This document shows positions 1 through 64,000 of a stretch of 64,000 nucleotides of DNA, one piece after another. How positions within the stretch are numbered: position 1 is the first letter of the stretch; every line of letters starts with the position of its first letter. The notes below the pieces were generated by a model that searched no databases, had not been told where the DNA came from, and saw only the letters and a list, made by a program, of their open reading frames with translations. The stretch covers positions 2,108,001-2,172,000 of the forward strand of contig NZ_JAFBBV010000001.1 of the NCBI RefSeq assembly GCF_016907365.1, read 5' to 3'. The position numbers and the translations under genes are program-made. The stretch is from Oerskovia paurometabola (GTDB taxonomy: Bacteria; Actinomycetota; Actinomycetes; Actinomycetales; Cellulomonadaceae).

Positions 1-8
1 CGCCCGCT

Positions 9-34
9 CCTCCAGGGCCTTCGCCTGCTGGAGG
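9..34 (+). promoter_or_regulatory. Hairpin enclosing the aspS ribosome binding site
   Basis: CCTCCAG (9-15) is perfectly complementary to CTGGAGG (28-34). An inner GGC/GCC stem (16-18 with 23-25) closes on a 4-base loop, leaving a 2-base bulge. The 3' arm contains the GGAGG ribosome binding site 4 bases before the aspS ATG at 39. When folded, the site is paired, which suggests translational control of the synthetase. The window begins here, so any larger leader (for example a T-box) cannot be seen. Structure is seen; function is inferred. Confidence 0.5.
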
Positions 35-38
35 AACC

Positions 39-1352
39 ATGAGACCACCGACCCCGCCCACCGCCTCGACCGCACCCCGGACCCTCGCCGCCGACCTGCC
101 CGCCCTCCCACCCGGCACGTCCGTCACGCTCCGTGGCTGGGTGCATCGGCGCCGCGCCCTCGCGACCGTGACCTTCCTCGTGCTGCGGGACCGGTCAGGG
201 CTGGCGCAGGTCGTGGTGCGCGCGGGCGACGGGCAGGTCGTGCCGCCCGAGGAGACCGTGGTCGAGGTCACGGGCCTGACGACGGCGAACGCCCAGGCTC
301 CGGGCGGGGTCGAGGTGACCTCGCCGACCGTCGTGCCGCTCACCGACCCGGCCGTGACCCCGCCCGTCGAGCTGTGGCGCCCGTCGCTCGACGTGGGGCT
401 CTCCACGATGCTCGACCATGCCGCGGTCGCCTGGCGGCACCCCGCGCAGCGCGCGCGGTGGGAGGTCGCGGCCGCGTCGTTGCGCGGGTTCCGTGAGGCC
501 CTCGACGCGCAGGGCTTCACCGAGGTGCAGTCGCCCAAGATCGTCGGGACCGCGACCGAGTCGGGGGCCGAGGTGTTCGCTCTCGACTACTTCGGGCGCC
601 CGGCCTTCCTGGCGCAGAGCCCGCAGTTCTTCAAGCAGCAGCTCGTCGGGGTCTTCGAGCGCGTGTACGAGGTGGGGCCGGTCTTCCGGGCCGAGCCGCA
701 CGACACCGTGCGTCACCTCGCCGAGTACGTCTCGCTCGACGTCGAGCTCGGCTTCGTCCGCGACCACCGCGACGTGCTGGCCGTCCTGCGCGACGTCCTG
801 GCCGGCATGGCTTCCGCCGTCCACCAGCACGCCGGGCGTGCGGTCGCCGCGTACGGCTTCGGGGTGCCGGTCGTGCCCGACGAGATCCCCGTGATCCACT
901 TCGCCGAGGCCCTGGCCCTCGTCGGGGCCCCCGACGACGAGCCCGACCTGGCCCCCGAGCACGAGCGTGCGCTGGGGCGGTGGGCGCTCGCCGAGCACGG
1001 CAGCGACCTCCTCGCGGTCGAGGGCTACCCGATGGCGAAGCGTCCCTTCTACACGCACCCGCAGCCGGGCGACGCGCGGTGGAGCAACAGCTTCGACCTG
1101 CTCTTCCGTGGGGTCGAGCTCGTCACGGGCGGTCAGCGCCTGCACCGGTACGCGGACTACGTCGCGGCGATCACGGCCCGTGGTGAGGACCCGACCGGGT
1201 ATGCGACGTACCTCGAGGCGTTCGAGCACGGGATGCCGCCGCACGGCGGCTTCGCGATCGGCCTCGAACGCTGGACCGCGCGCCTGACGGGCGCGGCGAA
1301 CGTCCGCGAGGTCGCGCTCTTCCCGCGCGACCTGCACCGCCTCGCGCCCTAG
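39..1352 (+). CDS. aspS: Aspartyl-tRNA synthetase, archaeal-type (short)
   Basis: Class II synthetase charging tRNA-Asp, and possibly tRNA-Asn, with aspartate in the cytoplasm. At 437 aa it is far shorter than the usual bacterial AspRS (about 590 aa) and lacks the GAD insertion. An N-terminal OB-fold anticodon-binding domain (about 20-110, with GWVHRRR) is followed by the catalytic core. Class II motif 2 is visible as FRAEPHDTVRHLAEY, preceded by the archaeal-like YFGRPAFLAQSPQFFKQQ, and motif 3 is GGFAIGLERW, where Trp replaces the usual Leu. ATG is preceded by GGAGG. It stands alone, with no partner gene visible upstream. Whether it is discriminating or the only AspRS of the genome cannot be told here. 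Confidence 0.9.
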   Translation: MRPPTPPTASTAPRTLAADLPALPPGTSVTLRGWVHRRRALATVTFLVLRDRSGLAQVVVRAGDGQVVPPEETVVEVTGLTTANAQAPGGVEVTSPTVVPLTDPAVTPPVELWRPSLDVGLSTMLDHAAVAWRHPAQRARWEVAAASLRGFREALDAQGFTEVQSPKIVGTATESGAEVFALDYFGRPAFLAQSPQFFKQQLVGVFERVYEVGPVFRAEPHDTVRHLAEYVSLDVELGFVRDHRDVLAVLRDVLAGMASAVHQHAGRAVAAYGFGVPVVPDEIPVIHFAEALALVGAPDDEPDLAPEHERALGRWALAEHGSDLLAVEGYPMAKRPFYTHPQPGDARWSNSFDLLFRGVELVTGGQRLHRYADYVAAITARGEDPTGYATYLEAFEHGMPPHGGFAIGLERWTARLTGAANVREVALFPRDLHRLAP

Positions 1353-1398
1353 CGCAGGGGCGCCCCCGTCCGGTACGGGGGACAACCCCACCCCGTTC

Positions 1399-1431
1399 GG
1401 GGGACGGGCCGGATGGTCCGGTTCGTCCCCC
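1399..1431 (+). promoter_or_regulatory. Near-perfect inverted repeat before ABC exporter genes
   Basis: GGGGGACG (1399-1406) and CGTCCCCC (1424-1431) are perfect inverted arms. A nested CCGGA/TCCGG pair lies inside, separated by one two-base mismatch. It sits 43 bases before the TTG start of the exporter ATPase and 46 bases after the aspS stop. It may be the aspS terminator or an operator for a local repressor; no regulator gene is adjacent to favour the second. Confidence 0.5.
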
Positions 1432-1473
1432 GCTCGTTACGTTCGAGACTCACGCCACGACGGGGGTTTCGAG

Positions 1474-2262
1474 TTGAGGACAACCACGACCAGGCGGACC
1501 GCCGAGGCATCCACGAGGGATGCCCCGGCGGTCTCGCCGTACGCCCTGCAGGTCGCAGGGATCACCAAGACGTACGCCGCGGGCAAGCGGTCGGTGCACG
1601 CCCTGCGGGGCGTGTCCCTGGCGCTCCCGAGGGGCAGCTTCACGGCCGTGATGGGGCCGTCGGGCTCGGGCAAGAGCACGTTGCTGCACTGCGCCGCGGG
1701 TCTCGACCGGCCGACGGGCGGCTCGGTCCACCTGGGCGGGGTGGACCTGTCCACGCTGACCGAGGACGAGCTCACGGCGCTGCGCCGGGGCCGCATCGGG
1801 TTCGTCTTCCAGGCCTACAACCTCATGGGGTCGTTGACGGTCGCGGAGAACGTCGGGCTGCCGCTGCGGCTCGCGGGCGAGCGGGCCGACCCGGCGTGGT
1901 TGCGCGAGATCGCGGCCCGCGTCGGGATCGAGGACCGCCTCGACCACCGTCCGAGCGAGCTCTCGGGCGGTCAGCAGCAGCGCGTGGCGATCGCGCGGGC
2001 GCTCGTGACGCGCCCCGACGTCGTCGTCGCGGACGAGCCGACCGGGGCCCTCGACACGCGCACGAGCAAGCACGTGCTCGAGCTGCTGCGGTTCCTGGTC
2101 GACACGCTCGGCCAGAGCGTCTTCATGGTCACGCACGACCCGGTCGCGGCTTCGTTCGCGGACCGCGTCGTGTTCCTGGCCGACGGGCAGGTCGCGGGCG
2201 ACCTCGTCCGCCCGACACCCGAGCAGGTCGCCGACCGCATGACGCACCTCGGGGAGTGGTGA
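1474..2262 (+). CDS. ABC transporter ATP-binding protein, MacB/LolD type
   Basis: ATPase of a two-component FtsX/MacB-type exporter, binding ATP at the inner face of the membrane. Walker A GPSGSGKST is at 61-69, signature LSGGQQQR at 163-170 and Walker B VVVADEPTGALD from 183, with the H-loop in MVTHDP. The length (262 aa) is a little above the family norm because of an extra N-terminal stretch. The start chosen is TTG at 1474, with a G-rich stretch about 10 bases upstream; a shorter start near VAGITK is possible. The stop overlaps the permease start, so the two are translationally coupled. The substrate is unknown. Confidence 0.85.
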   Translation: MRTTTTRRTAEASTRDAPAVSPYALQVAGITKTYAAGKRSVHALRGVSLALPRGSFTAVMGPSGSGKSTLLHCAAGLDRPTGGSVHLGGVDLSTLTEDELTALRRGRIGFVFQAYNLMGSLTVAENVGLPLRLAGERADPAWLREIAARVGIEDRLDHRPSELSGGQQQRVAIARALVTRPDVVVADEPTGALDTRTSKHVLELLRFLVDTLGQSVFMVTHDPVAASFADRVVFLADGQVAGDLVRPTPEQVADRMTHLGEW

Positions 2263-4865
2263 GCGTGCTGGGCCTCGCGCTGAGCACGCTGCGCGCGCGC
2301 CGCAAGAGCTTCGTCGGTCCGTTCGTCGCGCTGTTCCTGAGCGCGATGCTCGTCGCGGCGTGCGGGCTGCTCATGGAGTCGGGCATCCGGCAGGGCATCG
2401 GTCCTGAGCGCTACGCGGGCGCCGACCTGGTCGTGACCGCGAAGCAGTCGCTCGCGGTCGACGTGGACTACGACGAGCCCTTCGGCGGCCGCGTCCGCCT
2501 GCCCGCGTCGGCGGTCGACGAGCTCGCCGCGATCCCCGGTGTCGGGCGCGCGGTGGGCGACGTCGAGGTGCGCCTCGGCGCCGTCGGGCCGTCGGGCGAC
2601 CTGGCCGGTGCGGTCGACGGGCGCCCGCCCGTGGGCCACGGGTGGTCCTCGGCGACGCTCGGGCCGTTCGTCCTCGCGCAGGGCGACGGCCCGACGGCGC
2701 CGGGCCAGGTCGCGCTCGACGACGCACTGGCCGCGCGGCTCGCCGTGGGCGTGGGCGACGACGTCACCCTGGCCGTGGGGTCGACGCCGGGGGAGTACCG
2801 GGTGACCGGGATCGTCTCCCCGCCCGAGGGGACCGGTGCGCTGCGGCAGGGCGTGGCGTTCTTCACCGACGAGCAGGTCGCGGACCTCGCCGCAGGGGGC
2901 CCGGGCGCGCCCGGGCGACCCGGTGCGGCAGACACCCGAGGGGAGATCGACGCCGTCGGGATCCTGGCCGCGGACGGGACGGACGTCCGGGCGCTCGCCG
3001 CGGACGTGCGCGAGCGCACCGGGCTGACCGTGCGCACGGGCGACGCCCGCGGCTCGGTCGAGTTCGCCGACGCCTCGGGCTCGGCGACCACGCTGGTCGC
3101 GATCGCCGGCAGCTTCGGCGGGATCATGCTCGTCGTCGTCGTGTTCGTCGTCGCCAGCGCCCTGGGACTCGTGGTGCAGCAGCGGCGCCGCGAGCTCGCG
3201 CTGCTCCGCGCGGTGGGTGCGACCCCGCGCCAGGTCCGGCGGATGATCTCTGCCGAGATGCTCGTGCTGTCCACGACGGCCGCGGTCCCGGGGGCTCTCC
3301 TGGGCATCGCCGCGGTCGGCGTGCTGCACGGCCTGTTCGTCCGGGCGGGGGTCGTCTCGGCGGACTACCCGGTCGCGGTGGGACCGCTGCCGGTCGTGGT
3401 CGCCGTGGTGCTCACCGTGGGTGTCGCGTGGCTCGCCGGGAGGATGTCGGCCCGGCGGGCGATCACGGTGAAGCCCGTCGAGGCGCTGGGCGAGGCCGCG
3501 GTGCAGACCCCGCGGCTGGGCGTCACGCGCACGGTGGTCGGCGGGGTCCTGGTCGTCGGCGGGGTGTTCCTGTCGATGCTGCCCGCGTTCGTCGCGGGCG
3601 AGGACGCGCTCGCGGGGGCCGCGCTCTCCGGCGTGGTGCTCGTGATCGCCGTCGCGCTCCTGGGGCCGCGGATCGTGCACGCCCTCGTGCTGCTGGTCGA
3701 GCCGTTCCTGCGGCGCAGCCCGCACGCGAGCACCTACCTCGCGGGCCGCAACACCCGAGCGAGCTCGCGACGGCTCGCGGGGGCCGTCGTGCCGCTCGTG
3801 CTCGCGATCACCATGACGGTCGTGCAGGTCTCGCTCGGGGCCGCGCAGGTGGCCGAGACCGAGCGTCAGGTGGCCGACGGGCTCCGCGCGGACCTCGTGC
3901 TCGCGAGCAGCGGTACGGGCCTCTCGCCCGACCTCGCGGGGCAGGTCGCGGGCGTCGCGGGCGTCGCCTCGGTGACCCCGACCGTGCGGAGCCAGGCCCT
4001 CGTACGCTTCGCCGAGTCGGACGGCACGCTCACGGCCGAGGCCCTGACCGTCCAGGGCGTCGACCCGGCGGACCTGGCCGCCGCGATCGACCTGGACGTG
4101 CGCGAGGGCTCGACCGACGACCTGCACGGCGAGTCGGTCGCCCTCAGCGTCACGGGAGCGAGCAAGGCACGGGCCGGGCTCGGGGACACCGTCGAGCTCC
4201 ATCTCGCGGACGGCACGCGGGTCGACGCCGCCGTCGTCGCGATCTACGGGCGCGGCATGGGCTTCGGTGACGCCCTGCTCCCGCGGGACCTGGTCCTGCC
4301 CGCGTCGGGGGACCGGCTGGACGGCTCGCTGCTCGTGGTGGCCGAGGAGGAGACCGCCGTCGAGACGCTCGCGGAGGACCTCGGCCGGGCGACCGCCCCG
4401 TACCCGGGTGTCGTGCTCGCCGACCGGGCGTCGCTGGTCGCCGCCGAGAAGGCAGCGCTCGAGGCGAACACGTGGACGTCGATGATCCTGCTCGTGGTGC
4501 TGTTCGGGTACGTCGCCCTGAACGTCGCGAACGCCCTGGTCATGTCGACCGTCGACCGGCGGCGCGAGATCGCGCTGCTGCGCCTGGTCGGGACGCGGGA
4601 CCGTCAGGTCCTGCGGATGATGCGGGTCGAGGCGGGCGTGGTGGTCGGCGTCGCCGTGCTGGTCGCGACGGTGATCCTGCTTCCTCCGCTGGCCGGCGTG
4701 AGCCTCGGGCTGAGCGAGGGGCAGCGGGCGGTGCCAGCACTCTCCCCGGTCGCGTACCTCGCGACGGTCGCGGGCGCGGGCGCCGTCGGGTACCTCTCGA
4801 TGCTCCTGCCGACCCGTGCCGCGCTGCGGGCCCGACCGGTCGAGAGCATCGGGCTGCGGGAGTGA
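2259..4865 (+). CDS. FtsX-family ABC permease (MacB-like, duplicated)
   Basis: Membrane partner of the preceding ATPase, about 868 aa. One TM helix near the N-terminus (VGPFVALFLSAMLVAACGLL) is followed by an extracytoplasmic MacB-type domain. A first FtsX membrane block follows, containing VVVVFVVASALGLVVQQRRRELALLRAVGAT. After another extracytoplasmic domain there is a second FtsX block with LNVANALVMSTVDRRREIALLRLVGTR. The repeated RRRELALLR signature marks the coupling helices. Start GTG at 2259 overlaps the ATPase stop by 4 bases; GTG at 2265 has better spacing from the GGGGAG at 2251-2256. Substrate unknown, possibly a peptide, lipid or antibiotic. Confidence 0.85.
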   Translation: MSVLGLALSTLRARRKSFVGPFVALFLSAMLVAACGLLMESGIRQGIGPERYAGADLVVTAKQSLAVDVDYDEPFGGRVRLPASAVDELAAIPGVGRAVGDVEVRLGAVGPSGDLAGAVDGRPPVGHGWSSATLGPFVLAQGDGPTAPGQVALDDALAARLAVGVGDDVTLAVGSTPGEYRVTGIVSPPEGTGALRQGVAFFTDEQVADLAAGGPGAPGRPGAADTRGEIDAVGILAADGTDVRALAADVRERTGLTVRTGDARGSVEFADASGSATTLVAIAGSFGGIMLVVVVFVVASALGLVVQQRRRELALLRAVGATPRQVRRMISAEMLVLSTTAAVPGALLGIAAVGVLHGLFVRAGVVSADYPVAVGPLPVVVAVVLTVGVAWLAGRMSARRAITVKPVEALGEAAVQTPRLGVTRTVVGGVLVVGGVFLSMLPAFVAGEDALAGAALSGVVLVIAVALLGPRIVHALVLLVEPFLRRSPHASTYLAGRNTRASSRRLAGAVVPLVLAITMTVVQVSLGAAQVAETERQVADGLRADLVLASSGTGLSPDLAGQVAGVAGVASVTPTVRSQALVRFAESDGTLTAEALTVQGVDPADLAAAIDLDVREGSTDDLHGESVALSVTGASKARAGLGDTVELHLADGTRVDAAVVAIYGRGMGFGDALLPRDLVLPASGDRLDGSLLVVAEEETAVETLAEDLGRATAPYPGVVLADRASLVAAEKAALEANTWTSMILLVVLFGYVALNVANALVMSTVDRRREIALLRLVGTRDRQVLRMMRVEAGVVVGVAVLVATVILLPPLAGVSLGLSEGQRAVPALSPVAYLATVAGAGAVGYLSMLLPTRAALRARPVESIGLRE

Positions 4866-4871
4866 CGTGAG

Positions 4872-4920
4872 TGCGTGGTTCGGCTGCGACACGCCCGGCG
4901 CGTCGCAGCCGAACCACGCA
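4872..4920 (+). terminator. 19-bp perfect hairpin after ABC permease
   Basis: TGCGTGGTTCGGCTGCGAC (4872-4890) is exactly complementary to 4902-4920, with an 11-base loop. It begins 7 bases after the permease stop and has no U tract. It fits the U-tract-less hairpins used as terminators in high-GC actinobacteria. Confidence 0.8.
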
Positions 4921-4973
4921 CCGGGCGGTGCCCCGCCCTCGCGCCGGGCCGCCGACGGGGTGACCATGGACGT

Positions 4974-5843
4974 ATGTCCACCGTCGGACCGGTCGTGGTC
5001 GGCTATGACGGGTCGCCCTCCGCGACCTCCGCAGTGCGCTGGGCCGCGCGCGAGGCCCGACGGCGTGGCGCCCGTCTGGAGGTCGTCTTCGCCCGAGACG
5101 CGCACGACACGCACCTCGAACCCTCGTTGCCGGGGGGAGGCGAGAACGCGCAGGCCGGGGCGCGAGCGCTCGCCGAACGGGGCCGGGTCCAGGCGCTCGA
5201 GGTCGAGCCCGACGTCGAGGTCGAGGCGACCGTGGAGTACACGACCCCGGCCGCGACGCTCGTCGGGACGTCGCTCGACGCCTCGATCGTGGTCGTCGGG
5301 TCGGGGGACCACGGGCGGGTCCGCGGCGAGCTCGGCGGCTCGGTGGCGCTCGCGGTCGCCGCGCACGCGCACTGCCCGGTCGTCGTGGTCCACGGGGACG
5401 TCGAGGCGCTGCGGGACGTGAACCTGCCCGTGGTCGTGGGGGTCGACGGCTCGACGCACGCGACCGGTGCGCTCGACCACGCGGCCGAGGTCGCGGCCTC
5501 GCGCGGTGCGTCGCTGCGGGTCGTGGTCGCGTGGTGGACGCGCGCCTCGGCGCACCTCGAGAGCTACATGGCCGCGGAGTTCCCGCGCGAGCGCGCCGAG
5601 AACGGGGCCGAGCGACTGCTCGCGGCCGCGCTCGCCCAGGTGCACGAGGACTACCCGGACCTGGAGGTCGAGGGCTCGACCGTGGAGGCGCAGCCGGCTC
5701 CCGCGCTGGTCAGGGCCTCGGAGGGGGCCGAGCGCCTGGTCGTCGGGTCGCGCGGGCGGGGCGGGTTCGCGGCGCTCGTCCTGGGTTCGGTGAGCCACTC
5801 GCTCGTGCGTGAGGCGCACTGTCCCGTGACGATCGTGCGCTGA
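4974..5843 (+). CDS. Tandem-domain universal stress protein (UspA family)
   Basis: Cytoplasmic ATP-binding stress protein of 289 aa made of two Usp domains. Each domain ends in the ATP-binding signature G-x2-G-x9-G-S: GSGDHGRVRGELGGS in the first and GSRGRGGFAALVLGS in the second. ATG at 4974 was chosen because the protein then opens directly with the first Usp strand (VGPVVVGYDGS). A GACCAT element lies 6 bases before the ATG, so a leaderless transcript is possible. It is monocistronic between a terminator and the iron operon. In actinobacteria such proteins often respond to hypoxia or dormancy; nothing in the sequence proves that here. Confidence 0.9.
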   Translation: MSTVGPVVVGYDGSPSATSAVRWAAREARRRGARLEVVFARDAHDTHLEPSLPGGGENAQAGARALAERGRVQALEVEPDVEVEATVEYTTPAATLVGTSLDASIVVVGSGDHGRVRGELGGSVALAVAAHAHCPVVVVHGDVEALRDVNLPVVVGVDGSTHATGALDHAAEVAASRGASLRVVVAWWTRASAHLESYMAAEFPRERAENGAERLLAAALAQVHEDYPDLEVEGSTVEAQPAPALVRASEGAERLVVGSRGRGGFAALVLGSVSHSLVREAHCPVTIVR

Positions 5844-5906
5844 GCCTCGTTCCCGGTCGGAGACGTGATCCCGACCACATCTTCGGTGCTGATGCGGGTC
5901 CGGGGC

Positions 5907-5943
5907 TTTCACCCGGTCGGGATGTTTGGTTAGGCTCACCTCT
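5907..5943 (+). promoter_or_regulatory. Iron-regulated promoter with IdeR/DmdR-like box
   Basis: A -35-like TTTCAC (5907-5912), 18-base spacer and -10 TAGGCT (5931-5936) lie 7 bases before the GTG at 5944, predicting a leaderless mRNA. The 19 bases 5925-5943 (TTTGGTTAGGCTCACCTCT) match the IdeR/DmdR consensus at about 15 of 19 positions and cover the -10, as expected for iron-dependent repression. ATCCCGACC (5868-5876) and GGTCGGGAT (5915-5923) form an inverted repeat around the -35. Confidence 0.75.
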
Positions 5944-6810
5944 GTGAGCCACACCTTATCCGGCGACGACAACGCTCCCACCGCCCAGGACGCCGCCCTC
6001 CCAGCCCTCGCCGGAACCGGGCTGAGCCTCGGGTACGACGGGACCGCCGTCGTGCACGACGCCTCCCTGCGCCTGCTCCCCGGACAGGTCACCGCGCTCA
6101 TCGGTCCCAACGGGAGCGGCAAGTCCACGCTCCTGCGCTCGCTCGCCCGGCTCCACAAGCCCGTCGAGGGGACCGTGAGCCTGCCCGACGTCCCCGACGC
6201 GCTCGCGCTGCACCCCAAGGACTTCGCACGCCGCGTCACCCTGCTCTCGCAGAGCCGCCCCACGCCCAACGGCGTGAGCGTGCGCGACGTCGTCGGGTAC
6301 GGGCGCCACCCGCACCGGGCGCGCTTCCGGTCCACGGACCCCGACGGCGCCCGCGCGATCGCCTGGGCCATGGACGTCACCGGCGTCGCGGCGATGGCGG
6401 GCCGCGGCGTCGACGAGCTGTCGGGCGGCGAGCTCCAGCGCGTGTGGCTCGCGACCTGCCTGGCCCAGGACACGGGCGTGCTGCTGCTCGACGAGCCCAC
6501 GACCTACCTCGACCTGCGCTACCAGGTCGAGATCCTCGACCTGATGCGCGATCTCGCGGACGACCACGGCGTGGCCGTGGGCGTCGTGCTGCACGACCTC
6601 AACCAGGCGGCCGCGGTCGCCGACCACGTGGTCCTGCTCCAGCGCGGCGTCGTCCGTGCCGCGGGCATGGCCGCCGACGTCCTGACCGCCGACGCGCTCA
6701 GCGAGACCTACGGCATCCGGATCGAGGTCACGCACGACCCGCTGACCGGCACGGTGCAGACCGCGCCCGTCGGGCGGCACACGACCCGCAGGCTCGTCGC
6801 CGTCCCCTGA
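5944..6810 (+). CDS. Ferric-siderophore ABC transporter ATPase (FecE/FepC-like)
   Basis: ATPase energising ferric-siderophore uptake. Walker A GPNGSGKST is at 54-62, followed by the FecE-typical VTLLSQSRPTPNGVSVRDVVGYGRHPH, signature LSGGELQR and Walker B LLLDEPTTYLD. Length is 288 aa. The GTG start at 5944 is set by the -10 TAGGCT 7 bases upstream, which leaves no room for an RBS and excludes the TTG at 5926. It is first in an operon with the binding lipoprotein and permease. The IdeR-like box over its promoter implies repression when iron is sufficient. Confidence 0.92.
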   Translation: MSHTLSGDDNAPTAQDAALPALAGTGLSLGYDGTAVVHDASLRLLPGQVTALIGPNGSGKSTLLRSLARLHKPVEGTVSLPDVPDALALHPKDFARRVTLLSQSRPTPNGVSVRDVVGYGRHPHRARFRSTDPDGARAIAWAMDVTGVAAMAGRGVDELSGGELQRVWLATCLAQDTGVLLLDEPTTYLDLRYQVEILDLMRDLADDHGVAVGVVLHDLNQAAAVADHVVLLQRGVVRAAGMAADVLTADALSETYGIRIEVTHDPLTGTVQTAPVGRHTTRRLVAVP

Positions 6811-6831
6811 CGACCCGAGCCTCCTGACCGT

Positions 6832-6857
6832 GCTGCCGCGCACCCCGGTGCGGCAGC
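6832..6857 (+). other. Intercistronic hairpin in iron operon
   Basis: GCTGCC...GCACC pairs with GGTGC-GGCAGC around a 2-base loop with one 2-base bulge. It lies in the 101-base gap between the ATPase and the binding-protein gene. It may be a processing or partial-termination site that adjusts the stoichiometry of the products. Confidence 0.5.
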
Positions 6858-6911
6858 CCACCGAGCCCCGCCCCCCGGCGCGGGCAGCACCCTCAAGGAC
6901 ACAGGACCCCC

Positions 6912-7901
6912 ATGCGAACGACCCTCCGGACCGGCCTGCCCGCCGTCCTGCTCGTGACAGCGCTCACCCTCACCGCGTGCGGCACCACGGAGGAGGCGGA
7001 CGCCGGCGGCGCGTCCAAGGCCCCCGCCTCCGACGCCGGCCCCGTCACGTTCACCGACGAGCGCGGCGAGCAGACGCTCGACGCCCCCGCGACCGAGGTC
7101 GTCTCGCTCGAGTGGGGCCTGACCGAGAACCTGCTGGCGCTCGGCGTGGACGTCGTGGGCCAGGCCGACGTCGAGGGCTACAACACGTGGGACACCTCGG
7201 TCGCGCTCGACGCGTCGACGCCCGACGTCGGGATGCGTGGCGAGCCCAGCCTCGACGCCATCTCCGCTCTCGAGCCCGAGCTCATCGCCGTCACCACGGA
7301 CACCCCCGACAACGTGATCGACCAGCTCGCGGACATCGCGCCCGTCGTGACGCTGCGCGGCTCCGACGGCACCGACCCGATCGGGTACATGCGCCAGACG
7401 GTCGAGACCCTCGCGACCGCCACGGGCACCGAGGACAAGGGCACCGAGCTGCTCGAAGGGTTCGACGCGAAGGTCGCCGAGGGCAAGAAGGCCCTCGAGG
7501 AGGCCGGCGTCGCGGGCGCCTCGTACGTCATGGCCGACGGCTGGGTCAACAACGGCACCGTCTCGGTGCGCATGTACACGCCCGGCTCGTTCCTCGGCGC
7601 GGTCGGCGCCGAGCTCGGCCTGGCGAACGCGTGGACCGGCGAGGGCGACCCCGACTACGGGCTCGCACAGACCGACGTCGAGGGCCTGACGGCGCTGAGC
7701 GACGTCCAGTTCGTCTACGCCGCGAGCGACTCCGAGGCCGACCCGTTCGCCGAGGGCCTGGCGGGCAACGCGATCTGGGAGCAGCTCCCGTTCGTCGTGG
7801 CCGGTGACGTGCACCGCATCCCCGACGGCATCTGGATGTTCGGCGGGCCCGCGTCCGCGAACGCCTACGTCGACGCGCTCGTCGCGGCTCTGACCCAGTG
7901 A
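6912..7901 (+). CDS. Iron-siderophore-binding lipoprotein (FecB/FepB-like)
   Basis: Extracytoplasmic solute-binding lipoprotein that hands ferric siderophore to the permease. The signal peptide ends in the lipobox LTAC with the lipidated Cys at 23, followed by a Gly/Ala-rich linker and a periplasmic-binding fold of the TroA/FecB type (FTDERGEQTLDAPATEVVSLEW, then MRGEPSLDAISALEPELI). Length 329 aa is usual. ATG follows an AAGGA-type RBS. The stop overlaps the permease GTG by 4 bases (GTGA). The siderophore type cannot be told. Confidence 0.93.
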   Translation: MRTTLRTGLPAVLLVTALTLTACGTTEEADAGGASKAPASDAGPVTFTDERGEQTLDAPATEVVSLEWGLTENLLALGVDVVGQADVEGYNTWDTSVALDASTPDVGMRGEPSLDAISALEPELIAVTTDTPDNVIDQLADIAPVVTLRGSDGTDPIGYMRQTVETLATATGTEDKGTELLEGFDAKVAEGKKALEEAGVAGASYVMADGWVNNGTVSVRMYTPGSFLGAVGAELGLANAWTGEGDPDYGLAQTDVEGLTALSDVQFVYAASDSEADPFAEGLAGNAIWEQLPFVVAGDVHRIPDGIWMFGGPASANAYVDALVAALTQ

Positions 7902-10054
7902 GCACGAGCGCCCCGGGGGGACTCTCGACGGCCCGGCACGAGGTCCCGGACGACACCACCGGTCTCCTCGCCCCGCCGCTTCCCCCGGGGCGCTCGCGCC
8001 TCCGGTTCCGTCTGACGGTCGCCTCGGCGTTCGTCGTCGGGATCCTCGCAGTCCTGGTGCTGGCCGCGGTCCACCTCACGCAGGGGACGGCCGACGTCGG
8101 GCTCGGCGACCTGCTGCGCCTCGTGACCGGCGGCGGCGACGCCGACGCCGACCGGACCGCCGCGGCCGTGCTGCTCGCCTCGCGCCTTCCGCGCCTGCTC
8201 GCGGGCCTCCTCGTGGGCGTCTCGCTCGGCGCGGCGGGAGCCGCGCTGCAGTCCGTGGCCCGCAACCCGCTCGCCTCGCCCGACACGCTCGCGGTCAACG
8301 CGGGCGCGTACGTCGCGGTCGTGGGGGCGGCCGTGATCGGCGTGACCCTGCCGTTCTACCTCTCGGGGACGCTCGCGCTCGTCGGCGGGCTCGCGGCCTC
8401 GGGCCTCGTGCTCGTCCTGGCCCGCGGCGGGGCCGCCGGGCCGACCCGGCTCATCCTCGCGGGCTCGGCCATCACGCTCGCGCTGCACTCCCTGACGACC
8501 GTGCTGCTCGTGCTGTTCCAGCAGGAGACCATGGGGCTGTTCGCGTGGGGGAGCGGCTCGATCGTCCAGTCCGGCACGTCGCAGGTCGTGCTCGCGGCCC
8601 CGCTCGTGGTCGTCGGCCTCGGCGGGCTGCTCCTCGTGGCCCACCGCCTGGACCTGCTGGCGCTCGGCGACGACACCGCGACGGTCCTCGGGATCGACGT
8701 GCGCGCGACGCGCGTCGTGACCATCCTGCTCGCGGTGCTGCTCTCCGCCACGGCCGTCACGGTCGCGGGCCCGGTCGGCTTCGTCGGCCTGTGCGCCCCC
8801 GTGGTCGTGCGCCTCGTGGCCCGCAAGGTCCCCGGGCTCAACCGGCACCGCGTGCTCATCCCGCTGGCGGGGATCGCGGGCATGATCGTGGTCCTCGGCG
8901 CCGACGTCCTGCTGCGCCTCGTCCTGCCCGGCACCTACGGCGTGGCCGTCCCGACGGGCGTCATCACGACCGTGTTCGGTGCCGTGGTGCTCGTGTGGCT
9001 CGCGCGCCGGCTCAAGGACTCCGGTCCCGCCGCCGGGACCCGCGCCGCGCACGTCCGACCGCGCGGCGCCCGCCGTGCCCTGGTCGTGGTGACCGTCCTC
9101 GTCGCGCTCCTGGTCGCGGCCACGGTCGCCGCGCTCCTGCTGGGCGACAGGCTGCTGCTCACGGGCGACGTCCTCAACTGGGCCGCCGACCGGGCGGGCA
9201 AGCAGGTGAGCTTCGTGCTCGACCAGCGCGTCCCGCGCGTGCTCGCCGCGATCCTCGCGGGGGCTGCGCTGGGCCTGGCCGGGACGGTCGTGCAGGCCGT
9301 GTGCCGCAACCCGCTGGCCGAGCCCGGCCTGCTCGGCGTGACGGCGGGCGCGGGGCTGGGCGCCGTCGGGGTCGTGCTGCTTGTTCCTGGCGTCGGCATC
9401 ATGGGCATGTCCCTCGCCGCCGTCGTCGGCGCGCTGGGCACGTTCGCGATCGTCTATCGCCTCGCGTACCGGGGCGGGCTGAGCTCGGACCGGCTCGTGC
9501 TCATCGGCATCGGCATGAGCACGGGCGCCACGGCTCTGACGACGCTCGTGATCGTGGTCGTCGCGCCCTGGAACCTCAACGTCGCGCTCACCTGGTTGTC
9601 GGGGTCCACGTACGGACGGACCTTCGACCACCTGATCCCGGTCGTCCTGGCGCTGCTCGTGGTCGTGCCCGTCGCGGTGCTCCACCGGCGCGAGATGGAC
9701 GTCCTGGCGCTCGACGAGGACACCCCGCGCGTCCTGGGCCTGCGCCTGGACCGCACGCGCCTGCTGCTCCTGGGGGCCAGCGCGTGCCTGACGGCCGCCG
9801 CGGTGTGCGCGGTCGGGGTCGTGGGGTTCGTGGGGCTCGTCGCCCCGCACGCGGCCCGCGCCCTCGTCGGTTCGCGCAACGGCCGGGTGATCCCGGTCGC
9901 GATGCTGCTCGGGGCCGTCCTCGTGAGCGTCGCCGACACCGTGGGGCGGACGGTCATCGCGCCCGCCCAGATCCCCGCGGGCCTGACGACCGCGCTCATC
10001 GGCGCGCCCTACTTCGTGTGGCTCCTGTGGCGCAGCCGCGGCCGCGAGGCGTGA
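7898..10054 (+). CDS. Double-length FecCD permease (fused halves)
   Basis: Membrane permease of the siderophore importer, 718 aa, with two complete FecCD halves in one chain, as in FhuB. Each half repeats the family signatures: RLPRLLAGLLVGVSLGAAGAALQSVARNPLASPDTL in the first and RVPRVLAAILAGAALGLAGTVVQAVCRNPLAEPGLL in the second, plus the GPVGFVGLCAP / GVVGFVGLVAPH ATPase-contact regions. About 18-20 TM helices are expected. Because the chain carries both halves, no second permease gene is needed. GTG at 7898 overlaps the lipoprotein stop. Confidence 0.93.
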   Translation: MSTSAPGGLSTARHEVPDDTTGLLAPPLPPGRSRLRFRLTVASAFVVGILAVLVLAAVHLTQGTADVGLGDLLRLVTGGGDADADRTAAAVLLASRLPRLLAGLLVGVSLGAAGAALQSVARNPLASPDTLAVNAGAYVAVVGAAVIGVTLPFYLSGTLALVGGLAASGLVLVLARGGAAGPTRLILAGSAITLALHSLTTVLLVLFQQETMGLFAWGSGSIVQSGTSQVVLAAPLVVVGLGGLLLVAHRLDLLALGDDTATVLGIDVRATRVVTILLAVLLSATAVTVAGPVGFVGLCAPVVVRLVARKVPGLNRHRVLIPLAGIAGMIVVLGADVLLRLVLPGTYGVAVPTGVITTVFGAVVLVWLARRLKDSGPAAGTRAAHVRPRGARRALVVVTVLVALLVAATVAALLLGDRLLLTGDVLNWAADRAGKQVSFVLDQRVPRVLAAILAGAALGLAGTVVQAVCRNPLAEPGLLGVTAGAGLGAVGVVLLVPGVGIMGMSLAAVVGALGTFAIVYRLAYRGGLSSDRLVLIGIGMSTGATALTTLVIVVVAPWNLNVALTWLSGSTYGRTFDHLIPVVLALLVVVPVAVLHRREMDVLALDEDTPRVLGLRLDRTRLLLLGASACLTAAAVCAVGVVGFVGLVAPHAARALVGSRNGRVIPVAMLLGAVLVSVADTVGRTVIAPAQIPAGLTTALIGAPYFVWLLWRSRGREA

Positions 10055-10086
10055 GAGTGATCCCGACCACACGTTCGGCCTCAGGG

Positions 10087-10123
10087 GTTCACCCGGCCCC
10101 GATGTTTGGTTAGGCTCGCCTAC
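10087..10123 (+). promoter_or_regulatory. Second copy of iron-regulated promoter module
   Basis: GTTCAC (10087-10092), an 18-base spacer and -10 TAGGCT (10111-10116) lie 7 bases before GTG at 10124. The block GATGTTTGGTTAGGCTC is identical to that before the ATPase gene, and GTGATCCCGACCACA (10057-10071) repeats 5865-5879. The box at 10105-10123 matches the IdeR consensus at about 14 of 19 positions. Confidence 0.72.
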
Positions 10124-11122
10124 GTGACTCAGACCAGTGTCGTGACCGCGCAGGAGATCTCCCCGTTCCGCATGTTCGACGTGCAGGTGCGACGGGTCGA
10201 GAAGCTCTCGCCGAGCTTCCTGCGCGTGACCTTCACGGGCCACGACCTCCACGAGTTCGCCGACAACGGCCTCGACCAGCGCATCAAGCTCGTCTTCCCC
10301 GCGCCCGACGGTGGCTACGAGCACCTCGTCCGCACGGGCGAGTGGTACTCGGCATGGCGCGCGCAGCCCGAGGAACGTCGCAACCCGCTGCGCACCTACA
10401 CGGTGCGGGCCGTGCGCCCCGAGGCCTCCGAGGTCGACATCGACCTCGTCCTGCACGGCGACGCGGGGCCCGCGTCCCGGTGGGCTCTCGCCGCGCGCCC
10501 CGGCAGCGAGATCGTGCTGCTCGGCCCCAACGGCCTGTGGACGGGTGCGCACGGCGGCGTCGAGTTCTCCCGTCCCGTCCGCAGCCACGCGCTGCTCCTC
10601 GCAGGCGACGAGACCGCCGTCCCCGCGATCGCCTCGATCCTGGGCTCCCTGCCCGCCGACGAGGTCGGCGAGGTCTTCCTCGAGGTCCCGTACGAGGGCG
10701 ACGTCCTGCCCGTCACGGCTCCGGCGGGCGTCAACGTCACGTGGCTCGCCCGTGAGGGGCGCGCGCACGGCGACCTGCTGGTCCCCGCGGTCCGCGAGGC
10801 CGCCGACCGCCTGCTCGAGCGCAACGTCTGCGGCGCGACGCACTCGCTCACGTGCGCGGCCCGCGGGCTCGTCCAGCGCCAGGGCGGGCTCGCCGAGGCG
10901 GCCGAGCTCGAGGACGTCGACATCGACACGGACATCCTCTGGGAGGTCCCCGTGGACGAGGACGGCACGCCGCTCGTCGCGTGCGCCGAGCTCTACGCGT
11001 GGCTCGCGGGGGAGGCGTCGGTCATCAAGACCCTGCGCCGCTACCTCGTGTCGGAGCGCGGCGTCGACCGCCGCTCGGTCGCGTTCATGGGCTACTGGCG
11101 CGAGGGCCGCGCCGAGGGCTGA
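10124..11122 (+). CDS. Siderophore-interacting protein, FAD-dependent ferric reductase
   Basis: Cytoplasmic flavoprotein of the SIP/ViuB family, 332 aa, expected to reduce Fe(III)-siderophore using NAD(P)H so that iron is released. An N-terminal FAD-binding barrel has [11 protein letters not shown] (the RxYT FAD contact) and [11 protein letters not shown]. The C-terminal SIP NAD(P)H-like domain has [13 protein letters not shown] and ends in the family's typical VIKTLRRYL and [13 protein letters not shown] at 10124 is fixed by the -10 7 bases upstream. It has its own iron box but lies directly behind the permease, so the set can be expressed together. Confidence 0.92.
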
Positions 11123-11160
11123 CGGCCGCGAGAGCGCGCCGAGGGCTGACAGCCGCGAGA
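11109..11160 (+). repeat. 27-bp tandem duplication across SIP stop codon
   Basis: The 25 bases 11109-11133 recur at 11136-11160 with one mismatch (period 27). Each copy contains an in-frame GAGGGCTGA, so the Glu-Gly-stop end of the reductase gene is present twice. It looks like a recent slippage product in the 3' UTR. Confidence 0.8.
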
Positions 11161-11191
11161 CCGCGCCGGGAGGGTCGACGACCCGTCGCGC

Positions 11192-11785
11192 TCACCCCAC
11201 CGGCACGCCCAGCCCGTCGACCAGCTCGACCCCGGGCAGCCGCGCGAGCAGCGCGCCCGGCAGCAGCAGCTTGGACCGGCGCAGCCCGCTCCCGACGAGC
11301 GCGGGCTCGCCGTCGGTCGCGACGCGCGCGTCGAGCAGGACGCGCCAGCCGTCCGGGAGCCCGATCGGGGTGATCCCGCCGTACTCCATGCCGGACTCGG
11401 CGACGGCCCGGTCCGTGGGCAGGAACGACGCCTTGCGCACGTCGAGCAGCGACCGCACGCGCGAGTTCACGTCGGCGCGGGTCGTGGCGCGCACGACCGC
11501 TGCCGCGATGCGTTCGTCGCCCCCGCGTCGTCCGGCGACCAGGACGCAGTTCGCCGAGGCTTCCGGGGGCAGGTCGTGCGCCGCGTTGAGCGTCGCGGTG
11601 TCCGCGAGGTCGGGGTCGATCTCCACGACCGCGACCTGCTGCGCGACGCCCGGGTCCAGCGCGGCCCAGCGGGCGAGGGCCTGCGCGACGGGCGGTGCGA
11701 GCAGGTCGAGCCTGTCCGTGGCCGGGACCCAGGCGAGGTCGCCCAGGGTCGGGAACGTCGCGGGTCCGCTCGTGCCGTGACTCAT
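11192..11785 (-). CDS. YbaK/EbsC-family aminoacyl-tRNA deacylase-like protein
   Basis: A 197-aa protein of the YbaK/ProX editing-domain family, whose members hydrolyse mischarged aminoacyl-tRNAs. The family core is seen in NCVLVAGRRGGDERIAAAVVRATTRADVNSRVRSLLDVRKASFLP and in ESGMEYGGITPIGLP, where GGITPIG is the characteristic loop. The N-terminal part (about 50 aa) is less typical. ATG at 11785 overlaps the stop of the upstream PEBP-like gene, so the two are coupled. The substrate amino acid is not deducible. Confidence 0.8.
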   Translation of the reverse strand: MSHGTSGPATFPTLGDLAWVPATDRLDLLAPPVAQALARWAALDPGVAQQVAVVEIDPDLADTATLNAAHDLPPEASANCVLVAGRRGGDERIAAAVVRATTRADVNSRVRSLLDVRKASFLPTDRAVAESGMEYGGITPIGLPDGWRVLLDARVATDGEPALVGSGLRRSKLLLPGALLARLPGVELVDGLGVPVG

Positions 11786-12327
11786 GCGGTGACCAGGACC
11801 TGGTAGGTCGGCGTGATGGTCGCGCGCGCGATCGTGTGGAACAGCGCGGCGATCGCGACGGCCGTCGGGGGCGTCGCGGGGGTCACGTCGAGCCGCTCGA
11901 CGTCGAGCGCGTGCACCGCGAAGACGTATCGGTGCGGGCGGTCCCCGGGCGGCGGTGCGGCGCCCAGGTAGCCGGGGCCTCCGCCGTCGTGCCGGGTCTG
12001 GAACGCGCCCTGGGGCAGGTAGCCGCCACCGGGGGAGCCTGCGCCCTGCGCGAGGGTCACGGTGGCGACGGGCAGGTTGACGACGGTCCAGTGCCAGTAC
12101 CCCGCCGGGGTCGGTGCGTCGGGGTCGAAGCAGTTGACCAGGAACGAGCGCGTGGCCGCGGGGAAGTGGTTCCACGCGAGCTCGGGCGAGCGGTTGTCGC
12201 CCTCGGCCGCGTGGGTGCGGGCCATGGGCTCCCCCTGCACGACGTCGTCGCTCGTCACCGTGAAGAGCGGCACCCGCGGCAGCAGCGAGTAGGGGTCGGG
12301 GGCGATCGGACGGTCGGCGAGGTTCAT
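11782..12327 (-). CDS. PEBP/YbhB-family protein
   Basis: A 181-aa phosphatidylethanolamine-binding-protein family member (YbhB type). Visible family features are the SPELAWNHFPAATRSFLVNCFDPDAPTPAGYWHWTVVNLP block (DPDAP and GYWHW are hallmarks) and HRYVFAVHALDVERLDV. Bacterial members are small cytosolic ligand-binding proteins without firmly established function. A CACGAT element lies 6 bases before the ATG, so the mRNA may be leaderless. It is followed, with stop/start overlap, by the YbaK-like gene. Confidence 0.88.
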   Translation of the reverse strand: MNLADRPIAPDPYSLLPRVPLFTVTSDDVVQGEPMARTHAAEGDNRSPELAWNHFPAATRSFLVNCFDPDAPTPAGYWHWTVVNLPVATVTLAQGAGSPGGGYLPQGAFQTRHDGGGPGYLGAAPPPGDRPHRYVFAVHALDVERLDVTPATPPTAVAIAALFHTIARATITPTYQVLVTA

Positions 12328-12405
12328 CGGTCCATCGTGCCCGGTGGGTCCGGGAGGGGCCAGAGGAGACGGGTGAGCGGTGCGGTGGTCCGCCGACGCG
12401 AGCCG

Positions 12406-14547
12406 TCAGGCCGCGCGAGAGCGGTTCCTGAGCAGCACCCCGGCCACGCCGGCGCCGAGGAGGAGACCTCCGACGGCGAGCACGGACGCCACCGACGCTC
12501 CCGTCGACGCCAGGCGGTTGTCCGAGGGGGCCGACGAGCCCGGGACGGCCTGCCCGTCGCTCGGGATCGCGGCCGGTCCGGCGCCCGGGTTCAGCACGGT
12601 CGGGGTGAGGCCGGGGGACGTGTCGGTCGAAGGAGGCGCCGTGTGCGCGAGCTCGCCGTAGACCTCGATGGTGACCGATGCCTCGGCCGTGCGGCCCCAG
12701 GCGTCACGAGCGCGGACGGTCAGCTGGTCCGGCCCCAGGTAGCCGAGGTCCGGGGAGTAGACGAGGGTGCTGCCCTCGCCCTGCGCGACGGTGCCGTGCT
12801 GGGGCGTGCCGACGGCGTCGAGCACCAGCTCGGGCTGGTAGGCGGCTTCGGAGGCAGGGAGGACCGGTTCGAAGGTGACCGCCGTGTTGCGCGGCGTGCG
12901 GTGGTGCTGGTCCGCGATCGCCGGTGCGCCGAGCACCCGGATCCGTACGGTGGCCTGCGCGGGCTGACCGTGGGCATCGACCCCCTGGTAGGCGAACGAG
13001 TCCTCGCCGACGAACCCCTCGTGCGGGTGGTAGGTGCCCGTGGTGCCGCTCAGGTCCGCCGAACCGGCACGAGGTGCCTCGACGCCCGTGATCGTCAGGG
13101 TGTCGCCGAAGGAGGCGGTCAGCAGGTCGACCCCGACGGGGACGCCCGCGGGCGTCGTCAGTGCGTGGTCGGCCAGTGTGGGCAGGTTGTGGACGGTGAC
13201 GCTGGCCTGCGCCTGCGACTCCTGCCCCAGGTCGTCGATCCAGGCGAAGGTGAAGGTGTCCGTCCCGGCGAAGGTCTCGCTGGCCGGGAATCCGTCGTCG
13301 GGCGTGTAGCGGACCTGGCCGTCGCCGGTCGCCGAGACGCTGCCGTGCTGGGGAGCGTCTCGCAGGTCGAAGGTCGAGGCTGCCCAGGGCAGCGTGGCCG
13401 GAGTGCGGAGGTCCAGCGCCACCGCCTGCCCTGGGGTCGTCGACGCCGCGACGTCTGCCGCCTGCGGCGGCGCCTGGACGTCGATGTACATGGTGTTGTA
13501 CCTGGCGTCGGTGGCGGGGCCCGTCGAGCCGCTGAACTTCCACGGGTTCACCAGGGTGTACGCCCAGGTGAACCGTGTCCCCACGGAGTCGTTCGAGGTC
13601 CCGACGAAGCCCGCGTTCGGCATCACGACGATGTCCTGCGCGTGCGCACCGGTGGTGAGGGTGCCGCGCCACGTGGTGATCGTCGAGGAGAAGTAGCCGT
13701 TGGTGAAGTTCGCGAAGCTGGTGCCCGCCACGATCTCCCGGAGGTCGACACGGGCGCTCTGGCCTATGCCCACCTTGGTGCGCAGGCTGGAGACGGCGGC
13801 CCGCTCGACCCAGCTCACGCCGGCCTTGTGGTGCACGCTGCGGCCCCACGTGTCGGTGAGCTCCAGGGTGACGACGTCGTTGCCGATGTAGTCCCGCGGG
13901 CTCGCCTGCAGCTCGATGCCGCCAGGCATCGGTGCCGCCGTCGCGTGCTCCGCGTCGACGAGACCGGTGACGGTGACCCCGTGGCCCGGGACGGCGCTCT
14001 TGGTGGTGGCGCTGGTCTGCGGGTAGGTGCGCAGGTCGAGCTGGGTGAGGTTCGTGACCGCCTTCACGCCCGTGCTGGGGTCGTTGACGATCCACGAGCT
14101 GATCGTCGGGCTCACCGGCTTGCCGGCCACGGTGACGGTCAGCGTGGCGCCGGTGGTGTTGCCGTCCGTGTCCGTGACCGTGTACGGCACGGTGAACTCC
14201 GCGGTCTTGAAGACGCGAGCGGTGGACGAGTTCGGGTAGTCGGGGTTGTCGTTGGCGAAGGTGATGCGGAAGTCGTCCCCGACGTCGACGGTGGTGGCGT
14301 CGCCGCCGGTGACGGTGCCGACGTGCACGGAGGCCACCTCCCCGGCGACCTGGTCGTTCGTCAGCACGTCGATGGTGACCGGCACGCCCGAACCGGTGAG
14401 GGCGGTGTCGTCGGTCGCGGTGATGTCGCTCGCCTGGGCGGGTGAGGCACTCACACCCAGCGCGGTGGCGGCCAGGACGAGCGCACCGCAGGCGGCTACC
14501 GCCTGGTGGCGTCGGCGTGCGGGCCGGGTCGTGGGTGCGGGGTGCAC
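12406..14547 (-). CDS. LASTG-anchored repetitive surface protein
   Basis: A 713-aa secreted, sortase-anchored surface protein. The signal peptide runs to about A39 (ASPAQA|SD). Several beta-rich cadherin/Ig-like repeats follow, with recurring motifs such as DDTALTGSGVPVTIDVLTND, YTPDDGFPASETFAGTDTFTF, YHPHEGFVGEDSFAYQGVD and YSPDLGYLGPDQLTVRARD, typical of tandem domains in adhesins. The C-terminus carries LASTG at 679-683, then a hydrophobic helix and RNRSRAA, which is a class E-type sorting signal. GTG at 14547 follows AAGGAG. A CRP-type site lies about 66 bases upstream. The ligand is unknown; cell adhesion or a cell-wall role is inferred. Confidence 0.85.
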   Translation of the reverse strand: MHPAPTTRPARRRHQAVAACGALVLAATALGVSASPAQASDITATDDTALTGSGVPVTIDVLTNDQVAGEVASVHVGTVTGGDATTVDVGDDFRITFANDNPDYPNSSTARVFKTAEFTVPYTVTDTDGNTTGATLTVTVAGKPVSPTISSWIVNDPSTGVKAVTNLTQLDLRTYPQTSATTKSAVPGHGVTVTGLVDAEHATAAPMPGGIELQASPRDYIGNDVVTLELTDTWGRSVHHKAGVSWVERAAVSSLRTKVGIGQSARVDLREIVAGTSFANFTNGYFSSTITTWRGTLTTGAHAQDIVVMPNAGFVGTSNDSVGTRFTWAYTLVNPWKFSGSTGPATDARYNTMYIDVQAPPQAADVAASTTPGQAVALDLRTPATLPWAASTFDLRDAPQHGSVSATGDGQVRYTPDDGFPASETFAGTDTFTFAWIDDLGQESQAQASVTVHNLPTLADHALTTPAGVPVGVDLLTASFGDTLTITGVEAPRAGSADLSGTTGTYHPHEGFVGEDSFAYQGVDAHGQPAQATVRIRVLGAPAIADQHHRTPRNTAVTFEPVLPASEAAYQPELVLDAVGTPQHGTVAQGEGSTLVYSPDLGYLGPDQLTVRARDAWGRTAEASVTIEVYGELAHTAPPSTDTSPGLTPTVLNPGAGPAAIPSDGQAVPGSSAPSDNRLASTGASVASVLAVGGLLLGAGVAGVLLRNRSRAA

Positions 14548-14612
14548 AGCTTCTCCTTGTTCGGCCGACGGGACGTCGGAGCGTGATGGGGACGCTTCTC
14601 ATCCTTCCTGCT

Positions 14613-14628
14613 TGTGAAGACTTTCACA
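14613..14628 (-). promoter_or_regulatory. CRP/GlxR-type binding site
   Basis: TGTGA-AGACTT-TCACA is a perfect match to the TGTGA-N6-TCACA consensus of CRP-family regulators, including the actinobacterial GlxR/Crp. It is centred about 73 bases upstream of the surface-protein GTG. This suggests cAMP-dependent control of that gene. Confidence 0.65.
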
Positions 14629-14904
14629 TGAGCAGGGCGGGGAGAGGGGGTGCAGGGTTGAGGTGAGGGTGTGGGCTCCGGGCAATTGGGGTGCTCTCGT
14701 CAGGAGTCGGTCGCGTGTCGAGGGTCCGCGCACCGCCTCCCGCAGCTGGTCCGAGGCAACCCATCGTTGATATCCCGCCCTTCCTGGCCCAACCATGAGG
14801 TGTCGCCTGAGGCTTCCGGAATGCCTGTATGCGAGGTTGATTGTTGCGCGATGGTGAAACTCTCAACCACGGATCGACCCCTGGTGTCGACCGGGTGGGG
14901 CGAG

Positions 14905-14933
14905 TTGACACCCCCTCGCGGAGCGCGTGTACT
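14905..14933 (+). promoter_or_regulatory. SOS mutasome promoter
   Basis: Perfect -35 TTGACA (14905-14910), a 17-base spacer and -10-like TGTACT (14928-14933) place the start near 14940, at the left edge of the LexA box. Confidence 0.65.
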
Positions 14934-14941
14934 GGAAGTGT

Positions 14942-14957
14942 TCGAACACCTGTTCGA
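14942..14957 (+). promoter_or_regulatory. LexA (SOS) box
   Basis: TCGAAC-ACCT-GTTCGA is an exact match to the actinobacterial LexA consensus TCGAAC-N4-GTTCGA. It overlaps the predicted transcription start of imuA'-imuB-dnaE2. Confidence 0.93.
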
Positions 14958-14984
14958 ATGTCTTTCGAGCGTGCAGGAGGTGTC

Positions 14985-15782
14985 ATGACCCTGGTCGACG
15001 ACACCCTCCGGGAGGCACTGAGCGGCGTCGGCACCGCGACGGCCACCGCCTCGGCAGAGGCCGCCGGTCTCGTGCAGCCCGCCGGGTCCACGCACGCCCA
15101 GCGGGCGCTCCTGGCCCGGTCGGTGCTGCGCCGCGCGGAGCTCTCGGCCCGCCGCGCACCGGGGAGCACGGGGGAGGAGAAGCTCCTCCCGGTCCCCGAC
15201 GAGCTGGCCGACCTGCTCCCGTTCGGCGGTCTCCAGCGCGGCACCGCCGTGGTGGTCGACGGCTCGACCTCGCTCCTGCTCGCGCTGCTGTCCGAGGCCT
15301 CGCGCACGGGGGCCTGGACCGCGATGGTCGGCTTCCCGCGCCTCGGGGTCCTCGCGGCCGCCGAGGCAGGGATCGACCTGGGCCGCGTCGCCCTGGTCCC
15401 GTCCCCCGGGCCGGACGCCGCGGCAGCGGTCGCTGCCCTGCTCGACGGGATCGACGTCGTCGTGGTCGGGCCGCAGGCCGCGCTGACCGACACCGACCGC
15501 CGTCGCCTGACCTCCCGGGCCCGCGAGCGCGGGAACCTCCTCGTCGCGGCGCAACCCTGGGCCGGGGCGCACGTGGTCCTCACGGTCCGCGAGGGCACCT
15601 GGTCGGGCACGGACCACGGCGCCGGGTACCTGCGCAGGCGCCGGCTCACGGTTCGGCGCAGCGGGCGGGCCGGCGCCGCGCGCGGCATCGAGCGCCAGGT
15701 CGAGCTGCCGCTGTGCGGAGGCGTCGTGAAGAACCCGCGGCAGGTCGAGAAGACCCCGCCCGGCCTCCGGCTCGTCGGATGA
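14985..15782 (+). CDS. imuA': ImuA' SOS mutagenesis accessory protein
   Basis: A 265-aa RecA/SulA-like accessory factor of the ImuA'-ImuB-DnaE2 translesion mutasome. Family features are FGGLQRGTAVVVDGSTSLLLALLSEASRTGAWTAMVGFPRLGVLAAAEAGIDLGRVALVPSPG and the C-terminal RRLTVRRSG. A P-loop is not preserved in its classic form, as in mycobacterial ImuA'. ATG at 14985 follows a strong GGAGGTG. The stop overlaps the imuB ATG (ATGA). The perfect LexA box upstream makes the whole operon damage-inducible. Confidence 0.9.
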   Translation: MTLVDDTLREALSGVGTATATASAEAAGLVQPAGSTHAQRALLARSVLRRAELSARRAPGSTGEEKLLPVPDELADLLPFGGLQRGTAVVVDGSTSLLLALLSEASRTGAWTAMVGFPRLGVLAAAEAGIDLGRVALVPSPGPDAAAAVAALLDGIDVVVVGPQAALTDTDRRRLTSRARERGNLLVAAQPWAGAHVVLTVREGTWSGTDHGAGYLRRRRLTVRRSGRAGAARGIERQVELPLCGGVVKNPRQVEKTPPGLRLVG

Positions 15783-17461
15783 GCGCCGGGAGCACGGCCA
15801 CCCGCACCGCGGTCCTGTGGGTGCCGGACTGGCCCGTCGTCGCCGCGATGGGCGCGGCCCAGGTCCCCGCGCACGTGCCCGCGGCCACGCACGACGGGCG
15901 CCGCGTCCTCGCGGTCTCGGCCACCGCGCGGGCGCAGGGCGTGCGCCGGGGGATGCGACGCCGTCGGGCGCAGGAGTGCTGCCCCGAGCTCGCGCTGCTC
16001 GACGCCGACGACGCACGCGACGCACGCGAGTTCGAGCCCGTCGCGCTCGCCGCCGAGACCGTGGTCGCGGGCATCGAGGTCGCGCGCCCGGGCCTGCTGC
16101 TCCTGCCCTCGGGCGGCCCCGCGCGCTACCACGGCACCGAGGAGCGCCTCGCGCAGGTGCTCGTCGAACGGGTCGCGGCGGACACGGGCCACGAGAGCCA
16201 GGTCGGCGTCGCCGACGGGATCCTGGCCGCGGTGCTGGGCGCGCGGTCCTCGCTCGTCGTGCCCGCAGGGACCTCCCGGGCCTACCTGGCCCCGCGCCCG
16301 CTGGGCGAGCTCGCGCACGTCGTCGTGGGCGACGCCCAGCCCGTCGCGCAGCTCGTCGACCTCCTGGGCCGCCTCGGCGTGCGGACCTTCGCGGACCTCG
16401 CCGCGCTGCCCGCCCCGAGCGTCCTGTCGCGCTTCGGCGACCTGGGGGCCTGGGCGCAGCGCCTCGCGCAGGGCGAGGACCTGCGCCCGCCCGCGCGGCG
16501 CCGCATCGAGGCGGACGTCGCCGTCGAGTGCGAGCTCGACCCGCCCGCCGAGCGCGTCGACGTCGCGACCTTCGCGGCCCGCCGCCTCGCCGAGGATCTG
16601 CACGCCCAGCTCGTCGAGCGCTCGTCGTCGTGCGGGCGGCTGCGCATCACGGCCCGCACCGAGGACGGGCGCGAGCTCGAACGGACCTGGCGCTGCGACG
16701 ACGGCGCCATGGGCGGGCTCACCGCGGCCCGCATCACCGACCGCGTGCGCTGGCAGCTCGAGGGGTGGCTCACGGCGTCGCGCGTCGCGCTGGGACAGCG
16801 GCAGCGGCAGGGTCGGGGGGTGCGCCGGGACGACCACGCACAGACCAGCCACGACGACCTGCCGGACCTCGCCGAGGACCGGCCCTCGCCGCTCGTGCGG
16901 CTCGCGATCACCGCGGAGGAGGTCGTGGCCGCGGGCGCCGAGCAGCCGCGGCTGTGGGGCGCGTCGAGCGGCGAGGACGCCCGCGCCCAGCGCGCCCTGG
17001 GCCGTGTCCAGGGCCTCCTGGGCGGGGACGGCGTGCTGAGCGTCGTCACGCAGGGCGGGCGCGACGTCCACGACCAGGTGCACCTCGCCCCGTGGGGGGA
17101 CACGGCCCCCGCGCCGCGGCGCGCGGACCTGCCGTGGCCGGGGCGCCTGCCCGAGCCCGCGCCCGCCCTCGTCCTGGACGTCCCGGAGGACGTCGCCGTC
17201 CTGGACGACGCCGGAGCCCCCGTCCGCGTCGACGTGCGCCTCGCGATGAGCGCACCACCCGCGACCGTGCGGTGGCTCGCGCCACGAGCCGGGGCGAGCC
17301 GGCGTGTGCTCGGCTGGGCCGGGCCGTGGCCGCTCGCCGAACGCTGGTGGAGCGAGACGCCGCGCCGTCGGGCATACCTCCAGGTCCTGCTCGACGACGG
17401 ACGCGGCGTGCTGCTCGCGAGCGCCCAGGGGCGCTGGACCGTGGAGGCCGTCTATGACTAG
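15779..17461 (+). CDS. imuB: ImuB, inactive Y-family polymerase-like scaffold
   Basis: A 560-aa Y-family polymerase relative that bridges ImuA', the sliding clamp and DnaE2. It opens with LWVPDWPVVAAMGAA, in which the catalytic acidic residues of active Y-family polymerases are replaced. RRGMRRRRAQECCPEL is the family's HhH-like loop. A clamp-binding motif QPRLWG occurs at 389-394, followed by about 165 residues of C-terminal tail that in homologues contacts the partners. It starts inside the imuA' stop and its own stop overlaps the dnaE2 start by 8 bases. Confidence 0.92.
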   Translation: MSAGSTATRTAVLWVPDWPVVAAMGAAQVPAHVPAATHDGRRVLAVSATARAQGVRRGMRRRRAQECCPELALLDADDARDAREFEPVALAAETVVAGIEVARPGLLLLPSGGPARYHGTEERLAQVLVERVAADTGHESQVGVADGILAAVLGARSSLVVPAGTSRAYLAPRPLGELAHVVVGDAQPVAQLVDLLGRLGVRTFADLAALPAPSVLSRFGDLGAWAQRLAQGEDLRPPARRRIEADVAVECELDPPAERVDVATFAARRLAEDLHAQLVERSSSCGRLRITARTEDGRELERTWRCDDGAMGGLTAARITDRVRWQLEGWLTASRVALGQRQRQGRGVRRDDHAQTSHDDLPDLAEDRPSPLVRLAITAEEVVAAGAEQPRLWGASSGEDARAQRALGRVQGLLGGDGVLSVVTQGGRDVHDQVHLAPWGDTAPAPRRADLPWPGRLPEPAPALVLDVPEDVAVLDDAGAPVRVDVRLAMSAPPATVRWLAPRAGASRRVLGWAGPWPLAERWWSETPRRRAYLQVLLDDGRGVLLASAQGRWTVEAVYD

Positions 17462-20400
17462 GGCAGCCCCGCCGGGCGCCGGGGTGCGCAGACCGCCCCG
17501 CTACGCCGAGCTGCACGCGCACTCCGCGTTCAGCTTCCTCGACGGCGCGAGCCACCCCGAGGAGCTCGCGGCCGAGGCCGCGCACCTGGGCCTGTCCGCG
17601 CTCGCCGTGACGGACCACGACGGCCTGTACGGGGTCGTGCGCTTCGCGACCGCCGCGCGCGCGGTGTCCCTGCCGACCGTGTTCGGCGCCGAGCTGCACC
17701 TGCCCGTCGCGCCCGCCCCCGGCGCGGCCCCCGTCCTGGACGCGCCCACGGGCGTGCCCGACCCGCGCGCGTCCCACCTGCTCGTCCTGGCCCGCGGCCC
17801 GGACGGGTACCGCAACCTGTCGAGCGCGATCGCGACCGCGCACCTCGCGACGGGCACCAAGGGCGCGGCCGACTACCGGCTCGAACGGCTCGGTGAGCAG
17901 TCGGGCGGCCAGTGGCTCGTCCTCACGGGCTGTCGCAAGGGGGCCGTGCGCTCCGCGCTGCTCACCGAGGGGCCGCGGGCCGCCCGGCGCGAGCTCGACC
18001 GGCTCGTGCAGGTCTTCGGCGCCGACAACGTGGCCGTGGAGATCACCGACGCGGGCGACCCCCGCGACAGCGACCTGTGCGACGCGCTCGCCGGGCTCGC
18101 CGCCGACGCGCACCTGCCGCTCGTCGCGACCGGCAACGTGCACTACGCGCGCCCCCGCGACGCGGCCCTCGCGGGGGCGCTCGCGGCCGTCCGTGCGCGC
18201 TCGTCGCTCGACGACATGGACGGCTGGCTGCCCGGTGCCCCCACCGCGCACCTGCGTTCGGCGGCCGAGATGGCGGACCGGCACCGCCGCCACCCGCAGG
18301 CCGTGGCGACCGCGGCCGAGCTGGGTGCCGAGTGCCAGTTCGACCTGCGCCTCGTGGCCCCCGAGCTGCCGCCGTACCCGGTCCCCGCCGGTCACGACGA
18401 GAGGTCGTGGCTGCGCGTGCTCGTGGAGCGCGGCGGCACCGACCGCTACGGCCCTCGCGAGGCCGAGCGTGAGCCCGGTGCGTGGCGGCAGATAGACCAC
18501 GAGCTCGCGATCATCGAGCAGCTCGGCTTCCCGGGGTACTTCCTCATCGTGTACGACCTCGTCGAGTTCTGCCGCGCCCGCGGCATCCTCGCGCAGGGGC
18601 GCGGCTCGGCCGCGAACTCGGCCGTCTGCTACGCGCTCGGCATCACGGCCGTGGACGCCGTCAAGCACGGTCTGCTGTTCGAGCGCTTCCTCGCGCCCGA
18701 GCGCGACGGCCCCCCGGACATCGACGTCGACATCGAGTCGGTGCGTCGCGAGGAGGTCATCCAGTACGTGTACGAACGGTTCGGGCGCACGCACGCGGCG
18801 CAGGTCGCCAACGTCATCTCCTACCGGCCGAAGTCTGCGGTGCGCGACGCCGCACGGGCCCTCGGGCACGACGTCGGGCAGCAGGACGCGTGGAGCAAGT
18901 CGATCGAACGCTGGGGGTCGCTGCGCGGGCCCGACCCGTCGTCGCCCGCGGCGGACCGGGCCGTCCGCGACCGGGCGATCGCCGCGCGCGGGGCGCACGG
19001 GTCGGGTCCTGGGGCGGCCGGGTCCGCGGCGGCACGGGTGTCTGCGGCAGGGGGCACGGCGCGCGCCGGCGCGCCGCCCGCTGGCGCGCCGCCCGCCGTC
19101 GTGACCCGCACCGCGGCCAAGGACGCCCGCGCGGCCGAGGTCTGGGGGACCGGTGCACCGCGGCAGCGCGAGCAGCTGCGCCGCCCCGACCGCCCGCACA
19201 CGGGTCACCCCGACTGGACCCCGGACCTGTCGGGTCGCGTCGTCGACCCGCTGGCCGAGGACCAGGGCGACCGGCGCGGCAGGGACCAGGGCGCTGACCC
19301 GACGCTGCGCTCCGACGACCCGCACGACGTCGTGCCCGCGCGCCGCCCGCCGTCGGCCGCCGAGGAGGGCGAGATCCCGGGCCCGGTGCTCGAGCTGGCC
19401 GAGCGCCTCCTGAGACTCCCGAGGCACCTCGGCATCCACTCGGGCGGCATGGTCATGTGCGACCGCCCCGTGATCGAGGTGTGCCCGGTCGAGTGGGCGC
19501 GCATGGAGGGGCGCACGGTCCTGCAGTGGGACAAGGAGGACTGCGCGGACGCGGGGCTCGTGAAGTTCGACCTGCTGGGCCTGGGGATGCTCACGGCGAT
19601 CCGGGTCGCGTTCGAGCTGATCGCCGAGCACGAGGGCCTGGGCCTCGAGCTGCACTCGCTGCCCGACGACGACCCCGCGGTGTACGACCTGCTGTGCGCG
19701 GCGGACACGGTCGGGGTGTTCCAGGTCGAGTCGCGCGCCCAGATGGCGACGCTGCCGCGCCTGCAGCCGCGCACGTTCTACGACATCGTGATCGAGGTCG
19801 CGCTCATCCGCCCCGGTCCCATCCAGGGCGGCTCGGTGCACCCGTACATCAACCGGGCCCGGGGCCGGGAGAAGGTCGAGTACCTGCACCCGCTGCTGGA
19901 GAAGTCGCTCGCGAAGACGCTGGGCGTGCCGCTCTTTCAGGAGCAGCTCATGCAGATGGCGATCGACGTCGCGGGCTTCAGCGCGGCCGAGGCGGACCAG
20001 CTGCGCCGCGCGATGGGTTCCAAGCGGTCGGTCGAGCGCATGGAGGCGCTGCACGGGCGGCTCCTGGACGGCATGGCGAGGAACGGGGTCGCGCCCGACG
20101 TCGCCGAGCAGATCTTCGACAAGCTCAAGGCGTTCGCGGACTTCGGGTTCCCCGAGTCGCACGCCTACTCGTTCGCGTACCTCGTGTACGCGAGCGCGTG
20201 GCTCAAGGTGCACCACCCGGCCGCGTTCTACGCGGGCCTGCTCGCGGCGCAGCCCATGGGGTTCTACTCGCCGCAGTCGCTCGTCGCGGACGCGCGCCGG
20301 CACGGGGTCACGGCGTTGCGCCCGGACGTCAACGCGTCGGGCGTCAAGGCGGGGGTCGAGCGGCTGCCCGCCTCGGCGAGCCGGGGGGCGGGGGCGCCGT

Positions 20401-21146
20401 CGGGCAGGGACGTGCGGCCCGACGGCGCCCCGCACCCCGACCTGTCCCTCGCGGTGCGCATGGGGCTGGGGAGCGTGCGCGGCGTGGGGGACCCGGTCGC
20501 GGAGGCGGTCGTCGCGGCGCGCGCAGCCGGTCCGTTCACGGACCTGCGCGACCTGGTGCGGCGCGTCGACCTGACCACGACCCAGCTCGAGGCCCTCGCG
20601 ACGGGCGGCGCGCTCGAGTCCTTGGGCGTGGCCCGGCGCGAGGCGCTGTGGGCCGCGGGGGCGCTCGCCCAGGAGGGGCCGGACACGCTGCCGGGGGTCT
20701 CGGTCGGGGTCGAGGCGCCGACGCTGCCGGGCATGAGCGAGGTCGAGACCGCGGTCGCGGACGTGTGGGCCACGGGCGTCTCGACCGACTCCTACCCGAC
20801 CCAGTACGTGCGCCCCGGGCTGCGCCGGGCAGGGGTCATCACGGTCGCCGAGGCGGTCGTGCACGAGGCCGGCCGGCGGGTCGCGGTCGGGGGAGTCGTG
20901 ACCCACCGCCAGCGCCCCGGGACCGCCGGAGGTGTGACGTTCTTGTCGATCGAGGACGAGACGGGGCTGCTCAACGTCATCTGCACGCCCGGCCTGTGGC
21001 AGCGGTTCCGGCGGGTCGCGCGGTCCTCGCCCGCGCTCGTGGTGCGGGGCCGTCTCGAACGGGCAGACGGCGCCACGAACCTCCTCGCGGAGCACCTCGC
21101 GCCGCTGTCGCTGCAGGTCGCCTCGCGCTCGCGGGACTTCCAGTAG
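17454..21146 (+). CDS. dnaE2: Error-prone DNA polymerase DnaE2 with long insertion
   Basis: C-family polymerase (ImuC/DnaE2) carrying out mutagenic translesion synthesis with ImuA'/ImuB. An N-terminal PHP domain has YAELHAHSAFSFLDGA and VTDHDGLYG. The catalytic core has the metal-binding PDIDVDIE and QWDKEDC, and the C-terminal region has a (HhH)2 and OB-fold. The protein is about 1230 aa, well above the usual 1050-1150. The excess is a Pro/Ala/Arg-rich, low-complexity insertion at about residues 490-640, between QDAWSKSIERWG and LRLPRHLGIHSGG. It contains a 15-bp tandem repeat (19068-19097). The reading frame is intact throughout. ATG at 17454 overlaps imuB. Confidence 0.93.
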   Translation: MTRAAPPGAGVRRPPRYAELHAHSAFSFLDGASHPEELAAEAAHLGLSALAVTDHDGLYGVVRFATAARAVSLPTVFGAELHLPVAPAPGAAPVLDAPTGVPDPRASHLLVLARGPDGYRNLSSAIATAHLATGTKGAADYRLERLGEQSGGQWLVLTGCRKGAVRSALLTEGPRAARRELDRLVQVFGADNVAVEITDAGDPRDSDLCDALAGLAADAHLPLVATGNVHYARPRDAALAGALAAVRARSSLDDMDGWLPGAPTAHLRSAAEMADRHRRHPQAVATAAELGAECQFDLRLVAPELPPYPVPAGHDERSWLRVLVERGGTDRYGPREAEREPGAWRQIDHELAIIEQLGFPGYFLIVYDLVEFCRARGILAQGRGSAANSAVCYALGITAVDAVKHGLLFERFLAPERDGPPDIDVDIESVRREEVIQYVYERFGRTHAAQVANVISYRPKSAVRDAARALGHDVGQQDAWSKSIERWGSLRGPDPSSPAADRAVRDRAIAARGAHGSGPGAAGSAAARVSAAGGTARAGAPPAGAPPAVVTRTAAKDARAAEVWGTGAPRQREQLRRPDRPHTGHPDWTPDLSGRVVDPLAEDQGDRRGRDQGADPTLRSDDPHDVVPARRPPSAAEEGEIPGPVLELAERLLRLPRHLGIHSGGMVMCDRPVIEVCPVEWARMEGRTVLQWDKEDCADAGLVKFDLLGLGMLTAIRVAFELIAEHEGLGLELHSLPDDDPAVYDLLCAADTVGVFQVESRAQMATLPRLQPRTFYDIVIEVALIRPGPIQGGSVHPYINRARGREKVEYLHPLLEKSLAKTLGVPLFQEQLMQMAIDVAGFSAAEADQLRRAMGSKRSVERMEALHGRLLDGMARNGVAPDVAEQIFDKLKAFADFGFPESHAYSFAYLVYASAWLKVHHPAAFYAGLLAAQPMGFYSPQSLVADARRHGVTALRPDVNASGVKAGVERLPASASRGAGAPSGRDVRPDGAPHPDLSLAVRMGLGSVRGVGDPVAEAVVAARAAGPFTDLRDLVRRVDLTTTQLEALATGGALESLGVARREALWAAGALAQEGPDTLPGVSVGVEAPTLPGMSEVETAVADVWATGVSTDSYPTQYVRPGLRRAGVITVAEAVVHEAGRRVAVGGVVTHRQRPGTAGGVTFLSIEDETGLLNVICTPGLWQRFRRVARSSPALVVRGRLERADGATNLLAEHLAPLSLQVASRSRDFQ
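19068..19097 (+). repeat. 15-bp tandem repeat inside dnaE2 insertion
   Basis: GGCGCGCCGCCCGCT at 19068-19082 is followed by a copy differing at one base at 19083-19097. Both are translated as Ala-Gly-Ala-Pro-Pro-type units within the low-complexity insertion. Confidence 0.7.
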
Positions 21147-21173
21147 GGTCCCGCTGGAAGGCTCGGGCGGGCC

Positions 21174-21236
21174 GATCGAGGTGCGGCCAACTGGGGGCGT
21201 TCTGCCCGAGGAACCCCAGATAGCCGCATCTCGACC
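21174..21236. terminator. Bidirectional terminator between dnaE2 and hypothetical gene
   Basis: ATCGAGGTGCGGC (21175-21187) pairs with GCCGCATCTCGAC (21223-21235) with two imperfect positions. An inner TGGGG/CCCCA stem lies within. It stands between convergent genes and has no U tract. Confidence 0.6.
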
Positions 21237-21245
21237 GGTCGCGGT

Positions 21246-21716
21246 CTATCCCTGCTTGGCGCCGATCTCCAGCGCCCTGCCGTGGACCGAGCCCAGGACG
21301 TCTGCCCCGGCGAAGCCCTCCCAGGCGGAGGTCGACACTTCGAGCGAGACCGCGAGGCCGAGCACGTAGTCCACGCCCCAGCTCTCGTCGACCACCTCGA
21401 AGCGCCAGGGGCGCGGACGAGGCCCCGGCCACGGCGGAAGCTTGGGGCGGCGCGGGGGAGTGGGGCACCAGTCGTCGACGTCGATGTCGAACCCGACGTG
21501 CAGGTGGTGCGCCGTGAACGCGAGCTGGACGAGCGCGGCGCCCGCGTGGAACCCGGTGCGCATCCCGTCCGGAGGTCCGGGGGGCAGCGGCTGCGGGTTG
21601 AGGGAGACCTCGGCCCCTCGGGAACCGGTGAAGGGGCCGTACGGGTTGCCCAGCAGGTCGAAGATCGCTGGGTGCCGTCGGCCGATGAGTGTCAGCGCGC
21701 TGGTCGTGAGTGCCAT
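21246..21716 (-). CDS. Conserved-looking hypothetical protein with NPQPLPP motif
   Basis: A 156-aa protein I do not recognise. It is soluble-looking, with no signal or TM segment. It contains SLNPQPLPPGPPDGM (a short proline motif I have seen in unrelated hypothetical proteins), then VGFDIDVDDWCPTPPRRPKLPPWPGPRPRPWRFEVVDE. ATG at 21716 follows GGAGGGGG and gives MALTTSALTLIGRRHPAIFDLLG. An upstream in-frame extension lacks an RBS. It is transcribed toward dnaE2 and shares a terminator with it. Confidence 0.6.
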   Translation of the reverse strand: MALTTSALTLIGRRHPAIFDLLGNPYGPFTGSRGAEVSLNPQPLPPGPPDGMRTGFHAGAALVQLAFTAHHLHVGFDIDVDDWCPTPPRRPKLPPWPGPRPRPWRFEVVDESWGVDYVLGLAVSLEVSTSAWEGFAGADVLGSVHGRALEIGAKQG

Positions 21717-21804
21717 GGTGCCCCCTCCTTCGGTGGGCGGGCGCGGATGCACCCGCTACCTGGAAGGAGACCGCCCGGACCGACGGTGATGCACCGCGAG
21801 GCGG

Positions 21805-22269
21805 TCAGACGAGCGGCTTGCGCATGCTGAAGTTGGTCAGCGACACGCCCCGGAGCACGGGCTGGCGTTCCTCGACCACGACGAACCCGTGCTTCTCGAA
21901 GAAGGGGCGGGCCGTGAGGCTCGCGTACGTGGTGAGCTCGACGGCGCCACGGCCGCGGGCGGTGCGTGTCACGTGGTCGAGCAGCGCCGAGGCGACGCCG
22001 CGTCGGGTCACCGCGGGGTCGACGAACATCATGTCGATGTACCCGCGCTCGTCGACGTCGCTGAACCCGAGGACCTCGTCGCCCTCGACCGCGACGACCG
22101 TGTCGGTCTGCAGGCGCTTGACCGCCCAGACGTCGAGCGGGATGTCGTCCGACCCCCAGGCCGCGATCTGCTCGGGTGAGTAGTCCTTGCTCGCCGTGAC
22201 CCGCACGGCTCGCAGGAACACCCGGAGCGTCGCTTCCGCGTCGGACTCGTCGTAGGCACGCAGGATCAT
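21805..22269 (-). CDS. GNAT N-acetyltransferase, YafP-like
   Basis: A 154-aa acetyl-CoA-dependent N-acetyltransferase. Fold features match YafP: RAVRVTASKDYSPEQIAAW near the N-terminus, GYIDMMFVDPAVTRRGVASALLDHV (acetyl-CoA-binding RRGVAS loop) and SLTARPFFEKHGF at the end. E. coli YafP lies in an SOS-induced toxin-antitoxin operon, but no LexA box is seen here. The substrate is unknown. ATG at 22269 lies 7 bases after TAGGCT, so a leaderless mRNA is predicted. Confidence 0.87.
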   Translation of the reverse strand: MILRAYDESDAEATLRVFLRAVRVTASKDYSPEQIAAWGSDDIPLDVWAVKRLQTDTVVAVEGDEVLGFSDVDERGYIDMMFVDPAVTRRGVASALLDHVTRTARGRGAVELTTYASLTARPFFEKHGFVVVEERQPVLRGVSLTNFSMRKPLV

Positions 22270-22282
22270 GGCGTCGAGCCTA
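22270..22282 (-). promoter_or_regulatory. Leaderless promoter -10 of YafP-like gene
   Basis: On the minus strand TAGGCT (22282-22277) is followed by 7 bases and the ATG at 22269. Confidence 0.6.
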
Positions 22283-22336
22283 GTCCGGGACGGATGCGGG
22301 GCTCTCGGTCCGCCCCTGACCGTACCCCCGACCGTC

Positions 22337-24901
22337 TCACGCCCGGGTGACGACGTTGACCACTCGCGGTGCCCGCACGACCACGCGGACCACAGGGCGT
22401 CCGGCCACGGCGCGCCGGACCGCCTCGCGCCCCAGCGCGGTCTCCCGGAGCTCGTCCTCGCCGACCGACGCGTCCACCGTGACCCGGTCCCGCACGCGGC
22501 CGTCGACCTGCACCACGGCCTCGACCGTCGACTCGGCCAGCAGGGCGGGGTCGACCTGCGGCCATCCGGCCACTGCGACCGAGGGGTCGTGCCCGAGCGC
22601 GGCCCACATCTCCTCGGCCGTGTACGGGGCGAACAGGCTCAGCAGGATCGCGAGGGACTCGGCGGCCTCCCGCAGGGCGGGGTCGGCGGGCCCCGGTCCG
22701 GCGTCGATCGCCCGCCGTGCCGCGTTCGTGAGCTCCATGAGGCGCGCCACGGCCACGTTGAACCGGGACGTGTCGAGCAACCCGGTGACGTCGTGGACCG
22801 TCCGGTGCGTCACCCGGCGCAGCGCGGCGTCGCCGCCCGTCGCCGCGGGGCTGGCCGTCGACCATGCGTGGGCGACGGCCGGGCTCGTCACGTCCTGGGC
22901 CACGCGCAGCACCCGGCCCAGGAACCGCTGCATGCTCCCGGGGGACAGGTCCGCCCAGTCGACGTCGTCCTCGGGCGGCCCGGCGAAGACCATCGTGAGC
23001 CGCACCGCGTCGACCCCGTACGCGTCGAGCTGGGCCCTGAGGTCCACACCGTTGCCGAGCGACTTGCTCATGGCCCGGCCCTCGTTGATCACCTGCCCCT
23101 GGTTGAGCAGGGTGGCGAACGGTTCGACGACGTCGACCAGGCCCATGTCGTGCAGCACCTTGGTCACGAAGCGGCTGTAGAGCAGGTGCAGGACGGCGTG
23201 CTCGACGCCCCCGACGTACTGCGCCACGGGCATCCACCGGCGCACGGCCTCGGGGTCGAACGGCCCGTCGGTGTGTCCCGGGGAGCAGTAGCGCAGGAAG
23301 TACCAGGACGAGTCGACGAACGTGTCGAGCGTGTCGGTGTCCCGTCGGGCCTCGCGCCCGCAGCGCGGGCAGGTGGTGCGTACCCAGTCCTCGGCACCGG
23401 CCAGGGGCGAGACCCCGCGAGGGGCGAGGGCCTCGCCCCTCAGGTCGGGCAGGCGGACGGGCAGCTCGTCGTCGGGCACGGGGACCTCCCCGCACGCGGC
23501 GCAGTGCACGATCGGGACGGGGGCTCCCCAGAAGCGCTGGCGGGAGACCAGCCAGTCGCGCAGGCGGTGCACGACCTGCGGCCCGCCGCGCCCCTGGGCC
23601 GACAGCCAGGTCGTGGCGCGCGCGGCGGCCTCGGCGGGGGACAGGCCGTCGAGCGTCAGCCCCCCTCCGTCCGAGTGCACGACGACGTCGCTCGCCTGCG
23701 AGGTCTCCTCGCCCGGCGCGGTGGTCAGGACCGGGCGCACGGCCAGCCCGTGGCGTGCGGCGAAGGCCCGGTCGCGCTCGTCGTGCGCGGGGACTCCCAT
23801 GACGATCCCCGACGCGTACCCGGGCAGCACGTGGTCGGCGGCCCACACGGGCAGTCGTTCGCCCGTCGCCGGGTGCTCCACCCAGGCCCCCAGGAAGAGA
23901 CCGGTCCTCTCGCGCGAGGTGCCCTGGCGGTCGATGTCGCTCAGGGCCAGGCTCGCGGCGCGGTACGCCTCGAGCGCCTCGGCGTGCTCGGGTGCGCAGA
24001 GCTCGCGGGCGACGTCGGCGTCGGGGGCCACGGCCAGGAACGTCACGCCGAACAGGGTCTCGGGCCGGGTGGTGAACGCCGACACGGTGCGCGGGCCCGC
24101 GTGCGGCGTCCGGGCACCGCGTGCGTCGGCCCCGTCGACGACCGCGAAGTCGACCCGCGCCCCCGCGCTGCGCCCGATCCAGTGGCGTTGCATGGCCAGG
24201 ACCTTCTCGGGCCAGTGCCCGACGAGCGCGTCCATGTCGTCGACGAGCCGGTCGGCGTAGTCGGTGATGCGCAGGAACCACTGGGTCAGGTCGCGCCGGA
24301 CGACCGGTGTGGCGCACCGTTCGCAGGCTCCGTCCACGACCTGCTCGTGCGCGAGCACGGTCCCGTCCTGCGGGCACCAGCTGACGGGGGCCGTGGCGCG
24401 GTACGCCAGCCCACGCTCGACCATGCGCACGAACAGCCACTGCGTCCACCGCATGAACGCCGGGTCGGAGGTCTGCAGGCGGCGTGACCAGTCGAACGAC
24501 ACCCCGTAGCGCCGGATCGAGCGGGCCTGGGTCGCGATGTTGGTCTCGGTGAAGACCTCGGGGTGCTCGTCCCGGCGGATCGCGGCGTTCTCGGCGGGCA
24601 GCCCGAACGAGTCCCACCCGATGGGGTTCAGCACGTCGTGCCCCAGCTGGCGCCAGTAGCGCGCGACGACGTCCTCGAGCGCGAACACCTCGGCGTGACC
24701 CATGTGCAGGTCACCGGACGGGTACGGGAACATCGTCAGCAGGTAGCGGCGTTCGTGGGCCCCGTCGTCGCGGGCGCGGAACACCCCGAGCGTCTCCCAG
24801 ACCTCCTGCCAGTGTTCCTCGACCTCGGCGTGCCGGGCCCGGCCCGTGGTGGTCGGCGGGGTGGGCGCTGTCATCCGGGTGGTGTCCTGGTCCTGCGTCA
24901 T
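22337..24901 (-). CDS. leuS: Leucyl-tRNA synthetase
   Basis: Class I synthetase charging tRNA-Leu, 854 aa, bacterial type. The HIGH-equivalent [11 protein letters not shown] is at 59-69 and the KMSKS-equivalent [11 protein letters not shown] lies near 620. Between them are the CP1 editing domain with a [23 protein letters not shown] threonine-rich motif and a zinc-type [11 protein letters not shown]. The C-terminal anticodon-binding and LeuRS-specific domains follow. ATG at 24901 has GAGGAG 7-8 bases upstream. Expression is probably controlled by the leader peptide and terminator at 24941-25024. Two tRNA-Leu(GAG) genes occur elsewhere in this window. Confidence 0.97.
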
Positions 24902-24940
24902 GGCGTCTCCTCAGCGGTGCTCCGTCCTGTGCGTGGGCAC

Positions 24941-24968
24941 AAAAAAGCCCCTCGGGTTACGAGGGGCT
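24941..24968 (-). terminator. Intrinsic terminator in leuS leader
   Basis: On the minus strand AGCCCCTCG pairs perfectly with CGAGGGGCT around a 5-base loop and runs into six T residues (24946-24941). It is the only hairpin in the window with a classical U tract. It lies 40 bases before leuS, so it must be conditional for leuS to be expressed. Confidence 0.88.
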
Positions 24969-24998
24969 GCCGCGCTGGTCGTGCCGTGTCAGCGCGGC
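24969..24998 (-). promoter_or_regulatory. Upstream hairpin of leuS attenuator
   Basis: GCCGCGCTG (minus 24998-24990) pairs perfectly with CAGCGCGGC (24977-24969) around a 12-base loop. Its 5' arm contains the last codons and stop of the leader ORF, and its 3' end abuts the terminator stem. A ribosome at the leader stop would mask the 5' arm; one stalled at the Leu codons would not. Confidence 0.7.
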
Positions 24999-25024
24999 GG
25001 TGTAAGGAGGAGCGAGGAACGCAT
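24989..25024 (-). CDS. leuS leader peptide MRSSLLLTPPR
   Basis: An 11-codon ORF whose product has three consecutive leucines, encoded CTC CTC CTT. Its ATG lies 7 bases after TAGGCT and 30 bases after the -35, so translation is predicted from a leaderless mRNA. It ends inside the upstream hairpin, 21 bases before the terminator. Arrangement and Leu run are those of a ribosome-mediated attenuator sensing charged tRNA-Leu. CTC and CTT are both read by the GAG anticodon. An antiterminator pairing could not be assigned with certainty. Confidence 0.7.
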   Translation of the reverse strand: MRSSLLLTPPR

Positions 25025-25060
25025 GTCGAGGAGCCTAGCAGCCGGCCCGTCTCACGCCAA
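25025..25060 (-). promoter_or_regulatory. leuS promoter
   Basis: On the minus strand the -35 TTGGCG (25060-25055), 17-base spacer and -10 TAGGCT (25037-25032) place +1 at or near the leader-peptide ATG (25024). The -35 lies within the 3' end of the upstream NTF2-like gene. Confidence 0.75.
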
Positions 25061-25468
25061 CGGGTCGACGGGCACGACGACGCAGATCTGGAACGTGTCG
25101 CGCCCGCGCCGCAGCAGGTAGCGGAAGCTCTCGGTGTCGGCCTCGGCCGCGTACTCGTCGCGGTAGCTCCAGCGCACGTCGGCCCACACGAGGCCCGCGC
25201 TCGTGGTCCCGAGCGAACGGATCTGCGCGACGGCCCCGACGAGGCCGCGCTCGCGGTAGCTCTCGGCAGCGCCCCGGAAGGACTCGCGCACGGTGTCGGG
25301 CTCGCTGATGAGCACCGACGCCTCGTCGGTCACGACGAGCGCGGGGAACGCGTACGTCTCGGCGATCGTGTCGAGGTCGCCGGCCGCGAGCGCCACGCCG
25401 TAGGAGTTGAGGAACCTCTGGACGTCGTCGTGGTCGTAGGCGGTCGCGTCGGGCGTGGGGGTGGTCAT
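25052..25468 (-). CDS. NTF2/SnoaL-like protein
   Basis: A 138-aa small alpha+beta barrel protein of the NTF2/SnoaL-like type. It starts with a helix pair (DDVQRFLNSYGVALAAGDLDTIAETYAFPALVVTDE), then SEPDTVRESFRGAAESYRERGL, then strands ending in RDTFQICVVVPVD. Such proteins serve as small-molecule-binding or isomerase folds; no function can be assigned. TAGCGT lies 6 bases before ATG at 25468 (25480-25475), so the mRNA is probably leaderless. It is followed by leuS, whose promoter overlaps its 3' end. Confidence 0.75.
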   Translation of the reverse strand: MTTPTPDATAYDHDDVQRFLNSYGVALAAGDLDTIAETYAFPALVVTDEASVLISEPDTVRESFRGAAESYRERGLVGAVAQIRSLGTTSAGLVWADVRWSYRDEYAAEADTESFRYLLRRGRDTFQICVVVPVDPLA

Positions 25469-25480
25469 CCGTTCACGCTA
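25469..25480 (-). promoter_or_regulatory. Leaderless promoter -10 of NTF2-like gene
   Basis: TAGCGT (minus 25480-25475) is followed by 6 bases and the ATG at 25468. Confidence 0.55.
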
Positions 25481-25486
25481 GGCCGG

Positions 25487-26392
25487 TCACGCCGAGCCCG
25501 CACGAGATGCCGCCTCGACCGCTGCCTGGACCGCGGCCAGGAGCGCGACCGGGCCCACGAGCCGGGTGCGCGTGTCGGGAGCGGTCGTCCCGGCGACCTG
25601 GGCGAGGAAGTGCGCGAGCACGGGTTCGAGGTAGTCCTGCCCGACGTCCAGGTCGCCCGCGACGGTCCCGCCCCTGGTGGTCACGGCCGCGTGGAACGGC
25701 TGGGTGGGGTGCAGGTGGGGGTCCACGAACCGCAGGCGCACGACGACGTCGCGCCCGCCGGTCGTCGCGGTCACGGTCGCGGTCACGGCGTCGTCCTCGT
25801 GCCCGACGGCGGGTTCCCCCCACGTGAGGTCGGCGTCGCCTCCGAGGAGCGAGCGGGCGGCCTCGACCAGGTGGGTGCCGAGGAAGTGCAGGCCGTCGTG
25901 GGGCGAGCCCGGGTCGGCGGGACCGGACACGGTCAGCGTCGTGATCCTGCCGTGCGCGAGGGCGGCAGCCCGCAGCCGAGCGACGTCGGGCACGAAGCGC
26001 AGCGCCGAGCACGAGGACAGCACGGACCCGCTCGCGCGGGCCGCGGTCACGAGGTCCTCGGCGTCGGCGACCGCCGCGGTGAACGGCTTGTCGACCAGCA
26101 CCGGCAGCCCGGCACGCACGAAGGGCAGGGCTGCCGCGTGGTGGAGCCGGCCCGCGCGGTGGGCGACGACGACCGCGTCGACCGACGTGACGTCGTCGGG
26201 CCCGCCCGCCCGGACCGGGACGCCCGCCGTCTCGCTCCGACCGGCGAGCTCCGCGACGCGCCCCGGGTCGCCGTCCGCGAGGACCGTGACCCGCGCGCCC
26301 GGGAAGCGCCGCTCGACGTTCAGCAGGCGCACGTGCTGGTCGGCGTGCGAGGAGTCGAGCCCGACGAGCGCGAGGCGGAGGGTCCGGGTCAT
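25487..26392 (-). CDS. Gfo/Idh/MocA-family oxidoreductase
   Basis: A 301-aa NAD(P)-dependent oxidoreductase. The N-terminal Rossmann domain begins LRLALVGLDSSHADQHVRLLN, which departs from the usual GxGxxG, and continues with VTVLADGDPGRVAELAG. DAVVVAHRAGRLHHAAALPFVRAGLPVLVDKPFTAAVADAEDLV carries the family's hallmark DKP. The C-terminal substrate domain contains the usual beta-sheet and a GLHFLGTHLVEAA segment. The weakened dinucleotide loop may change cofactor preference. Substrate is probably a sugar or cyclitol derivative, but this is not shown. GAGAAT lies 6 bases before the ATG. Confidence 0.83.
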   Translation of the reverse strand: MTRTLRLALVGLDSSHADQHVRLLNVERRFPGARVTVLADGDPGRVAELAGRSETAGVPVRAGGPDDVTSVDAVVVAHRAGRLHHAAALPFVRAGLPVLVDKPFTAAVADAEDLVTAARASGSVLSSCSALRFVPDVARLRAAALAHGRITTLTVSGPADPGSPHDGLHFLGTHLVEAARSLLGGDADLTWGEPAVGHEDDAVTATVTATTGGRDVVVRLRFVDPHLHPTQPFHAAVTTRGGTVAGDLDVGQDYLEPVLAHFLAQVAGTTAPDTRTRLVGPVALLAAVQAAVEAASRAGSA

Positions 26393-26419
26393 CCGGTCAT
26401 TCTCCCGGACCGGACGGAC

Positions 26420-27334
26420 TCACCAGGCCTGTGCGATGAGCTCGGCGAACAGCTCGCCCTCGTCGACGTCGAGCCCTCGGGAGCGGAACCACGCGCACAT
26501 GGTCCGGCAGTCGCGCATCAGGAGGTCGGTGCCGTGGGGGTTCGCGACGAGGTCGAGGACCTGCGGCAGGTCGATGATCACGATGCGCTCGCCCTGGGCC
26601 AGCACGTTGTAGGGCGACAGGTCACCGTGCGCGTACCCGTGCGCGGCGAGGAGGCCCATGGCGTGCCGGAGCTGGTCCCAGTACGCCTCGACCGTGCCGG
26701 CGTCCGGTCGCACGCGGGCCAGGCGTGGCGCGGCGACCCGGCTCGCGGCAGACCCGTCGGCCTCGCCCGTGCTCGCGTGCTCCCCGACGAACTCCATGAG
26801 GATCTCGGTCCCGTCGATCTGGACCGGGTACGGGACGGGGGCCCCGGCGGACCACAGCATGGTCAGCGCCGCGAACTCGGCGTTGGCCCACTGCGCGGCC
26901 GCGGCCTCGCGCCCGTACGAGGACTTGCGCTCGATCGCGCGCCGGTCGCGCGAGCGCCGGACCTGGCGGCCCTCGACGTACGCGGAGTCGCGGTGGAAGG
27001 CGCGGTGCTCGGAGCTGCGGTAGCGCTTGGCGGCGAGCAGCGAGAACTGGTCGGGGTCGTCGGGCACGGCGCGCTCGAGCAGGAAGACGTCGGCCTCCTT
27101 GCCCGTCTTGAGGACGCCGAGGTCGGTGTCGATCGCGGCGTCGGCCGTCACGACCCAGCCGGGACGGGGCTCGGGGCCGCGCATGCCCTTCTCGACGCTG
27201 GACCACGTGGACCAGCGCTGGTCCGGGTCGAGGGCCGCGTCGAGGTCGTACGCGTCGATGCCGGAAGCGTCGAACGCGTCGTCGGGGACGCCGGTGTGGC
27301 GGGGGAGTGCGGGAAGGTCGATGTGCTCGTGCAC
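26420..27334 (-). CDS. RIO-family serine protein kinase
   Basis: A 304-aa atypical kinase of the RIO (RioB-like) family. Residues seen are the flexible ATP loop LKTGKEADVFLLE, the catalytic HGDLSPYNVLA and the metal-binding IIDLPQVLD, with an extended N-terminal region of about 70 residues. Eukaryotic RIO kinases act in ribosome maturation; the bacterial role is not settled. GTG at 27334 was chosen because GAGGAG lies 8 bases upstream and the protein then begins VHEHIDLPALP. An upstream ORF and alternative hairpins at 27341-27426 suggest translational control. Confidence 0.88.
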   Translation of the reverse strand: MHEHIDLPALPRHTGVPDDAFDASGIDAYDLDAALDPDQRWSTWSSVEKGMRGPEPRPGWVVTADAAIDTDLGVLKTGKEADVFLLERAVPDDPDQFSLLAAKRYRSSEHRAFHRDSAYVEGRQVRRSRDRRAIERKSSYGREAAAAQWANAEFAALTMLWSAGAPVPYPVQIDGTEILMEFVGEHASTGEADGSAASRVAAPRLARVRPDAGTVEAYWDQLRHAMGLLAAHGYAHGDLSPYNVLAQGERIVIIDLPQVLDLVANPHGTDLLMRDCRTMCAWFRSRGLDVDEGELFAELIAQAW

Positions 27335-27340
27335 GGGTGG

Positions 27341-27391
27341 GGCTCCTCGGGTGAGGTGAGGAGCCGGCGTCAGCGGCCGGGGCTCCTCGGG
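27341..27391 (-). promoter_or_regulatory. Alternative hairpins burying or freeing the RIO-kinase RBS
   Basis: Reading the minus strand, GAGGAGCC occurs twice: in the leader ORF (27388-27381) and at the kinase RBS (27348-27341). They lie within identical 13-base blocks, 27379-27391 and 27339-27351. Between them a single GGCTCCTC (27365-27358) is perfectly complementary to both. Pairing with the first copy leaves the RBS free; pairing with the second hides it. The structures are mutually exclusive. The geometry is seen; switching is inferred. Confidence 0.6.
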
Positions 27392-27426
27392 AAGGTGGAG
27401 GCGTGGGGAACGACGACGACGGTCAT
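27370..27426 (-). CDS. Upstream leader ORF of RIO kinase, MTVVVVPHASTFPRSPGR
   Basis: An 18-codon ORF with a strong RBS (GGAGAGG, 7 bases before the ATG at 27426) and stop 35 bases before the kinase GTG. Codons 2-6 are Thr followed by four Val. The first GAGGAGCC copy of the alternative hairpins lies in its codons 14-16, so a translating ribosome would prevent that pairing. Existence as a translated peptide is inferred from RBS quality and placement. Confidence 0.5.
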   Translation of the reverse strand: MTVVVVPHASTFPRSPGR

Positions 27427-27576
27427 CACGACACCTCTCCTTCTCGCAGCCCCAGGCTGCGCGCTCGCGCCGGACCTTCTCCGGCGGACGTGCCCACCCT
27501 CGCACCCGGCGGCGGGGGTGGGCAACGGAATTAACGACGCTCCCCGGCAGCGCTCCCCGGGAGCCGTCCGGGGGTG

Positions 27577-28386
27577 TCAGCCTCCGAACGAGGACACGAG
27601 CAGCGTGTACGTGCCGCTCGTGTCGAGGCCCATCTGGGTCAGCAGCGACCACACGACGCCCGCGACGGCGTACGCGGTGACCGGGATCAGGAAGAGCCAC
27701 TCGCGCACGGACCCGGCGTTGCCCAGGACGGGCAGCGCGAAGTTGCCGCCCGGGCGCCAGATGTCGTTGAGCACGTTGGTCCTGCGCACCCAGCGCGGCG
27801 CCTTGAACGTGATCGGCCACAGCAGCGGGCACCCGCCCGTGGTCATGACGTCGCCGACGATGTGGACCGTGACGCCGAGCCCGACCGCGACGGGGAGCCA
27901 GTTCCACTCCTCGGGGGCCAGGAGCGCGACGAGGATCGCGATCGTGATCGACCCGATCCACGGTCCGAGCTTGCCGCCGCGCGTGAGCTTGAGGGCCTTG
28001 AGCGCGAACGCGACGAGCAGGATCGCGACGACGCCCGCCCCGACAGCGACGGTCCCGAACGTGTCCGACTCGTACGTCACGAGACCCGCGAGCCACGCGA
28101 GCGCGGTGAAGACCGCGATCCCGAGGATCGAGTGCGTCCCGCGGCGGTGCCCGCCGGAGATGGTCTCGACCAGGTTGGCGACCCCCTCGGAGACGGGCGG
28201 CAGCGAGTGCGCGATGGTGCCCGAGTGGTGGTCGGCGTCGGGCAGCAGGGCCGCGCCGGCGCACACGATCGCGCCCGTGACGACGCCCACGTCCGAGACG
28301 GGGTAGATACCGAGCGTGTACGGGGCGGTCGAGGTGACCGCCACCCATGCGGCCGCGCCGCAGGCGGCGTGGTGGCCACCCATCAT
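27577..28386 (-). CDS. YdjM-like inner-membrane metal-dependent hydrolase family protein
   Basis: A polytopic membrane protein of about 269 aa in the YdjM/DUF457 family (annotated as LexA-regulated or metal-dependent hydrolase in other bacteria). It begins MMGGHHAACGAAAW, with LLPDADHHSGTIA and SGGHRRGTHSILGIAVF giving the conserved His/Asp pattern. Five or more TM helices follow, with HIVGDVMTTGGCPLLWPI near the end. Start ATG at 28386 (or the next ATG) is chosen because the conserved GGHH stretch then lies at the N-terminus. No LexA box was seen upstream. Enzymatic activity is unproven for the family. Confidence 0.82.
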   Translation of the reverse strand: MMGGHHAACGAAAWVAVTSTAPYTLGIYPVSDVGVVTGAIVCAGAALLPDADHHSGTIAHSLPPVSEGVANLVETISGGHRRGTHSILGIAVFTALAWLAGLVTYESDTFGTVAVGAGVVAILLVAFALKALKLTRGGKLGPWIGSITIAILVALLAPEEWNWLPVAVGLGVTVHIVGDVMTTGGCPLLWPITFKAPRWVRRTNVLNDIWRPGGNFALPVLGNAGSVREWLFLIPVTAYAVAGVVWSLLTQMGLDTSGTYTLLVSSFGG

Positions 28387-28567
28387 GATGCGTTCGTCCC
28401 GTCGGTCGTGTTCGTCCAGCAAGTGTGGTTCGCGCGGTCTGTCCGCGCGACAGCACACCCTACCCGTCAGGGACCGACACCCGACCTCACGTCTTGTCGG
28501 ACCCTGGCGTCTACAGTGCATGAGACACCACGACGAGCAGGCGACGACCAGGACGGGAGGCAGCGCC

Positions 28568-29146
28568 GTGTCGGATCTGCTGGACCGGCCCGAGGAGCCC
28601 GGGAGCCCCGCGTCCGAGCCAGGTACCCCCACGACCCAGGCCGGCCGGACGGTGCATCACGCGGTCTTCGACTCGCCGGTGGGCGAGCTCACCGCGGTCG
28701 GCACGGCCGACGGGCTGCGCGCGCTGTACTTCGACGCCCACAAGCGCCGCCCCACGGGCGAGACCTTCGGCGAGCGCGACGACGACGCGTTCGAGGAGGT
28801 CCGCGTCCAGGTCGGCGAGTACTTCGCGGGGGCGCGGCGCGACTTCGACCTGGACCTGGCCCCGGTCGGGGACGGCTTCCAGAAGAAGGTCTGGGCGTTG
28901 CTCGCCCAGATCCCGTACGGCGAGACGCGGACCTACGGCGACCTCGCGGTCGCGCTCGGCGACCGGAACCTGGCCCGCGCGGTCGGTGCGGCCAACGGCC
29001 AGAACCCGCTGAGCATCGTCGTGCCCTGCCACCGCGTCGTCGGGGCCGACGGCTCCCTGACGGGGTACGCGGGCGGGCTCGAGCGCAAGCGGTTCCTCCT
29101 GGCCCTCGAGGAGTCCGACGAGACGCGCGCGAGCAGGCTCTTCTGA
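28568..29146 (+). CDS. ogt: Methylated-DNA--[protein]-cysteine S-methyltransferase (Ogt type)
   Basis: A 192-aa suicide DNA repair enzyme moving O6-methyl or O4-methyl groups onto its own cysteine. An N-terminal RNase-H-like domain is followed by the active-site VPCHRVVGADGSLTGYAGG, preceded by the helix-turn-helix IPYGETRTYGDLA and RAVGAANGQNP. GTG at 28568 is preceded by GGAGG at 7 bases and a TACAGT -10 at 28511-28516. It is upstream of, but about 65 bases away from, an ECF sigma factor operon with a second Ogt paralogue, so alkylation repair is clustered here. Confidence 0.92.
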   Translation: MSDLLDRPEEPGSPASEPGTPTTQAGRTVHHAVFDSPVGELTAVGTADGLRALYFDAHKRRPTGETFGERDDDAFEEVRVQVGEYFAGARRDFDLDLAPVGDGFQKKVWALLAQIPYGETRTYGDLAVALGDRNLARAVGAANGQNPLSIVVPCHRVVGADGSLTGYAGGLERKRFLLALEESDETRASRLF

Positions 29147-29210
29147 TGGTCGCCGTCGTGCGGCGTCGTCGGGCACCTCACGTTCTGCGCGCCCGGGCCG
29201 TCTACCCGAC

Positions 29211-29756
29211 GTGAAGCCCTTCGAACGCGTCGTCGCCGAGCACGGCGCCACGGTCCTGCGGGTGTGCCGCGCGGTCCTCGGCCCCGTGGACGCCGAGGAC
29301 GCGTGGTCCGAGACCTTCCTGTCGGCCCTCCAGGCGTACCCGCGCCTCGACGAGGGGGCCAACGTCGAGGCCTGGCTCGTGACGATCGCGCACCGCAAGG
29401 CGATCGACGTCACCCGCGTCCGTGCCCGGGCCCCGATCGCGGTGCCCGACGTCGCCGGGCTCACCCACGAGCCCAGCCGCGACGGGCTCCCCGAACGGGG
29501 CGTCGAGCAGCGCGACGACGACCTGTGGCGGGCGCTCGCAGCCCTGCCGCCCAAGCAGCGCCAGGCCGTGGCCTACCACCACGTCGCGGGGCTGCCCTAC
29601 CAGGAGGTCGCCGCGATCCTCGGCGGCAGCGCCGAGGCCGCGCGCCGCGCCGCCTCGGACGGCATGGCGACGCTGCGGCGCACCTACCCGCCCGCCGGCC
29701 CCTCGGCCGAGCGCGCTCCCTCCTCCGTCCGCGCCTCGAAAGGAAGTGCCTCATGA
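29211..29756 (+). CDS. ECF-type RNA polymerase sigma factor
   Basis: A 181-aa sigma-70 family factor with region 2 (DAEDAWSETFLSALQAYPRL, then EAWLVTIAHRKAIDVTRVRAR) and region 4 (LAALPPKQRQAVAYHHVAGLPYQEVAAILGGSAEAARRAASDGMATLRR). Regions 1.1 and 3 are absent, as in ECF factors. No anti-sigma gene with a recognisable zinc motif follows. Its stop overlaps the ATG of a DNA methyltransferase-repair gene, which overlaps an AlkA-like gene. It may direct expression of its own repair operon in response to alkylation; this is inferred from the operon. Confidence 0.88.
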   Translation: MKPFERVVAEHGATVLRVCRAVLGPVDAEDAWSETFLSALQAYPRLDEGANVEAWLVTIAHRKAIDVTRVRARAPIAVPDVAGLTHEPSRDGLPERGVEQRDDDLWRALAALPPKQRQAVAYHHVAGLPYQEVAAILGGSAEAARRAASDGMATLRRTYPPAGPSAERAPSSVRASKGSAS

Positions 29757-30379
29757 GCGACACCTCGTTCGACGACGTCGCCTTCCTCGCGACCCTCGGT
29801 ACCGCTCTCGACTCCCAGGCCACGCTCTCGCGGCTGCACGACCGTCTCTCGGAGGACGCAGCGTCGTCGGGCCTGCTGGACGTCGCCTACCGCACGCTCG
29901 ACACCCCCGTGGGGACGCTGCTGCTCGCCGCGACCGACGCGGGCGTCGTGCGCATCGCGTTCGACGTCGAGGGGCACGACGCCGTCCTCGACCGCATCGC
30001 CCGCACCGTGAGCCCGCGCGTCCTGCGCGCCCCCGGGCGCCTCGACCGGCTCGCGACCGAGATCGACGAGTACTTCGCGGGCGAGCGCCGCGCGTTCGAC
30101 CTGCCGCTCGACCTGACCATGGCCTCGGGGCCCTTCCGGCGCGAGGTCCTGACCCACCTGCGGGACATCGGCTACGGCCGCACCGCGTCCTACGCCCAGG
30201 TCGCGGCCGCCGCGGGCAGCCCGCGGGCCGTGCGGGCCGTGGGCACCGCGTGCGCCAAGAACCCGCTGCCGCTCGTGGTGCCGTGCCACCGGGTCGTGCG
30301 CTCGGACGGCACGAGCGGCAGCTACGCGGGCGGCGCCGAGGCCAAGCGCCTGCTGCTCGCCCTGGAGCGAGCCGCATGA
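29753..30379 (+). CDS. Second Ogt-type DNA methyltransferase with N-terminal extension
   Basis: A 208-aa O6-alkylguanine-DNA alkyltransferase with active site LVVPCHRVVRSDG and the IGYGRTASYAQVAAAAGSPRAVRAVG helix-turn-helix. About 40 N-terminal residues (DDVAFLATLGTALDSQATLSRLHDRL) precede the fold and are not typical of Ogt. Their position behind an ECF sigma gene allows them to be a sensing or sigma-contacting segment; that is speculation. ATG overlaps the sigma stop (ATGA). It is distinct from the ogt at 28568, which lacks this extension. Confidence 0.88.
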   Translation: MSDTSFDDVAFLATLGTALDSQATLSRLHDRLSEDAASSGLLDVAYRTLDTPVGTLLLAATDAGVVRIAFDVEGHDAVLDRIARTVSPRVLRAPGRLDRLATEIDEYFAGERRAFDLPLDLTMASGPFRREVLTHLRDIGYGRTASYAQVAAAAGSPRAVRAVGTACAKNPLPLVVPCHRVVRSDGTSGSYAGGAEAKRLLLALERAA

Positions 30380-31314
30380 CCACCCTGCCCGACGGCGTCG
30401 CGACCGCCCCGGAGGCCGCCGCGCCCGAGGCGGGGGCCTGGTCGCGGCACGTGCCCGTGATGCTGCCCTTCGACGCGGCCTCGGCCCTCGCCACGCTCGT
30501 CGCGCACGCCGTGCCGGGCGTCGACCGGGTCGACCGCTCCGGCGTCGGACGGGGGGAGGTGACCCGCCTCGTCGAGACGGCCTCGGGCGCGGCGGCCGTG
30601 ACGGTGCGGCTGGCACCCGAGGAGGTCGAGGTGCGGGGGAGCGGCCCGGACGCGGACGAGACCTGCGCCCTGGTCGCCCGGTGGTTCGACACCGACGCCG
30701 ACCTCGCGACCGTGCACGCCGTGCTCGGGGCCGACCCCGTGCTGGCCCCGCTGCTCGCCGCCCGCCCCGGCCTGCGGGTCGTCGGGCACCCGTCCGGGTT
30801 CGAGGCCGCGGTCACGACGGTCCTGGGACAACAGGTCTCGCTCGCCGCGTGCCGGACCTTCGCGGGGCGGCTCGCGGCCGCGTACGGGCGCCCGGCCGCT
30901 CGTGCCGGTGAGGAGGGCCTGCGGCTCTTCCCCGACCCGGGGACGCTCGCGGGCGCGCAGGCGGCGGACCTGCAGTCCGCCGTCGGGATCACGGGCGCCC
31001 GGGCCCGCACGCTGCTCGCGCTCGCGGAGGCCTGCGCGGACGGGTTGACGCTCGCGCCGGACACGGCAGGCGACCCGGTGGCGCTCGCGGACACGCGCGC
31101 CCGCCTGCTCGCGCTGCCGGGCGTCGGGCCCTGGACCGTGGACTACCTGTCGGTCAAGGTGCTGGGGGACCGCGACGGGTTCGTGCCCGGGGACCTCGTG
31201 CTGCGCAAGGCCCTCGGTGGGATCGACGCGCGCGCCGCGGCCGCGGCGGCGCTGGCGTGGTCCCCCGTGCGGGCGTACGCGCTGTTCCACCTCTGGACGC
31301 ACACGGCGTACTGA
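30376..31314 (+). CDS. AlkA-like DNA-3-methyladenine glycosylase
   Basis: A 312-aa base-excision glycosylase. The N-terminal domain resembles the AlkA N-terminal fold (HVPVMLPFDAASALATLVAHAVPGVD). An HhH-GPD core follows: AAVTTVLGQQVSLAACRTFAGRL, the hairpin LPGVGPWTVDYLSVKVLGDRDGFVPGDLVLRKAL, with Asp in PGDL at the catalytic position. It removes alkylated purines and pyrimidines. ATG overlaps the Ogt stop. Sigma, methyltransferase and glycosylase thus form a compact adaptive-response-like operon without Ada. Confidence 0.9.
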   Translation: MTTLPDGVATAPEAAAPEAGAWSRHVPVMLPFDAASALATLVAHAVPGVDRVDRSGVGRGEVTRLVETASGAAAVTVRLAPEEVEVRGSGPDADETCALVARWFDTDADLATVHAVLGADPVLAPLLAARPGLRVVGHPSGFEAAVTTVLGQQVSLAACRTFAGRLAAAYGRPAARAGEEGLRLFPDPGTLAGAQAADLQSAVGITGARARTLLALAEACADGLTLAPDTAGDPVALADTRARLLALPGVGPWTVDYLSVKVLGDRDGFVPGDLVLRKALGGIDARAAAAAALAWSPVRAYALFHLWTHTAY

Positions 31315-31372
31315 CGCCCCGTGCGGACGGCGCGATACTGGACGAAGGACCACCGACCGGAAGGGATGCCCC

Positions 31373-31612
31373 ATGAGCACGGTGACGGCAGGGACGGACG
31401 GCACGGGCACCACGAGCGTGACGAGCACCTCGGGCGCCTCGGGCACGGACCCCGACGACGTGCGCGACCAGATCGAGGCCGGCGTCCTGTTCGCCAACGG
31501 TCGCCTCGCGGGGCGCCGCTTCGCCTCGCTGGCCGAGGCCCAGGCGTGGGCGCACCCCGAGCTCGGCGACCAGGTCGTCGAGTTCAACCCGGTGTGCGAC
31601 TGCTCGGTCTGA
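31373..31612 (+). CDS. Small hypothetical protein ending in CDC
   Basis: A 79-aa protein I do not recognise. The first 25 residues are Thr/Ser/Gly-rich; the rest (DDVRDQIEAGVLFANGRLAGRRFASLAEAQAWAHPELGDQVVEF) looks folded and ends in NPVCDCSV, a possible metal- or redox-active CxC. ATG follows GGAAGGG, with a GATACT -10-like element at 31333-31338. It is read in the same direction as the repair operon but has its own apparent promoter. Confidence 0.55.
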   Translation: MSTVTAGTDGTGTTSVTSTSGASGTDPDDVRDQIEAGVLFANGRLAGRRFASLAEAQAWAHPELGDQVVEFNPVCDCSV

Positions 31613-31649
31613 CGCCTCGCTCCGCCCAGCCCGAAGCCGCCGGGCGACC

Positions 31650-31661
31650 TAGGGTGGGAAC
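31650..31661 (+). promoter_or_regulatory. Leaderless promoter of LssY-like gene
   Basis: TAGGGT (31650-31655) is followed by 6 bases and the GTG at 31662. Confidence 0.6.
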
Positions 31662-33134
31662 GTGACCCGCGAGAGCGCGCCCGACGCCGCCCGCAGCACC
31701 GCTGCGCGCGTCGACGTGCCCGCGAGCCCTCCCGCCGACGCCGCCGCCGTCCAGCCCGCCGACGTAGCCCCCGGTCGGACCGGTCCGCCTGCCCCTCGCG
31801 GCCTGCGGCATCGGCTCGTCGAGCTGGGCGACGGGTTCTTCTTCGTCTTCGCGGGCCTCGCCGCCGTGTGGCTCGCGTGGCTCGTGCTGAGCGAGTCGAT
31901 CCACCTCGGCTGGTTCGCGATCCTCTACGTCGTCGCCGTGTGGCTCGTCATCGCCTACCTCGCCCTGCCGCGGCTGCACCGGATCCTCACGACGCTCTAC
32001 GTGCCCGAGTACTTCATCGGCCGCACGCGCACCGCCAACGGGTTGCTGGGCGACCCGGTCAACCTCGCGCTGCTGGGGGACGAGGCGCAGGTCCGGGCCG
32101 CGATGGAGGCCGCAGGGTGGACGCTCGCCGACGACGTCACGCTCGCCTCGAGCGGACGCATCGTCGCGGCCACGCTCGGCCGGCGCAGCTACGACCAGGC
32201 GCCCGTGAGTCCCCTGTTCCTGTTCGGGCGCCAGCAGGACTTCGCGTTCCAGCAGGAGGTCGAGGGGAACCCGTCTCGCCGCCACCACATCAGGTTCTGG
32301 CGCTGCCCGCCGGGCTGGCCGCTCCCGGGCGGACGTCGCGTCGACTGGCTCGCGGCCGGGACGTACGACCGGTCGGTGGGCTTCTCCCTGTTCACGCTCC
32401 AGGTGACGCACAAGATCGAGGCCGACACCGACGAGGAGCGCGACCACGTCGTGGCGACGCTGCTCGGGGCCGACGTCGGCGTCGAGGTCGAGGTCATCGA
32501 GGACTTCTCGACCGGGTACCACGCACGCAACGGCGGCGGCGACGCGATCCGCACCGACGGCGACCTCCCCGTCGCGGACGTCCGGGGCGTCGCGGTCCCG
32601 GCGACGTCCGCAGCGGGACCCGACGGTGCGAACGCCGCCACCGAGCGCCCGACGCGCCGACCCGCGGCCACCACGGTCGGTGCGCTGCTCGTCGTGCTGG
32701 GGGTCGTGGCCGACCTGGTCTGGCTCGCGAACCTCGCGCTGCACTGGGACCAGACGCTGCGCTCGCTCTTCCTGGGCGGCAGCGTGACCCAGGCCGACAT
32801 CGACGAGGCGTCCGGCCCGCTGCTGGTCCTGGTGGTGGTGCTGCTCTCGCTCGTCGCGCTGTTCCAGCTCTTCCTGGCCTGGCGCGTCCTCAGAGGCCGC
32901 AACTGGGCGCGGGACCTCGTCATGGTGCTCGCCGCGATCAGCACGACGTCGTCGTTCGTGGGGTGGGCCGTGTCCGGGAACCAGATCACGCTGAGCACCA
33001 CGCTGCTCACCGTGGCGCTCGACATCCTGATGCTGCTCACGCTCTCGAGCCGGGACGCCGCGGCGTACGCGCGGGACGCACGTGCCGAGCGCCGGCTCCG
33101 GCGCGAGCGGCGCCGTGCCGGAGGGCGCGGCTAG
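31662..33134 (+). CDS. LssY-like membrane protein
   Basis: A 490-aa membrane protein. About 50 disordered Ala/Pro-rich residues are followed by two TM helices (FFFVFAGLAAVWLAWLVL, WFAILYVVAVWLVIAYLAL). The LssY C-terminal-type soluble domain comes next (HRILTTLYVPEYFIGRTRTANGLLGDPVNLALLGDEAQVRAAMEAAGWTLAD, FGRQQDFAFQQEVEGNPSRRHHIRFW). Four C-terminal TM helices and a basic tail complete it. LssY-type proteins are of unknown function. The GTG start is dictated by the -10 6 bases upstream. Its stop codon TAG shares the palindrome CTAG with the stop of the convergent small membrane gene. Confidence 0.75.
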   Translation: MTRESAPDAARSTAARVDVPASPPADAAAVQPADVAPGRTGPPAPRGLRHRLVELGDGFFFVFAGLAAVWLAWLVLSESIHLGWFAILYVVAVWLVIAYLALPRLHRILTTLYVPEYFIGRTRTANGLLGDPVNLALLGDEAQVRAAMEAAGWTLADDVTLASSGRIVAATLGRRSYDQAPVSPLFLFGRQQDFAFQQEVEGNPSRRHHIRFWRCPPGWPLPGGRRVDWLAAGTYDRSVGFSLFTLQVTHKIEADTDEERDHVVATLLGADVGVEVEVIEDFSTGYHARNGGGDAIRTDGDLPVADVRGVAVPATSAAGPDGANAATERPTRRPAATTVGALLVVLGVVADLVWLANLALHWDQTLRSLFLGGSVTQADIDEASGPLLVLVVVLLSLVALFQLFLAWRVLRGRNWARDLVMVLAAISTTSSFVGWAVSGNQITLSTTLLTVALDILMLLTLSSRDAAAYARDARAERRLRRERRRAGGRG

Positions 33135-33289
33135 TCGAAGTTCGGGTCGCCGTTGATGTTGAACGTGTCGGCGACCCACGGGAAGACCCAGGTGAACAGG
33201 ACGGCCACGACCGCCGCCACCAGGACGAGCGACTGCAGCACCTGCCAGAAGCGGTTGCCCGGCAGGTGCCGGAAGATCCACCCGTACAT
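33131..33289 (-). CDS. Small membrane protein paired with class E sortase
   Basis: A 52-aa protein (MYGWIFRHLPGNRFWQVLQS, then a TM helix LVLVAAVVAVLFTWVFPWVAD and a short outside tail FNINGDPNFD). I recall similar small proteins directly downstream of class E sortases in other actinobacteria, with no known function. ATG at 33289 overlaps the last base of the sortase stop (TGATG), so it is translationally coupled. A role as sortase partner or membrane chaperone is only an inference. Confidence 0.7.
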   Translation of the reverse strand: MYGWIFRHLPGNRFWQVLQSLVLVAAVVAVLFTWVFPWVADTFNINGDPNFD

Positions 33290-34050
33290 CACTGCACCCC
33301 CGGGTCGTTGAGGACTTGCTCGGGCATACCGTCGGCGCGGTCCATCCAGCCGACGAACGTCGCGTAGGTGATCCACCGGTGGGAGTTGCCGAACTCCCCG
33401 AGCGTGGGGGAGTGGCACGTCGTGAGGGTCAGGATCCGCTCGGTCGGCTCGACGCCCGGCTGGTTGGGCACGGGGGCGAGGACCTCGACCTGGCTCGGCA
33501 GGACGATCTCGTGGCTCGTGACCTCGTACACGTACCAGGTCGTCGCGGTCTCGACGATGACCTGGTCACCCTCGACGAGCTCATTGACGAACCGGAACGA
33601 GTTGCCGTACGTGCGCCGGTGCCCGGCGAGCGCGAAGTTGCCGACCTCACCGACCTGCTGGGTCTGCACGTAGTGCCCCGCGACGGCCTTGTTCAGCAGC
33701 GCGGTCGTGGTGCCCTGGACGATCGGCATGGTGTTGTCGGTCTTGCCGTACCAGGTGGGGACGATGAGCGCGCCGATCGTCTCGCCCTCGGCGACCGCCT
33801 CGGGGACCGGCGGGGCGTCGGTGCGCAGCTCGGCGGCGACCTCCGGAGCCGGCGGAAGCGTCTCCTGGAACTCGGTCATGATGGTCGACGCCGCCTGGCT
33901 CGACTGGACCGTGGTCCACCACAGCTGCCACACCACGAACAGGCCGACGACGATGCCGAGCGTGATCAGCAGCTCGCCCAGCACGCCGAACGTCGTGGAG
34001 ACGGCGCCACCACCCGAGCGGCCGCGCGTGCGATGGCTGGTGTGCCTCAC
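33289..34050 (-). CDS. srtE: Class E sortase
   Basis: Membrane-anchored transpeptidase of about 253 aa that attaches LAXTG-type proteins to the cell wall. One N-terminal TM helix (ELLITLGIVVGLFVVWQLWW) is followed by the sortase barrel. Catalytic residues are His in LAGHRRTYGNSF, Cys in TLTTCHSPT and Arg in NSHRWITYA. GTG at 34050 was chosen because the -10 TAGGCT (34107-34102) puts +1 near 34094, which excludes the GTG at 34101. The LASTG surface protein at 12406-14547 is a likely substrate. Confidence 0.88.
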   Translation of the reverse strand: MRHTSHRTRGRSGGGAVSTTFGVLGELLITLGIVVGLFVVWQLWWTTVQSSQAASTIMTEFQETLPPAPEVAAELRTDAPPVPEAVAEGETIGALIVPTWYGKTDNTMPIVQGTTTALLNKAVAGHYVQTQQVGEVGNFALAGHRRTYGNSFRFVNELVEGDQVIVETATTWYVYEVTSHEIVLPSQVEVLAPVPNQPGVEPTERILTLTTCHSPTLGEFGNSHRWITYATFVGWMDRADGMPEQVLNDPGVQ

Positions 34051-34101
34051 GAACCCTCTTCTCCCGATCGAGCCACGGCGACCCTGTCGGATCGACTTCA
34101 C

Positions 34102-34107
34102 AGCCTA
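34102..34107 (-). promoter_or_regulatory. Promoter -10 of sortase gene
   Basis: TAGGCT on the minus strand; the predicted start is about 7 bases downstream, giving a roughly 45-base 5' UTR before GTG 34050. Confidence 0.5.
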
Positions 34108-34163
34108 GTCGGTCGGGCCGCTCCCGGAGGCGCGCGCGGGAGGGGGAGTCGGGGCAGCAACAA

Positions 34164-34195
34164 CGAAGCGGACCTGGTTTCCCTGGTCCGCTTCG
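34164..34195 (-). terminator. Terminator after distal tRNA-Leu copy
   Basis: CGAAGCGGACC pairs with GGTCCGCTTCG around a 10-base loop, just 3' of the tRNA on the minus strand. Confidence 0.8.
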
Positions 34196-34215
34196 CGGTT
34201 CGCTGTCTCAACGAG

Positions 34216-34300
34216 TGTCCGGAGGGGGACTTGAACCCCCACGCCCGATAAAGGGCACTAGCACCTCAAGCTAGCGCGTCTGCCATTCCGCCACCCGGAC
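34216..34300 (-). tRNA. tRNA-Leu (anticodon GAG), copy 2
   Basis: An 85-base type II tRNA with acceptor GTCCGGG/TCCGGAC and discriminator A. The anticodon loop TTGAGGT is closed by CTAGC/GCTAG, giving anticodon GAG. A long variable arm (TGCCCTTTATCGGGCG) and T-loop GGTTCAAGTCC are present. CCA is not encoded. It reads CTC and CTT, the Leu codons of the leuS leader peptide. Confidence 0.96.
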
Positions 34301-34340
34301 GGGTGTCCTGCTGCCGGTGTCGCCACCGGGTCTCGCACAA

Positions 34341-34372
34341 CGAAGCGGACCTGGTTTCCCTGGTCCGCTTCG
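34341..34372 (-). terminator. Terminator-like hairpin after proximal tRNA-Leu copy
   Basis: Same hairpin as at 34164-34195, between the two tRNA copies. If it terminates efficiently, the distal copy needs its own promoter. Confidence 0.75.
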
Positions 34373-34392
34373 CGGTTCGCTGTCTCAACGAG

Positions 34393-34477
34393 TGTCCGGA
34401 GGGGGACTTGAACCCCCACGCCCGATAAAGGGCACTAGCACCTCAAGCTAGCGCGTCTGCCATTCCGCCACCCGGAC
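34393..34477 (-). tRNA. tRNA-Leu (anticodon GAG), copy 1
   Basis: Identical in all 85 bases to the copy at 34216-34300: same acceptor stem, GAG anticodon loop, long variable arm and T-loop, CCA not encoded. It is upstream in transcription order. Confidence 0.96.
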
Positions 34478-34655
34478 AGGTGTCAGGTCCCGGCGTTCCC
34501 GCCGGGGGCCTTGCGGGGAAAAACATAACACGTCTCGGGCACCGAGCGTGCATCCGGCCCGTGGGGCAGACTGGGGAGCGTCCCCGGGCCCGTCGCACCG
34601 GTCGGTGCAGGTCAGGGGCGGTTTCATCGTCAAACCGACAGCGGATGGGGTGCTC

Positions 34656-35987
34656 GTGGCTGAGGACAAGGACGCAGGACCCGACGACGTCACGGCGTCG
34701 AGCCCGGGGAGCGGGGCCGACCGCCCGGCGGCGTCCGTCAAACACCTGGCCGGGCTGAGCCCTGCGGCCAAGAAGGTCGCGGGCGCGCGCCGCAACCCGT
34801 CGGTCGTGGGGGCCGACGACTCCGTGCCGGCGTGGCTGCGCACGAGCGCGGGCTGGTCGTGGCGGATCCTGCTGCTGGTCGCGGCGGTCGGCCTGGTCTT
34901 CTTCGCGACGTCCCAGGTGCAGATCGTCTTCATCGCGGTCTTCCTGGCCCTGGTCATCACCTCGGTCCTGAATCCCGTGACCGACTGGTACGCCAAGATC
35001 ATGCCGCGCGGGCTCGCGACGGGCCTCGCGCTCCTGTCGGCCTTCCTGGTGCTCGGCGGGCTGCTGACGTACGTCATCACGTCGGTCGCGGGCCAGTGGG
35101 AGAGCCTCGCGGGGCAGTTCAACACCGGCATCGAGAAGATCTTCGACTTCCTGGAGAACGGGCCGCTGCCCGTGACGATCACCCCGCAGGACATCGAGAC
35201 CTGGATAGAGAACGCCCGCACGTGGATCACCGAGCACGGCGGCGACATCGCGAGCCAGGCCGCGGCGAGCGCGGGCTCGGTCTTCGAGGCGTTCGCGGTC
35301 CTGGCTCTCGCGATCTTCTGCACCATCTTCTTCCTGGCACGCGGCAAGGATATGTGGACGTGGTTCCTCAACCAGCTCCCGTCCCGCTCGCGCGAGACCT
35401 GGACGCTGGCCGGAGGAGCGGGCTGGTACACGTTCTCCGGCTACGCCCGGGGCACGGTCATCATCGCCCTGGTGGACGGGATCCTCGCCGCCATCGTCCT
35501 GGTGGTCCTCGGGGTGCCGCTCGCTGCGCCGCTCGCGGTCCTGGTGTTCATCGGCGCGTTCATCCCCCTCATCGGCGCCCCGGCCGCGATGGTCATCGCG
35601 ATGGTCGTCGCGCTGGCGGCGAACGGCATCGTCAACGCCGCGCTCGTCGGCATCTTCATCGCCCTCATCGGCCAGTTCGAGGGGCACATCCTGCAGCCCC
35701 TGGTGATGGGCAAGCAGGTCTCGCTGCACCCGGTCGTGGTGGCGCTCGCGGTGACGTCCGGGACGTTCATCGCGGGCATCCTCGGTGCGGTCGTGTCCGT
35801 GCCGCTCGTCGCGGTCGCGTGGGCGGTGTTCAGCAGGCTGCGACGCAAGGACCCGCCCATGGAGAAGGAGATCCCCACGGCCAAGGAGATCGCGCTCTCC
35901 GGCAAGGAACGCTCCTCGAACGGCTCGAACGGCTCGAACGGCTCGAACGGCAAGGGGAGCGACAAGGAGGCGACGGCCGACGCCTGA
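34656..35987 (+). CDS. AI-2E family transporter (PerM/YdiK-like)
   Basis: A 443-aa polytopic membrane protein of the autoinducer-2 exporter-like (UPF0118) family. The N-terminal cytoplasmic segment (about 70 aa) is followed by TM helices, and the family signature appears as FIGAFIPLIGAPAAMVIAMVVALAANG and GHILQPLVMGKQVSLHPVVVALAVTSG. Members export varied solutes or work as Na+/H+ antiporters, so AI-2 transport should not be assumed. The C-terminus ends in a charged tail with four SNG-type repeats. GTG at 34656 follows GGATGGGG at 5 bases; GTG at 34650 is an alternative. Confidence 0.85.
   Translation: MAEDKDAGPDDVTASSPGSGADRPAASVKHLAGLSPAAKKVAGARRNPSVVGADDSVPAWLRTSAGWSWRILLLVAAVGLVFFATSQVQIVFIAVFLALVITSVLNPVTDWYAKIMPRGLATGLALLSAFLVLGGLLTYVITSVAGQWESLAGQFNTGIEKIFDFLENGPLPVTITPQDIETWIENARTWITEHGGDIASQAAASAGSVFEAFAVLALAIFCTIFFLARGKDMWTWFLNQLPSRSRETWTLAGGAGWYTFSGYARGTVIIALVDGILAAIVLVVLGVPLAAPLAVLVFIGAFIPLIGAPAAMVIAMVVALAANGIVNAALVGIFIALIGQFEGHILQPLVMGKQVSLHPVVVALAVTSGTFIAGILGAVVSVPLVAVAWAVFSRLRRKDPPMEKEIPTAKEIALSGKERSSNGSNGSNGSNGKGSDKEATADA
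35916..35951 (+). repeat. 9-bp microsatellite, four copies
   Basis: TCGAACGGC is repeated exactly four times and encodes Ser-Asn-Gly units in the cytoplasmic tail of the transporter. Unit length is a multiple of three, so copy changes would alter tail length, not frame. Confidence 0.9.
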
Positions 35988-35996
35988 GGCGGGCGT

Positions 35997-36027
35997 CGTC
36001 GTCGGGCAGGAGGACGGCCCGACGACG
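35997..36027 (+). terminator. Terminator after AI-2E family transporter
   Basis: CGTCGTCGGGC (35997-36007) pairs with GCCCGACGACG (36017-36027) around a 9-base loop, 10 bases after the transporter stop. No U tract. Confidence 0.7.
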
Positions 36028-36124
36028 CCGCTCGCCTCGCGCGGCCGGCGCCCGCGCGACAGCACCAGGACGAGCGGCGCAAATCGCTCGCCGCTCCGGC
36101 CGGCGGCCTGCCACAGTTCTCGCC

Positions 36125-37324
36125 ATGAGCACGAACACCACGAAGAACGCGGCGACCCGCCTGACCCCGACCCTGTGGAGCTGGGCCTCGATCCTCGACG
36201 ACGGCGCCCGCGAGCAGGCAGAGCGCACGTCGACCATGCCCTTCGTCCACCCGCACCTCGCCCTCATGCCCGACGCGCACCTGGGCCTGGGCGCGACCGT
36301 GGGCTCCGTGATCCCCACGCTGCGCTCGATCATCCCCGCCGCGGTCGGCGTCGACATCGGCTGCGGCATGGTCGCCGTCCGGACCCGGTACACGGCCGCC
36401 GACGTCGCGGGGCCCGCGCTGCGCGACCTGCGGCTCGCGATCGAGAAGGCCGTGCCGACGAGCGCCGGCTCCTACAACCAGCGCCTGACCGACACGGCGA
36501 CGGCTCGCGTCGCCGAGCTCGAGGCGCTCGCGGACAAGGCGGGGTTCGATCCCGCGCGGTACGCCGGGAACTGGCGCCTGCAGCTCGGTTCGCTGGGGTC
36601 CGGGAACCACTTCATCGAGGTCAGCCTCGACGAGGAGGACCGGGTCTGGTTCTTCCTGCACTCGGGGTCGCGCGGCGTGGGCAACAAGATCGCGCAGCAC
36701 CACATCGCGGTCGCGCGCGAGCTCATGACCCGGTACTGGATCGACCTGCCGGACAAGGACCTCGCGTACCTCGTCGAGGGCACCGACGAGTTCTGGGCGT
36801 ACATCCGCGAGCTGCGGTGGGCCCAGCACTTCGCGCTGCTCAACCGCGAGGAGATGATGGACCGCGTCGTGGCCGCGTTCGACGCCTGGTCGGGGCTCGC
36901 CCCGGTCGAGGAGGCCGAGCGCATCAACTGCCACCACAACTTCACCGAGCGCGAGCACCACTTCTCGAAGGACGTGTGGGTCTCGCGCAAGGGCGCGATC
37001 CGTGCCCGCGAGGGCGACCCGGGGCTCATCCCGGGGTCCATGGGCACCGCGTCGTACGTCGTCGTGGGCAAGGGGCACCCGCTCGCGCTCGACTCCGCGC
37101 CGCACGGGGCGGGGCGCGAGTACTCGCGGAGCAAGGCGCGCAAGACGTTCACGCACGACCAGCTCCGCGAGGCCATGGCCGGGATCGAGTACCGCGACAC
37201 CGACGCGTTCATCGACGAGATCCCGGCCGCCTACAAGTCGATCGACCGGGTCATGCAGGACGCGGCGGACCTCGTCGAGGTCCGCCACACCCTGCGGCAG
37301 ATCGTCAACGTCAAGGGCGACTGA
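36125..37324 (+). CDS. rtcB: RtcB-family RNA ligase
   Basis: A 399-aa RNA-splicing ligase that joins 2',3'-cyclic-phosphate or 3'-phosphate ends to 5'-OH ends with GTP and Mn2+. Metal- and GMP-binding features are PAAVGVDIGCGM (Cys), SLGSGNHFIEV, FFLHSGSRGVGNK, INCHHNF and the guanylated His in SAPHGAGREYSRSKA. The length and sequence resemble the short RtcB2 branch. No archease, RtcA or PrfH gene is adjacent. CACAGT lies 7 bases before the ATG, suggesting a leaderless transcript. Confidence 0.92.
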   Translation: MSTNTTKNAATRLTPTLWSWASILDDGAREQAERTSTMPFVHPHLALMPDAHLGLGATVGSVIPTLRSIIPAAVGVDIGCGMVAVRTRYTAADVAGPALRDLRLAIEKAVPTSAGSYNQRLTDTATARVAELEALADKAGFDPARYAGNWRLQLGSLGSGNHFIEVSLDEEDRVWFFLHSGSRGVGNKIAQHHIAVARELMTRYWIDLPDKDLAYLVEGTDEFWAYIRELRWAQHFALLNREEMMDRVVAAFDAWSGLAPVEEAERINCHHNFTEREHHFSKDVWVSRKGAIRAREGDPGLIPGSMGTASYVVVGKGHPLALDSAPHGAGREYSRSKARKTFTHDQLREAMAGIEYRDTDAFIDEIPAAYKSIDRVMQDAADLVEVRHTLRQIVNVKGD

Positions 37325-37337
37325 CCTGTCGCCCTGG

Positions 37338-37402
37338 GGTGCCGAGAACGGGGTTGAGATCGTCTCCGGGTCGGAAACGGCCTCAACCCCGTTCTCGGCA
37401 CC
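37338..37402 (+). terminator. 21-bp perfect hairpin after rtcB
   Basis: Bases 37338-37358 (starting GGTGCCGAGAACGGGG) are exactly complementary to 37382-37402, separated by a 23-base loop. It starts 13 bases after the rtcB stop. A further small hairpin lies at about 37424-37446. Confidence 0.8.
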
Positions 37403-37496
37403 GGGGCCCGGCCCGACGGCGGAGCGCCCCCTCGACGAGGGTGCGCTTCCGGGCGCTCGACGCGCGCGATCCGCGTGCACGCGACACGCTGACGGC

Positions 37497-38612
37497 ATGA
37501 GGATCGGGATACCTGCCGAGGTCAAGAACAACGAGTTCCGCGTCGCGCTGACCCCCGCGGGCGCCCATCACCTGGTCGCGGCGGGGCACGAGGTCCTGGT
37601 CCAGGCGGGTGCCGGGACAGGCTCGGCCATCTCCGACGAGGACTTCACGTTCGCGGGCGCGCAGGTCCTGGGCACGGCCGAGGAGGTCTGGGGGCGCGCC
37701 GAGCTCGTCTGCAAGGTCAAGGAACCCGTGCCGAGCGAGTACCCGTTGCTGCGCGACGACCTGCTGCTGTTCGCCTACCTCCACCTGGCCGCCGACCCCC
37801 TCGGCACGGCCGCGCTGCTCGACGCCGGGACCACCGCGGTCGCCTACGAGACCGCCCAGGCGCCCGACGGCTCCCTGCCGCTCCTCGCACCCATGAGCGA
37901 GGTGGCCGGGCGCATGGCGACCCAGGTCGGGGCCTACCACCTGATGCGACCCGCGGGCGGCTCGGGCGTGCTGCTCGGCGGCGTCCCCGGCAGCAGGCCG
38001 GGACGCGTCGTGATCCTCGGTGGCGGGACCGCCGGCCGGCACGCGGCCGAGATCGCCGTCGGGATGCGCGCCGAGGTCACGATCCTCGACCTGTCGCTGC
38101 CCGTGCTGCGCGCGCTCGACCAGGAGTTCGCGGGGCACGTGCGGACCGTCGCGTCGAGCGCTTACGCGATCGAGCAGGAGGTGCTCACGGCCGACCTGGT
38201 GATCGGTGCGGTGCTCGTCGCGGGGGCCAGGGCGCCGCGCCTCGTCACGAACGACCTCGTGTCCCGCATGAAGCCCGGCTCGGTGCTCGTCGACATCGCC
38301 GTCGACCAGGGCGGGTGCTTCGAGGACACCCGCCCCACCACGCACGACGAGCCCACCTTCCGGGTGCACGGCTCCACGTTCTACTGCGTCGCGAACATGC
38401 CCGGCGCGGTCCCCGTGACCAGCACGCACGCCCTGACGAGCGCGACCCTGCCGTACCTCGCGCTCCTCGCGGACGGCGGGACGAGCGCGCTGCGCAGCGT
38501 CCCGCTGCTGCGCAGCGGGCTGACGACCGTGTCCGGGACCCTCGTCAACGAGCAGGTGGGCGCCGCGCTCGACCTGTCCTGGACGCGCGCCGAGGACGTC
38601 CTGGGGGACTAG
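37497..38612 (+). CDS. ald: Alanine dehydrogenase
   Basis: A 371-aa NAD-dependent enzyme interconverting L-alanine and pyruvate plus ammonia. The N-terminus MRIGIPAEVKNNEFRVALTPAGAHHLVAAGHEV contains substrate-binding Arg and the MSEVAGRMATQVGA block. The NAD-binding Rossmann motif is VVILGGGTAGRHAA. The HGSTFYCVANMPGAVPVTST block is the Ald/PntA signature. ATG at 37497 has CACGCT 6 bases before it. Actinobacterial Ald is often induced by alanine or low oxygen; no regulator is adjacent. Confidence 0.95.
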   Translation: MRIGIPAEVKNNEFRVALTPAGAHHLVAAGHEVLVQAGAGTGSAISDEDFTFAGAQVLGTAEEVWGRAELVCKVKEPVPSEYPLLRDDLLLFAYLHLAADPLGTAALLDAGTTAVAYETAQAPDGSLPLLAPMSEVAGRMATQVGAYHLMRPAGGSGVLLGGVPGSRPGRVVILGGGTAGRHAAEIAVGMRAEVTILDLSLPVLRALDQEFAGHVRTVASSAYAIEQEVLTADLVIGAVLVAGARAPRLVTNDLVSRMKPGSVLVDIAVDQGGCFEDTRPTTHDEPTFRVHGSTFYCVANMPGAVPVTSTHALTSATLPYLALLADGGTSALRSVPLLRSGLTTVSGTLVNEQVGAALDLSWTRAEDVLGD

Positions 38613-38671
38613 CTCCGGTCGCTTCCCGAAATGCCCTGTCGGCCCTCATGGCGTGGTGGCATGCTGTCCGG

Positions 38672-39295
38672 ATGGAACCTTTCGTCCTCGCCAACGAACG
38701 CGTCCACCTCGCCATGCCCACCGCGACGGACGTCGACCGCATCACCGAGCTCTGCCAGGGAGCGGAGATCGCCGCGTGGACCACCGTGCCCAGCCCGTAC
38801 ACGCGCGCCGACGCAGCGTCCTTCATCGAGGAGATCGTGCCCGAGGCGTGGCGCACGGGGCGGGGGAGCACGTGGGCGATCCGCCGCCCGGACGCCCCGG
38901 ACGCTCCCGTCCTGGGCATGGTCGGGATCACCCTGGACCCCGCGCCCACGCGCGAACGATCGGCCGAGATCGGGTACTGGCTCGCGCCCGAGGCGCGGGG
39001 CGAGGGGCTCATGTCGGAGGCCGCCCGCCTCGTGGTCGACTGGGCGTTCGACCCCGAGGGCCTGGGGCTCTCGCGCATCGTCTGGACCGCGTACACCGGC
39101 AACTGGGCCTCGCGCCGCGTCGCGTGGCGGCTCGGGTTCCGGGTCGAGGGCACGGTGCGGGGCTTCGGCATCCAGCGGGGCGCACGTCGGGACGCGTGGA
39201 TCGGGACGTTGCTCGCCGGCGACCCGCGCGAACCGGTCGAGCCGTGGCCGTCCGCCGAGGCAGGGGACCACGCGGGCCAGACGCGGGCACGCTGA
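38672..39295 (+). CDS. GNAT-family N-acetyltransferase (RimJ/RimL-like)
   Basis: A 207-aa acetyl-CoA-dependent transferase resembling the RimJ/RimL branch: MEPFVLANERVHLAMPTATDVDRI, IGYWLAPEARGEGLMSEAARLVVDWAF (acetyl-CoA loop RGEGL), then the NWASRRVAWRLGFRVEGTVRGF motif typical of ribosomal-protein-type acetyltransferases. The substrate is unknown. ATG at 38672 lies 6 bases after CATGCT, so the mRNA is probably leaderless. Confidence 0.88.
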   Translation: MEPFVLANERVHLAMPTATDVDRITELCQGAEIAAWTTVPSPYTRADAASFIEEIVPEAWRTGRGSTWAIRRPDAPDAPVLGMVGITLDPAPTRERSAEIGYWLAPEARGEGLMSEAARLVVDWAFDPEGLGLSRIVWTAYTGNWASRRVAWRLGFRVEGTVRGFGIQRGARRDAWIGTLLAGDPREPVEPWPSAEAGDHAGQTRAR

Positions 39296-39349
39296 CCTCG
39301 CCGGGAATGATGTCGTGAGCCGGGCGCCCGCCGGGTGAAGATAGGACGC

Positions 39350-41437
39350 ATGACGAGCACCCTCGACCCGGCCAACCCGTTCGCCGCGGCGTCCACCCTC
39401 CCGTACCAGCTCCCCGACTTCACGACGATCCGCGAGGAGCACTACCTCCCCGCCCTCCGCGCCGGCATGGAGGCCGAGCGTGCGGAGGTCGAGGAGATCG
39501 TCACCAACCCCGAGGCGCCCACGGTCGCCAACACGCTCGAGGCCCTCGAGTCCGCGGGCCAGCTCCTGACCCGCGCGGTCACGGTCTTCTACAACGTCGC
39601 GAGCGCCGACTCGACGCCGGGACTCGAGGACATCGAGGAGACCGTCGCGCCCGAGCTGTCGGCGCACCACGACGCGATCTACATGGACGCACGTCTCTAC
39701 GGGCGCGTCCGCGCCCTGCAGGACGCCGTCGACGCCGGTGAGCTCACGCTCGAGGCGGACACGGCCTGGCTCCTGCACACGCTGCTGGTCGACTTCCGCC
39801 GCTCGGGCATCGAGCTCGACGCCGCCGACCAGGACCGGCTGCGCGAGCTCAACGGGAAGCTGACCTCGCTCGAGGCCGCGTTCGGCCGCAAGCTGCTCGC
39901 GGGCGCCAACGCCGCGAGCGTCCTGGTCGACGACGCCGCCGAGCTCGAGGGCCTGCCCGAGGACGCGATCGCGGCCGCGGCCGCCGCGGCCGCGACGCGC
40001 GGTCACGAGGGCAAGTACCTCCTGGAGATGCAGCTGCCCACGCAGCAGGGCGTCATCGCGTCGCTCGCTCGCCGCGAGACCCGCGAGCGCGTCCAGCAGG
40101 CGTCCATGACGCGTGGCGCCACGGCCGACGACAACGACACGCGCCAGATCGTTCTCGACCTCGCGCGCCTGCGCGCCGAGCACGCGCGGCTCCTCGGGTA
40201 CGACCACCACGCGTCGTACATCGCCGAGGACGCGACGGCCAAGACGACCGACGCCGTCAACGCGATGCTCTCGCGCCTCGCGCCTGCCGCGGTCGCGAAC
40301 GCCCGCCGTGAGGCCGGGGACCTCGAGGTCGCGCTCGCCCGCGAGGCCGGCGACGACGCCGAGCTGCGCGCCTCGGACTGGGCGTACCTCGCCGAGCAGG
40401 TCCGCAAGGAGCGCTACTCGCTCGACGACGCCGCGCTGCGTCCCTACCTCGAGCTCGACCGGGTCGTGACCGACGGCGTGTTCAAGGCCGCGAACCTGCT
40501 CTACGGCATCTCGTTCGCCGAGCGCACGGACCTCGTGGGCTACCACCCCGACGTCCGCGTGTTCGAGGTCTTCGACGGCCCGGTCGGCGAGCGCGACCAG
40601 GGCCTCGGGCTGTTCCTCGCCGACTTCTACACGCGCGAGTCCAAGCGGGGCGGAGCGTGGATGAACAACCTCGTCGACCAGAACCACCTGCTCGACCAGC
40701 CGCCCGTCGTCGTGAACAACCTCAACATCGTCAAGCCTCCGGCGGGCGAGCCGACGCTGCTCGTGTGGGACGAGGTCATCACGCTCTTCCACGAGTTCGG
40801 CCACGCGCTGCACGGCCTGTTCTCGGACGTGCGCTACCCGTCGCAGTCGGGCACCGAGGTGCCTCGCGACTTCGTGGAGTACCCCTCGCAGGTCAACGAG
40901 ATGTGGGCCTGGGAGCCCACGATCCTCACGTCCTACGCGGTCCACCACGTCACGGGCGAGCCCATGCCGGCCGAGTGGGCCCGGACCATGCTCGCCTCGC
41001 GCCTGTTCAACGAGGGCTTCGGGACGACCGAGTACCTCGCGGCCGCGCTGCTCGACCAGGCCTGGCACCAGCTCGCCCCCGAGCAGGTCCCCACGACCGT
41101 CGACGAGGTCCTGCCGTTCGAGGCCGCGGCGCTCGACGCGGCCGGGGTCGCTTTCGCACCCGTGCCGCCCCGCTACCGCACGACGTACTTCAACCACGTG
41201 TTCGGTGGTGGCTACTCGGCCGGCTACTACTCCTACATCTGGTCCGAGGTCCTCGACGCCGACACCGTGACCTGGTTCGAGGAGAACGGTGGCCTGAACC
41301 GGGCCAACGGCGACGCGTTCCGCAAGAAGCTGCTCGCACGCGGCGGCTCGGTCGACCCCATGGTCGCGTTTGCGGACCTGCGTGGCCGCGACCCGGAGAT
41401 CGCGCCGCTCCTGACGCGTCGCGGGCTCGACGCGTAG
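39350..41437 (+). CDS. M3-family oligopeptidase (Dcp-like)
   Basis: A 695-aa zinc metallopeptidase of family M3 (thimet oligopeptidase/Dcp) degrading short cytoplasmic peptides. The HExxH is in LFHEFGHALHGLFSDVRYPSQSGTEVPRDFVEYPSQVNEMW, which includes the third zinc ligand Glu further on. It ends with YRTTYFNHVFGGGYSAGYYSYIWSEVLDADTV, another family signature. No signal peptide. ATG at 39350 has GAAGAT 7 bases upstream. It could work downstream of the proteasome by clearing released peptides; this is inference. Confidence 0.93.
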   Translation: MTSTLDPANPFAAASTLPYQLPDFTTIREEHYLPALRAGMEAERAEVEEIVTNPEAPTVANTLEALESAGQLLTRAVTVFYNVASADSTPGLEDIEETVAPELSAHHDAIYMDARLYGRVRALQDAVDAGELTLEADTAWLLHTLLVDFRRSGIELDAADQDRLRELNGKLTSLEAAFGRKLLAGANAASVLVDDAAELEGLPEDAIAAAAAAAATRGHEGKYLLEMQLPTQQGVIASLARRETRERVQQASMTRGATADDNDTRQIVLDLARLRAEHARLLGYDHHASYIAEDATAKTTDAVNAMLSRLAPAAVANARREAGDLEVALAREAGDDAELRASDWAYLAEQVRKERYSLDDAALRPYLELDRVVTDGVFKAANLLYGISFAERTDLVGYHPDVRVFEVFDGPVGERDQGLGLFLADFYTRESKRGGAWMNNLVDQNHLLDQPPVVVNNLNIVKPPAGEPTLLVWDEVITLFHEFGHALHGLFSDVRYPSQSGTEVPRDFVEYPSQVNEMWAWEPTILTSYAVHHVTGEPMPAEWARTMLASRLFNEGFGTTEYLAAALLDQAWHQLAPEQVPTTVDEVLPFEAAALDAAGVAFAPVPPRYRTTYFNHVFGGGYSAGYYSYIWSEVLDADTVTWFEENGGLNRANGDAFRKKLLARGGSVDPMVAFADLRGRDPEIAPLLTRRGLDA

Positions 41438-41456
41438 TCCCCGCTCCATCGCGCTC

Positions 41457-41496
41457 CCGAGCGCCGAGGTGGCCCCAGGTCCACCTCGGCGCTCGG
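41457..41496 (+). terminator. 16-bp perfect hairpin terminator after M3 peptidase
   Basis: CCGAGCGCCGAGGTGG (41457-41472) is exactly complementary to 41481-41496 around an 8-base loop, 20 bases after the stop. No U tract. Confidence 0.8.
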
Positions 41497-41659
41497 GCGC
41501 CCGGAGCGCGCCAGGGTCGGTTCAGGGGCCAGGTGGGGGACACCCCCGATGTGCCCGACGGTGGGCCCTGCCTAGCCTGGGGTGAGCCGCACCGGGCGTC
41601 CGCACGACAGCGACCCGCTCACCGCGGCACCACAGCCACCTTGGGAGCATCGCACCGAC

Positions 41660-43384
41660 ATGACCGCCACCCCCGACGACGACGCCGTCGCCTCTGCGAC
41701 CACCGCCGAGGCGGACGGTCCCGTCGGGCCTGCGCCCCGCCGTCGGCGCCGCTGGGTGGTCGTCGTGGGGGTGCTCGTCGCCCTCGTCGCCGGTGGGATC
41801 GCCGGCGGCGTCGCCGTAGCCTTCTCGCGCGGTGCGACCTCGACGGCCGGCGAGGTCGAGTTCACACGGCCCCTCGCGATCCCGCCGCTCGCGACCTCGA
41901 CCGTCGAGGACGGGGTCCGGGTCTTCACGCTCGACCTGCAGGAGGGCGAGACGGACCTGGGCCAGGGCGGTCCCACCCCGACCCTCGGCGTCAACGGCTC
42001 GTTCCTGGGCCCGACGGTGCGCGCGGCGCGCGGCGAGCAGGTCCGGATCGACGTCACGAACTCGATGACCGAGACCAGCACGCTGCACTGGCACGGCATG
42101 AAGCTGCCCGCGGTCATGGACGGCGGCCCGCACCAGCAGGTCGAACCGGGGCAGACGTGGTCGCCGACCTGGACGATCGACCAGCCCGCCGCGACGCTCT
42201 GGTACCACCCGCACCTGCACGGACGAACCGCCGACCACGTGTACCGGGGCCTGGCCGGTCTCTTCCTGCTCGACGAGCCCGCAGGGTCGCCCGAGGCTGC
42301 GGTCCAGGGCGCCCTGCCGCACGAGTACGGCGTCGACGACGTCCCGCTCGTCGTCCAGGACAAGAAGTTCCACGCCGACGGCAGGCTCGACGACGCGGAC
42401 CCGTTCCTGTCGAGCACGGGGGTGCGGGGCTCGGTCGTCCTCGTGAACGGCACCGCGAACCCCTACCTCGACGTCACGACCGAGCGGATCCGGCTGCGGA
42501 TCCTCAACGGCTCCAACGCGCGCGTCTACGCCTTCGGGTTCGACGACGGCCGCGACCTCCAGGTGGTCGGCTCCGACGGCGGTCTCCTGGACGGGCCCGT
42601 CACGACCGACCGCCTCCAGCTCTCCCCGGGGGACCGCGCCGAGGTCGTGGTCGAGGTCTCGCCGGGAGAGCGGGCCGTGCTGCGCAGCTTCCCGCAGGAG
42701 CTCGGCGCGAACCCGTTCACCGTGCGGTTCTCCGGCGGTGACGACACGCTCGACGTCCTCGAGCTGCGGGCCGCAGCCGAGCTGGCGCCGTCGGCCCCCG
42801 TGCCGGCCGTGCTGGGGGTCCTGCCCGTCGCGGACGAGGACGCCTCGACCGTCACGCGCCGCTTCGAGCTCTCGGGAACCTCGATCAACGACCAGGACAT
42901 GGACCTTCGCCGCATCGACGAGGTCGTCGACGCCGGCGCGACCGAGGTCTGGGAGGTCACGGGACTCGACGACACCCCGCACAACTTCCACGTCCACGAC
43001 GCGCAGTTCCAGGTGCTCGACGTCTCGGGAGCCCCTCCGCCCCTCGAGCTCCAGGGCTGGCAGGACACCGTCTACGTCCGCCCGGGCAAGGTCACCCGGC
43101 TCCTGGTCACGTTCGGCGCGACCCCCGACGCCGACAGCCCCTACATGTTCCACTGCCACCTGCTCCGCCACGAGGACCAGGGGATGATGGGGCAGTTCGT
43201 GGTCGTGGACCCGGCGGCAGTCGCGGGTACGGCGGGACGCCCCGCCCCGGGGGACCTGCTGCCCGGGGTGAGCGACGACGTCGGGCACGAGGACGGGCAC
43301 ACGGACGCAGCGCCGCGGGGCGGGAGCGGTCCGCGGCTCCCGGCCCAGGGGAGCGTGGGCCACTCCACCCGCGACCACGGCTGA
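41660..43384 (+). CDS. Multicopper oxidase
   Basis: A 574-aa three-cupredoxin-domain oxidase of the CueO/bilirubin-oxidase type, with a basic N-terminus and TM/signal helix (RRRRRWVVVVGVLVALVAG), so it is exported or membrane-anchored. All four copper-binding motifs are present: HWHG, WYHPHLHG, HNFHVHDAQF and HCHLLRHEDQGMM (type 1 axial Met). Likely roles are copper tolerance or oxidation of phenols or metal ions. Start ATG 41660 was preferred because a TAGCCT element (41573-41578) places +1 just after the GTG at 41582. GGGAG lies 12 bases before the ATG. Confidence 0.9.
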   Translation: MTATPDDDAVASATTAEADGPVGPAPRRRRRWVVVVGVLVALVAGGIAGGVAVAFSRGATSTAGEVEFTRPLAIPPLATSTVEDGVRVFTLDLQEGETDLGQGGPTPTLGVNGSFLGPTVRAARGEQVRIDVTNSMTETSTLHWHGMKLPAVMDGGPHQQVEPGQTWSPTWTIDQPAATLWYHPHLHGRTADHVYRGLAGLFLLDEPAGSPEAAVQGALPHEYGVDDVPLVVQDKKFHADGRLDDADPFLSSTGVRGSVVLVNGTANPYLDVTTERIRLRILNGSNARVYAFGFDDGRDLQVVGSDGGLLDGPVTTDRLQLSPGDRAEVVVEVSPGERAVLRSFPQELGANPFTVRFSGGDDTLDVLELRAAAELAPSAPVPAVLGVLPVADEDASTVTRRFELSGTSINDQDMDLRRIDEVVDAGATEVWEVTGLDDTPHNFHVHDAQFQVLDVSGAPPPLELQGWQDTVYVRPGKVTRLLVTFGATPDADSPYMFHCHLLRHEDQGMMGQFVVVDPAAVAGTAGRPAPGDLLPGVSDDVGHEDGHTDAAPRGGSGPRLPAQGSVGHSTRDHG

Positions 43385-43465
43385 GGTCCGACCACAGCCC
43401 GGTCGGGCGCGTGCCCACGGGGCGAGACACCCCGGGAATGCCCCGGAGCGTGCCGCGACAGCGGG

Positions 43466-43477
43466 TACCGTGTGGCC
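43466..43477 (+). promoter_or_regulatory. Leaderless promoter of M20 peptidase
   Basis: TACCGT (43466-43471) is followed by 6 bases and ATG 43478. Confidence 0.6.
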
Positions 43478-44824
43478 ATGACGAGCCACGCCCACCCCGC
43501 GAACCCGCCGCAGACCCACCCGACCGCCGAGCAGGAGGTCGCCCGCATCTGCCAGGAGCTGCTGCGCATCGACACCTCCAACTTCGGGGACGGGTCGGGG
43601 CCCGGTGAGCGCGCCGCCGCGGAGTACGTCATGGCCTCGCTCCACGAGGTCGGGCTGAGCCCCGAGCTGTTCGAGTCCGCGCCGGGGCGCGCGAGCGTCG
43701 TCGTGCGCCTGCCGGGGCAGGACCCCACACGGCCCGCGCTCGTCCTGCACGGGCACCTCGACGTCGTGCCCGCCCAGGCCTCCGACTGGTCGGTCGACCC
43801 GTTCGCGGGCGAGGAGAAGGACGGGCTCCTGTGGGGGCGCGGCGCGGTCGACATGAAGGACATGGACGCGATGATCCTCGCGGTCGTGCGCCAGATGGTC
43901 CGTGAGGGACGCCAGCCCGCCCGTGACGTCGTCGTCGCGTTCTTCGCCGACGAGGAGGCCGGCGGCACGTACGGCGCGAGCTGGGCCGTCGACCACCGCC
44001 CCGAGATCTTCGAGGGTGCGACCGAGGCCATCAGCGAGGTCGGCGGCTTCTCGGTCGACATCGACGGCAAGCGTGCCTACCTGCTCCAGACCGCGGAGAA
44101 GGGCATCGCCTGGCTGAAGCTCGTCGCCGACGGTCGTGCCGGGCACGGCTCGCAGGTCAACACCGACAACGCCGTGACGCACCTCGCGGCCGCGGTCGCG
44201 CGCATCGGCGCCTACCAGTGGCCCTACACGATCACCCCGACCGTCGACGCGCTGCTGCGCGGCGTCGCCGAGCTCACGGACCTGCCGTACGACCCCCGCG
44301 ACGAGGCGAGCATCGACGCGCTCGTCGCGGCCCTCGGTCCCGCCTCGCGGTTCGTCGGCGCGACCGTGCGCCACACGTCCAACCCGACCCAGCTCGACGC
44401 GGGCTACAAGGCCAACGTGATCCCCGGCCGGGCCGAGGCCGCGATCGACGCGCGCCTGCTGCCGGGCCACGAGGACGAGGGCTTCGCGGTCATCGAGGGC
44501 CTCGTGGGCGAGCACGTGCGCATCGAGCCCATCCACCGCGATATCTCGCTCGAGGTGCCCTTCGAGGGCGACCTGGTGGACGCCATGATCGCGTCCCTGC
44601 ACGCCGAGGACCCCGGCGCGACGGTCCTGCCGTACACGCTCTCCGGTGGCACCGACAACAAGTCGCTCGCGCGCCTGGGCATCACGGGCTACGGCTTCGC
44701 CCCGCTCCAGCTCCCCGCGGACCTGGACTTCTCCGGGATGTTCCACGGCGTCGACGAGCGTGTCCCCGTCGAGTCCCTGAAGTTCGGCGTGCGCGTCCTG
44801 GACCGGCTCCTGCGGACCTGCTGA
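43478..44824 (+). CDS. M20-family metallopeptidase (dipeptidase-like)
   Basis: A 448-aa cytoplasmic dizinc peptidase/deacylase of the M20/ArgE/DapE superfamily. Metal ligands are His in LHGHLDVVPA, bridging Asp in GRGAVDMKDMD, the general base Glu in FADEEAGG and His/Glu further on. The dimerisation domain begins near AEKGIAWLKLVADGRAGHGSQVN. YTLSGGTDNKSLARLGI is the C-terminal metal loop. Its substrate is probably a dipeptide or N-acylated amino acid. The start is set by TACCGT 6 bases upstream. Confidence 0.92.
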   Translation: MTSHAHPANPPQTHPTAEQEVARICQELLRIDTSNFGDGSGPGERAAAEYVMASLHEVGLSPELFESAPGRASVVVRLPGQDPTRPALVLHGHLDVVPAQASDWSVDPFAGEEKDGLLWGRGAVDMKDMDAMILAVVRQMVREGRQPARDVVVAFFADEEAGGTYGASWAVDHRPEIFEGATEAISEVGGFSVDIDGKRAYLLQTAEKGIAWLKLVADGRAGHGSQVNTDNAVTHLAAAVARIGAYQWPYTITPTVDALLRGVAELTDLPYDPRDEASIDALVAALGPASRFVGATVRHTSNPTQLDAGYKANVIPGRAEAAIDARLLPGHEDEGFAVIEGLVGEHVRIEPIHRDISLEVPFEGDLVDAMIASLHAEDPGATVLPYTLSGGTDNKSLARLGITGYGFAPLQLPADLDFSGMFHGVDERVPVESLKFGVRVLDRLLRTC

Positions 44825-44828
44825 CCTG

Positions 44829-44856
44829 GCGCTCGACGCGTCAGAGCGTCGAGCGC
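44829..44856. terminator. Bidirectional terminator, M20 peptidase / DUF5703-like
   Basis: GCGCTCGACGC and GCGTCGAGCGC pair perfectly over 11 bases around a 6-base loop. It lies between convergent genes and overlaps the last codons of the minus-strand gene. Confidence 0.78.
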
Positions 44857-45071
44857 ACCCGGATGATCTTGCGGCGCAGCCACACGCGGCGCTCGCCGCC
44901 CACGTAGAGCCGGGTGCGGTCGAGCTCCCATCGTCCGTACTCGGCCTCCTCCGTCAGGAGGCGGACGGCGTCGTGGCGGCTCACGGACCTGTCGATCGTG
45001 AGCACCCGGTACTCGTACTGGCTGCTGGGCTCGGCGCGGGCCACGCGCTGCGGGGGAGGAGTGCTCGCCAT
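44841..45071 (-). CDS. Small DUF5703-like protein
   Basis: A 76-aa basic protein with the pattern YEYRVLTIDRSVSRHDAVRLLTEEAEYGRWELDRTRLYVGGERRVWLRRKIIRVRST, which I recall as an actinobacterial family of unknown function (DUF5703). Its many Arg/Lys residues suggest nucleic-acid binding or association with an anionic partner; that is inference. It is divergent from the acidic protein gene and convergent with the M20 peptidase. Confidence 0.72.
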   Translation of the reverse strand: MASTPPPQRVARAEPSSQYEYRVLTIDRSVSRHDAVRLLTEEAEYGRWELDRTRLYVGGERRVWLRRKIIRVRSTL

Positions 45072-45170
45072 GTTCCACCGTCCTCGGGTCGGTCGTGAGC
45101 GGGGGAGCCGTGAGCCGTACCTCACTCTCCCGCGCCGGGATTCCGAGTGCCATTGTGCCTCGGGCAGGGC

Positions 45171-45182
45171 TACCGTCAGGGT
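45171..45182 (+). promoter_or_regulatory. Leaderless promoter of acidic protein gene
   Basis: TACCGT (45171-45176) is followed by 6 bases and ATG 45183. The same element precedes the M20 peptidase. Confidence 0.6.
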
Positions 45183-45530
45183 ATGACCGCTGACCCGCGC
45201 GCCGCGCTCGACCGATTCATCGCGGCCCTCGAGGCCCACTACAACGCTGTCGCCGCGCGCCGAGGCGAGGACGATCCCGCGGTCGACGACGCCTACTACG
45301 TGCTCGCGGACGCGTACGAGGTGTACGACGAGTCGCTCGCGCAGGTCCACGGCGAGGCCACGCCGTTCTACCTCGCGGAGGACGACGACGAGGACGACGA
45401 CGACTCGAACGACGACGAGGACGACGAGGACGACGAGGACTCGGACGACGAGAGGGACGGGGACCCGGACGACGACCGGCTCGACGAGGAGTTCGACGAG
45501 GTCGACCTCCACGACGGCGCCAGCCGCTGA
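45183..45530 (+). CDS. Highly acidic hypothetical protein
   Basis: A 115-aa protein I do not recognise. The N-terminal 65 residues form a predicted helical hairpin (DPRAALDRFIAALEAHYNAVAARRGEDDPAVDDAYYVLADAYEVYDESLAQVHG). The remainder is an almost pure Asp/Glu tract ending DEVDLHDGASR. Such tails can mimic DNA or bind basic proteins. The divergent neighbour is a very basic 76-aa protein, which makes a pairing worth testing. No signal or TM segment. Confidence 0.65.
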   Translation: MTADPRAALDRFIAALEAHYNAVAARRGEDDPAVDDAYYVLADAYEVYDESLAQVHGEATPFYLAEDDDEDDDDSNDDEDDEDDEDSDDERDGDPDDDRLDEEFDEVDLHDGASR

Positions 45531-45549
45531 CCGGCCCCGACGGGAGGGG

Positions 45550-46521
45550 CTACCAGCGCTCGGGGTAGCCGAACGAGAGCGCACTGACGTCGTCGAGCGC
45601 GTGGTGGACGGCGTCGGGCAGCTCGAGGTCGCTCGCCGCGAGCGAGGCGCGGAGCTGCGACGGGGTCCGCGCCCCGATGATCGCGCTCGATACGCCGGGG
45701 CGCTCCAGGAGCCAGGCCAGGGCGACGTCGAGCGGTGCGCGCCCCAGTCCGTTCGCGGCCGTCACGACGGCCTCGACGATGCCCGACGACGGGCCGTCCA
45801 GGTAGGGCTGGACGAACCCGGCCAGGTGCGAGGACGCCCCGCGTGAGTCCGCGGGCAACGAGGTGCGGTACTTGCCCGTGAGCACGCCGCGACCCAGGGG
45901 GGACCACGCGAGGACCCCGAAGCCCATCTCGGTCGCGGCGGGCACGACGTCGCGCTCGATCCCGCGCTGCAGCAGCGAGTACTCGAGCTCCACGGCACTG
46001 AGCCCGACGTCGCCGCGCGCGTCGAGCGTCGCGGCGGCCCGCGCGGCGGCCCACCCGGGGTGGTTGGACAGACCCACGTAGCGGGCTCGCCCGGTCGTCA
46101 CGGCCAGGCGCAGGGCCGAGAGCGTCTCGTCGAAAGGCGTCCGGGGGTCCGGGGTGTGCACCAGGAACAGGTCCACGTGATCCGTCCCGAGGCGCGCGAG
46201 CGAGGCGTCGAGCGAGTCGAGGAGCGCGCCCCGGGACGCGTCGACGGTGTTGCCGTCCGCGGTCGTGCGGATCCCGGCCTTGGTGCACAGCAGCACGTCG
46301 CCCCGGTCGACCTTGCCCGCCGCGAGCAGCGAGCCGATCATCGACTCGCTCGCGCCCCCGCCGTACGAGGCCGCGGTGTCCACCAGGTTGCCGCCTGCGT
46401 CGACGAAGTCCCGGAGCTGCTCGGCCGCGTCGATCTCGTCGGTGTCCCGACCCCACGCCATGGTCCCGAGACCCAGCGGCGAGACGCGAAGGCCGGTGCG
46501 GCCGAGCTGACGAAGTTCCAT
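45550..46521 (-). CDS. Aldo/keto reductase
   Basis: A 323-aa NADPH-dependent oxidoreductase with a TIM-barrel fold. It starts MELRQLGRTGLRVSPLGLGTMAWG and has the catalytic Asp/Tyr/Lys/His set in FVDAGGNLVDTAASYGGG, LLCTKAG and VDLFLVHTPDP. The cofactor-binding C-terminus is SSAIIGARTPSQLRASL. Substrate unknown. TAACCT (minus 46534-46529) stands 7 bases before the ATG, predicting a leaderless mRNA divergent from uppP. Confidence 0.92.
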   Translation of the reverse strand: MELRQLGRTGLRVSPLGLGTMAWGRDTDEIDAAEQLRDFVDAGGNLVDTAASYGGGASESMIGSLLAAGKVDRGDVLLCTKAGIRTTADGNTVDASRGALLDSLDASLARLGTDHVDLFLVHTPDPRTPFDETLSALRLAVTTGRARYVGLSNHPGWAAARAAATLDARGDVGLSAVELEYSLLQRGIERDVVPAATEMGFGVLAWSPLGRGVLTGKYRTSLPADSRGASSHLAGFVQPYLDGPSSGIVEAVVTAANGLGRAPLDVALAWLLERPGVSSAIIGARTPSQLRASLAASDLELPDAVHHALDDVSALSFGYPERW

Positions 46522-46534
46522 GCGCGGCAGGTTA
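46522..46534 (-). promoter_or_regulatory. Leaderless promoter of aldo/keto reductase
   Basis: TAACCT (minus 46534-46529) followed by 7 bases and the ATG at 46521. Confidence 0.55.
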
Positions 46535-46727
46535 CCGGCGAAGAGGTCGCGATGCCCGGAGACAGGGCGCTGCCGGGAGGGTGAGGTCCGTCGCTCTGTC
46601 TCGCGCGCGGGTCCCCAGGTGACCGGCCGGTGTCTTGCGCGGGGCCGTGGGGTGTCCACCGGACGACGCTCCGACGACGCTTTCCCCGATCCGGCCTGTC
46701 CGGCCGGGCGGGGGCTCGTGGCGCCGG

Positions 46728-46740
46728 TATCGTGCCCCTC
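46728..46740 (+). promoter_or_regulatory. Leaderless promoter of uppP
   Basis: TATCGT (46728-46733) followed by 7 bases and GTG 46741. Confidence 0.58.
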
Positions 46741-47601
46741 GTGAATGCGTGGGATGCCGTCCTTCTCGGCCTCGTCCAGGGCCTGACCGAGTTCTTGCCC
46801 GTCTCCTCGAGCGCGCACCTGCGCATCGTGGGTGAGCTGATCGGCTCGTCGGACCCGGGGGCGGCGTTCACGGCGATCACGCAGATCGGTACCGAGACCG
46901 CGGTCCTGCTGTACTTCCGGCGGGACATCGCGACGATCTGCCGAGCCTGGTGGCGTGCGGTGCGGGGCGAGAACGGCACCGACTGGCGTGCCCGGATGGG
47001 CAAGGGCGACCACCACGCCGCCATGGCGTGGTTCATCGCACTGGGCTCGGTCCCGATCGTGGTCCTCGGCCTGCTGTTCCAGGACGCGATCGAGGCCTCG
47101 CTGCGCAACCTGTACATCACGGCGTTCATGCTCGCCGCGTTCGCGCTGCTGCTCGGGCTCGCGGACCGGGTCGGGGCCAAGCGGAGGACGCTCGACGAGC
47201 TGACCCCGCGCCAGGCCGTCGGGTTCGGGCTGGCGCAGGCGCTCGCCCTGGTCCCCGGCGTCTCCCGGTCCGGCGGCACCATCACCGCGGGCCTGCTCAT
47301 GGGCTTCACACGGGAGGCAGCCGCACGCTACTCGTTCCTGCTCGCGATCCCCGCGGTCCTCGGCTCGGGGTTCTACCAGCTCGCGAAGTCGGTCGCGGCG
47401 GACCCCGTGCCCGGCTCGCCGGGCTTCGGGGCGACCCTGATCGCGACGCTCGTGGCGTTCGTCGTCGGCTACCTCGTGATCATCGCGTTCCTGAAGATCG
47501 TCTCGACCTTCAGCTACACGCCGTTCGTGATCTACCGGCTCGTGCTCGCGGGAGTCGTGGTCCTGCTGCTCACGTTCGGTGTCCTGCAGCCGCTCGCCTG
47601 A
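46741..47601 (+). CDS. uppP: Undecaprenyl-diphosphatase
   Basis: A 286-aa integral membrane enzyme that dephosphorylates undecaprenyl diphosphate to recycle the lipid carrier of cell-wall synthesis; it also confers bacitracin tolerance. The two active-site motifs are present: LVQGLTEFLPVSSSAHL and LVPGVSRSGGTITAGLLMGFTR. About eight TM helices are visible. GTG is fixed by a TATCGT 7 bases upstream; an in-frame upstream extension has no support. Confidence 0.95.
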   Translation: MNAWDAVLLGLVQGLTEFLPVSSSAHLRIVGELIGSSDPGAAFTAITQIGTETAVLLYFRRDIATICRAWWRAVRGENGTDWRARMGKGDHHAAMAWFIALGSVPIVVLGLLFQDAIEASLRNLYITAFMLAAFALLLGLADRVGAKRRTLDELTPRQAVGFGLAQALALVPGVSRSGGTITAGLLMGFTREAAARYSFLLAIPAVLGSGFYQLAKSVAADPVPGSPGFGATLIATLVAFVVGYLVIIAFLKIVSTFSYTPFVIYRLVLAGVVVLLLTFGVLQPLA

Positions 47602-47634
47602 CCCGCGCCCGCCCGACCCGGTGGGTCGTGCCCG

Positions 47635-48732
47635 CTACATCCAGCCGACCTTCTTGAACGCCCCGTACAGCCCGCAGCACCCGACCACCATGATCGCGAG
47701 CGCCATCGGGTAGCCGAGCGACCAGTGCAGCTCGGGGATGTGGTCGAAGTTCATGCCGTAGATCCCACCGACGATCGTCGGGAACACGAGGATCGCGGCC
47801 CAGGCGCTGATCTTGCGCATGTCCTCGTTCTGGCGCACCGAGACCTGCGACAGGTGCACCGAGAGCATGTCGGACAGCAGGTCGTCGTGCGCGTCGAGGT
47901 GGCGGTCGATGCGCTCGACCGTCGAGACCAGGCGGTCCATGAGCCGCTTGTCGAACGTGACACGCGACCGTGCGCTGCCCGACACGAGCTCGGGCAGCTC
48001 TGCCGTGATGGGCAGCAGCGCCCGCCGGGCCTCGGTGATCTCGCGCTTGAGGTCGTAGATGGGCAGGACGGGGTCGGCGTGCCGCCGGGGCTCGAACACG
48101 ATCTTCTCGACCTCGGCGACCGCGTCGCCCAGGGCGAGCTCGACGTCGGAGGCGGTCGCCACGAGCGCGAACAGGGCCTCGCCCGCGAGGTGCTGGACGC
48201 CCTTGCCGCGCCCGTGCGCCGGGCCCGTCAGGTGCTCGCGCATCCGGTCGTGGACGCCCCCGGAGCCCTTCTCGACCGTCACCACGACGTCCGGCCCCAC
48301 GAGGATGCAGAAGCTGCCCGTGCTGACCTGCCGGTCCTCCTCCGAGAAGGCCAGGGTCGGGGTCACGACGAGCAGCCAGTCCATGCCGATGTGCTCGACG
48401 TGCGCCAGGGGGTGCTTGACGTGCCGCACGTGCACGGGCAGGTGCCCGCGCCCCCACTGCGTGCTCAGGCCGACGCCGAGGGCCTCTGCGGCCTCCACGA
48501 AGTCGTCGAGCGTGCGTACCTCGTACCAGCGCGCACCGGCCACCTGGTCGGCCGCCCCCGGCTCGGGTGCGTCCGCGGTACCACCCGGTCCCGTGCGCCC
48601 CTGGGCGGGCCGCACGCGCCCGTCGGCCCCCTCGACCCACAGCTCCTTGTAGCGCGTCGGCTCCGAACGCGGCTTCTCGTGGGCGTCCGGCTCGGCGGGT
48701 CGGGGGTCGGCGGGGCGTGTGGGTTCGGTCAC
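47635..48732 (-). CDS. corA: CorA-family magnesium/cobalt transporter
   Basis: A 365-aa divalent cation channel. A large cytoplasmic domain (FCILVGPDVVVTVEKGSGGVHDRMREHL and a long alpha helix with KRLMDRLVSTVERIDRHLDAHDDLLSDMLS) is followed by two C-terminal TM helices. These carry the selectivity signature YGMNFDHIPE between them and end in FKKVGWM. GTG at 48732 was chosen with AAGAAT 6 bases upstream. About 60 N-terminal residues are Pro/Glu-rich and probably disordered. Convergent with uppP, 33 bases apart. Confidence 0.92.
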   Translation of the reverse strand: MTEPTRPADPRPAEPDAHEKPRSEPTRYKELWVEGADGRVRPAQGRTGPGGTADAPEPGAADQVAGARWYEVRTLDDFVEAAEALGVGLSTQWGRGHLPVHVRHVKHPLAHVEHIGMDWLLVVTPTLAFSEEDRQVSTGSFCILVGPDVVVTVEKGSGGVHDRMREHLTGPAHGRGKGVQHLAGEALFALVATASDVELALGDAVAEVEKIVFEPRRHADPVLPIYDLKREITEARRALLPITAELPELVSGSARSRVTFDKRLMDRLVSTVERIDRHLDAHDDLLSDMLSVHLSQVSVRQNEDMRKISAWAAILVFPTIVGGIYGMNFDHIPELHWSLGYPMALAIMVVGCCGLYGAFKKVGWM

Positions 48733-48849
48733 CCCTGCATTCTTGCCCGACGCCGCAGGCACGCCACCCAGGACGGGCTCGCGGCGCCGTCGGGCAGGCT
48801 GGGGCGCCCACGCACGACGACCGTCGAGGAGCCCGGGGCCGTTCGCGGC

Positions 48850-48861
48850 TAAGGTTGTCGC
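48850..48861 (+). promoter_or_regulatory. Leaderless promoter of mshC
   Basis: TAAGGT (48850-48855) followed by 6 bases and GTG 48862. Confidence 0.58.
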
Positions 48862-50136
48862 GTGCACAGCTGGCCCATGCCTCAGATCCCGTCCCTGCCC
48901 GGTCGAGGACTCCCGATCCGGGTGCACGACAGCACCACCGGGGAGCTCGTCGTCGCCGCGCAGGGGGACACCGCGACCATGTACGTCTGCGGGATCACCC
49001 CGTACGACGCGACCCACATCGGGCACGCCGCGACCTACGTCGCGTTCGACCTCCTGAACCGCGCCTGGCGCGACGCCGGGCACGAGGTCACCTACGCGTC
49101 CAACGTGACCGACGTCGACGACCCCCTGCTCGAACGCGCGACCGCGAAAGGCGTCGACTGGTGGGACCTCGCCGTCGAGCAGACCGCCCTGCTCGCCGAG
49201 GACATGACGGCGCTCGGCGTCGTGCCCCCCGACGTGTACCGGGGCGCGGTCGAGGCCATCCCGGACGTCGTGCAGGCCGTCGAGGCCCTCATCGAGGACG
49301 GCTTCGCGTACCGCGTGCCCGTCGAGCCCGGAGCAGGCGGCGACACCCCCGAGCTCGGCGACGTGTACGCCGACCTCAGCGCCGACGCGCGCTTCGGTGC
49401 CGTGTCGCGGTTCAGCCGTGAGGACATGCTGCGCCTGTTCGGCGAGCGCGGCGGAGACCCCGAGCGCGACGGCAAGAAGGACCCGCTCGACCCGCTGCTC
49501 TGGCGACGCGAGCGTGCGGGCGAGCCCACCTGGGACGGCGCGAGCCTCGGCACCGGGCGCCCCGGCTGGCACATCGAGTGCGCCGTCATCGCGCGCGACG
49601 GACTGGGCCTGCCCTTCGACATCCAGGGCGGGGGAGCGGACCTGCTCTTCCCCCACCACGAGATGTCGACCTCGCACGACCGCCTGCTCGACCACGGGTT
49701 CGGTGCGCGCAACCACGTCCACGCTGGTCTCGTCGCCTACCAGGGCGAGAAGATGAGCAAGTCGCGCGGGAACCTCGTGTTCGTCTCGCGGCTGCGCGCC
49801 ACGGGCGTCGACCCCATGGCCATCCGCCTGGCCCTGCTCGCGCACCACTACCGCTCCGAGTGGGAGTGGACCGACACCGACCTCCCCGCCGCCGTCGAGC
49901 GCCTCGAGCGGTGGCGCTCAGCGGTCTCGGGCAACGGTGGCCCCGACGCCGACGCGACGCTCGCGGCCGTCCGGGCGGCGCTCGCGGACGACCTCGACGC
50001 CCCCACCGCGCTCGCCGCGGTCGACGCGTGGGCCGACGTCTCGCTCGCCGACGGGCGCGACACCTCGGCCGACACCGAGGGCGCGCCCGGCGTGATCTCG
50101 CGCGCGGTCAACGCGCTGCTCGGCGTGCGGCTCTAG
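48862..50136 (+). CDS. mshC: Mycothiol ligase MshC
   Basis: L-cysteine:1D-myo-inositol 2-amino-2-deoxy-alpha-D-glucopyranoside ligase, the ATP-dependent step of mycothiol synthesis, derived from cysteinyl-tRNA synthetase. HIGH motif in [21 protein letters not shown], zinc-binding Cys and His residues in [14 protein letters not shown] and FPHHEMS, and KMSKS in [12 protein letters not shown]. The length of 424 aa and the replacement of the anticodon domain by a short C-terminus separate it from CysRS. Its presence confirms a mycothiol-producing actinobacterium. Confidence 0.95.
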
Positions 50137-50166
50137 TCCCTGCGCGTCACCGCTCCGTGCGTGACG

Positions 50167-50202
50167 ACGGCCCGTGGCTCCCCCTGGGGAGCCACGGGCC
50201 GT
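50167..50202. terminator. Bidirectional terminator between mshC and PAC2 gene
   Basis: ACGGCCCGTGGCTCC (50167-50181) is exactly complementary to 50188-50202; one further C-G pair and a 4-base loop close it. It lies between convergent genes. Confidence 0.82.
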
Positions 50203-50243
50203 TCGTCGTGCCGGGCGTGCGTGCCGGGCGGACGGGGCCGTGC

Positions 50244-51152
50244 TCAGGCGAGCGGGCCGCCCGTGCCGTCGTCCCGGCGCTTGAGGTAACGCTCGAACTC
50301 GCGCGCGATGGCCTCGCCGCTCGCCTCGGGCAGCTCGGCCGTGTCCTTGGCCTCCTCGAGCTGGTGGACGTACTCCGCGATCTCCTCGTCCTCCGCGGCG
50401 AGCTCGTCGACGCCGTGCTGCCACGCCTCGGCCTCCTCCGGGAGGTCGCCCAGCGGGATCGGGTCGGACAGCAGCTCCTCGACCCGGGACAGGATCGCGA
50501 TGGTCGCCTTGGGTGAGGGCGGGTTCGCGACGTAGTGCGGCACCGCGGCCCACAACGACACGGACTGCATGCCTCGCTCCGCGGCGGCGTGCTGGAGGAC
50601 GCCCACGATCCCCGTCGGCCCCTCGTACGAGTTGGGCTCGACGTCGAGGACCGCGCGCAGGCCTGCGCTCTCGGACGTCGCGGTCATGGGGATGGGGCGG
50701 GTGTGGGGCACGTCGGCGAGCAGCGCCCCCAACGTCACGACCGTCGTGACCCCCTCGCGCTCGGCGAGGTCGAGCAGCTCGCGGCAGTACCGGCGCCAGC
50801 GCATCGACGGCTCGATGCCGTGGACCAGCAGGACGCGGCGCCCGCTGCCCGGGGCCGTGGCCGCGACGATCTTGGTCGCGGGCCAGCTGATCTCGCGGCG
50901 GCCGTCCTCCCCGGTCGTGACGACCGGCCGGATCACCTGGAAGTCGTGGTACTCCTCGGGGTCCAGCTCCGCGAGGTCCTGGGCGTCCCAGAGGTCGTGC
51001 AGGTGCAGGAGCGCCGCAGTCGCGGCGCTGCCGGCATCGTTCCACCCCTCGAATGCGGCGAGCATGACCGTCTGGCGGTGCTCGGCCGGCTCGGCCGGGA
51101 GTGTCGGCTCGGGCAGGTCGGCCGGGTCGAGCGGTTCCCTGGTCTCGTTCAT
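50244..51152 (-). CDS. PAC2-family protein
   Basis: A 302-aa protein related to the eukaryotic proteasome assembly chaperone 2. The family fold is seen in VMLAAFEGWNDAGSAATAALLHLHDL, RVLLVHGIEPSMRWRRYCRELLDLAEREGVTTVVTLGALLADVPHTRPIPMTAT and GPTGIVGVLQHAAAERGMQSVSLWAAVPHYV. A homologue lies in the proteasome neighbourhood of mycobacteria. Whether it assists proteasome assembly in bacteria is not established. TAGGCT (51164-51159) is 6 bases before the ATG. Confidence 0.9.
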   Translation of the reverse strand: MNETREPLDPADLPEPTLPAEPAEHRQTVMLAAFEGWNDAGSAATAALLHLHDLWDAQDLAELDPEEYHDFQVIRPVVTTGEDGRREISWPATKIVAATAPGSGRRVLLVHGIEPSMRWRRYCRELLDLAEREGVTTVVTLGALLADVPHTRPIPMTATSESAGLRAVLDVEPNSYEGPTGIVGVLQHAAAERGMQSVSLWAAVPHYVANPPSPKATIAILSRVEELLSDPIPLGDLPEEAEAWQHGVDELAAEDEEIAEYVHQLEEAKDTAELPEASGEAIAREFERYLKRRDDGTGGPLA

Positions 51153-51164
51153 CGTCCCAGCCTA
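51153..51164 (-). promoter_or_regulatory. Leaderless promoter of PAC2 gene
   Basis: TAGGCT (minus 51164-51159) followed by 6 bases and ATG 51152. Confidence 0.6.
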
Positions 51165-51296
51165 GGACGCCGGAGGTCCGGCGGCTGACGCGGCGGCCCG
51201 GTGCGCTCGTCGCCCGTCGCAGCAGGGAGGCGCGCGTGGGCCGCGGCAGGACCGCCAGCTAGGGTGGCAGGACGGCCACGAACCGTTCCCCGAAGC

Positions 51297-52040
51297 ATGG
51301 AGTACTCGTTGAACCCCCTGGAATCACCCGATCTCGCACGCCCCGACGCCGCCTCCCGTGAGGCGCTCGTCCTGCCGCAGGCCGTCCTGTGGGACATGGA
51401 CGGCACCCTGGTCGACACCGAGCCCTACTGGATCGCCGCCGAGCACGAGCTCGTCGAGGCGCACGGCGGGACCTGGTCGCACGAGCAGGCGATGCAGATG
51501 GTCGGCAACCCGCTCATCGAGTCGGCCAGGATCCTCCAGGCCGAGGGCGTCGACCTGCCGGCCGAGCAGATCATCGACTTCCTCATCTCGCGCGTGATCG
51601 CGCAGGTCGAGGTCGAGGTCCCGTGGCAGCCCGGCGCGCGCGAGCTGCTGGCCGAGCTGCGCGAGCGCGGGGTGCCGTGCGCGCTGGTCACGATGTCGTA
51701 CCGCTCGCTCGCCGAGCCCGTCGTCGGGATGACCCCGCCCGGGTCGTTCGAGACGCTCGTGTGCGGGGACGAGGTCACGCACGGCAAGCCCCACCCCGAG
51801 CCCTACCTCGTGGCGGCCGAGCGCCTGGGCGTCGACGTCACGCGCTGCGTCGCGATCGAGGACTCGCCCACGGGCATCGGGTCCGCCCGCGCGGCAGGGG
51901 CCGCGACGCTGGGCGTCGAGGCCGTCGTCCCCGTGCCGGTCCTGCCCGGGCTGAGCCGGACGCCGTCGCTCGCCCTCGTGGACGTCGACACGCTCGCGCG
52001 CATCCTCGCAGGTGACGTGGTCGACCTCATCGAGGACTGA
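51297..52040 (+). CDS. HAD-superfamily hydrolase
   Basis: A 247-aa HAD subfamily IA phosphatase or phosphomutase. Motif I is DMDGTLVDTEPYW (nucleophile Asp and acid/base Asp), motif II is in LVTMSYRS, motif III Lys in GKPHPEPYL and motif IV in AIEDSPTG. The substrate is probably a small sugar phosphate or nucleotide. A TAGGGT at 51260-51265 implies a 25-base leader, supporting ATG 51297 over upstream in-frame starts. Divergent from the PAC2 gene. Confidence 0.9.
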   Translation: MEYSLNPLESPDLARPDAASREALVLPQAVLWDMDGTLVDTEPYWIAAEHELVEAHGGTWSHEQAMQMVGNPLIESARILQAEGVDLPAEQIIDFLISRVIAQVEVEVPWQPGARELLAELRERGVPCALVTMSYRSLAEPVVGMTPPGSFETLVCGDEVTHGKPHPEPYLVAAERLGVDVTRCVAIEDSPTGIGSARAAGAATLGVEAVVPVPVLPGLSRTPSLALVDVDTLARILAGDVVDLIED

Positions 52041-52125
52041 GGCGCGCTCGGCGTCGGTCCGGGCGCACACCGCACGGTCCGGACGTGTGGCACCGGTACG
52101 ACGGGGGCCACTCCGGTCCGGATGC

Positions 52126-52169
52126 GTGTTCTGCGGAGCACCAACAATCGTTGGTGCTCCGCAGAACAC
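52126..52169. terminator. 20-bp perfect hairpin between HAD and RecB-like genes
   Basis: GTGTTCTGCGGAGCACCAAC (52126-52145) is exactly complementary to 52150-52169, with a 4-base loop (AATC). It lies in the 247-base gap between convergent genes; nothing else notable is in the gap. Confidence 0.82.
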
Positions 52170-52287
52170 AGACCCTGGGGTCCCGACGCTCAGGGCTTCG
52201 TCCGCGCCGTGGCCGGGGTGCCAGTGCTCCCGCCGTGCTCCCCTCGTGCACGGCCCGAGCCAGTTCGGCCCGACCGCTCGACGCGTC

Positions 52288-53301
52288 CTACGACGCCACG
52301 GCCTCCGGCGCGATGCCGAGCGCGAGCTCGACCGCACCCTCGGGGATCTCCGGGGGCGTCCCGCCGAACTGCGGGCAGACGGCCTGGTACGCGCACCACC
52401 CGCACAGCGGGGTCCTGCGTGGGGTCCACTGCCCGGTACGTGCGGCCTGCGTGATGGTCGACCAGAGCGTGCGCACCTGCTCCTCGACCGCGAGGAGGTC
52501 CGCCTCCTGCGGCTCGGCGCGCAGCACCTGGCCGTCGCCCAGGTAGACGAGCTGGAGCATCTTGGGGATCTCGCCCCGCTCGCGCCACAGGACGAGGCCG
52601 TAGAAGCGCATCTGGAACAGGGCCGAGCCCTGGTACTGCGGGCGAGGCGACTTGCCCGTCTTGTAGTCGACGACCCGCATCGCGCCGTTCGGGGCGAGGT
52701 CGAGCCGGTCGACGATGCCGCGCAGCAGCGGGCCGTCCTCGAGCTGGGTCTCGACGAACATCTCACGCTCGGCGGGTTCGAGGCGGTTGGGGTCCTCGAG
52801 CGTGAAGTAGGTCCCCAGGAGGTTCCCCGCGCCGTCGAGCCAGGCCTGCACCCCGCCGTCGACCCCAGCAGCGCCTCCGGCGAACAGCTCCGCGTACCGC
52901 GGCTCGGCCTGCTGCAGCCGCTCCCACTCGCCGGGCAGCATGGCCTGCGCGGCCGCGAGGGTGCGCTCGCCCAGCGGGGCGTCGTACAGGCGCTCGAGCA
53001 CCGAGTGCACCAGGGTGCCGCGTGCGGCGGCCGAGCTGGGGGGCTCGGGCAGCTTGTCGACCACGCGGAAGCGGAAGAGCAGCGGGCACTGCATGAAGTC
53101 GTTCGCCCGTGACGGCGACAGGGCGGGCCGACGGCGCTCGCGGGGCGCACGGCCCAGGAGCTCGGCGGTCTCGACGGACTCGAGCGGCTCCGCGGCGTCT
53201 GCAGGCCCACCCGGCACGGCAGGCCCACCCGGCACGACGGGGCCGCCGGGCTCGCCAGGAGTGGGGCCGGAGCCGGTGAGGTCGGGGGCGAGGGACGTCA
53301 T
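52288..53301 (-). CDS. RecB-family PD-(D/E)XK nuclease
   Basis: A 337-aa RecB-like exonuclease (Rv2119-type in mycobacteria). The nuclease motif is LRGIVDRLDLAPNGAMRVVDYKTGKSP (catalytic Asp and Lys in VVDYKTG). An iron-sulphur-type cysteine set is suggested by Cys in DFMQCPLLFRF and the C-terminal CGWCAYQAVCP. About 35 N-terminal residues are Gly/Pro repeats (GGPVVPGGPAVPGGP). Its cellular role is unknown, but in several actinobacteria it sits next to trmI and the proteasome genes as here. TAGGCT lies 6 bases before the ATG. Confidence 0.88.
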   Translation of the reverse strand: MTSLAPDLTGSGPTPGEPGGPVVPGGPAVPGGPADAAEPLESVETAELLGRAPRERRRPALSPSRANDFMQCPLLFRFRVVDKLPEPPSSAAARGTLVHSVLERLYDAPLGERTLAAAQAMLPGEWERLQQAEPRYAELFAGGAAGVDGGVQAWLDGAGNLLGTYFTLEDPNRLEPAEREMFVETQLEDGPLLRGIVDRLDLAPNGAMRVVDYKTGKSPRPQYQGSALFQMRFYGLVLWRERGEIPKMLQLVYLGDGQVLRAEPQEADLLAVEEQVRTLWSTITQAARTGQWTPRRTPLCGWCAYQAVCPQFGGTPPEIPEGAVELALGIAPEAVAS

Positions 53302-53313
53302 GCGTCGAGCCTA
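53302..53313 (-). promoter_or_regulatory. Leaderless promoter of RecB-like gene
   Basis: TAGGCT (minus 53313-53308) followed by 6 bases and the ATG at 53301. It is back-to-back with the M50 promoter. Confidence 0.6.
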
Positions 53314-53374
53314 CGTGTCGACGCCCACACGCTCGCCATGCTCCACAGCCCAGGTCCGGCCCAGGTGCCCGACA

Positions 53375-53386
53375 TAGGGTGTCGAC
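53375..53386 (+). promoter_or_regulatory. Leaderless promoter of M50 protease
   Basis: TAGGGT (53375-53380) followed by 6 bases and GTG 53387. Confidence 0.6.
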
Positions 53387-54556
53387 GTGGAGACCACCCC
53401 GGCACCGGCACGTCGCGCCCCCCGAGACCCGCAGCTCACGAAGGGCTGGACCATCGGTCGGGTGTCGGGCGCCCCCGTCATCCTGACCCCGTCCTGGTTC
53501 CTGGCCGCGGCCGTGCTGACGTTCCTGTTCGTCCCCACGGTGCGCAGCTTCGCGCCGCACCTCGGCAGCAGCGAGGTCTACCTGGTCTCGTTCGTCTTCG
53601 TGCTGCTGCTGTTCGTCTCGGTGTTCCTGCACGAGGTCGCGCACGCCGTGGTCGCCAAGGCCCGTGGGCACCAGGTCACGGAGCTCGCCGTGACGCTGTG
53701 GGGCGGCCACACCGCGTACTCGGGTGCGTCGAGGCGTCCGCTCGACGGCATCCTCGTCTCGGTCGTCGGCCCGCTCACGAACCTTCTCCTCGCAGCGGTG
53801 TGCTGGCTCGTCTTCCAGGTGCAGCCGACCATGACGATCCCCGCCCTGCTGCTGTACGCGGCGGCGTTCTCGAACGCGTTCGTGGGGATCTTCAACCTCC
53901 TGCCCGGCCTGCCGCTCGACGGCGGCCAGATCCTCGAGTCCGCGGTCTGGGCCGCGACCGGCTCGCGGACCACGGGCACGATCGTCGCCGGCTGGGTCGG
54001 GCGCGTCGTGGCCGTCGGGGTCGTGCTGTGGGCGCTGGTGTGGCCGCCGCTCAACGGGTACCAGGTGTCCTTGTTCACGGTCGCGTGGGCCGCCCTGATC
54101 GGCGCGTTCCTGTGGTCCGGGGCGGGGGCCGCGATCAAGAACGGCCGCACGCGCGCGGCGGTCGCGGACCTGTCGGTCGCGGCGCTCGCGTACCCGGCCG
54201 TCGCGGTGCCCGTGACCAGCACGGTGGCCGACGCCGTCGCGTCGGCCCAGCGCGCCGGCGCGGGCCACGTCGTGCTCGTCGAGACCGACGGTCACCCCGT
54301 GGCCTTCGCGGACCCTGCGGCCGTCGCCGCGGTGCCCCCGGCACAGGCGGCGCTGACCCCGGTCGGGGCGGTCGCCGTCGGGCTGCCTCCGACCGCGTGG
54401 GTCGACGTGCACCTGCGCGGCCAGGCCATGCTCGACGCCGTGGCCGCGGTGACGCGCGACGCCCCGGTGGTCGTCGTGACGGACGGCGGTCGCGTCGTCG
54501 GGCTCCTGGACGTCTCGCGCGTCGTCGCGGCGCTCAAGGGGACCCGCGGGCGCTGA
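53387..54556 (+). CDS. M50 site-2 protease with CBS-like domain
   Basis: A 389-aa membrane zinc metalloprotease of the SpoIVFB/S2P group, cutting within membranes. The zinc motif HEVAHAVVAKARG is in one TM helix and the second ligand is in LLPGLPLDGGQIL. Six or so TM helices are followed by a C-terminal CBS-type pair (VTSTVADAVASAQRAGAGHVVLVETDGHPVAF and VVVVTDGGRVVGLLDVSRVV). It starts at the GTG fixed by TAGGGT. It is followed by trmI; a related M50 gene lies next to trmI in other actinobacteria. Substrate unknown. Confidence 0.9.
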   Translation: METTPAPARRAPRDPQLTKGWTIGRVSGAPVILTPSWFLAAAVLTFLFVPTVRSFAPHLGSSEVYLVSFVFVLLLFVSVFLHEVAHAVVAKARGHQVTELAVTLWGGHTAYSGASRRPLDGILVSVVGPLTNLLLAAVCWLVFQVQPTMTIPALLLYAAAFSNAFVGIFNLLPGLPLDGGQILESAVWAATGSRTTGTIVAGWVGRVVAVGVVLWALVWPPLNGYQVSLFTVAWAALIGAFLWSGAGAAIKNGRTRAAVADLSVAALAYPAVAVPVTSTVADAVASAQRAGAGHVVLVETDGHPVAFADPAAVAAVPPAQAALTPVGAVAVGLPPTAWVDVHLRGQAMLDAVAAVTRDAPVVVVTDGGRVVGLLDVSRVVAALKGTRGR

Positions 54557-54609
54557 CCCGTCACCGGGTCGCGTCGGAAGTGAGGGCGGTCCACGCCGCC
54601 GCGCCCGAC

Positions 54610-54623
54610 TAGGATGGTCGCCC
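54610..54623 (+). promoter_or_regulatory. Leaderless promoter of trmI
   Basis: TAGGAT (54610-54615) followed by 8 bases and GTG 54624. Confidence 0.52.
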
Positions 54624-55784
54624 GTGACCCACGACCCCGCGCACGACGCCTCCGCCCTGCCCGTCCCGGCCGACGACGCCGCCACGCAGGCCCCCACGCC
54701 GACCGGCGCCGACGTGCGGCGCGGACCGCTGCGTCTGGGGGACAAGGTCCAGCTCACCGACCCGCGCGGCCGCCTGCACACCATCACGCTCGCGACGGGC
54801 GCCACGTTCCACACGCACCGCGGCTACCTCGCGCACGAGGACCTCGTGGGGCTGCCCGAGGGGTCGGTCGTGCGCAACACCGCGGGCATCGAGTACCTCG
54901 CGCTGCGCCCCCTGCTCGCCGACTACGTGCTCTCGATGCCGCGCGGCGCGGCCGTGGTCTATCCCAAGGACGCCGGCCAGATCGTCGCGATGGCCGACAT
55001 CTACCCCGGCGCGCGCGTCGTCGAGGCGGGCGTGGGCTCGGGTGCGCTGACCATGTCGCTGCTGCGCGCCGTCGGCGACCAGGGCACGGTCCACTCGATC
55101 GAGCGTCGTGAGGACTTCGCGGCGATCGCGCGCGGGAACGTCGAGCTGTTCTTCGGCGGGGAGCACCCCGCGTGGGAGCTGTCGGTCGGCGACCTGTCCG
55201 ACGTCCTGCCGCAGGTCGCGGAGAAGGGCTCGATCGACCGCGTCGTGCTCGACATGCTCGCGCCGTGGGAGAACCTCGACGCCGTGGCCGACGCGCTCGC
55301 CCCCGGCGGGGTCCTCATCTGCTACGTCGCGACCGCGACCCAGCTCTCGCGCCTCGCCGAGGACCTGCGCTCCGACGGCCGGTACGCCGAGCCCTCGGCA
55401 TGGGAGTCGCTCGTGCGCGGCTGGCACCTCGAGGGGCTCGCGGTGCGCCCGCAGCACCGCATGGTCGGGCACACGGGCTTCCTGCTCACGGCGCGCCGCC
55501 TCGCGGACGGCACGGTCGCGCCCCTGCGCAAGCGTCGCCCCGCGAAGGGGTCCTACCCGGTGGCCGAGGAGTGGACGCCCGAGGACCTCGGCGAGCGGTC
55601 GGTCTCCGACAAGCGCGTGCGCCGCGTGCGCCGCGACGTCGGCCAGGGTCCTCAGCTGGACCCGCGCACGGGCCAGCCGCTCGAGCCGGTCGACACCGTG
55701 GACGGCGTCGACGAGCCCCTGGCGGACCCCGCGTCCTCGGTCGAGGACACCCGGGACGATTCGGGCGCAGTCGACAACGATTGA
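54624..55784 (+). CDS. trmI: tRNA (adenine-N1)-methyltransferase TrmI
   Basis: A 386-aa SAM-dependent enzyme forming m1A58 in tRNA, orthologous in position to Rv2118c. An N-terminal beta domain with FHTHRGYLAHEDLVGLPEG and YLALRPLLADYVLSMPRGAAVVYPKDAGQIV is followed by the SAM-binding motif VVEAGVGSGALTMSLLRAVGDQG and motif IV DMLAPWENLDA. The C-terminal about 90 residues are a charged, Asp-rich tail not needed for the fold. It is immediately upstream of arc/mpa, as in mycobacteria. Confidence 0.93.
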   Translation: MTHDPAHDASALPVPADDAATQAPTPTGADVRRGPLRLGDKVQLTDPRGRLHTITLATGATFHTHRGYLAHEDLVGLPEGSVVRNTAGIEYLALRPLLADYVLSMPRGAAVVYPKDAGQIVAMADIYPGARVVEAGVGSGALTMSLLRAVGDQGTVHSIERREDFAAIARGNVELFFGGEHPAWELSVGDLSDVLPQVAEKGSIDRVVLDMLAPWENLDAVADALAPGGVLICYVATATQLSRLAEDLRSDGRYAEPSAWESLVRGWHLEGLAVRPQHRMVGHTGFLLTARRLADGTVAPLRKRRPAKGSYPVAEEWTPEDLGERSVSDKRVRRVRRDVGQGPQLDPRTGQPLEPVDTVDGVDEPLADPASSVEDTRDDSGAVDND

Positions 55785-55941
55785 GGAACGGCCGTCTCAG
55801 CCCAGGTGTTCCTGGAGCGCCTGCGGGAGACTTGTGCGTAAGGTCGTGCCTCGATCACCGGGTTGCCGGGGGTCGGTGACGCGCCGGTGACGGGGTCGAC
55901 CGCACGACCTCCTGACGGTGCCTGCGAGAGGGAGAAGCCGG

Positions 55942-57633
55942 ATGACCGACACACCTGGACTGACACCTGGACCGACCCCGAGCCGTGACGCGGAGCGCCA
56001 GCAGGCGATCCTGTCCGCGAAGAACGAGCGGCTCGCCGAGGCCCTGCGGGCCGCGCGGGACCAGATCATCGACCTCAAGCGGCAGATCGACGAGCTCGCC
56101 AAGCCGCCGGGCACCTACGCGCTGTTCCTCGGTGCGCACGCCGACGGCACCGTGGACGTGTCCGCGGCGGGCCGCAAGATGCACGTCGGGGCGAGCCCGA
56201 GCCTCGACGTGTCGCGGTTGCAGCCGGGCCAGGAGGTCAAGCTCAACGAGGCCATGACGGTCGTGGCCGCTGGCGGGTACGAGCAGGTCGGCGAGCTCGT
56301 GACGGTCAAGGAGCTCCTGGGCTCCGACCGGGCGCTCGTCGTGGGGCGCTCGGACGAGGAGCGCGTCGTGCGGCTCGCGGGCTCGCTCGCCGACTCGCCG
56401 CTGCGCGTCGGGGACTCCCTGACGATCGACACGCGCAGCGGGTTCGTGTTCGAGATCGTGCCCAAGTCCGAGGTCGAGGAGCTCGTCCTCGAAGAGGTCC
56501 CCGACATCGACTACTCCGACATCGGTGGCCTGGGGCCGCAGATCGAGCAGATCCGCGACGCGGTCGAGCTGCCGTTCAGCCACCCCGACCTGTTCCGCGA
56601 GCACGGGCTGCGCCCGCCCAAGGGCGTCCTGCTGTACGGGCCTCCCGGGTGCGGCAAGACGCTCATCGCCAAGGCCGTCGCGAACTCGCTCGCGCACACC
56701 GTCGCCAAGGCGCGCGCCGCGGCGGGCGAGCTCGCGGGGGAGACGGTCGTCTCGGACCCCGAGGGTGCCAAGAGCTACTTCCTCAACGTCAAGGGGCCCG
56801 AGCTCCTCAACAAGTACGTGGGGGAGACCGAGCGCCATATCCGGCTCATCTTCGCCCGCGCCCGGGAGAAGGCCTCGCAGGGCACCCCGGTCGTGGTGTT
56901 CTTCGACGAGATGGAGTCGCTGTTCCGCACGCGCGGCACGGGCCTGTCGTCCGACGTCGAGACGACGATCGTCCCGCAGCTCCTGAGCGAGATCGACGGT
57001 GTCGAGCGCCTCGACAACGTCATCGTCATCGGCGCCTCCAACCGCGAGGACATGATCGACCCGGCGATCCTGCGCCCCGGGCGGCTCGACGTGAAGATCA
57101 AGATCGAGCGCCCCGACGCCGAGGGGGCCAAGGAGATCTTCGCGAAGTACCTGACCACGGACCTGCCGATCCACGCGGAGGACCTGGCCGAGCACGGCGG
57201 GAGCCCGCAGGAGGCCCTCGACGCGATGATCACGAGCGTCGTCGAGCGCATGTACTCCGAGGAGGACGAGAACCAGTTCCTCGAGGTCACGTACGCGAGC
57301 GGCGACAAGGAGGTCCTGTTCTTCAAGGACTTCAACTCGGGCGCCATGATCCAGAACGTCGTGGACCGCGCCAAGAAGTCCGCCATCAAGGACCTCCTGG
57401 CGACCGGTCAGCGCGGCATCCGGGTCGAGCACCTGCTCGCGGCGTGCGTCGACGAGTTCAAGGAGAACGAGGACCTGCCGAACACGACCAACCCCGACGA
57501 CTGGGCGCGGATCTCCGGCAAGAAGGGCGAGCGCATCGTCTTCATCCGCACGATCGTCCAGAAGAAGGGCGACGGGGCGGGTGCCACGGCGCGCACCATC
57601 GACACCGTGACGAACACGGGGCAGTACCTGTAA
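55942..57633 (+). CDS. arc: Proteasome-associated ATPase ARC/Mpa
   Basis: A 563-aa AAA ATPase forming the hexameric unfoldase of the 20S proteasome. A coiled coil (about 20-65: [40 protein letters not shown]) binds Pup. Two OB domains follow, then the AAA module with Walker A GPPGCGKT and Walker [11 protein letters not shown]. The C-terminus is TNTGQYL, whose terminal Tyr-Leu docks into proteasome pockets. ATG at 55942 is preceded by GGGAG at 7 bases. It is separated from dop by a strong hairpin. Confidence 0.97.
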
Positions 57634-57682
57634 GTACCTGTAGTCGCCTCCTGGGGCGGCACGCGCGGCGCCGCGCCGCACG

Positions 57683-57719
57683 GCCGGGCCCGACGGCGCA
57701 CCCCGCCGCCGGGCCCGGC
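57683..57719 (+). terminator. Strong hairpin after arc/mpa
   Basis: GCCGGGCCCG-A-CGGCG pairs with CGCCG-C-CGGGCCCGGC around a 5-base loop, about 50 bases after the arc stop and before the dop promoter. Confidence 0.75.
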
Positions 57720-57799
57720 TCGCGTCGGGGACGGGGCGGGCAGGTGCGTCGTGACGGTCCTCTCCGTGGACAGCCCGCCCCGCCGTCACGGCCCCGGCA

Positions 57800-57812
57800 T
57801 AGGGTGGTGCTC
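57800..57812 (+). promoter_or_regulatory. Leaderless promoter of dop
   Basis: TAGGGT (57800-57805) followed by 7 bases and GTG 57813. Confidence 0.62.
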
Positions 57813-59471
57813 GTGACCGTGCGACGCGTGATGGGGATCGAGACCGAGTACGGCGTGCTGCAGCCCGGGCGGCCGCTCGCGAACCCGATGCTCATGTCGA
57901 GCCAGGTCGTGACGACCTACCGGGCGCTCGCGGCCCGTGCCGACGGCGCTCGCGGCAAGGCCCGCTGGGACTACGACGACGAGGACCCGTTGCAGGACGC
58001 CCGGGGGTTCCACCTCCAGCGCGCCGCGGCCCACCCCTCGCTGCTGACGGACGACCCGACCCGGCCTGCGCCGTCGGGCCCCGTGGCGCAGCGCCCCGGC
58101 GTGGCGACCTCCCTCCAGGAGGTCGCGCGCCCTACGCACGAGGAGTACGACGACCCGAGCGCCGCGAACGTCATCCTGACGAACGGTGCGCGGCTGTACG
58201 TCGACCACGCGCACCCGGAGTACTCGTCGCCCGAGGTCACGAACCCGGCCGACGCGGTGTGCTGGGACGTCGCGGGCGAGCGCATCATGCTCGCTGCCTC
58301 GCGCGAGCTGAGCGCCGTGCCGGGCTCGGAGGTCGTGCTCTACAAGAACAACGTCGACGGCAAGGGCGCCTCGTACGGCACGCACGAGAACTACCTCGTC
58401 GACCGAGAGGTACCGTTCTCGACCATCGTCGAGCTGCTCACGCCGTTCCTCGTCACGCGCCAGGTCTTCACGGGCTCGGGGCGCGTGGGCCTCGGCGCCG
58501 TGGGGCAGGAGCCGGGCTTCCAGCTCTCGCAGCGCGCGGACTACATGGAGGCCGAGGTCGGCCTCGAGACCACGCTGCGCCGCCCCATCGTCAACACGCG
58601 CGACGAGCCGCACGCCGACCGTCAGCGCTGGCGGCGCCTGCACCTGATCATCGGGGACGCGAACCTGTTCGAGGTCGCGACCTACCTCAAGCTCGGCACC
58701 ACCTCGCTCGTCCTGTTCGTGATCGAGCAGCTCGACGCGCTCGCGACCGTCGAGGGGGCGTCCGGGGCCTCGCTGCGCGCCGAGCTCGCGGCCCTGCGCC
58801 TGCACGACCCGGTGACGGACGTCCAGAAGGTCAGCCGCGACCTCGACCTGACCGCGCCGCTCCTGCTCGCCGACGGGCGCCGGCTCACGGCCCTCGACGT
58901 CCAGCGCGCGTACGCCGACGTGGCACGCCGCGCGGCCGAGCACCTGGGCACGCTCGACGACGAGACCCGGTCGGTCCTGGACCGCTGGGACTCGGTCCTC
59001 GAACGCCTCGGGACGGACCCCTCCTCGTGCGCCAAGGAGGTCGAGTGGGTCGCGAAGCTGCGCCTGCTGGACCGGCTGCGCCAGCGCGACCACCTCGACT
59101 GGGACCACCCGCGCCTGGCCGCGATGGACCTCCAGTGGTCGGACGTGCGCCCCGAGCGCAGCATCTACCACCGGTTGCTCGCCGCCGGCGCGGCCGAGCG
59201 CGTCGTCGACGAGCGCGCGGTCTCCCAGGCCGTGCACCACGCACCCGAGGACACGCGCGCGTACTTCCGGGGCGAGGTCATGGCCCGGTTCGGCGACCAG
59301 GTCTCGGCCGCGAGCTGGGACTCGGTGATCTTCGACGTCGTGGGCGCCCCGTCGCTCCAGCGCGTGCCCATGCTCGACCCGTTGCGCGGCACACGGGCGC
59401 ACATCGGCGCGCTGCTCGACGCGAGCACGGACGCGGGCGCGCTCCTCGAGGGCCTCGCGGGCAGCCGATGA
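57813..59471 (+). CDS. dop: Depupylase / Pup deamidase Dop with long Dop-loop
   Basis: A 552-aa carboxylate-amine-ligase-fold enzyme that removes Pup from proteins. It starts MGIETEYGVLQPG (ATP/metal site), and has LYVDHAHPEYSSPEV, VLYKNNVDGKGASYGTHENYLVDR and SQRADYMEAEVG. The Dop-loop region, between DARGFHLQR and ANVILTNGARLYVDHAHPEYS, is enlarged by about 30 residues (PTRPAPSGPVAQRPGVATS is one part). It is longer than mycobacterial Dop (about 505 aa). Pup here ends in Glu, so only depupylation would be needed. Confidence 0.96.
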   Translation: MTVRRVMGIETEYGVLQPGRPLANPMLMSSQVVTTYRALAARADGARGKARWDYDDEDPLQDARGFHLQRAAAHPSLLTDDPTRPAPSGPVAQRPGVATSLQEVARPTHEEYDDPSAANVILTNGARLYVDHAHPEYSSPEVTNPADAVCWDVAGERIMLAASRELSAVPGSEVVLYKNNVDGKGASYGTHENYLVDREVPFSTIVELLTPFLVTRQVFTGSGRVGLGAVGQEPGFQLSQRADYMEAEVGLETTLRRPIVNTRDEPHADRQRWRRLHLIIGDANLFEVATYLKLGTTSLVLFVIEQLDALATVEGASGASLRAELAALRLHDPVTDVQKVSRDLDLTAPLLLADGRRLTALDVQRAYADVARRAAEHLGTLDDETRSVLDRWDSVLERLGTDPSSCAKEVEWVAKLRLLDRLRQRDHLDWDHPRLAAMDLQWSDVRPERSIYHRLLAAGAAERVVDERAVSQAVHHAPEDTRAYFRGEVMARFGDQVSAASWDSVIFDVVGAPSLQRVPMLDPLRGTRAHIGALLDASTDAGALLEGLAGSR

Positions 59472-59527
59472 GGCACCCCGCCGTGCGCTCGCGGCTCGTC
59501 GCACCTCGCGAACTGCACGCAAGAGCC

Positions 59528-59533
59528 TAGGCT
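59528..59533 (+). promoter_or_regulatory. Promoter -10 of pup-prcBA-pafA operon
   Basis: TAGGCT within the palindrome CCTAGG; the start would be near 59540, giving a leader of about 65 bases before the pup RBS. The region 59472-59605 otherwise shows no feature. Confidence 0.5.
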
Positions 59534-59605
59534 TCAAGAAGACGCGGGCCTCGCGCAGGGCCGCCCACGGATCAGCAGGACAGCACGCACACCCAGGAGG
59601 CGAAG

Positions 59606-59800
59606 ATGGCCCAGGAACGCACCAGCGCATCGCACGAGGACCGACGTCCCGACGACGACGCGGCCACCCCCGCGCCCGTCGCCCCGCAGGCCCAGAACCG
59701 GGACGCCGAGGTCGACTCGCTCCTGGAGGAGATCGACGAGGTGCTCGAGTCCAACGCCGAGTCGTTCGTCCGAGGGTTCGTCCAGAAGGGCGGCGAGTAG
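59606..59800 (+). CDS. pup: Prokaryotic ubiquitin-like protein Pup
   Basis: A 64-aa intrinsically disordered protein modifier, attached by PafA to lysines of substrates for proteasomal degradation. The N-terminus is Asp/Arg-rich. The helix-forming region [26 protein letters not shown] binds ARC/Mpa and PafA. It ends in Gly-Gly-Glu, the ligation-ready form, unlike the Gly-Gly-Gln of mycobacteria. ATG follows CCAGGAGG. First gene of the pup-prcB-prcA-pafA operon. Confidence 0.98.
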
Positions 59801-59819
59801 CCGGACCGGCCAGGAGCTG

Positions 59820-60821
59820 ATGACCATGGACTTCTCCGGGCGTCTGCCGCACGCCTTCACCACGCCGGGCTCGTCCTCCTTCGTGGAGTTCCTCGCGAGC
59901 CACGCCCCCGACCTCCTGCCGTCCGCGCGGGCCGCTGCCGCGGGCTCCGCCGCCGCCGGCCACGGCGCTGTCGGCGCGCAGCTCGCCCCGCACGCCACGA
60001 CGATCGTCGCGCTGACCTTCGGGAACCCCGGGTCGCTGGGGGCGGGGGTCGTCATGGCGGGGGACCGCCGCGCCACGATGGGGTCGATGATCGCCAACCG
60101 CGAGATCGAGAAGGTCTTCCCGGCCGACGAGTTCTCCGCGGTGGGCATCGCGGGGACCGCGGGCATCGCGGTCGAGCTCGTGCGACTCTTCCAGCTCGAG
60201 CTCGAGCACTACGAGAAGATCGAGGGCGCGCTGCTGTCGCTCGACGGCAAGGCGAACCGGCTCTCGACCATGATCCGGGCGAACCTCGGCCTGGCCATGC
60301 AGGGCCTGGCCGTCGTCCCGCTGTTCGCGGGCTACGACCTGGACCGCGGGTTGGGGCGCATCTTCTCCTACGACGTCACGGGCGGACGGTACGAGGAGCG
60401 CGACCACCACAGCGTGGGGTCGGGCTCGGTCTTCGCGCGCGGGTCGCTCAAGAAGCGCTGGCACCCGGGGCTCGACCCCGCCGACGCGGTCCACGTGGCC
60501 GTCGAGGCCCTGTACGACGCGGCCGACGACGACTCGGCCACGGGCGGACCGGACGCGGTCCGTCAGATCTGGCCCGTCGTGGTCACCGTGACCGCTGAGG
60601 GGTACCGCCGGGTCCCGGACGACGAGCTCGCGGCGGTCGCGGCGCGGATCGTCGCGGAGCGCACCGAGGCGGCCGACGGAAACCGTGCGGCGCGCGTGCG
60701 CATCGCACGCCCCACCGCCGGCCTCGCCCCGGAGCCGCCGGGGGTCCCGCCCGACCTGCCGGACCCCACCGACCACGCCGGCCCGACCGACCAGGCGCAC
60801 GAGGGAGGTGACGCACGATGA
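59820..60821 (+). CDS. prcB: 20S proteasome beta subunit
   Basis: A 333-aa precursor of the catalytic subunit. A propeptide of about 59 residues precedes the nucleophile Thr60 in PHAT|TIVAL, which is freed by self-processing. The mature domain includes [44 protein letters not shown] and DYDVTGG-type segments. Compared with mycobacterial PrcB there is a six-residue extra loop (TFGNPGSLG) after the first strand. Its C-terminus has a long Pro/Asp-rich tail. ATG 59820 is close to AGGAG; ATG 59826 has better spacing. Stop overlaps prcA (ATGA). Confidence 0.97.
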
Positions 60822-61558
60822 GCATGCCGTTCTACGTCTCGCCCGAGCAGCTCATGAAGGACCGGGCAGACTTCGCGCGCAAGGGCATCGGCCGGGGTCG
60901 TTCGGTCGTCGTGCTCGCGTACGACGAGGGCATCGCGTTCGCGACGCACAACCCGTCCCGGTCGTTGCACAAGATCTCGGAGATCTACGACCGCATCGCG
61001 TTCGCGGCGGTCGGCAAGTACAACGAGTTCGAGAACCTGCGCGTCGCGGGCGTGCGGTACGCGGACCTGCGCGGCTACTCGTACGACCGGTCCGACGTGA
61101 ACGCGCGCGGACTCGCGAACGCGTACGCGCAGACGCTCGGCACGGTCTTCACGACCGAGTCCAAGCCGCTCGAGGTCGAGCTGGTCGTGGCCGAGGTCGG
61201 GCCGAGCCCGTCCCAGGACCAGATCTACCGCCTGTCCTACGACGGGTCCGTCGCGGACGAGACCGGCTTCGTCGTCATGGGCGGTCAGGCCGAGCAGCTG
61301 GGCCGGGACCTGGGCGAGGCCTGGCACCCCGGCATGACGCTCCCCGAGGTGCTGCGCCTCGCGGTCGCGACGCTCGGCGGCGCGGGGGCCCACGACGCCC
61401 GCGACGCGCTCGAAGGGGCGGAGGCGATCCCCCCCAGCCAGCTCGAGGTCGCGGTCCTCGACCGCACCCGCCCCCGCCGCGCGTTCCGCCGCCTGACCGG
61501 CGCGGTGCTGGCCGGGTTGCTCGAGGAGATGCCCGAGGAGGCTCCGGATGGACCGTAG
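60818..61558 (+). CDS. prcA: 20S proteasome alpha subunit
   Basis: A 246-aa structural ring subunit that gates the proteasome. It starts [47 protein letters not shown]; the N-terminal helix is the alpha-type gate. [41 protein letters not shown] is the conserved core. The C-terminal about 30 residues are Arg/Pro/Glu-rich. The start overlaps the prcB stop and the end overlaps pafA by 11 bases, so stoichiometry is probably set by coupled translation. Confidence 0.97.
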
Positions 61559-62909
61559 GATCTTCGGTCTCGAGACCGAGTACGGCGTGACCTGCGCCTC
61601 GGACGACGGCCGCGGCCTGTCCGCGGACGAGGTCGCGCGCTACCTGTTCCGCAAGGTCGTGGCGTGGGGCCGGTCGTCGAACGTCTTCCTGCGCAACGGC
61701 TCGCGCCTCTACCTCGACGTCGGCTCCCACCCCGAGTACGCGACGGCCGAGTGCGACGACGTCCGCCAGCTCGTGGCGTACGACCGTGGCGGCGAGCGCA
61801 TCCTGGAGGGCCTCGTGGCCGACGCCCAGGAGCGGCTCGAGCACGAGGGCCTGCCGGGACGCATCCACTTGTTCAAGAACAACACCGACTCGGCGGGCAA
61901 CTCCTACGGGTGCCACGAGAACTACCTCGTGCGGCGCCAGGGCGACTTCGCGCGCCTGTCGGACGTGCTGGTGCCGTTCCTCATCACGCGTCAGGTGCTC
62001 ACGGGGGCCGGGAAGATCCTCGCGACACCACGTGGCGCGATCTACGCCCTGTCGCAGCGTGCGGACCACATCTGGGAGGCCGTCTCGAGCGCCACCACGC
62101 GCTCGCGCCCCATCATCAACACGCGCGACGAGCCGCACGCCGACGCCGAGTCCTACCGGCGCCTGCACGTCATCGTCGGAGACTCGTCGATGGCGGAGAC
62201 CACGACGATGCTCAAGGTCGGGGCGACGGACCTGATCCTGCGCATGATCGAGGCAGGGGTCCCGATGCGGGACATGGCCCTCGAGAACCCGATCCGTGCC
62301 ATCCGCGAGATCAGCCACGACATGACCGGCAAGCACCCCGTGCAGATGGCGAACGGGCGCACCGTGACGGCCGTGGACCTGCAGGGCGAGTACCTGCAGC
62401 GGGTCAAGGAGTTCGTCGACGCGAACGGGACCCCCACGCCGGTCGTGAAGCAGGTCCTGGACCTGTGGGAGCGCGGGCTGCGCGCCCTGGAGACCGACGA
62501 CCTGTCGCTTGTGGACCGTGAGCTGGACTGGGTCATCAAGCTCAAGATCCTGCGCCGTTACCAGGAGAAGCACGGCCTCGAGCTCGACGACCCGCGCATC
62601 GCGCGCCTGGACCTGGCCTACCACGACATCTCGCGGACCGACGGGCTGTACAACATGCTCGCGGCGCGCGGCATGGTCGAGCGCATCACGACGGACCTCG
62701 AGGTCTTCGAGTCGACCGCGATCCCGCCGCAGACCACTCGGGCCAAGCTGCGCGGAGACTTCGTGCGCAAGGCCCAGGAGGCCAGGCGTGACTACACGGT
62801 CGACTGGGTACACCTCAAGCTCAACGACCAGGCGCAGCGGACCGTGCTGTGCAAGGACCCGTTCCAGAACGTCGACGAGAGGGTCGAGCGGCTCATCGAG
62901 TCCATGTGA
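61548..62909 (+). CDS. pafA: Pup--protein ligase PafA
   Basis: A 453-aa carboxylate-amine-ligase-fold enzyme that phosphorylates the C-terminal Glu of Pup with ATP and conjugates it to substrate lysines. [16 protein letters not shown] opens the ATP/Mg site; further conserved segments are [41 protein letters not shown] and [32 protein letters not shown]. Unlike Dop it lacks the Dop-loop. ATG at 61548 overlaps prcA by 11 bases. It completes the Pup-proteasome operon. Confidence 0.98.
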
Positions 62910-63016
62910 CGTCGGCCCGCCGCGCCGCGACGAGCCCGCCGCGGCGCACCGACCCGGGCCGGCTGCGCGTGCCGCTCGCGGACCGGACACGAGCGGGGAC
63001 GGGGTACTGCCACCGT

Positions 63017-63022
63017 TAGGGT
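63017..63022 (+). promoter_or_regulatory. Promoter -10 of FKBP lipoprotein
   Basis: TAGGGT; the start about 7 bases on would give a roughly 30-base leader with a GAGGAG RBS before GTG 63059. The 62910-63016 gap is otherwise GC-rich without a clear feature. Confidence 0.5.
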
Positions 63023-63058
63023 GGTGGCACCCCGCCCCCGTTCGTCCTGAGGAGTTCC

Positions 63059-63979
63059 GTGCGCCGCCAGCACCACTGGTCGTCCGTCGTCGTCGCCGTG
63101 GTGCTCGCACTGACCACCACGGCCTGCTCGGAGCTGCCGGAGCGCGGCGAGTCGTCCGCGAACACCGAGGTCACGGTCTCGGGCATGATCGGGGACCCGC
63201 CCGTCGTCGAGTTCCAGCAGCCCCTGAGCGTCCCCGAGGAGCGCGGCGTGGTCGTCGTCCCGGGGACGGGCGCGGAGCTCGTCGAGGGCCAGGACGTCCT
63301 CCTCAACATGTACGCGCTCGACGGGCGCGACGCGACCGTGCTCCAGAACACCTACACCGACGCCCCGACCTCCCTGGTCCTGACGGACGCGGAGGCCGGG
63401 TCGGAGATCGTCGACCTCCTGGTCGGGCAGCGCGTCGGGGCGCGCGTGATGTACCTCGAGGAGGCGAACGACGTCCCCCTGGTCCTCGTCATCGACGTGC
63501 TCCCGACCCGTGCCTCTGGCGAGGAGATCCCCGCGGTCGAGGGGCTGCCCGGGGTGGCTCTCGACGAGAACGGCGCGCCGACGGTGACGATCCCTGCGGA
63601 CACCGCCCCTCCGGGGGACCTGGTCGTCCAGCCGCTGGTCCGGGGCGGCGGGGTCCAGGTCGAGGCCGGGCAGGTGATCACGGTCCGCTTCACGGGGGTC
63701 GCCTGGTCGTCGGGCGAGGTCTTCGACTCGAACTGGGTCGAGGGCACCAAGCCGGCGTCGACCATGATCGGCATCGGGCAGATCATCGAGGGGTGGGAGC
63801 GCGGGCTCCTGGAGCAGAGCGTCGGCAGCCAGGTCCTGCTCGTCGTCCCGCCCGAGCTCGCCTACGCGGGGACGGGGCGGGCCTACGCGGACGAGACGCT
63901 CGTGTACGTGGTGGACATCCTGGACGCGCACTTCCCGGTCATCGACGAGACGCCGGGCCAAGAAACGGAAGGTCAGTAG
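63059..63979 (+). CDS. FKBP-type peptidyl-prolyl isomerase lipoprotein
   Basis: A 306-aa lipoprotein (signal with lipobox LTTTAC, then SELPERG) that catalyses cis-trans isomerisation of prolyl bonds outside the membrane. The C-terminal third is the FKBP domain (VRFTGVAWSSGEVFDSNWVEGTKPASTMIGIGQIIEGWERGLLEQSVGSQVLLVVPPELAYAG). The first 190 residues are a more divergent region that may be a second, degenerate FKBP-like domain. GTG at 63059 follows GAGGAG. A similar gene follows pafA in many actinobacteria, but a functional link is not known. Confidence 0.9.
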   Translation: MRRQHHWSSVVVAVVLALTTTACSELPERGESSANTEVTVSGMIGDPPVVEFQQPLSVPEERGVVVVPGTGAELVEGQDVLLNMYALDGRDATVLQNTYTDAPTSLVLTDAEAGSEIVDLLVGQRVGARVMYLEEANDVPLVLVIDVLPTRASGEEIPAVEGLPGVALDENGAPTVTIPADTAPPGDLVVQPLVRGGGVQVEAGQVITVRFTGVAWSSGEVFDSNWVEGTKPASTMIGIGQIIEGWERGLLEQSVGSQVLLVVPPELAYAGTGRAYADETLVYVVDILDAHFPVIDETPGQETEGQ

Positions 63980-63982
63980 CTC

Positions 63983-64000
63983 ATGTCGGTCACGGTCCGT
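63983..64000 (+). CDS. Start of next gene, truncated by window end
   Basis: ATG TCG GTC ACG GTC CGT begins 3 bases after the FKBP gene stop and runs off the window. Only MSVTVR is seen, so nothing can be said of its function. A second, cytoplasmic FKBP gene is common here. Confidence 0.35.

Follow-up and report, generated by a model that had tools for sequence, protein, structure and literature searches.

The RIO kinase locus and its features

We analysed a window of 64,000 nt from the Oerskovia paurometabola genome (4.33 Mb, one contig), and all coordinates below are positions in this window. On the minus strand, a YdjM-like gene (28386-27577) is followed by a promoter-like element, an 18-codon open reading frame (ORF) and a gene for a RIO kinase. 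The features discussed here, listed in the direction of transcription, are as follows.

27496..27534, minus strand: WhiB7-type promoter, with TTAATT, a 3-nt step, -35 TTGCCC (27525-27520) and -10 GAGGGT (27501-27496)
27485-27469 and 27460-27446, minus strand: two 5'-UTR stem-loops, 5' of the leader Shine-Dalgarno (SD), read from the sequence
27437..27442, minus strand: leader SD AAGGAG
27370..27426, minus strand: leader ORF of 18 codons, MTVVVVPHASTFPRSPGR, ATG at 27426, TGA stop at 27372-27370
27379..27391, minus strand: block 1, CCCGAGGAGCCCC, with core GAGGAGCC at 27388-27381, a copy of the ribosome-binding site (RBS) within the leader ORF
27358..27365, minus strand: anti segment GGCTCCTC, which can form hairpin A with block 1 or hairpin B with block 2
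27339..27351, minus strand: block 2, CCCGAGGAGCCCC, which contains the kinase SD
26420..27334, minus strand: RIO kinase gene, 304 aa, GTG start at 27334, stop included

The kinase product matches Pfam PF01163 (RIO1; E 5e-29), and the closest solved structures are those of RIO3 and RIO1 kinases. A kinase start 5' of 27334 was considered and rejected: the frame is open far upstream, yet the start VHEH with an SD immediately before it recurs in the genus, and the GTG at 27334 was therefore retained. Each of the seven Oerskovia genomes, the host's included, has a single match to the kinase. Matches were found in 57 of 121 genomes of the family (G031 with a weak match only), and in 120 of 396 genomes of the order and 67 of 296 of the class, the latter two counts including weak matches of short length, probably to other kinases. 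Eukaryotic RIO kinases have a role in ribosome assembly (PMC3358306, PMC6501643). Among the matches listed for the open-access literature, we found no paper on the role of this actinobacterial RIO kinase, and none that connects a RIO kinase of bacteria with WhiB7 or with a leader ORF.

The preliminary description of this DNA had reported an 18-codon leader ORF with a strong RBS, and two identical 13-mers with one complementary segment between them; the coordinates and sequences of both hold. The kinase gene is thus preceded by a short leader ORF with its own SD, as an attenuator would require, and a second in-frame start, GTG at 27429, lies one codon 5' of the leader ATG. No Rfam family reaches its gathering score near the leader, where three weak hits are all far below it. 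In the whole window only two tRNAs match at gathering score; these are tandem minus-strand tRNA-Leu(gag) genes at 34215-34477 that have the same Rfam score.

A WhiB7-type promoter precedes the leader

The promoter-like element 5' of the leader (GTTAATTCCGTTGCCC-N18-GAGGGT) has an AT-rich element 3 nt before the -35 and a correctly spaced -10, the arrangement used to recognise members of the WhiB7 regulon. Its presence in front of the kinase gene goes beyond the preliminary reading. A scan of 27250-27650 with the generic sigma-70 consensus found no promoter. The host genome encodes a PF02467 protein (L144) with GVWGG and RGRGRP (WhiB domain and AT hook), motifs that we take to mark it as WhiB7. 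An AT-rich element situated 3 nt before the -35 is a feature of WblC/WhiB7 promoters (PMC7157823, PMC10727445), and the WblC element is described as GAAAWY at that position, followed by TANNNT and a transcription start 7–8 bp further downstream (PMC7157823). The kinase promoter resembles the WblC-dependent promoters of Streptomyces coelicolor in the placement of the AT-rich element, and its -10 deviates from TANNNT at the first base. In the main text of that paper (PMC7157823), the words "RIO" and "kinase" do not occur.

Searching both strands of the 4.33-Mb genome with TTAATTNNGTTG gave two matches, the kinase gene and whiB7, and the reversed-pattern control gave none. The longer pattern WWAAWYNNGTTG-N22-A-NNN-T returned the same two sites, and a narrower pattern fitted to the kinase promoter alone matched only that site in its own genome. 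As the patterns were written with both sites known, these matches indicate a rare word common to the two promoters and should not be read as a regulon of two members. Among relatives, the full promoter pattern lies 5' of the leader at 135 of 181 unique loci, compared with 0.55% of mononucleotide shuffles, and at 8 of 20 further class-level loci (none of L230-L238).

The element places the predicted mRNA start near 27488. A start inside 27341-27391, which the preliminary description had named as a finding that would speak against its model, is not suggested by the sequence. A promoter of the WhiB7 type suggests ribosome stresses as candidate inducers.

The leader ORF is conserved among relatives in two layouts

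Orthologous upstream regions were compared at 208 oriented loci, consisting of 30 from the family search, the best 80 of 547 confirmed, 18 of 30 from the order search and 80 more. The set includes some duplicates of one genome, L111-L122 were dropped as repeats, and further kinase matches from the family, order and class searches lie outside it. The preliminary description had asked for such an alignment to look for a conserved ORF, and an SD-led leader ORF of 12–52 codons was called at 192 of the 208 loci (duplicates counted; 181 unique). An SD-led start 45–160 nt upstream is present at 187 of the 192 loci, which were selected by the caller, compared with 4.6% of dinucleotide shuffles; with a stricter call (SD of at least 6 plus ATG), the values are 139 of these 192 caller-selected loci and 0.4% of dinucleotide shuffles. 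For 20 further class-level loci, a short ORF led by an SD was listed by the script in every case, that of L248 being judged unconvincing.

The 16 loci without a called leader were inspected by eye. In eight, a leader-like ORF is present behind a weaker SD (L027, L093, L139, L147, L175, L180, L212 and L222), four are seemingly leaderless (L020, L052, L189 and L201), two lack a leader and have a promoter of another kind (L198 and L200), and two are ambiguous (L078 and L224). The four seemingly leaderless loci, of which L020 and L052 are both Paraoerskovia marina, keep a WhiB7-like promoter and have no leader ORF; their kinase ATG lies just past the -10, so the mRNA is probably leaderless.

In Cellulosimicrobium-type loci, the leader is 60 nt long in 12 of 12 cases beside a spacer that ranges from 65 to 97 nt, and a fixed leader next to an indel-rich spacer is the pattern expected of a translated ORF. 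The leader is likewise constant at 57 nt in all seven Oerskovia genomes (spacer 35 or 37 nt) and at 72 nt in 11 Promicromonospora (spacer 33 or 32 nt), which says little because the spacer hardly varies there either. We found no purifying selection on the leader peptide: in the nine largest clusters, in-frame pN/pS was 0.82–1.25 and was not lower than in the other frames. Since there is no in-frame dip, it appears to be the ORF, not its peptide, that is kept. The sole trend at the peptide level is a loose T-V-L/P preference at codons 4–6.

Two layouts were distinguished. Type I leaders end before the kinase gene and occur in Oerskovia, Cellulosimicrobium, most Isoptericola, Promicromonospora and others. 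Type II leaders, found in Kribbella, Streptosporangium, Micromonospora, Nocardioides and others, extend past the kinase start in a different reading frame. Of 89 unique type II loci, which are not independent and from which the script excluded in-frame overlaps, 75 have 58–67 nt between the two starts and 77 share one relative frame. The 26 Nocardioides loci have start-to-start distances of 58, 61, 64, 67 or 76 nt, all the same modulo 3, apart from one called at 226 nt, probably from a wrong start. In a type II arrangement, a ribosome completing the leader would have to cross the kinase start, and one halted in the first codons would leave that start free.

A further layout was seen by eye in group g10 (L145, L148, L165, L166 and L167). 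There, codons CTGCCTCCC of the leader have their complement downstream in GGGAGGCAGG, a sequence that looks like another copy of the leader SD; the same layout is weaker in L158, L160, L162 and L168. The upstream sequence of L035, recorded as Sphaerisporangium cinnabarinum ATCC 31213, is that of G105, a member of group g8 together with Cellulosimicrobium genomes, so this record looks misnamed.

Repeated blocks could form alternative hairpins

Because the anti segment can pair with either copy of the 13-mer, the two hairpins would be mutually exclusive, one hiding and the other exposing the kinase RBS, as the preliminary description had proposed. The sequence, the folding energies (-18.0 kcal/mol for hairpin A and -14.1 kcal/mol for hairpin B) and covariation among relatives bear this out in silico. 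Of 20,000 shuffles of the 92-nt segment that preserved dinucleotides, 10 contained a repeat of at least 13 nt and 1 contained an 8-mer triple of the form X / reverse complement of X / X. Short complementarities are common in GC-rich, SD-rich DNA, and 8-mer triples within 100 nt occur at five other places in this GC-rich window. A triple sought everywhere is therefore not rare in itself, and the case rests on conservation; on sequence grounds, the triple is convincing through its location at the RBS and its recurrence in relatives.

The preliminary description would have been contradicted by orthologues lacking both the ORF and the second copy. Within the genus the opposite was found: all seven Oerskovia genomes keep the leader and have GAGGAGC at the same leader position, and five of them (all except L004 and L006) carry the exact 13-mer copy. 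Beyond the genus, within the host's own family, the triple recurs with different sequences. It reads GAGGAGCC/GGCTCCTC/GAGGAGCC (GGAGCC) in Oerskovia, GGAGCAC/GTGCTCC/GGAGCAC in Promicromonospora and GAGGAGC/GCTCCTC/GAGGAGC in L026 and L071 of the Isoptericola group, and some loci of the f19 group (L136 and L174) have GAGGCC/GGCCTCCG/CGGAG in equivalent places.

Covariation was evaluated in 38 loci from nine lineages of the host's own family, chosen by a fixed selection rule without flanks, by comparing the pairing of the native anti segment beyond the GGAGC core with that of anti segments permuted between lineages. The extension was 18.5 compared with 12.8 expected for hairpin A (p = 0.056) and 14.8 compared with 10.6 expected for hairpin B (p = 0.039); for A and B together, p = 0.015. 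Thus block duplication and covariation, which had been put forward as a check, were recovered in part: the triple recurs and the covariation is modest, with hairpin A alone at p = 0.056. The paired cores are nearly invariant within Oerskovia, and a joint pairing score reached p ≤ 0.05 in 9 of 28 leader clusters. Separately, in the genus alignment inspected by eye, the second 5'-UTR stem shows a compensatory change in L005, from GCAGCC/GGCTGC to GCGGCC/GGCCGC.

Predicted switching depends on ribosome position and on the 5' UTR

To model occupancy of the leader, a ribosome footprint of -15 to +15 was placed at each leader codon, with a local context of 18 nt before the leader and 12 nt of the kinase coding sequence. 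In this local fold, the kinase RBS is open without a ribosome, has an accessibility of 0.30–0.50 with the ribosome at codons 1–8 and of 0.00–0.06 at codons 9–16, and is accessible again at codons 17–18, because a ribosome near the leader stop covers the anti segment. Since the more stable local hairpin, A, exposes the RBS, translation of the leader's second half is predicted to repress the kinase. Local folds of L006 and L007 are similar, with the step at codon 9 or 10, as is that of L004 except that it is closed at codons 1–2. The difference between early and late positions beats each of 100 shuffles in L001, L004 and L007 (p = 0.01, the minimum possible).

With longer contexts the picture is less uniform. 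In a long fold (60 nt of 5' UTR and 35 nt of coding sequence), the RBS is closed when no ribosome is present and becomes accessible mainly with the ribosome at codons 7–9. It is hidden because 5'-UTR sequence takes block 1: in the ribosome-free long fold, UGGGGCU of the second 5'-UTR stem-loop pairs with the block 1 region. The long fold of L006 is nearly closed at codons 1–8 (0.00–0.18). With a 60/40-nt context, accessibility in an early stall exceeds that at termination in L001–L003, equals it in L004 and is lower in L005–L007.

Across 28 type I loci hand-picked for lineage spread, 12 reach p ≤ 0.05. The switch fold was not significantly different from shuffles in three Cellulosimicrobium-type loci, two f11 loci, the g10 locus L145 and several Isoptericola and Promicromonospora loci. 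A universal hairpin switch was rejected, as 16 of the 28 picked type I loci miss p ≤ 0.05 and mean accessibilities barely differ between states in 87 type I and 88 type II loci; for the 87 type I loci, mean RBS accessibility was 0.28 free, 0.31 early and 0.26 terminating. In these models, the predicted switch is clear locally, depends on folding of the 5' UTR and is lineage-specific. Of the earlier proposal that the leader ORF is placed to choose between the hairpins, the position-dependent opening of the RBS stands in local folds, and it blurs in long folds of some Oerskovia.

A proposed mechanism and its alternatives

A translational attenuator of the erm type, as put forward in the preliminary description, remains the best-supported reading in view of the leader ORF, the mutually exclusive hairpins, the predicted opening of the RBS, and recurrence with modest covariation. 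We consider it probable that the RIO kinase belongs to the WhiB7 regulon and that a translational attenuator, opened by an early stall in leader translation, controls it. Judging from the motif, WhiB7, induced by ribosome trouble, would drive transcription from 27534-27496. In the transcript, pairing of the anti segment GGCTCCTC with block 1 in the leader would form hairpin A and leave the kinase RBS free, and its pairing with the kinase RBS would form hairpin B and hide it. Ribosomes translating the second half of the leader would cover block 1, leaving hairpin B to form and repress the kinase. If leader translation were blocked, slow or stalled within about the first eight codons, block 1 would stay free, A would form and the kinase would be translated. 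We infer that the leader is translated and that ribosomes stall on it, with ribosome stress or antibiotics as the signal. In many relatives without the hairpins, an out-of-frame overlapping leader may exert control of the same sign through ribosome occlusion; in both layouts, leader translation is predicted to repress the kinase.

The alternative that survives best, which we regard as unlikely, is that the leader acts by translation alone, through occlusion, termination-reinitiation or coupling, and that the duplicated block in Oerskovia is a detail of this lineage and does no switching. The predicted leader ORF (192 of 208 loci) is kept in a much wider set of relatives than the putative hairpins, the 89 unique overlapping loci favour one spacing (75 of 89) and one frame (77 of 89), and the switch fold is not significant in the three Cellulosimicrobium-type and two f11 loci, all of which are consistent with it. 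Two results speak against it: Oerskovia, Promicromonospora and others have the triple in a sequence matched to their lineage, and in 12 of the 28 picked loci the predicted switch is larger than in shuffles.

That WhiB7 control is purely transcriptional, with the leader ORF and repeats having no regulatory role, seems improbable: the promoter motif, and the presence of such a promoter with no leader in Paraoerskovia and others, agree with this account, whereas an SD-led leader called at 192 of 208 loci and a leader length that stays fixed beside an indel-rich spacer in Cellulosimicrobium-type loci do not. A transcription attenuator (terminator/antiterminator) resembling the whiB7 leader is more improbable still, because no intrinsic-terminator-like site was found in 27250-27650 and the anti segment pairs with the RBS itself, even if the kinase and whiB7 promoters share a motif and the whiB7 leader of the same genome has, by eye, a uORF and a terminator-like hairpin.

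Comparison with known leader-controlled systems

The translational attenuator proposed here has counterparts with different targets. In ermC the layout has four segments, and here there are three, one of them an RBS copy that lies in the leader ORF. In ermB and ermC, a leader ORF is combined with alternative hairpins, and the position of the ribosome hides or exposes the downstream RBS (PMC12121999). The kinase locus shares with them the short leader ORF, the alternative hairpins and RBS exposure that would be set by the leader ribosome; it differs in its RIO kinase target and its WhiB7-type promoter. The erm systems are defined by a downstream ribosome-methylating resistance gene, and the gene downstream here encodes a RIO domain kinase.

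In the toiL-topAI system of Escherichia coli, a uORF senses several classes of ribosome-targeting antibiotics (PMC12121999). As in toiL, where stalling is proposed to unmask the SD, the uORF sequence here would belong to the structure that controls the downstream SD. The toiL ORF itself pairs with the RBS, however, whereas here a separate anti segment lies between, and the targets are unrelated. The kinase locus may therefore work like erm or toiL and yet is not an erm system, since its target is a kinase.

The leader of whiB7/wblC is a uORF transcription attenuator that acts via a Rho-independent terminator (PMC11550727 and PMC10727445). It resembles the kinase leader in being actinobacterial and uORF-led, in its WhiB7-type promoter, and in that halted translation of the uORF leads to expression, as proposed here for the kinase; the difference is the terminator, none having been found at the kinase leader (27250-27650).

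Implications for actinobacterial RIO kinases

More tentatively, we propose that the RIO kinase of Actinomycetota is a ribosome-stress protein behind a double gate, namely transcription by WhiB7 and a leader that would permit translation only while translation is impaired, with the second gate built in two interchangeable ways, as an overlapping leader or as an RBS-copy hairpin. With a WhiB7-type promoter and a putative translation-sensing leader in front of it, the kinase is predicted to be made when ribosomes are inhibited. If true, this would tie intrinsic antibiotic tolerance to a family of ribosome-associated kinases.
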